NCBI GenBank assembly: GCA_041623475.1
Contig: JBFJWU010000013.1
Span: 1 to 19,679, forward strand
Direction of reading: 5' to 3'
Source: JBFJWU01 sp041623475 [NCBI: bacterium]
Lineage (GTDB): Bacteria; J088
DNA length: 19,679 bases
A program made the translations under genes and the position numbers. Positions within the stretch are counted from its first letter, which is position 1. Each line of letters opens with the position of its first letter. The notes under the pieces are model-generated. The model saw only the letters and a list, made by a program, of their open reading frames with translations, made no database searches and was not told the origin of the DNA. Positions 1 through 19,679 of the stretch are shown here, piece after piece.

Positions 1-539
1 CCGGCAACTCCGACGATCAGGATACCGTCGATAATTACCGGCGAACCATAGATGTGAGCTTTGTCGTGATCATCCAGGACCACCTGCCAGTCTACGTCGC
101 CTGTTTTGCGTGACACTGCGTACAGAATTGCCCCGTCACCGGGCTCGATGACCGTCGCCCCGTCACCAACATAGATCCGTTTGTCGTCGACAATCGGCGT
201 TGCATCAATCGGTTTGTCCGAGATCCGGTTCTTCCAAATGACATCGCCGGTATCGAAATCCAACGCGAACAGCCATCCGGTCCAGTCCGTGATATACACG
301 ACGTTGTCGACGACGATGGGGGTGCTGGTGGCACCGACTGTATCGAATGTCCACACCGGCGCCAGACGCCCGACATTGGCCCTTGTAATAATGGATTCGT
401 CCAGGTTGGCACGGCTGTTCTGGTAGTCACGGCCGTACCATGCCCATTCGTGGGGCCCCGGTGCAATGCCCGCACGATCTGTTCCCAGGCACCCGGCACA
501 AAGCACAGGCAATATGGCCCAAACAACAATTGGTCGCAT
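1..539 (-). CDS. PQQ-type beta-propeller lipoprotein, 3' part missing
   Basis: Reading leftward from ATG at 539, the frame stays open to the window edge, so only the first ~179 residues are visible. The N-terminus (MRPIVVWAILPVLCAGC) is a short hydrophobic signal ending in a possible lipobox with Cys17. The mature part has the repeat grammar of PQQ quinoprotein propellers: an early W-x-x-x-G-R-D segment near residue 35, NVGRL near 56, then blades with TPIVVD, VYITDWTG, LFALD and TGDVIW near 73-102, repeated near 113-151. Family members are periplasmic PQQ dehydrogenases (polyvinyl-alcohol-dehydrogenase-like) or non-catalytic BamB-like propellers; the catalytic region is outside the window, so enzyme activity is not proven. 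The gene starts 3 bp after the amidohydrolase stop, with no clear ribosome site, so it is probably the third gene of that operon. Confidence 0.8.
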   Translation of the reverse strand, partial: MRPIVVWAILPVLCAGCLGTDRAGIAPGPHEWAWYGRDYQNSRANLDESIITRANVGRLAPVWTFDTVGATSTPIVVDNVVYITDWTGWLFALDFDTGDVIWKNRISDKPIDATPIVDDKRIYVGDGATVIEPGDGAILYAVSRKTGDVDWQVVLDDHDKAHIYGSPVIIDGILIVGVA

Positions 540-542
540 GAG

Positions 543-2096
543 TCAGCCCGGCATGTTGTTGTGGGCACGAATCAGGTTCAGGACGTCCCGGCGGGTAGTC
601 GGACCGTACACCCGCGGTCGCGCCACCGCCTGGTCGCCGATCGCTTCCTGCAACCACAGTGACTGGAAATCCTCACGGATGACATTGCGCTCCTCTTCGG
701 GATCGATGCCGTACAGGGGTGCCGCATTCAAACCGAAAATTTTTGCCTTGATCGCCGGGGTTAATTCTGGATAGCCGAATTTGTCCTGGAACTCTTCCGA
801 GATCGTCAACGCCCGCATGGCCTCGATCTGGGCCTGCGGCGAGCCATACCAGACGGAATCTGTCCCCCAGACCACACGGTTTTCGCCAATGTACTTGAGC
901 AGCTTGCCAATTACGTGCTGGGCCTGTACAGCATCTTTCATGACCGCCGCCCAGGTGCTGCCCAGTTCGGCGTAGACATTGGCATCGGTTCCTAATCCGG
1001 CATCCTGGACCGACTTGATCAGGCGATTGATACCAAACTGTTCGCCCTGGGGCAGGTCCGGGTCGTATGGGCCCTCATCGTAGTCCGAATCGTACCCGGA
1101 ATGGTAAACGACGATATTGACACCGGGAAAATTCTTTGCCGTCGGGCCAATGTCCCGCGGATCGTTATGTTCCATATCGAACGTCGGGATTGGCAACCCC
1201 TTGTGGACGTTCAGCAGTGGTGTCCCTGAATCCTGGATGAACTGCAGGTACCGGTCGCCAAGCCCCGAATCGAGGAAATACCCTTGCCCGTTCGGCCCCC
1301 ACGCAGTGTACGATTTCCACCCGGCAACGGTGTGGAACTCCTCCTGGAGCGCCACCATCGCATCAAACTCTTCCTGGGGGTCCGGCGACAGGTTGGGGAG
1401 CACCATCGCGTGGTTCAAGACACGCTGTCCGCCGCCCGCCAGGCAGTTGATCAGGTCCCGGGACTCGGCGATCTCGTCGTTCTTCAGCGGGTTACTGTCG
1501 CCTGTGGCCGGGATTCCGGTCAGGACCGCCAGCGTCGTATCGCTGGCGACAAACATTTCATAGATGTAGGTGTCCCGGGACAGCAGCTTCAGTCCGTCAA
1601 CTGATCCGTCGTTGTACGGTGGCAGGGCTTCGCCGCGGTCCAGGTAACCATCATATTTGACCTGGTTGAGCAGCAACAGGAACGCATTATAGGCTGTATT
1701 TTTCATCCATTCGGCACCGGCCTCGACATTGAAATGATGGGTCTGGACATCAAAAATAAACTCATCGCCCTTGAGCACCTCCCTGGCGGCAGATTCGTCA
1801 CACAGCATTTGCTTGTTGACGTTGAATCCACCTTTGGAATCACCACAGCCACTGACCATGTTGATGGCAAACAGCGCAGCGGCCATGCCCCTGGCACTTT
1901 CCAGGTATTCACGACGGGTCATTCCCAGCCGTCCTGCATAGCTATCGGCGATCCGGTGCACCAGGCGGTCGGCAGCGGCCTCGGCCGGTTTCTGCCGGGG
2001 AAAGTACTCGCCGTTGCTCACCGGGCCGAAATAGATCGGCGACTCGGGTGTTGCCTCGTGAACCGACTTACGTTTCTTGAAGTGGATAAATGCCAT
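543..2096 (-). CDS. Amidohydrolase 2 family metal-dependent hydrolase, Tat-type leader
   Basis: A 517-residue protein of the Amidohydro_2 (TIM-barrel, metal-dependent hydrolase) family. Visible landmarks are DVQTHH (116-121, in place of the usual HxH after strand 1), NVHKG (His298), YHSG (His332), WGTD (Asp412) and the family's closing KIFGLNAAPLYG (452-463). Residues 59-84 are a twin-arginine-like signal, TRREYLE followed by a hydrophobic stretch ending VSGC, so the enzyme is probably exported folded and perhaps lipidated. A 58-residue extension precedes the Tat motif. I chose the ATG at 2096 because GGAG lies 9 nt upstream, inside the stop of the preceding gene; ATG at 1922 would put the Tat motif at the extreme N-terminus. 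The gap to the monooxygenase homologue is 8 bp and to the propeller gene 3 bp, indicating one operon. The substrate is unknown. Confidence 0.85.
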   Translation of the reverse strand: MAFIHFKKRKSVHEATPESPIYFGPVSNGEYFPRQKPAEAAADRLVHRIADSYAGRLGMTRREYLESARGMAAALFAINMVSGCGDSKGGFNVNKQMLCDESAAREVLKGDEFIFDVQTHHFNVEAGAEWMKNTAYNAFLLLLNQVKYDGYLDRGEALPPYNDGSVDGLKLLSRDTYIYEMFVASDTTLAVLTGIPATGDSNPLKNDEIAESRDLINCLAGGGQRVLNHAMVLPNLSPDPQEEFDAMVALQEEFHTVAGWKSYTAWGPNGQGYFLDSGLGDRYLQFIQDSGTPLLNVHKGLPIPTFDMEHNDPRDIGPTAKNFPGVNIVVYHSGYDSDYDEGPYDPDLPQGEQFGINRLIKSVQDAGLGTDANVYAELGSTWAAVMKDAVQAQHVIGKLLKYIGENRVVWGTDSVWYGSPQAQIEAMRALTISEEFQDKFGYPELTPAIKAKIFGLNAAPLYGIDPEEERNVIREDFQSLWLQEAIGDQAVARPRVYGPTTRRDVLNLIRAHNNMPG

Positions 2097-2104
2097 ATCC
2101 GCAA

Positions 2105-3247
2105 CTACTCCAGGATAAAACTGTTAAAGAAGTTGCCGCCCAGGTATGGCGAATAGGCGCCAAAGATGTTGCACATTTCGTCTTCGGCTTCGTCCCCCAG
2201 CTCAACTGTGCGGTCTTCGTGGTTGGTATACGTACACGAGTAGCGGACAATATCGCCCCGTTCGATCAACAGGGGCGGATTGAAATGAATAAATTCCGGC
2301 TCGAACCAGCTGTCCGTCCAGTACACGAGTTCCTCGGTTCCATCCTGGCGCTCGATCACGACCTCGGATTCAAGCATCCGGCGATGCGCGTGGGCGGTCA
2401 GCAGATGGATTTTCATTTCGTTCAACGGCTTGCCGTTTTCGTCTTCCCATTCGTCCATGTCGTACTGGGGAAGTTCAACGTAATAGGTCTTGGTCTCGTC
2501 AACGGCGAATGGCTCGATAGACAATGGAAACCCGATCCAGGTAATGAACCCAATCTCTTCCTGGATCGCCTCGGGGTCCTTGACTTCCATCGCGTTGACC
2601 CAGACCTCCATCGTGATTGGCTTGCCGGTCAGGTTCAGCGAATGACTGTTCAGGATCAACTGCGTCCCGCCGGATATCCGCGCGGCATAATTGCCCAGCG
2701 CTTCATAGTCGGGCGTTTCCAGTGCCCCTGGCGCCTGCAGGCCAGCCAGCCACGTCAGGGTGCCAAAATCAATGTCAGCCTCGGTCAGGCCCGCTTCGAC
2801 GAACTCTGGGACACCCGTGACGCCATCGGCCGGATACCCGGCAAAACAGGGATAGTAGACATCGTCGGGCAAATCCACATCCGAAGAGTACATCAGGAAA
2901 TGGTGCGACCCCGGCCGCATCCGCGCCGCGAACTGGCGCACCAGGACATCCTGGTCCCTGGGCACCTGCACAGTCTGGCAGATTTCGATCTCTGTTTCGG
3001 TCTGGACGTAGGGACCAAACTTCACCTGCCAGCCTTCACCGGTGGCCGGCACAGGTAACGGACCTTCAAAATTCTCCGGGCAATAGTAAAGCTCGTTTGG
3101 GTCATCCAGCCGTTCGGCACGCTCCTCGCACGTCTCGTTTTTGTTTGCCTTGGATGTCGTTTCACCCTCCAGGCAACCCTGGGCAACAACGATCATCAGC
3201 GGCGCAACCAGCGCGGCCGGTAGTCTTTTCAAAACATTCGCTTCCAT
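2105..3247 (-). CDS. Copper type II (PHM/DBM-fold) monooxygenase-like secreted protein
   Basis: Resembles the copper type II, ascorbate-dependent monooxygenase fold of peptidylglycine alpha-hydroxylating monooxygenase (PHM) and dopamine beta-monooxygenase. All six expected copper ligands can be placed (380-residue numbering): GSHHF gives His115/His116 and NSH gives His202 for the CuH site; AHAHRRM gives His286/His288 and DEMCN gives Met358 for the CuM site. In PHM the last motif is also E-M-C-N. The N-terminus is a signal ending VVAQGC, possibly a lipoprotein. Start choice: GGAGGG (3260-3255) ends 7 nt before ATG 3247 and 4 nt before ATG 3250, whereas ATG 3262 would overlap it; 3247 is preferred. 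It is the first gene of a leftward operon with the amidohydrolase and propeller. Hydroxylation next to N, O or S with O2 and a reductant is family knowledge; the substrate is unknown. Confidence 0.8.
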   Translation of the reverse strand: MEANVLKRLPAALVAPLMIVVAQGCLEGETTSKANKNETCEERAERLDDPNELYYCPENFEGPLPVPATGEGWQVKFGPYVQTETEIEICQTVQVPRDQDVLVRQFAARMRPGSHHFLMYSSDVDLPDDVYYPCFAGYPADGVTGVPEFVEAGLTEADIDFGTLTWLAGLQAPGALETPDYEALGNYAARISGGTQLILNSHSLNLTGKPITMEVWVNAMEVKDPEAIQEEIGFITWIGFPLSIEPFAVDETKTYYVELPQYDMDEWEDENGKPLNEMKIHLLTAHAHRRMLESEVVIERQDGTEELVYWTDSWFEPEFIHFNPPLLIERGDIVRYSCTYTNHEDRTVELGDEAEDEMCNIFGAYSPYLGGNFFNSFILE

Positions 3248-3272
3248 CATCCATCCCTCCATTCAGGCGTGT

Positions 3273-3284
3273 GGTCATGTGACC
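3273..3284. promoter_or_regulatory. Inverted repeat in monooxygenase leader, candidate TetR operator
   Basis: GGTCA-TG-TGACC is a perfect 5-bp inverted repeat with a 2-bp centre, lying between the likely promoter and the GGAGGG ribosome site of the monooxygenase gene. Its position suits repression by the divergently encoded TetR protein. No second copy was found, so the assignment is inference. Confidence 0.35.
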
Positions 3285-3344
3285 CACCCATCGAAAAGGC
3301 GGGCCAAACACTTGTTCTATATAGCACACTTCTGGAACTTATGC

Positions 3345-3354
3345 GAATATATTC
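3345..3354. promoter_or_regulatory. 10-bp palindrome in tetR promoter region
   Basis: GAATATATTC is a perfect palindrome placed 17 bp before the tetR start at 3372 and directly before TAAAAT (3355-3360), the best -10-like hexamer for that gene. A protein bound here would occlude the tetR promoter. On the other strand it lies upstream of TGCTATATA (overlapping the 8-bp palindrome CTATATAG at 3317-3324), a possible extended -10 for the monooxygenase operon. AT-rich palindromes are easy to find by chance. Confidence 0.35.
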
Positions 3355-3371
3355 TAAAATTTACTCAAGAA

Positions 3372-4058
3372 ATGGACCGCCCGATGCTGGCCGCATCTGT
3401 AGCAACAATTCAGCCGCCCGAACGCTCAAAAGAACACCTTCCCCGGTATTCACTGATCAAGATCCCGGCACAGGATCGATCTGTCCGCATGGTCCATTCA
3501 ATCCTGGATGCGGCGCAGGAACGGATGCTGCAGGGAAACTTTGCAGTCCTGACAACAAATGATATTGCCGCGGATGCCGGCATCAGCATTGGGTCCCTGT
3601 ACCAGTACTTTGCCAATGTCGAGATGATTTTTTCCGGAGTGATCGAACGTGGAATCAATGTCATGGGTGAACACGTGGATGGCTTCGTTCAGACAGCACT
3701 GGATCGACCCGCCCGGGGTATCCTGCTGGCAACCACCCACGGGATGGTCGATTTTGCGATGACGTATCGCGATACCTTTACCCAGGTCCTGGTACGGACT
3801 CCGTCCTATGGTCCGGGCAGCATTGCCGGTCACATCGAGCGTGCGCTGATGCCGGTAATCCAGACATACCTGGCGGCTAACAGCGGCCGCTACCAGGTCG
3901 AGGGTGGCGATGTCGCCCTGTACGTTGCGCTCAACTCTGGAATCCTGACCGCCCTGAAATGGATCTGCGAACAACCTGCCGATGTTTCCCGTTCCGAGCT
4001 TTGTGGTGCAATTGTCCACCAGTTGATGGCTGTGGTGATCGAACGCCCGGCGTCGTGA
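3372..4058 (+). CDS. TetR/AcrR family transcriptional regulator
   Basis: A 228-residue protein with a TetR-type DNA-binding domain at about 37-85. The recognition region LTTNDIAADAGISIGSLYQYFANVE (60-84) is the canonical helix-turn-helix with the conserved G-S-L-Y-x-Y-F. The C-terminal ~140 residues are the variable ligand-binding and dimerisation part and do not show the ligand. The N-terminus is about 35 residues longer than minimal TetR proteins; ATG 3372 has only a weak AAGA site, and ATG 3384 is an alternative. It is divergent from the monooxygenase operon across ~120 bp holding two inverted repeats, so control of that operon and of itself is likely. Its stop overlaps the lipoprotein GTG start in a GTGA motif. 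Confidence 0.88.
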   Translation: MDRPMLAASVATIQPPERSKEHLPRYSLIKIPAQDRSVRMVHSILDAAQERMLQGNFAVLTTNDIAADAGISIGSLYQYFANVEMIFSGVIERGINVMGEHVDGFVQTALDRPARGILLATTHGMVDFAMTYRDTFTQVLVRTPSYGPGSIAGHIERALMPVIQTYLAANSGRYQVEGGDVALYVALNSGILTALKWICEQPADVSRSELCGAIVHQLMAVVIERPAS

Positions 4059-4603
4059 ACCGCACCGCACTGCCTGTGTCGACAGCTGTGGCCATCGGCC
4101 TGACATTGGCGCTGGTCGGCTGCGGCGAAACCAGCACCGGGACGGTGCAACTGACTGACCAGACATTGTGGCAACCGGTCTCGGCAGATGCAGATCCATT
4201 TGTTGAACTCGTCGACCCGGACCAACGAGTTGATTGCACCCGGGACGCCTGGCAGATCGAAGAGGTCGGCGGCACGGGCCTGGAGGTCCGCACCGAGAAC
4301 TGCAACTTTGCGACGTTTTCGCAGCCGCTGGCAGCTGGCATCCGCCCCGGCGACCAGATCACGATCCGCGTCCTGACAACCCCGTTTTTCATCACTGCCA
4401 ATCCCCTGCCAGCGTATGTCGCGCTGTCCCTGAACGGCACAGTCATCTGGCAACGGGACCTGCAGGTCCCTTCCGAAGCCGAGTTGTTGGACGAAACGTT
4501 TGAATCAACGGTCAAGGCCCCAGCCGGCAACCCGATTCTCTATCACGTCAACAATCACGGCAACAATTCCTGGACGGTTTACGAGATCTCGCGGCGGCGA
4601 TAG
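4055..4603 (+). CDS. Small lipoprotein of unknown function with NHGNNSW motif
   Basis: A 182-residue protein starting at GTG 4055, which overlaps the tetR stop by 4 nt (GTGA), implying coupled translation. The N-terminus is a textbook lipoprotein signal with lipobox LVGC (Cys23). The mature protein has Cys pairs (CTRDAW and ENCNF), a SQPLAAGIRPGD segment, an even spread of beta-type residues, and ends with YHVNNHGNNSW before WTVYEISRRR. This looks like a small beta-sandwich. I recognise no named domain or catalytic motif. Co-transcription with the regulator of a secreted-enzyme operon suggests an extracytoplasmic partner or ligand binder for that pathway, which is inference. Confidence 0.75.
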   Translation: MNRTALPVSTAVAIGLTLALVGCGETSTGTVQLTDQTLWQPVSADADPFVELVDPDQRVDCTRDAWQIEEVGGTGLEVRTENCNFATFSQPLAAGIRPGDQITIRVLTTPFFITANPLPAYVALSLNGTVIWQRDLQVPSEAELLDETFESTVKAPAGNPILYHVNNHGNNSWTVYEISRRR

Positions 4604-4718
4604 GAAACCGCGGACCTGTGGATTACCCACGCAGTGTTGTCAGTCTGGCACGACGAGAGCCTGATCGAGACCCTGGCTCGACCGGTAATCCAATGTCACT
4701 GGAATCGAATTCCTGTCA

Positions 4719-4768
4719 CGCACTGTCCCCGGGCCGGAATCAATCACGGCTTCAGAGTGCACAGTGCG
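4719..4768. repeat. Inverted repeat in the intergenic region
   Basis: CGCACTGT at 4719-4726 is matched perfectly by ACAGTGCG at 4761-4768, with a 34-nt interior that can itself fold (GGCCG with CGGCT). There is no T-tract, so it does not look like an intrinsic terminator. It may be the 3' end structure of the tetR-lipoprotein transcript or a protein-binding site. Confidence 0.35.
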
Positions 4769-4891
4769 GCTGGTCTTTATTGGCGCGCTCGGCGATTCGA
4801 TCGTGCTCCCAAAACAGCTGCCGCGGCGTATTGGCACCGACAGGTACAGAAGTCCGGACCCGTTGGTACCCCCACAACCGTGTTAGTAAAC

Positions 4892-4913
4892 AGAGGGATA
4901 TGGTGCACCCTCT
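4892..4913. promoter_or_regulatory. Hairpin or operator abutting the TonB receptor promoter
   Basis: AGAGGG (4892-4897) pairs with CCCTCT (4908-4913) across a 10-nt loop that shares the palindrome GGTGCACC (4902-4909). The right arm ends at the first base of the -35-like TTGATT, so a bound regulator would contact RNA polymerase. It could also be a weak terminator for readthrough from the left. Confidence 0.35.
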
Positions 4914-4942
4914 TGATTTCGGAAACGATCAACCACTAGAAT
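4913..4942 (+). promoter_or_regulatory. Probable sigma70-type promoter of the TonB receptor gene
   Basis: TTGATT (4913-4918) and TAGAAT (4937-4942) are separated by 18 bp. Transcription would begin near 4949-4950, about 52 nt before the receptor start and almost exactly at the ATG of a 20-codon ORF. Confidence 0.45.
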
Positions 4943-4949
4943 AGGCAGA

Positions 4950-5012
4950 ATGTTTTTGATACACGAGCAGGCGCAGGTGTGGCAGACCGGACTGGCCGGA
5001 AATGATTTCTAG
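4950..5012 (+). CDS. Possible 20-residue leader peptide overlapping the TonB receptor start
   Basis: ATG 4950 opens MFLIHEQAQVWQTGLAGNDF and stops at TAG 5010-5012, 8 nt inside the receptor gene in another frame. The ATG lies 7 nt after the TAGAAT -10 hexamer, so a leaderless start is possible, and termination over the receptor start would permit coupling. There is no Shine-Dalgarno sequence and no amino-acid run typical of attenuators, so chance is a serious alternative. Confidence 0.25.
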   Translation: MFLIHEQAQVWQTGLAGNDF

Positions 5013-7182
5013 GGTACGCGGCATTATTGTTCCTGCGGTCGCTATCTTGGGTATGGTGCCGGCCATCGGTTCCGCGGCAGAAGTGACCCAGTCGGTTGAT
5101 GCGACGACACAGTCTGTTGCGGCAGCAACGTCCGGGACTCTGGTGACGGACTCACTGGCTCCGGCGTCACGGGCAGGCAACAACAACACCGATGACTTCT
5201 CTGATTTCAGTGACCTCAGCCTGGACGCTTTGCTGAACATAGAGGTCGATGTCGGGTCGGCTTTTTCAGAGTCGATTGACAACATTCCGGCAATTGTCCA
5301 GGTCTTTACTGCGTCAGACATTCGTCGGCTGGGAATTCGTGATTTGCGTGAATTGCTGCTGCATTTCGCGGGCTTTTTTGAAACTGCCGCGATAACTACA
5401 CCTTTCCTGACACGTGGTGTCGACATCCGCGGTGGCGCAACGTCTAGCCGGGTTATGATCCTGGTCGATGGGCACCCCTTGCTGGACGCAATAGATGAAA
5501 TTTACGAGCCATACGGAATTCCAATCGACGCGATCCAGCAGGCAGAGTTCCTGCGCGGGCCTGCGGCAATCCTGTACGGGTCGTCAGCGATGGGCGGTGT
5601 ATTGAACCTGCGACTGCGCAAGCCGGATGACACATCCGGATCCGTCTTCATTTCTGGAGATCCCCTGCGCATCGCGGGCGAGGCCGCGGGCCAGGCGGAA
5701 TTCGCCAGCGACAAGTCCGACTGGCAGGTCAGCGCCGACGTGCAGGTCAGGCAAACCGAGGACAGGCAGATCTTTTTTGACAAGGACGACTTTGGCCAGT
5801 CAGGCCAGTTTTCAGCACAGGCCCGTTATGTCAGTTCGATACTGACATTCCACCACGGGAATACCCGCCTGCGCCTGCGCCAGCATGAAGTTGTCAGCGG
5901 CTGGCAGGGGATTTCGTATGTCTTTGCCACCGAAGCGGACGACGGCGACCTGACACTGCTGGGAGCCGATTTTCGACACGTCCAACCGGCAGGCGATCGC
6001 TGGGAGATCACCGTCAAGGGTGGATTCGACGGCCGGGACCGCAACATGGACCTGGGAATTTTCCCGATTACGGAATTGCCGCCGACACCCGTTTTCAGCG
6101 GGCGCACGCTGGATGAACACCGAACAACAATCAAGCAGCGCGATTATGTGTCAGTAGGGTCTATCCAGGGTGCCGCATCCTGGGACTCCTGGCGATTGAC
6201 GGTTGGCGCCGATTACCGTCATCTTTGGATGGCAGACCAGCGATTTGAATTTAACGATGACGGAGCCGATCACCCGTTCGGATCGCCACCGGGTGCCGAC
6301 ATTCAGATGCACGACGTCAATGCATTCGCCCAGGCAGACATCTATATGCACGATGATGTCGCATTATTGTCGGGCATACGCCTGAACACATTTATCCCGC
6401 GGGCAAAAAACATTGAGGCGACCTTGCCGGATCCGGATGACCAGAGGCCCGCACCGACCGTGTCCCCGATGGCACGTGGTGCGCTGGTCTGGCACGCAGT
6501 GGACTCAACAACTTTCAAGCTGCTGTATGGTCGATCTTTCCGACTGCCAACCGGCCTGGAAATGTTTAATTCGGCTGCCGGCTTTCTGGTGCCCAATCCC
6601 AAACTGGGGCCGGGACTGCAGGACACGCTGGAGGTCGTCGCCAGCTCCAACGTGCTGGAGCAATTGTACTTTCAGATTGACCTATTCCAGTTCTGGGTCC
6701 ACGACCAGATCGAGTTTATCGTCCAGCCGGATGTTCTGCAGGGCGGCTTTGACAACCTGGGTGGCACCAGCCTGGTCCGTGGCGTCGAAAGCGAATTCCG
6801 CTGGATACCGGCAGACTGGCTGGACACACAGCTGTCTTTCACTTTCCAGGAGGGATTTGAAACGGATAAACGTTACAACCGGCGTATTCCCAGGGTCATC
6901 GGCAAGCTCTGGTCATCCTTTCGCCCACTGCAAAACGAAACACTGGTAATTACGCCAAAATACCGATACCGGGGCCGATCCGGCACCCGCGGTTCGGACA
7001 GTATTGTCGATGCCGTCATTACTTCCCGGCCAGTGGACTGGCTGCAGCTGTCGGTGTCTGCGATCAATATTGCCAACGAACCGGAAACGATGAACATTGC
7101 AGTTATTCCCGGAGTCGGTGACCGCTACGGCGAATTGATAGAAAGCCGCGCGTTGCGCATTGGTGTCCGGGCGGATTTCTGA
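5002..7182 (+). CDS. TonB-dependent outer-membrane receptor
   Basis: A 726-residue outer-membrane transporter. A signal peptide occupies about residues 1-26, with cleavage likely near IGSAA. A linker follows with LSLDALLNIEVDVGSAFSESIDNIPA (72-97), the N-terminal pattern of receptors that begin 'LSLEDLLNIEV'. The plug domain (about 95-205) shows VFTASDIRRLGIRDLRELL, TRGVDIRGG, VMILVDGHPLLD, FLRGPAAILYGSSAMGG and VLNLRLRKP. The rest alternates amphipathic strands as a 22-stranded barrel and ends in Phe (RIGVRADF), the outer-membrane assembly signal. Energy would come from TonB-ExbBD, not encoded here. The substrate cannot be read from sequence; the family carries siderophores, vitamin B12, sugars and other large nutrients. 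The start at 5002 has only a weak GGAA nearby. The P450 gene begins 76 bp downstream with its own promoter-like element. Confidence 0.92.
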   Translation: MISRVRGIIVPAVAILGMVPAIGSAAEVTQSVDATTQSVAAATSGTLVTDSLAPASRAGNNNTDDFSDFSDLSLDALLNIEVDVGSAFSESIDNIPAIVQVFTASDIRRLGIRDLRELLLHFAGFFETAAITTPFLTRGVDIRGGATSSRVMILVDGHPLLDAIDEIYEPYGIPIDAIQQAEFLRGPAAILYGSSAMGGVLNLRLRKPDDTSGSVFISGDPLRIAGEAAGQAEFASDKSDWQVSADVQVRQTEDRQIFFDKDDFGQSGQFSAQARYVSSILTFHHGNTRLRLRQHEVVSGWQGISYVFATEADDGDLTLLGADFRHVQPAGDRWEITVKGGFDGRDRNMDLGIFPITELPPTPVFSGRTLDEHRTTIKQRDYVSVGSIQGAASWDSWRLTVGADYRHLWMADQRFEFNDDGADHPFGSPPGADIQMHDVNAFAQADIYMHDDVALLSGIRLNTFIPRAKNIEATLPDPDDQRPAPTVSPMARGALVWHAVDSTTFKLLYGRSFRLPTGLEMFNSAAGFLVPNPKLGPGLQDTLEVVASSNVLEQLYFQIDLFQFWVHDQIEFIVQPDVLQGGFDNLGGTSLVRGVESEFRWIPADWLDTQLSFTFQEGFETDKRYNRRIPRVIGKLWSSFRPLQNETLVITPKYRYRGRSGTRGSDSIVDAVITSRPVDWLQLSVSAINIANEPETMNIAVIPGVGDRYGELIESRALRIGVRADF

Positions 7183-7243
7183 CCAGAAACACCGGCCCCC
7201 ATGTCCGGCACAGACTGATCGGCTGCCGACAGGCCCTGGTTTT

Positions 7244-7252
7244 TGCTACACT
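7244..7252 (+). promoter_or_regulatory. Extended -10 element of the P450 gene, likely leaderless
   Basis: TGC-TACACT forms an extended -10 (TGn plus hexamer 7247-7252). The GTG start at 7259 follows after 6 nt, so the transcript would begin at or next to the start codon. No Shine-Dalgarno sequence precedes this GTG. Confidence 0.45.
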
Positions 7253-7258
7253 TGCGCT

Positions 7259-8620
7259 GTGACCCTGACAACTTTAGCGAATCCATTTAGACCGCCACGG
7301 GTTTCCGGTGGCCTGCCCGTTGTCGGACACGCGATAGCGTTCGGCAAAAACCCGGACCGGTTTATCGCCCGGGCACAGGCCGAGTACGGTAACACGTTCG
7401 ACGTAGCCCTGCCTGGCGGACGACGGATCTTCCTGACCAACCCGCACGACTTTCCGCGATTCTATGCCGAGACACGGATGACATTCCTGGCGCTGGCAAC
7501 CGAGCTGGGTGGACGAATGGCGGGGTACGACTGGCAGAACGCCTGTCTGGACGACATGCACGTGATGACCCATGGCATCTGGGACTGGCTGAAAGGCCCG
7601 CCCCTCCAGTTCACCAGCGGTGCGATGCAGGACCGGTTCCTGGCGCTTTTCCGTGAGTCATCGGACGAAAGCGGCTCCAGGAACCTGCTGGCGTGGTGCG
7701 AGCGCCTGCTGTTGGATGCCAGTTCCCGCGCACTTTTTGGCTTCGAGTTCCCGGTGGAACAGATGACAGCCGCATACCAGCGGATTGATCGCCAGGTTCC
7801 ACTGCTGGCCGCAGGAATGCCGGCAGGCCTGATGCCCGGCTGTCGTGCCGCGCAGGACCAATTGGCGAACGCTGTGGCGGACTGGCAACCCGACTGCAGC
7901 CCCCTGATGGAGTTTCGGCATAACTACTTTGAAAAGAGACAGATCCCCAGGTCTGAAAATGGCTATATGGATGCGTCCCTCCTGTGGGCATCCTTGTCCA
8001 ACACAACCGTCACGGTGTTCTGGCTGCTGTGGTACCTGGCCCGGGATCCCCGTGCGATCGAACGGGTGCGAGCGGAACTGGACACGGTCCGTGCCGCGAG
8101 CAGGGTCGGCGACCCGTTTGCCCCGGAACAGCTGAAGCAGATGCGCCTGCTGGATGCCGCCGTCAATGAGACACTGCGACTGGCATCTGCGCCAATGTCG
8201 ATCCGGGTCTGTGACGAAGATTTCCAACTGGAACTGGACGATGGTCGAACCCTGGACCTTCGCACCGGTAACAACGTCTGTCTCTACATTCGTGGCCTGC
8301 ATCTGGATCCGGAGATTCACGATGATCCGAATCAGTTCCGGATCGACCGATTCCTGGCCGAAGCCGGCAATCCACGGCGATTTTACAAGGACGGTCGTCG
8401 CGTCAAGTTCGCACTGTTGCCATTCGGGTCGGGCGAAAGCAAATGCCCTGGTCGGGCATTTGCCCGCAACGAAGCCAAGGTCATGGCTGCCCACATCCTG
8501 GAGCGATTTGATCTGACGCTGGATCGCCCGGATCACCCCGGATTTGATTGGAACCGGGTCGGGCTGGGCGTCCTGGCACCGTCACGTCCCGTAAATGTTC
8601 AGCTGGAGCCACGGACGTGA
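7259..8620 (+). CDS. Cytochrome P450 resembling CYP7/CYP8 sterol and eicosanoid enzymes
   Basis: A 453-residue P450 from GTG 7259. The heme loop is PFGSGESKCPGR with Cys396, the K-helix ExxR is Glu304-Thr-Leu-Arg307, and LHLDPEIHDDP and F-R-I-D-R-F (360-365) match the meander region. The I-helix reads WASLSNTTVTVFW (243-255): the usual acidic residue before Thr is Asn, as in animal CYP7A1 and prostacyclin synthase CYP8A1. From my memory of human CYP7A1, the I-helix, ETLRLAS, HLDPEIH, FGSG-CPGR and GLGVL segments also match closely. There is no N-terminal membrane anchor, and it begins at the proline-rich NPFRPPRVSGGLPVVGH. Likely substrates are sterol-like or oxylipin-like lipids, which is inference. 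No ferredoxin or reductase gene is adjacent. The stop overlaps the next GTG start (GTGA). Confidence 0.9.
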   Translation: MTLTTLANPFRPPRVSGGLPVVGHAIAFGKNPDRFIARAQAEYGNTFDVALPGGRRIFLTNPHDFPRFYAETRMTFLALATELGGRMAGYDWQNACLDDMHVMTHGIWDWLKGPPLQFTSGAMQDRFLALFRESSDESGSRNLLAWCERLLLDASSRALFGFEFPVEQMTAAYQRIDRQVPLLAAGMPAGLMPGCRAAQDQLANAVADWQPDCSPLMEFRHNYFEKRQIPRSENGYMDASLLWASLSNTTVTVFWLLWYLARDPRAIERVRAELDTVRAASRVGDPFAPEQLKQMRLLDAAVNETLRLASAPMSIRVCDEDFQLELDDGRTLDLRTGNNVCLYIRGLHLDPEIHDDPNQFRIDRFLAEAGNPRRFYKDGRRVKFALLPFGSGESKCPGRAFARNEAKVMAAHILERFDLTLDRPDHPGFDWNRVGLGVLAPSRPVNVQLEPRT

Positions 8621-9276
8621 GCCGCGCGCAGCGGATCCATATCGCAGTCGCGTCAGTGATGTTGCTGGTAATGACAGTCGAACTGGCGATCTTGATCTAC
8701 AACACACAATGGCTGCACGTTTTTCTGGTCCTGAGCATAATGGCCATCACCATCCTGCCGTTGATGCCAGGTCGGCGGTTCCAGGTCCAGATCCCATCCG
8801 AATTCCAGTTGATGACAATCCTGTTTGTATTTGCCAGCCTGTTCCTGGGTGAAATTCGCAGTTATTACGAACGATTCTGGTGGTGGGATATCGTCCTGCA
8901 TACGACCAGTGGCCTGTTGCTCGGGATCGTTGGCTTTCTATTGGTCTATGTCCTGAACGAAAACCGGCGTGTCAACCTGACGATGCGGCCGCATTTCGTG
9001 GCGTTCTTCGCCTTTGTCTTTGCGGTATCCGTTGGGGCTCTGTGGGAAATTTTCGAGTTCACGATGGACCAGTTATTGGGTATGAACATGCAAAAGGCCA
9101 TGTTTAATGATCCATCCGGACTGACCGACACGATGTGGGACCTGATCGTCGACACGGTCGGCGCGGCAATCATCAGCCTGTTTGGCTGGTGGTATATGCG
9201 ACGCAACGAGCCGTCATTCATCGATCAGTGGGTCCGCAAATTTATTGATGCCAACCCCAGGATGTTCCGACGATAA
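8617..9276 (+). CDS. YjdF/DUF2238-like integral membrane protein
   Basis: A 219-residue protein starting at GTG 8617 within the P450 stop (4-nt GTGA overlap), so the two are probably translationally coupled. About six membrane segments are visible: near residues 7-28, 32-50, 62-79, 90-112, 124-144 and 175-196. The polar residues inside or next to them, in DIVLHTTSG, GALWEIFEFTMDQLLG and TMWDLIVDTVGA, match the YjdF (DUF2238) family pattern of an Asp/His helix, an E-x-x-E/F helix and a W-D-x-x-x-D helix. The family's function is not established. Coupling to a soluble P450 suggests it helps with a lipid or membrane substrate, which is inference only. Confidence 0.75.
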   Translation: MSRAQRIHIAVASVMLLVMTVELAILIYNTQWLHVFLVLSIMAITILPLMPGRRFQVQIPSEFQLMTILFVFASLFLGEIRSYYERFWWWDIVLHTTSGLLLGIVGFLLVYVLNENRRVNLTMRPHFVAFFAFVFAVSVGALWEIFEFTMDQLLGMNMQKAMFNDPSGLTDTMWDLIVDTVGAAIISLFGWWYMRRNEPSFIDQWVRKFIDANPRMFRR

Positions 9277-9341
9277 GTTGGACCTTCAGGTACATTGAAT
9301 CGTCGCGCTACAAGCACATAGACCGACCACCCGGAGCCAAC

Positions 9342-10517
9342 ATGAAACTTGCGATCCTGTCCCGACAACCACGTTCATACAGCACAAAACGCCTGAAAGA
9401 AGCTGCCCTGGAGCGGGGTCACAAGGTTCGGGTTCTGGATACCATGCGATTTGCACTCGACCTTGCCCACGGCGAACCGGACCTGGTCTACAAGTCCAAG
9501 CCATTGCCAATGGTTGATGCCATCATCCCGCGGATCGGCGCGTCGATCACCTACTTTGGCACCGCGGTTGTGCGTCAGTTCGAACAGCTGGATGTCTATA
9601 CGCCCAACTCTGCGACCGGCATTGCCAATTCGCGGGACAAGTTGCGGGCACTGCAGATCCTCAGCCGCCACGATGTCGGCATTCCAGAGACGACGTTTGT
9701 CCGCGACCGTCAGGACGTCCTGCCGGCAATCCGGCGAATTGGCGGTGCGCCGGTCATTATCAAGATTCTTGAAGGCACCCAGGGAATCGGTGTCATGCTG
9801 ACCGAATCTGAAAAAACGGCCGAAGCGGTTATTGAAACATTGCAAAGCGCCAAACAGAACGTCCTGATTCAGCAGTTCGTTGCCGAAAGCAAGGGCACGG
9901 ACCTGCGCGCATTTGTGGTCGGCGACCGCGTTGTTGCCGCGATGCGCCGAACAGCCAAGGGCGACGAGTTTCGCAGCAACGTCCACCGCGGCGGTTCTGC
10001 AGAGTCTGTCGAGTTACCTGAGGAATACCAACGCTCTGCCGTTTATGCAGCGCAGATCATGGGCCTCCGGGTTGCCGGCGTCGACATGCTGGAATCCAAC
10101 GACGGCCCGCTGGTTATGGAAGTAAACTCGTCCCCGGGTCTGCAGGGGATCGAACAATCTACGGGAATTGATGTCGCCGGCGAAATCATCACCTATATCG
10201 AAGAACACGTGTCGTTCCCGGAGCTGGACGTTCGCCAGCGCCTGACGGTCAGTCGCGGGTATGGTGTTGCCGAGTTGCTGGTGCCCGATGGCAGCGGGCT
10301 GGTTGGCAAGACCATCGCCGAATCTGGATTGCGTGATGCGGACATCCTTGTATTGACGTTGACATCGGACGGAATGGTCATTCCAAATCCACGCCAGACG
10401 CGGGTTTTGAAAGGCGGCAGCAGGCTGTTGTGCTTTGGCAAACTGTCCAGTATGCGCAGCCTGGTACCCCAGAGAAAGCGTCGACGGCGAAAATCCGGAG
10501 GCGCTGGAGACAAGTGA
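9342..10517 (+). CDS. rimK: RimK-type ATP-grasp glutamate ligase fused to an RCK_C domain
   Basis: A 391-residue protein. Residues 1-290 are a RimK-type ATP-grasp ligase: PRIGASITYFG (63-73), PNSATGIANSRDKL (88-101), IIKILEGTQGIGVML (139-153), DLRAFVVGDRVVAAM (187-201), and Mg/ATP ligands Asp248, Glu260 and Asn262 in VDMLE and MEVNSSPG. RimK adds glutamates to a protein C-terminus, classically ribosomal protein S6. Residues about 306-367 form an extra domain (VAELLVPDGSGLVGKTIAESGLR through RLLCFGKL) that matches RCK_C/TrkA-C ligand-binding domains of potassium transport and other regulators. A basic tail (KRRRRK) ends the protein. Standard RimK is ~300 residues. GGAG lies 5-6 nt before ATG 9342. 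The stop overlaps the peptidase GTG start (GTGA). The symbol refers to the ligase domain; the target protein is unproven. Confidence 0.85.
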   Translation: MKLAILSRQPRSYSTKRLKEAALERGHKVRVLDTMRFALDLAHGEPDLVYKSKPLPMVDAIIPRIGASITYFGTAVVRQFEQLDVYTPNSATGIANSRDKLRALQILSRHDVGIPETTFVRDRQDVLPAIRRIGGAPVIIKILEGTQGIGVMLTESEKTAEAVIETLQSAKQNVLIQQFVAESKGTDLRAFVVGDRVVAAMRRTAKGDEFRSNVHRGGSAESVELPEEYQRSAVYAAQIMGLRVAGVDMLESNDGPLVMEVNSSPGLQGIEQSTGIDVAGEIITYIEEHVSFPELDVRQRLTVSRGYGVAELLVPDGSGLVGKTIAESGLRDADILVLTLTSDGMVIPNPRQTRVLKGGSRLLCFGKLSSMRSLVPQRKRRRRKSGGAGDK

Positions 10518-11611
10518 ACCTCGACGGGGCGGTGCCCGTACCAGCCTGGCAAACCCACAATCTGGTCCTTGCCCACGACGTCAAGCCCGGCGAATCGCGT
10601 ACTGTCCAGCTGACGATTTCAAAAAGCTACGCTGGGGCCGACATCCGCATTCCGGTATCAATCTGGCGAGGCGAGCAGACCGGACCGACGGTAGTCCTGA
10701 CCGCAGCCATCCACGGCGACGAGATCAACGGGACCGGAATAATTCGGCAGATCCTCACCGACCGGGTACTGGACCTCAAACGCGGCACCTTGATCCTGGT
10801 ACCCGTCGTTAACATGTTCGGATTTGAGCGTCATACCCGCTACATGCCGGATCGCCGCGACTTGAATCGTTGCTTTCCAGGTTCGTACAACGGCAGCCTT
10901 GCGAGCAGGATGGCCCGCAGCTTTTTCGATCAGGTTGCCCGCAATGCCGACTACGGAATTGACCTGCACACGGCAGCGGTCCGGCGAACCAACTTTCCCA
11001 ACGTCCGTGCCGACCTGTCCGATCCTAAGCTGGCAGAGTTCGCCCGCGCCTTTGGATCAGAACTGCTGATCGACGGACGCGGTCCAAAGGGCTCATTCAG
11101 GAACGCTGCCTGCCGTGCCGGTTGTGCCACTCTGATTCTGGAAGCTGGCGAGGTCTGGAAGGTCGAACAGACAATTGTCGAATACGCGCTGCGTGGCATC
11201 CGCAACTGCCTGGCATTTCTGGAGATGATTGACGACGAAATGCGGCCTCTGCCCTATTGCATCATTACCGACAGTACAAAATGGATCCGCGCCCGCGAAG
11301 GCGGGTTCCTTACCTTTCACGCCGCCCCTGGCGATATCGTCGCCAAAGGAGATCCCATTGCGACCAATACCAGCCTGACCGGGGACAAACGGAATCTGGT
11401 CCGCGCACCCCGGGACGGGATTGTCCTGGGGATGACGACGCTGCCTGCGGTGTCACCAGGCTCACCAATCTGCCATCTGGCCTATGCAAAAAAGGGCGAG
11501 TTAAGAAAACACGAGCGGGCGGTTGGCCGTCTCGATGACGACAGTTTGTATGGTCGGATCAAGGACGATCTGGCCGTCAGCCTGATGGTCCGGCACCCCG
11601 ACAGTAACTAG
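10514..11611 (+). CDS. AstE/AspA-family (M14) zinc carboxypeptidase-like protein
   Basis: A 365-residue member of the succinylglutamate desuccinylase/aspartoacylase family, starting at GTG 10514 inside the rimK stop codon. Zinc ligands are visible as AAIHGDE (His67, Glu70) and GIDLHTA (His152). RRDLNRCFPG (114-123) is the family's substrate-binding loop, and LILEAGE (near 211-217) carries the likely catalytic Glu. The C-terminal ~90 residues form the beta-rich domain (LTFHAAPGDIVAKGDPIA, VRAPRDGIVLGMTTLPAVSPGSPICHL). The classical enzymes split N-acyl amino acids; homologues beside RimK ligases are thought to process glutamate tags or their products. The 4-nt overlap makes co-translation with RimK very likely. 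It ends 14 bp from the convergent rimB stop. Confidence 0.85.
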   Translation: MNLDGAVPVPAWQTHNLVLAHDVKPGESRTVQLTISKSYAGADIRIPVSIWRGEQTGPTVVLTAAIHGDEINGTGIIRQILTDRVLDLKRGTLILVPVVNMFGFERHTRYMPDRRDLNRCFPGSYNGSLASRMARSFFDQVARNADYGIDLHTAAVRRTNFPNVRADLSDPKLAEFARAFGSELLIDGRGPKGSFRNAACRAGCATLILEAGEVWKVEQTIVEYALRGIRNCLAFLEMIDDEMRPLPYCIITDSTKWIRAREGGFLTFHAAPGDIVAKGDPIATNTSLTGDKRNLVRAPRDGIVLGMTTLPAVSPGSPICHLAYAKKGELRKHERAVGRLDDDSLYGRIKDDLAVSLMVRHPDSN

Positions 11612-11625
11612 ATTATTGGGGCGAC

Positions 11626-12099
11626 TCAGTTGGTTTCGGGCATCATCCCGCGATAAATGTCGGCCAGTTCGCGTCCGGTTACATGGGACCGGGCAGGGTC
11701 AACAATCCATGTGCGACGGATCGCCTGGCGACCGAGCAACATCCGGAATGACATCGTATCCCGGTTGGTAAGCGTAAACTCAACCTTCTTGCGTACGCCC
11801 CCAAGCCGCAACACGGATTCAATCACCAGCCGCTTTTCGGAATGACCGCCGGAGTCGGTCACCCGGCGTTCGTCGACAATCGGTGCGGTGCAGGTAATTT
11901 CCAGATCCGAATTTTTTTGCAATGGATGGACGCCAAAAACAGCCCACGGCGCACCTCGCTGTACAAACGTGTCAACATAGAATGCGTGCAGGCAACTTGT
12001 CTTGGCCCCGGTATCCACTTTGGCCTTGATCGCCGGCAGCTTTAAACCTGGCAAGGACACCCATTCACGCCAGCCGATAACGGGTAAGTCGCTACTCAC
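11626..12099 (-). CDS. rimB: RimB-like retropepsin-type aspartic protease (PF05618)
   Basis: A 157-residue protein of the family once annotated as 'ATP-dependent zinc protease', now seen as retropepsin-like. KVDTGAKTSCLHA (27-39) contains the catalytic Asp-Thr-Gly-Ala, preceded by GWREWVSLPGLKLPAIKAK, and the second conserved block is MSFRMLLGRQAIR (116-128). In Pseudomonas RimB trims glutamate tails added by RimK. This protein sits tail-to-tail with rimK-astE instead of in the same operon. GTG 12099 was chosen; TTG 12102 is the only earlier in-frame start, and a stop precedes it. The start overlaps the stop of a 26-codon ORF (12092-12172). Confidence 0.85.
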   Translation of the reverse strand: MSSDLPVIGWREWVSLPGLKLPAIKAKVDTGAKTSCLHAFYVDTFVQRGAPWAVFGVHPLQKNSDLEITCTAPIVDERRVTDSGGHSEKRLVIESVLRLGGVRKKVEFTLTNRDTMSFRMLLGRQAIRRTWIVDPARSHVTGRELADIYRGMMPETN

Positions 12100-12172
12100 C
12101 AACGATCAGCACAGGCTTCGGTATCTTGCGATCCGTCGGACCGATGTCCGTTTCTACTTCAATCAGTGACAT
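12092..12172 (-). CDS. Possible 26-residue leader ORF overlapping rimB
   Basis: ATG 12172 opens MSLIEVETDIGPTDRKIPKP followed by VLIVGE and stops at TAG 12094-12092, inside the first codons of rimB in another frame (8-nt overlap from GTG 12099). The ATG lies 6 nt after TACACT, the only promoter-like hexamer between pilB and rimB, so it would be the first, leaderless reading frame of the rimB transcript. Its composition is protein-like and acidic at the N-terminal half. I recognise no family. It may be a coupling peptide or a true small protein; chance is possible. Confidence 0.4.
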   Translation of the reverse strand: MSLIEVETDIGPTDRKIPKPVLIVGE

Positions 12173-12178
12173 GAGTAG

Positions 12179-12184
12179 AGTGTA
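12179..12184 (-). promoter_or_regulatory. -10-like hexamer for the leader ORF and rimB
   Basis: TACACT on the minus strand (12184 to 12179) lies between the pilB stop at 12232 and the leader ATG at 12172. No good -35 is present at 17 bp. The context GTACACTCTA recurs before the DUF432 gene. Confidence 0.4.
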
Positions 12185-12231
12185 CCCAAACGGCGGGCCA
12201 GGCGATCAGGCAAACTCCGGGCCAAACGTTT

Positions 12232-13992
12232 TCACTTGCGCAACAGCAGTTCGTCGGGGTCGACAAGGAACGGACGATCGGGCCAGTTCGGCGGCAACCG
12301 TTCCGGCAACATTAATCGACGCAGGTGCCGGAAATCGATTGTTCCCTGATTCGCCAGGGCCAGGGCAACCTCTCGCATCGGGACCAGGCCCCTTTCCAGC
12401 GCAATTCGTCGGAGCGATTCGACTTCCAAATGCCTGGAAATCGCTTCGCGCATCGGTCCGCTCACTGGCAAGTATTCGATGACGGCAATTCGACCGTACG
12501 ACCCGCGCCCGTGGCACCGTTCGCAACCTGCGCCTGCATACGCCGTAAAATTCCCGGGAACGCCATCCGGAAAAACCTCGGAAACCAGATCAGGGTCCAG
12601 CGGAACCGGCTTTCGACATTCTGTGCAGATTCTTGGGCAAAGGCGTTGCGCAAAAATGGCCTGCAGTTCGGCAGCGATTGAATTAGGGTGCAACCCCAGG
12701 TCAAACAGCCGCTGAACGGCATCGACGGCATCGTTGCAGTGAAGCGTGCTCAGGACGAGATGGCCGGTCTGTGACGCTCGGGCGGCTTCAAGCGCTGTTT
12801 CGGGGTCCCGAATTTCACCCAGCAAAATGGCGTCCGGGTCTTCACGGACAATGACTCGCATGGCGGATGCAAAATTAAGGCCCAGCAGTTCATTGATCTG
12901 GGTCTGCTGGATGTTATCAATCGCATACTCGATTGGATCCTCAACAGTAATGACCTTGCGGGTCTCATCTGCCGACAGAATCGAAATTCCGGCGTACAAC
13001 GACGTTGTTTTCCCGGACCCTGTCGGACCGACAAACAGGATCATTCCGGACGGACTGCCCAGTAACCGCTTATAGCGATTCCCAAGTTGCGGCGTGAATC
13101 CAACATCATCGATCGAGAACCGGCGTTGCTGGTGTGGCAACAGGCGAATGACCAGGTTTTCGCCCTCCATAACCGGCTGTGTTTGAATTCGCATGTCGAT
13201 CGTCTGGTCGCTGAGCGTCCGCCGCATTCGACCGCCCTGCGGTCGGCGACGTTCGGTAATGTCCAGTTCGCACTGGATCTTGACGACATTGATTAACCCA
13301 CGCAACTGGGCACCCGTCATCGGGAACTTGTCGATTGTTCGCAGTTCGCCGTCAATTCGAAACCGCAGTCGTACGTATTTGCTGAAACGTTCGAAGTGGA
13401 CGTCAGTTGCCCGCTGTCCAACCGCATCCAGCAGGATCGCGCCCAGCAAGCCGACCAGATACGAGCGCGCCGCGAACTCTGTTTCCAGCAAGTCCGTCTG
13501 GTCACCGTCGTCCGGTCGTTGCTCTGGTTCGCCAGCCAACGGCGGGCGGTGCAACGGTCGGTCACTGTGCAAATCCATCCAGATCCGGGTGAAATCCGTT
13601 GGTGTCAGCATGTGGATCAACATGGCATCCGGGCCGACATCCAGCGCTCGGGAAAGCTCGTCGGGTCGGAAATTATGGCTGCTGGTGGCGACTTCGACCT
13701 GGTCGCCATCCCGACAGATCGGAACCGCACGATGTTTCAGCAGGTAGGCATCTGATACCTGCTGCAGCAAATCAGGCTGCAGACGTGGGTACAGGTCGTC
13801 GGCCGTCGAAAAGTGGAATCCCTGTTGTTCGGCCAGTGCGCGGTACAAATCAGCTTCTTCCAATGAAATACCGCGGGCCAGAAACTCGCCCAGACGCTGT
13901 TCAACACCATCGGTTGCCGCCGCAGCCGCTTCGACAGTTTCCCTGTCGACAAGGTTCTTTTCTACAAGGATGTCACCAAGTCGTTTAGCCAT
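12232..13992 (-). CDS. GspE/PilB-type secretion or pilus assembly ATPase
   Basis: A 586-residue traffic ATPase of the GspE/PilB/MshE class. The N-terminal ~60 residues carry two RLGDIL/RLGEFL repeats followed by LYRALAEQQGF, the layout of MshEN domains, some of which bind c-di-GMP. The core has Walker A GPTGSGKT (322-329), Asp box VITVEDPIEY (347-356), Walker B AILLGEIRD (388-396) and His box SQTGHLVLSTLH (407-418). A zinc-binding tetracysteine follows (C456xxC459 and C490xxC493), then the C-terminal PMREVALALANQGTI. Such ATPases power type IV pilus extension or type II secretion from the cytoplasmic face. No other pilus or secretion gene is in the window, so which machine it serves is open. 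ATG 13992 has no Shine-Dalgarno but follows an extended -10 by 8 nt. Confidence 0.88.
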   Translation of the reverse strand: MAKRLGDILVEKNLVDRETVEAAAAATDGVEQRLGEFLARGISLEEADLYRALAEQQGFHFSTADDLYPRLQPDLLQQVSDAYLLKHRAVPICRDGDQVEVATSSHNFRPDELSRALDVGPDAMLIHMLTPTDFTRIWMDLHSDRPLHRPPLAGEPEQRPDDGDQTDLLETEFAARSYLVGLLGAILLDAVGQRATDVHFERFSKYVRLRFRIDGELRTIDKFPMTGAQLRGLINVVKIQCELDITERRRPQGGRMRRTLSDQTIDMRIQTQPVMEGENLVIRLLPHQQRRFSIDDVGFTPQLGNRYKRLLGSPSGMILFVGPTGSGKTTSLYAGISILSADETRKVITVEDPIEYAIDNIQQTQINELLGLNFASAMRVIVREDPDAILLGEIRDPETALEAARASQTGHLVLSTLHCNDAVDAVQRLFDLGLHPNSIAAELQAIFAQRLCPRICTECRKPVPLDPDLVSEVFPDGVPGNFTAYAGAGCERCHGRGSYGRIAVIEYLPVSGPMREAISRHLEVESLRRIALERGLVPMREVALALANQGTIDFRHLRRLMLPERLPPNWPDRPFLVDPDELLLRK

Positions 13993-14000
13993 AGACTGGA

Positions 14001-14009
14001 ATTATCGCA
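14001..14009 (-). promoter_or_regulatory. Extended -10 element of the pilB-like gene
   Basis: On the minus strand, TGC-GATAAT (14009 to 14001) ends 8 nt before ATG 13992, predicting a leaderless or nearly leaderless transcript. The 133-bp gap to the mscS stop at 14126 holds no clear terminator. Confidence 0.4.
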
Positions 14010-14125
14010 ATTGATCAAGCCGCTGGCATTGACAGTGATCAGCTTATTCAAAAGGTCGCCACAGGACTCGGGGTCGGCCAACAAACGCGTAGATGCTTTC
14101 TGCCTGCAACAACGGAGGGTGGTAA

Positions 14126-15010
14126 TTACACCGATTCCGAATCGTCTGGTTCGTTGCCGGCCATCCCTTTGCCAGCTGTCAATGCGACCGGAACCGGCCC
14201 TGTCGCCGACCCGGCATACAGACTGACATGCGGGAATGGGATTTCAATCCCCTCGGCATCAAACCGCGCCTTGATCTGTTCGTACATCTGATTGCGCATC
14301 TCCAGAAAGTTATCCTTCGCAGCCCAGACATTGAACTGGATGTCTATTGACGATGATCCATAGCCCAACAAGATTACGACCGGTACGGGCCGTTCAAGGC
14401 ACAGTGGGTTGCCAGACGCCACATCCATCAGGATGTCCCGGACTCGGGCAAGATCTTCTTTGTACGCAACCCCGATTTTCAGGTCCGCACGACGGATTGG
14501 GAAACGCGTAATATTGCTGATCTGGGTCTTGATCAGCGTCTCATTCGGAATTCGGACAAACAGGTTGTCATAGGTGCGCAGTTTCACGCTGAGCAGGTCA
14601 ATCGAAAGCACTTCCCCACGCGTACCGCCAACATCGATGACCTCGCCAACGGTAAACGGACGTTCACCCAGCAGGAACAAACCACTGATCAGGTTTGATG
14701 CCGCAGTTTGTGACGCGAAACCCAATGCAACCGTCAGGATTCCTGCTGCGCCCAGGACAACCCCAACCTCGATTCCGGCATTGTCCAATGCAGCAAGCAC
14801 GGCAATCACAGCCAGGCCGTAAAACACAAATTTCTGTGCAACAAGCGCTGCCTGCTCGTTGTCCCTGGCAACCAGGATCCTGGCTGCCACCGCAGCCAGC
14901 CCCCTGGCGATCGCCAGGCCGACGACCAGGATTATCAATGATCCAATCAGGCTGACCACCGTTCCATCAGCCAGGATCCTGCGAAGATCGTCGGGCAGCA
15001 GTTCGGTCAC
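14126..15010 (-). CDS. MscS-family mechanosensitive ion channel
   Basis: A 294-residue small MscS-type channel. Predicted membrane helices lie at about 18-40, 60-78 and 82-115; the third is the pore helix (GAAGILTVALGFASQTAASNLISGLFLL). The beta domain follows (RPFTVGEVIDVGGTRGEVLSIDLLSVKLRTYDNLFVRIPNE), then the alpha/beta domain and the family's IEIPFPHVSLY near 262-272. The C-terminal tail is acidic (NEPDDSESV). These channels open on membrane tension to release solutes after osmotic downshock. GTG 15010 directly abuts the DUF432 stop (TAG then GTG, no gap), so it depends on translation of that gene. Confidence 0.9.
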   Translation of the reverse strand: MTELLPDDLRRILADGTVVSLIGSLIILVVGLAIARGLAAVAARILVARDNEQAALVAQKFVFYGLAVIAVLAALDNAGIEVGVVLGAAGILTVALGFASQTAASNLISGLFLLGERPFTVGEVIDVGGTRGEVLSIDLLSVKLRTYDNLFVRIPNETLIKTQISNITRFPIRRADLKIGVAYKEDLARVRDILMDVASGNPLCLERPVPVVILLGYGSSSIDIQFNVWAAKDNFLEMRNQMYEQIKARFDAEGIEIPFPHVSLYAGSATGPVPVALTAGKGMAGNEPDDSESV

Positions 15011-15820
15011 CTAGATCAACCTTGCCGACAGATCTGTAAACGCATCAAAGGTCCGCAAAATCAGGTTGCGGTCCATGGCTTGGCGGGGTGTCCCGACCTG
15101 TGACCAACCCCGGTCGCTGGCATCTGCCACAGGTTTCAGTTCAATTTCCGTCGGGCGGTCATCGCGAACGGTTGCACGCAAACCCCGGGTCCAGTGACGG
15201 TTCTCTGAATCCCGGTACAATTCCAGCAGCATGATCGGTATTTTCAGATGGTCAACCGTAAATGGTTTAGTGCTCAGATTGTCAATTGTAATCGGTGTAA
15301 TGGCACGATTGGCGCGTGGTTCGAACTCCTCGATTCCTGTTCGCGCTTTGGTTCGGGCAACGTAGCAAAGCTCTCCGGACCGAGTGTTTTCACCGAACCA
15401 GGTGTCCGATGGGCGAACTGTCGGCAACTGCAACAGCTCTGGTCCCGCGTCAGGATGCAACGCCATCCATAGCGCTGTCCCAACGTACAAATCGATCGCC
15501 TGACCGGGTGGTATCGACAATGGGATTTCCGGTTCAACGACATAAGATCGATCGCCCAGCACTGGCCGCATGGACAACTCGGGCGGCGACTCGGCAAATC
15601 CAAACCTGGCGGTTTCGAACAATTCCAGGTCATCCGGCCACTCTGTCGCCGGTTCGAACTGATCAAGATCAACGTCGCGATCCAGTCTCCAGGCAACCGT
15701 CCAGTCCCTGGGTTGACGACGGACATATACCGAAATCGCGCCAATCCGGAACCCGGCGTGTCTGGCTGACGCCAGCCGCACGATGGGGAACGGATCAAAT
15801 TTCAAAGCCTGTTCAGTCAC
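15011..15820 (-). CDS. DUF432 family protein
   Basis: A 269-residue protein from GTG 15820. The core agrees with DUF432 as I remember it: SIPPGQAIDLYVGTALWM (near 134-151), then LPTVRPSDTWFGENTRSGELCYVAR (about 163-187), then ITPITIDNLSTKPFTVDHLKIPIMLLELY (about 207-235). It is soluble and rich in beta-strand patterns; no catalytic motif is evident. DUF432 genes are often beside mscS genes, and this one abuts mscS with no gap and has another mscS upstream, suggesting a channel accessory or regulatory role (inference). A longer form from TTG 15868 would begin upstream of its own -10 hexamer and is unlikely. AGGA lies 12 nt before the chosen start. Confidence 0.7.
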   Translation of the reverse strand: MTEQALKFDPFPIVRLASARHAGFRIGAISVYVRRQPRDWTVAWRLDRDVDLDQFEPATEWPDDLELFETARFGFAESPPELSMRPVLGDRSYVVEPEIPLSIPPGQAIDLYVGTALWMALHPDAGPELLQLPTVRPSDTWFGENTRSGELCYVARTKARTGIEEFEPRANRAITPITIDNLSTKPFTVDHLKIPIMLLELYRDSENRHWTRGLRATVRDDRPTEIELKPVADASDRGWSQVGTPRQAMDRNLILRTFDAFTDLSARLI

Positions 15821-15857
15821 GGTTTGTAAAGATCCTGTCGATTGAGCCCACCCATAG

Positions 15858-15863
15858 AGTGTA
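15858..15863 (-). promoter_or_regulatory. -10-like hexamer for the DUF432-mscS operon
   Basis: TACACT on the minus strand (15863 to 15858), in the context GTACACTCTA shared with the rimB leader promoter. Transcription would start near 15851, giving a ~31-nt leader to GTG 15820. It lies in the 65-bp gap after the upstream mscS. Confidence 0.4.
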
Positions 15864-15885
15864 CTCAAACCCGTTGATCTAAACG

Positions 15886-16809
15886 CTACTTCGTGGTCTC
15901 CGGCATCGCATTGCGAAAATTGATGTCCCGTTGCGGGAACGGAATCTCCACGCCATTGGCAACGAATGCGGCCATTAGCGACTCGCGTACATCGGCAGCA
16001 ATAAAATTTCGACGCCAGGGTTCGCGCGTCCAGATGTTCAAGACGTAGTCCAAACTGGAATCACCGAAATTCTTCAGCAGGACGCTCGGCTCCGGGTTAG
16101 CCTCAACACCCTCTGTCCCGGCAGCCACCATGATTGCTAATTCAACGACCAGTGCGCGATCCGACTTGTAATGAACGCCGAACTCGACCGAAATTCGTGA
16201 TGTCGGATCTGACAGCGTCCAGTTGACCAGATTGTTCTCCAGCAGCACAGAATTAGGAATCATGACCTCGATGTTGTCCCAGTTCACCAACCTGGTCGCC
16301 CGCCAACCGATCTCCTGGACCAGTCCGAACTCACCGTTGACTTCAATAATGTCACCGACACGCACTGGCTGCTCGAAAAGCATCACCAACCCGCTGACAG
16401 AATTATTGATAAGGTTCTGCAGCCCGAAACCGATGCCAACGCCAAGCGCGGCCAGGACTGCAGCAATCGAACTGAATCCAACGCCGCTGACATCGAGGAT
16501 AAAGACAATCGCAACCAGCCACATGACGACGTTGACCAGTTGACCAAACGCGTGGGCACTTTTCTCGTCCTTGATCCGTTTTCGAGCCATGGCAACAGAT
16601 GCCGCGTGAACGCGATGGCGAATTGTCAAGAATGCGACAACCGCCAGCACAATCAAGAACACACGGATCAAAGTAATATCCTGGTTCCCGACCGAGAACA
16701 GACGAACATCCAGAACGGTGCGCACCTTCAGCAGCCACTCTGTTACCAATTCCATGTGTAACCTTGCGCTTTCGATACCTGTCCCGATTCGAAACAGGCG
16801 TTCATGCAT
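15886..16809 (-). CDS. MscS-family mechanosensitive ion channel (second copy)
   Basis: A 307-residue channel with membrane helices near 46-63, 90-110 and 113-146. The pore region IAAVLAALGVGIGFGLQNLINNSVSGLVMLFEQPVRVGDIIEVNG (about 114-158) closely follows the KefA/YbdG-type MscS consensus. The beta domain has NWDNIEVMIPNS, and the C-terminus has NGVEIPFPQRDINFR. It is more canonical than the neighbouring copy and clearly a paralogue, not a recent duplicate. ATG 16809 follows TGC-TAAGTT by 6 nt (leaderless). ATG 16755 has AAGG 6 nt upstream and would remove 18 unusual N-terminal residues; both are credible. It is separated from the DUF432 gene by 65 bp with its own promoter-like hexamer. Confidence 0.9.
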   Translation of the reverse strand: MHERLFRIGTGIESARLHMELVTEWLLKVRTVLDVRLFSVGNQDITLIRVFLIVLAVVAFLTIRHRVHAASVAMARKRIKDEKSAHAFGQLVNVVMWLVAIVFILDVSGVGFSSIAAVLAALGVGIGFGLQNLINNSVSGLVMLFEQPVRVGDIIEVNGEFGLVQEIGWRATRLVNWDNIEVMIPNSVLLENNLVNWTLSDPTSRISVEFGVHYKSDRALVVELAIMVAAGTEGVEANPEPSVLLKNFGDSSLDYVLNIWTREPWRRNFIAADVRESLMAAFVANGVEIPFPQRDINFRNAMPETTK

Positions 16810-16815
16810 GGTATC

Positions 16816-16824
16816 AACTTAGCA
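16816..16824 (-). promoter_or_regulatory. Extended -10 element of the second mscS gene
   Basis: On the minus strand TGC-TAAGTT (16824 to 16816) ends 6 nt before ATG 16809. It shares the TTGC-hexamer arrangement with the P450 and pilB-like genes. Confidence 0.35.
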
Positions 16825-16873
16825 AGGCGAGAAACGGATTGCCGGGAACCTTTCTGCCTGGTGATGTGTCTAG

Positions 16874-16898
16874 AAAAACAGGGCTTGACAAAGCCCTG
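16874..16898 (-). terminator. Intrinsic terminator hairpin on the minus strand
   Basis: Read leftward, CAGGGCTT-TGTC-AAGCCCTG is a perfect 8-bp stem with a 4-nt loop, followed at once by TTTTT (16878 to 16874). This is a good intrinsic terminator. No leftward gene ends here, since hsp20 to the right is rightward, so it would stop antisense transcription entering mscS. Its + strand also contains the TTGACA of the hsp20 promoter. Confidence 0.55.
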
Positions 16899-16912
16899 AA
16901 CGTGATTATTTT
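16885..16912 (+). promoter_or_regulatory. Probable promoter of the hsp20 gene
   Basis: A consensus -35 TTGACA (16885-16890) and TATTTT (16907-16912) are separated by 16 bp, with a start near 16919 and a ~92-nt leader. The -35 lies in the loop and right side of the 16879-16898 hairpin. I see no sigma32 -10 (CCCCAT-like) and no CIRCE repeat. Confidence 0.5.
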
Positions 16913-17010
16913 TTGACTTGGGTAGAGGCAGGAATCTGGAAGGAGACAAATACGACGCCGCCCGCACCCACACATTTCCGGAGTTTATTTTTACCAAGGA
17001 GGATGATCCG

Positions 17011-17448
17011 ATGAACATCATCAGATTTGATCCCTTTGTAGGGATCGACAGTGTTATGGATAATCACAGTCGCGTTGACCGGTCTGGCTGGAGCCGACCC
17101 CTGACGCCGTACGACGGACTAACGGCCGGGACATCCTGTCCCGCCATGGATATCACTGAAAGCGACCGGGAGTTTCGCCTCAGTATCGACCTGCCTGGAG
17201 TCAGCAAGGACAACATTGACATCCAGGTCCATGGCCGTAAGTTATCAGTTACCGCGACTCGCCCTGTCGACTACGGCAACGACGCACGATTGATGCGAAT
17301 GGAGCGGTTCAGCGGCCACTGGCAGCGAACCATTGAGTTGCCTGATGCTGCGGGCGATGACTTGCGGGCGACGTTCGACAATGGTGTGCTCGATATTGTC
17401 GTTTCCAAACGTCCCGAAGCAGTTCCCAGGTCCATAAAGATTCGCTGA
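17011..17448 (+). CDS. Hsp20/alpha-crystallin small heat-shock protein
   Basis: A 145-residue ATP-independent holdase that would bind unfolding proteins in oligomers. The alpha-crystallin domain spans about 42-134: AMDITESDREFRLSIDLPGVSKDNIDIQVHGRKLSV, then RMERFSGHWQRTIELPDA, and FDNGVLDIVVSKRP where the usual G-V-L-x-I-x-x-P-K has Ser for Pro. The C-terminal IKIR supplies the I-x-I motif that docks between dimers. The start is supported by AAGGAGG ending 8 nt before ATG 17011. Its ~92-nt leader could shelter the ribosome site (TTTCC at 16975-16979 can pair with GGAGG), so a thermometer is possible. The Panacea gene follows 73 bp downstream on the same strand. Confidence 0.92.
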   Translation: MNIIRFDPFVGIDSVMDNHSRVDRSGWSRPLTPYDGLTAGTSCPAMDITESDREFRLSIDLPGVSKDNIDIQVHGRKLSVTATRPVDYGNDARLMRMERFSGHWQRTIELPDAAGDDLRATFDNGVLDIVVSKRPEAVPRSIKIR

Positions 17449-17456
17449 ACTCAATT

Positions 17457-17493
17457 GCGGGCAGACGGTGTGAAAAGGCATCCGCCTGCCCGC
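17457..17493 (+). repeat. GC-rich hairpin between hsp20 and the Panacea gene
   Basis: GCGGGCAG (17457-17464) pairs perfectly with CTGCCCGC (17486-17493), and after one mismatch CGG pairs with CCG. There is no T-tract, so it is more likely an mRNA 3'-end stabiliser, processing site or partial attenuator than a standard intrinsic terminator. The AAGGAGG of the next gene begins 16 nt later. Confidence 0.5.
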
Positions 17494-17521
17494 CAGGAAA
17501 TTGTCTGGAAGGAGGATGTTC

Positions 17522-18058
17522 GTGACCTACTCAGCGAAAGCGGTGGCCAACTGGTTCATTGACCGCGCCGTTCGGCAACAAAGTGACCTTACCCTGCCCC
17601 GTTTGCAAAAACTGATTTTCATGGCCCACGGATGGTCCCTTGCACTTTTGGACCGACCGCTGGTTCGGGATGGATTCCAGGACCTGGAAGATGGGGTGGG
17701 CATACCTTCACTGACCTGCGAATTTGGCAGGAAAAGCGGCCAGCCGATTCGAAGAAAGGCTGTGGAATCCTGTTTCGATCGGCACACTCGTACCGTCCGT
17801 TCTTACGAACCGGCTATCGATCAAATGTCGCCTGAATTGCAGGCCGTGCTGGAAAATGTCTGGCGATCATACGGTCACCTGTCCAACCTGGAACTGGCGC
17901 AAGCGTTGCTGGCAGTACCCGAGCCTGATGACAGTGTCTTCGCCAGTTCAGGTGCGAGGGCGCAGGTACATGCACCACCAGGCACTGCCGAAATAAATCG
18001 ACATTTTGCCCTGGCAGATACAGCAGCGGTCGCTGGACAGGGCCACGTCGCCCCCTGA
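17522..18058 (+). CDS. Panacea domain (SocA-like, DUF4065) protein
   Basis: A 178-residue protein whose first ~140 residues match the Panacea/SocA-like domain: YSAKAVANWFIDRAV, LTLPRLQKLIFMAHGWSLALLDRPLVRDGF, GIPSLTCEF, and LQAVLENVWRSYGHLSNLELAQAL. The family includes SocA, which delivers toxin SocB to ClpXP in Caulobacter, and broadly neutralising PanA antitoxins. The C-terminal ~40 residues (after DDSVFASSGAR) are low in structure and not part of the domain. GTG 17522 was chosen because AAGGAGG ends 6 nt before it; ATG 17516 touches the ribosome site. No recognisable toxin gene adjoins it; the upstream neighbour is hsp20. An antitoxin or proteolytic-adaptor role is inference. Confidence 0.8.
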   Translation: MTYSAKAVANWFIDRAVRQQSDLTLPRLQKLIFMAHGWSLALLDRPLVRDGFQDLEDGVGIPSLTCEFGRKSGQPIRRKAVESCFDRHTRTVRSYEPAIDQMSPELQAVLENVWRSYGHLSNLELAQALLAVPEPDDSVFASSGARAQVHAPPGTAEINRHFALADTAAVAGQGHVAP

Positions 18059-18104
18059 CTCTCCGAACAATGATTGCGATATTCGTCCGCGCACCGCCCG
18101 GCCG

Positions 18105-18293
18105 CTAGCCGGACAGCAATGACATTGCCAACCAGGATACAAATACGCCAAGGCCGGTTGCGACAAGCACACCCAGCGTCGTGTCCCGGCGATCACGGCG
18201 ACGCCGCCGCTTCAGTGTTTCTCGCAGGTGCGGGTCGGTCGATCGGCCGGGATCAACCTGTGCCGCCGGAGCTACTCCACCTTCTGAGTTCAC
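18105..18293 (-). CDS. Small single-pass membrane protein, unknown function
   Basis: A 62-residue protein from GTG 18293, supported by a strong GGGGAGG site 5 nt upstream. The N-terminal ~26 residues are hydrophilic (STDPHLRET), then a dense basic stretch with RRRRRDRRD (about 31-39) precedes one C-terminal helix, TTLGVLVATGLGVFVSWLAMSLLSG, which reaches the last residue. The positive-inside rule puts the N-terminus in the cytoplasm, like a tail-anchored protein. No family recognised. It is convergent with the Panacea gene (46 bp apart) and divergent from the MAPEG gene; TATACT (18351 to 18346, minus strand) is a possible -10 overlapping the MAPEG promoter region. Confidence 0.6.
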   Translation of the reverse strand: MNSEGGVAPAAQVDPGRSTDPHLRETLKRRRRRDRRDTTLGVLVATGLGVFVSWLAMSLLSG

Positions 18294-18337
18294 GTAAGCC
18301 TCCCCACTCGACCGGCAGTGCCTGAAACATCCGCCGA

Positions 18338-18368
18338 TTGCATCCAGTATATCGCGACGGACTACAAT
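18338..18368 (+). promoter_or_regulatory. Promoter of the MAPEG gene, likely leaderless
   Basis: TACAAT (18363-18368) lies 7 nt before GTG 18376, with TTGCAT (18338-18343) as a possible -35 at 19 bp. The predicted transcript starts at or beside the start codon, and no Shine-Dalgarno sequence is placed well for GTG 18376. Confidence 0.45.
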
Positions 18369-18375
18369 AGGTGAC

Positions 18376-18813
18376 GTGACTAATCCAGAAACGATTATCC
18401 TGCCGGCCATCGCTATGGCTATTTATACGCTGGTTGCGCTGGGCGCGTTGGGGCTTGCCCGTTTGCGCGCAGTCAACCGACACCAGGTGGATTTTCGCTA
18501 CTACCGCTTGTACAACTCGGGTACACAGCCGGATCAGTTGCAATTGCTGAACAGGCATGTCCAAAACTTGTTTGAGGTCCCACCGTTGTTTTATGCAGTT
18601 GTCATCCTGACGTACGCGTCTGAACAGGTGACGCTGTCGTCAGTGATTCTGGCATGGGGCTTTGTGGTCCTGCGGTTTGCACACGCCTGGGTACACCTGT
18701 CGACCAATTTCGTCCCGCGCCGATTCAAAATATTTGCTGCATCGATCCTGGTCCTGGCTGGGCAATGGATCCTGCTACTGGTGGCGCTGTTGAGACAAAT
18801 AACCGTCCAGTAG
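18376..18813 (+). CDS. MAPEG family membrane protein
   Basis: A 145-residue membrane protein of the MAPEG superfamily (membrane-associated proteins in eicosanoid and glutathione metabolism). Four hydrophobic helices lie near 5-28, 67-83, 86-107 and 117-139. Between the first two is NRHVQNLFEVPPLFYA (59-74), the family hallmark N-x-x-E/Q-N-x-F-E-x-x-P. Eukaryotic members use glutathione or lipid substrates, but most bacterial ones have no proven activity. It starts at GTG 18376 with a promoter hexamer immediately upstream. It ends 9 bp from the convergent Wzi-like gene stop, with no visible terminator between them. Confidence 0.85.
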   Translation: MTNPETIILPAIAMAIYTLVALGALGLARLRAVNRHQVDFRYYRLYNSGTQPDQLQLLNRHVQNLFEVPPLFYAVVILTYASEQVTLSSVILAWGFVVLRFAHAWVHLSTNFVPRRFKIFAASILVLAGQWILLLVALLRQITVQ

Positions 18814-18822
18814 TCGGCACCG

Positions 18823-19679
18823 TCAGCGCCGGAAATCCGGTTGAAATGACAATTTTGCCGACAACCCGGCGATAAATGCGGCACCTGGTTCACCCGGTCG
18901 GCGGCGAATCCCACCAGCCTTGAACTCTGTGCCCAGACGCATGTCATTCGCGATCGGCATCTCCCACGACACCCAGCCGTAGCCACGCAATTCCGCCGGG
19001 CGGTCCTGCAGCAATTCAAGGTCCTTGAGCCCGGTATCAGATCCATTTCCCCGCAATTGCTGGTACTGGTTGAAATCCTGCGCCGCAAAGACTGCCCCAT
19101 ACCGCAACATCCGGTCGCCACCCAGCACATGCCTGGCCGTTACCGTCGCCAGGTCACCGTCGGGACCGATCGGGCTGCCCAGCAACAAATAGTCCAGCGC
19201 ATTTCCCTCGCGCCAGAAAAAGTGACGATAGGCAATGGCAGCCACGTGCGCATATTCGGCCCGCAGACTGACGCGACCGACAGGGTCCAACCGCGGCAGG
19301 AAGATTCCGCCTTTCCAACTGGTCAATTGGGTCAGAAGTTCGATTCCCGTATTTCGCGATTCATCGACCATCGCCTCCAGATACGCCTGCGCCCCGCGCA
19401 ACCTGGGCACCGTTACGACCCCATCGATCGAAGCACGGCGATCGGTACGGTTGGATGTCTGTCCGTTGTCCAGGCGCCTTCGATAAAACCCCGCCTCGGC
19501 AAAAAAATCGACCGCGTCAAAAGGCGGCGCACCCTGCCCCCCCATTTCCAGCACGTGGGTTGCGGACATTTCCATCTGCGGCACAAACCGACCCGTAACC
19601 CGATAGCCATACATCCAGGATCCGTTCACCTCGCCGCGATCTTCCTGATACCCGACGAAAGCCCGCCAGCGACAGGCGC
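18823..19679 (-). CDS. Wzi-like outer-membrane beta-barrel protein, N-terminus missing
   Basis: The leftward frame is open to the right window edge and ends at 18823, giving ~285 visible residues. It matches the later part of capsule assembly Wzi-family barrels as I recall them: GYRVTGRFVPQMEMSATHVLEMGGQG near the visible start, VSLRAEYAHVAAIAYRHFFWREGNALDYLLLGSPIGPDGDLATVTARH in the middle, and alternating amphipathic strands ending AAFIAGLSAKLSFQPDFRR. In E. coli, Wzi is an 18-stranded barrel that helps attach group 1 capsule. Many bacteria without that capsule type carry homologues, so a role in surface polysaccharide attachment is a family-level guess. GTG 19629 is an internal codon, not the start, because coding continues upstream of it. 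Confidence 0.65.
   Translation of the reverse strand, partial: ACRWRAFVGYQEDRGEVNGSWMYGYRVTGRFVPQMEMSATHVLEMGGQGAPPFDAVDFFAEAGFYRRRLDNGQTSNRTDRRASIDGVVTVPRLRGAQAYLEAMVDESRNTGIELLTQLTSWKGGIFLPRLDPVGRVSLRAEYAHVAAIAYRHFFWREGNALDYLLLGSPIGPDGDLATVTARHVLGGDRMLRYGAVFAAQDFNQYQQLRGNGSDTGLKDLELLQDRPAELRGYGWVSWEMPIANDMRLGTEFKAGGIRRRPGEPGAAFIAGLSAKLSFQPDFRR

What the first reader, a model, noticed from the sequence alone, without database searches (positions are those of the whole stretch)
7259..8620. Bacterial P450 resembling animal CYP7/CYP8
The I-helix WASLSNTT has Asn where most P450s have an acid, and its surroundings, ExxR, HLDPEIH and heme loop resemble cholesterol 7-alpha-hydroxylase and prostacyclin synthase. 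Loss of the acid in those families goes with altered oxygen chemistry or isomerase activity. The protein lacks a membrane anchor. It could be a sterol or oxylipin enzyme, or a hint about the bacterial relatives of the CYP7 clan.
Basis: partly seen in the sequence, partly recalled or inferred. Interest (0 to 1): 0.65.

Follow-up and report, generated by a model that had tools for sequence, protein, structure and literature searches.

The report
Bacterial cousin of animal cholesterol-hydroxylase P450s
The gene encodes a bacterial cytochrome P450 from a small, apparently undescribed bacterial branch of the animal enzyme group that makes bile acids and prostacyclin; related genes lie in bacteria that carry sterol-making genes, so it may show where that animal group comes from and how some bacteria oxidise sterols.

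Summary
The 453-aa P450 at 7259-8620 is real, and its likeness to animal CYP7/CYP8 is specific: the six best PDB sequence matches are CYP8B1, CYP7A1 and CYP8A1 chains (E 3e-49 to 7e-35), the next is a CYP51 at 1e-22.

I found 13 bacterial carrier genomes. Window, kin and four animal CYP7/8 proteins form one clade (100/100) against 25 other P450s, sharing an I-helix Asn, an FW pair, a C-x-G-R heme loop and an insert before it.

Correction: the Asn stands in the conserved Thr column; the acid column holds Ser. CYP7A1 and CYP8B1 hydroxylate with the same Asn, so isomerase chemistry is not implied.

Eleven carriers (probably Nannocystales) have squalene-epoxidase and oxidosqualene-cyclase matches, as nearly their whole order does. 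Nannosterols from that suborder bear a C-7 ketone of unassigned enzymology, so this P450 is a candidate. The carriers in the order of the window's nearest kin, G001 and G019, show no cyclase match and no sound epoxidase match; the window enzyme's substrate is open.

The direction of any animal-bacteria transfer is unresolved (AU p 0.31, 0.125). The listed search results showed no paper on bacterial clan-7 P450s.

The parts
7259..8620 (+). cytochrome P450 of the CYP7/CYP8 (clan 7) group, 453 aa, GTG start, TGA stop
7985..8008 (+). I-helix WASLSNTT (residues 243-250); Asn248 in the conserved Thr column, Ser247 in the acid column
   Evidence: alignment of 43 P450s
8168..8179 (+). ExxR (E304-R307) followed by a CYP7/8-like LASAP stretch in place of the usual PP
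8300..8320 (+). HLDPEIH (348-354), as in CYP7A1 HLDPEIY
8369..8419 (+). block before the heme loop (residues 371-387): 15-18 residues in window, kin and animal CYP7/8, 5-10 in 25 other P450s
8423..8455 (+). heme loop FGSGESKCPGR, Cys396 at 8444-8446
8537..8581 (+). C-terminal P-x-x-D-x-x-R-x-G-x-G motif shared with CYP7A1/8A1/8B1
8617..9276 (+). 219-aa membrane protein whose GTG start overlaps the P450 stop by GTGA; probably co-translated; weak DUF2238 (E 0.0044, under the cut-off)
   Evidence: link to the P450 inferred
5002..7182 (+). TonB-dependent receptor, same strand, 76 nt upstream; substrate-uptake role only inferred

Best explanation
A soluble bacterial P450 monooxygenase of the clan that holds animal CYP7, CYP8 and CYP39. 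Shown: clan placement (against CYP7A1, CYP8A1 and CYP8B1), a complete heme-thiolate P450 frame, shared clan-specific motifs. Inferred: it binds a bulky, largely hydrophobic lipid, most likely a sterol or steroid-like triterpenoid, takes electrons from a ferredoxin/reductase pair encoded elsewhere, and hydroxylates by ordinary oxygen activation with the Asn-Thr pair (Asn248-Thr249) that CYP7A1 and CYP8B1 also have. In the probable Nannocystales the related enzyme is a candidate for sterol oxidation, for example the C-7 oxygenation of nannosterols. The window enzyme is a divergent branch that may act on a sterol taken from outside.
For: PDB sequence ranking (kin L001 and L015 rank the same enzymes first, 1.5e-43 and 2.6e-73 to CYP8B1). 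Tree: window + 13 bacterial + 4 animal rows one clade at 100/100 against 25 others. Diagnostic columns 18 of 18 vs 0 of 25 (Asn248, Phe254, Arg399). Human CYP7A1 is 34-39% identical to 12 of the 13 bacterial kin (27% to F_L001, 28% to the window), against 34% to human CYP8A1, 36% to CYP8B1 and 32% to zebrafish CYP8A1. Model: Foldseek ranks 1-15 are CYP7A1, 8B1 and 8A1. Thr249 kept, unlike CYP8A1. All 11 carriers in the order of G226 have squalene epoxidase and oxidosqualene cyclase matches. Nannosterols carry a C-7 ketone of unassigned enzymology (PMC10152446). CYP7A1 makes 7-oxocholesterol from 7-dehydrocholesterol (PMC8653896, passage).
Against: The sterol link is indirect. Squalene epoxidase (26 of 29 at E<=1.9e-24) and oxidosqualene cyclase (26 of 29 at E<=7.9e-134) are near-universal in that order, so co-occurrence discriminates little; no cyclase match passes the family's cut-off, and both families also ring in control genomes (PF08491 in E. 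coli and Caulobacter, TIGR03463 in B. subtilis), so neither match proves a sterol enzyme. G001 (nearest kin, 39%) has no epoxidase match and no cyclase match at E<=1e-20; G019 has no such cyclase match and a marginal epoxidase match, 5.7e-4. Neighbours named by Pfam are not sterol genes. No redox partner in the window. The window has Leu246-Ser247 where all 13 kin have Gln/His-Ala/Gly. CYP8A1 in the same clan is not a hydroxylase. VIA-align Z for CYP7A1 (31.9) exceeds CYP51 (30.7) and BM3 (30.4) only slightly.
Confidence: 0.55

Rival explanations
1. A clan-7 hydroxylase of a non-sterol lipid (fatty acid, terpenoid, hopanoid or a secondary metabolite). The clan kept its frame but changed substrate, as CYP8A1 did.
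For: G001 and G019, the two carriers in the order that holds the window's nearest kin, show no oxidosqualene cyclase match at E<=1e-20 and no sound squalene epoxidase match; divergent I-helix Leu-Ser; no sterol gene among the Pfam matches of the 19.7-kb window.
Against: CYP7A1, CYP8B1 and the nearest outside group CYP51 all act on sterols (established knowledge); the kin in 11 of 13 carrier genomes sit with matches to sterol genes.
Confidence: 0.28
2. A prostacyclin-synthase-like isomerase that rearranges lipid peroxides without O2 or NADPH.
For: Same clan as CYP8A1; Asn248 and loss of the acid are shared with CYP8A1; no redox partner gene in the window.
Against: Thr249 and the C-P-G-R heme loop match CYP7A1/8B1, not human CYP8A1 (Met and C-L-G-R); zebrafish CYP8A1 has Ala after the Asn but C-P-G-R. 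CYP8A1 groups with CYP8B1 inside the animal clade at 100/99, away from bacteria.
Confidence: 0.1
3. A recent transfer from an animal, or eukaryotic contamination of the contig.
For: The AU test does not reject bacteria nested beside CYP7A1 within the animals (p 0.125).
Against: Gene without interruption in a bacterial neighbourhood (TonB receptor, RimK, type II/IV secretion ATPase), GC3 like its neighbours, 13 bacterial kin proteins down to 34% identical to each other, animal rows a clade at 100/99.
Confidence: 0.05
4. An ordinary bacterial or CYP51-type P450 with a convergent Asn.
For: CYP51 is the nearest group outside the clan.
Against: Tree, insert, FW, C-x-G-R and C-terminal motif all agree; identity to two CYP51 references only 24%.
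Confidence: 0.02

Closest known systems
CYP7A1 (human cholesterol 7-alpha-hydroxylase, PDB 3sn5/3dax)
   Same: clan, Asn-Thr in the I helix, FW, insert before the heme loop, CPGR, C-terminal RxGLG; top fold match
   Different: 28% identity to the window; window soluble; Leu246-Ser247 instead of Gln-Ala; substrate unknown
CYP8B1 (human sterol 12-alpha-hydroxylase, PDB 7lyx)
   Same: best PDB sequence hit, 3.3e-49; same motifs
   Different: 29% identity; animal rows form their own clade
CYP8A1 (prostacyclin synthase, PDB 2iag, 3b98)
   Same: clan, Asn, insert, FW
   Different: no Thr after the Asn (Met in human, Ala in zebrafish); human C-L-G-R loop; isomerase
bacterial CYP51 and CYP51-ferredoxin fusions (Methylococcus capsulatus type)
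   Same: nearest group outside the clan; found in the same phylum as the kin
   Different: H-T-S I helix, no insert, 24% identity
Nannosterol pathway of Nannocystis (PMC10152446)
   Same: cholestanol core with a C-7 ketone; P450s proposed but not assigned (passages, section 6 part 1; part 2 not opened)
   Different: no gene was tied to C-7 in what I read; our link is inference

Membership tests
P450 superfamily | ExxR, Cys heme loop, P450 profile | tested here: met
   Pfam 1.6e-44; motifs
CYP clan 7 (CYP7/CYP8/CYP39) | clusters with CYP7 and CYP8 rather than other P450s | tested here: met
   100/100 clade, 18 rows vs 25; no CYP39 or CYP7B1 row was available, and the 25 outgroup rows hold no eukaryotic P450
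CYP clan 7 (CYP7/CYP8/CYP39) | Asn I helix, FW, insert, C-x-G-R (features picked here from the alignment, not from a published definition) | tested here: met
   18 of 18 vs 0 of 25 for Asn, Phe and Arg; block 15-18 vs 5-10 residues
family CYP7 or CYP8 | over about 40% identity to members (nomenclature rule, recalled) | tested here: not met
   26-29% to four members
CYP7A1-type enzyme | sterol 7-alpha-hydroxylation | not testable with these tools
   needs an assay
prostacyclin synthase CYP8A1 | no Thr after the I-helix Asn (Met or Ala in the two rows at hand) | tested here: not met
   window has Asn-Thr
CYP51 | groups with CYP51, GHHT I helix (recalled) | tested here: not met
animal microsomal P450 | N-terminal membrane anchor | tested here: not met
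   window 0.17 hydropathy; kin L015 2.1, L047 1.7, L017 1.5, L016 1.4

The most novel reading that the evidence does not exclude
Clan-7 P450s arose in sterol-oxidising bacteria of the myxobacterial kind, and animals acquired the ancestor of their bile-acid and prostacyclin enzymes from them. In Nannocystis-like bacteria the family member is a true bacterial sterol 7-oxygenase that makes the C-7 ketone of nannosterols. The window enzyme is an early, soluble branch kept outside sterol makers.
Probability: 0.25. Interest if true: 0.88.

Novelty: new variant of a known kind. Interest (0 to 1): 0.66.

Why it matters
[quoted passage not shown] A deep bacterial branch of clan 7 gives an outgroup for the origin of bile-acid and prostacyclin enzymes. 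It also gives soluble models of membrane enzymes, and candidates for bacterial sterol oxidations whose enzymes are unknown: C-7 in nannosterols (PMC10152446, passages) and C-25 in Enhygromyxa salina (PMC10202945, passages).

Tried and rejected
Own-genome search: no genome is held for the window, so its sterol genes and redox partners could not be checked. Viral contigs: no match to the window protein's octapeptides. Plasmids: 255 records; the 15 listed are 23-30% identical.

The genome-contig scan used two short patterns and reported 80 stretches, which may be a cap; 10 were relatives. It did not return the Nannocystales-type kin found later, so it is not exhaustive.

Genome samples with no family member: class of G002, 369 genomes (3 hits <=1e-35: L036 and L037 are 96% and 67% to M. 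capsulatus CYP51, L038 29%); phylum of G005, 199; phylum of G004, 398 (one hit, G989, reads as a CYP51-ferredoxin fusion by its GHHT motif; the blast in that script returned nothing because it ran on the wrong ORF); phylum of G003, 198. For some searches the tool warns that an empty answer without a known positive shows nothing. Searches scored at most 4 candidates a genome, 37 and 82 at most 8, and samples overlap, so misses are possible. E-values are inflated for genomes whose proteins were in the profile.

Rows dropped before the tree: 16 of 23 distinct CYP51-type loci were used, and all 13 family kin, 7 other loci, 2 CYP51 references and 4 animal proteins. The tree tool warned of one long outgroup row and of odd letter make-up in three animal rows.

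Gene-neighbour conservation: beyond the six close kin loci L058-L063, the only shared non-P450 genes found were a SirB-like small membrane protein (L039, L043) and large proteins alike in L040 and L041. My ORF picker missed the P450s of L040 and L041.

Hydropathy: the output for L050-L053 is unusable (wrong anchor point), so they are not counted.

Direction of transfer: bacterial monophyly not rejected (p 0.31), though only 6% of 200 bootstrap trees had it. Without window and L001 the bacteria are a weak clade (61/64), sister to animals. Bacteria beside CYP7A1 not rejected (p 0.125). Left open.

Organism names of G handles are not given. 'Myxococcota' and 'Nannocystales' are my inference from genome size (9.0-13.2 Mb), locus GC 0.665-0.719, sterol-gene matches and the myxobacterial literature (N. 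exedens GC 72%, search listing only). L001 is titled Pseudomonadota.

Papers: in the rows listed by searches (lists capped at 8-20 rows) I saw no paper on bacterial clan-7 P450s; PMC9148083 has no word beginning CYP7 or CYP8 in its main text. The CYP8B1 structure paper is not held.

Full report
What is there. The ORF at 7259-8620 (+) is a complete P450 of 453 aa (Pfam 1.6e-44). A GTG start at 7259 fits the alignment with kin. The longer TTG ORF from 7160 overlaps the TonB receptor and adds no hydrophobic segment.

The likeness to CYP7/CYP8 is specific. Against 177,635 distinct PDB sequences the six best are CYP8B1, CYP7A1 (two), human CYP8A1 (two) and zebrafish CYP8A1, E 3.3e-49 to 7.4e-35. 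The seventh is CYP51 at 1.1e-22 (the M. capsulatus protein). A model built from the window and nine loci proteins (mean pLDDT 78.6) gives Foldseek ranks 1-15 all CYP7A1/8B1/8A1 and rank 16 CYP51. VIA-align puts CYP7A1 first at Z 31.9, but CYP51 at 30.7 and BM3 at 30.4 are close, so the sequence, not the fold, carries the claim.

Kin. A profile of window plus three human proteins, scanned as two short patterns over 84,980 species genomes, gave 10 relatives among 80 pattern matches. One is close: L001, 39% identity, WASQGNT; the other nine are 24-34% over the matched part and are CYP51-type or other P450s. In 377 genomes of the phylum of L001's genome, five carry the family (E <= 2.9e-111; L001's own protein was in the profile) and the next hit is 7.3e-42; all 17 further hits are CYP51-type. 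In the order of G226, 11 of 29 genomes carry it (the 12th hit, 3.9e-48, is CYP51-like). In the order shared by G001 and G019, 2 of 63. In all, 13 carrier genomes. Kin L015 matches CYP8B1 at 2.6e-73 and CYP7A1 at 5e-71; L001 ranks the same enzymes first.

Phylogeny. In a 43-row tree (LG+C20, IQ-TREE) window, 13 kin and 4 animal proteins are one clade at 100/100 against 25 bacterial CYP51-type and other P450s. The four animal rows are a clade at 100/99. Window and L001 lie outside a fork that joins the other 12 kin with the animals, but at 81/84 only; bacteria were one side of a branch in 6% of 200 bootstrap trees. An AU test does not reject bacterial monophyly (p 0.31). Without those two long rows the bacteria are a weak clade, 61/64; and bacteria beside CYP7A1 is not rejected (p 0.125). 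So the relation is firm and its direction open. No CYP39, CYP7B1, invertebrate, fungal or protist clan-7 protein was at hand.

Diagnostic features. In an alignment of the same 43 proteins Asn248, Phe254 and Arg399 are in 18 of 18 clade rows and 0 of 25 others; Trp243 in 18 of 18 and 2 of 25; the block before the heme loop has 15-18 residues against 5-10. Human CYP7A1 is as similar to most bacterial kin (34-39% in 12 of 13) as to human CYP8A1 (34%) and CYP8B1 (36%).

The I helix corrected. The printed I-helix block shows no gap in any row, so Asn248 takes the place of the conserved Thr, and Ser247 that of the acid or His. In the 13 kin that column is Ala (12) or Gly (1); in the animals Ala or Gly. 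Thr249 follows in all 14 bacterial rows and in CYP7A1 and CYP8B1, but is Met in human and Ala in zebrafish CYP8A1. CYP7A1 and CYP8B1 are hydroxylases (established knowledge), so the Asn alone does not point to isomerase chemistry.

Function. Matches to squalene epoxidase (PF08491) and oxidosqualene cyclase (TIGR03463) are found in all 11 carriers of G226's order: epoxidase E <= 1.9e-24, cyclase E <= 4.6e-155. Three cautions. First, nearly all genomes of that order have them, carriers or not (epoxidase 26 of 29 at E <= 1.9e-24, cyclase 26 of 29 at E <= 7.9e-134). Second, no cyclase match reaches the curated cut-off of 851 bits. Third, in the 14 control genomes PF08491 rings in E. coli and Caulobacter and TIGR03463 in B. 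subtilis, so related enzymes match too. This places the family among probable sterol makers and does not tie it to sterols. G001 has no epoxidase match and no cyclase match at E <= 1e-20; G019 no such cyclase match and a marginal epoxidase match, 5.7e-4. The window's own genome is not held. In print, nannosterols of Nannocystis carry a C-7 ketone, with P450s proposed and none assigned in what I read (PMC10152446; passages, section 6 part 1). E. salina makes 25-hydroxycholesterol and other oxysterols, and its C-25 hydroxylase is unidentified (PMC10202945, passages). CYP7A1 turns 7-dehydrocholesterol into 7-oxocholesterol (PMC8653896, passage). A CYP7-type P450 in probable Nannocystales is therefore a natural candidate. 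This is inference.

Surroundings. The P450 stop overlaps a GTG start of a 219-aa membrane protein (GTGA, 8617-8620), and a TonB receptor ends 76 nt upstream. A promoter scan of 4600-9600 found one weak site, at 4913-4942, upstream of the receptor, no more than shuffles give. An operon receptor-P450-membrane protein is plausible and unproven. No ferredoxin or reductase is among the Pfam matches of the 20 window ORFs scanned. The RimK-AspA-RimB block resembles one in G005 (67% for RimK); this does not fix the organism.

Novelty. The rows listed by searches of an open-access library showed no paper on bacterial clan-7 P450s. The lists are capped, the library lacks most subscription journals, and a P450 naming list may already hold these sequences under family numbers.

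Noticed in passing
L015, L016, L017, L047 (N-termini): Four kin carry an N-terminal hydrophobic segment followed by RR.GEPPL, like animal microsomal P450s, while window, L001, L018, L048, L049 and L054 do not; L050-L053 were not measured.
   Followed up: partly
L019, L020, L070: CYP51-ferredoxin fusions appear as next-best hits in the phylum of G001 and in one genome of the phylum of G004.
   Followed up: no
L043:10743-11108 and L039:3933-4370: Homologous SirB-like small membrane proteins (42%) near the family P450 in two genomes; Pfam matches under the cut-off.
   Followed up: partly
window 3-3262 (-): A PQQ-dehydrogenase-like protein, an amidohydrolase and a copper type II monooxygenase-like lipoprotein lie in a row on the minus strand.
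   Followed up: no
window 14126-16809 (-): Two MscS-type channels flank a 285-aa protein with no Pfam match.
   Followed up: no
window 18376-18810 (+): A MAPEG family protein (eicosanoid/glutathione type), 10 kb from the P450.
   Followed up: no
L010 and L038: A bacterial P450 pair with VWAGHETT and 29-30% identity to M. capsulatus CYP51, sister to the CYP51 rows in the tree.
   Followed up: no
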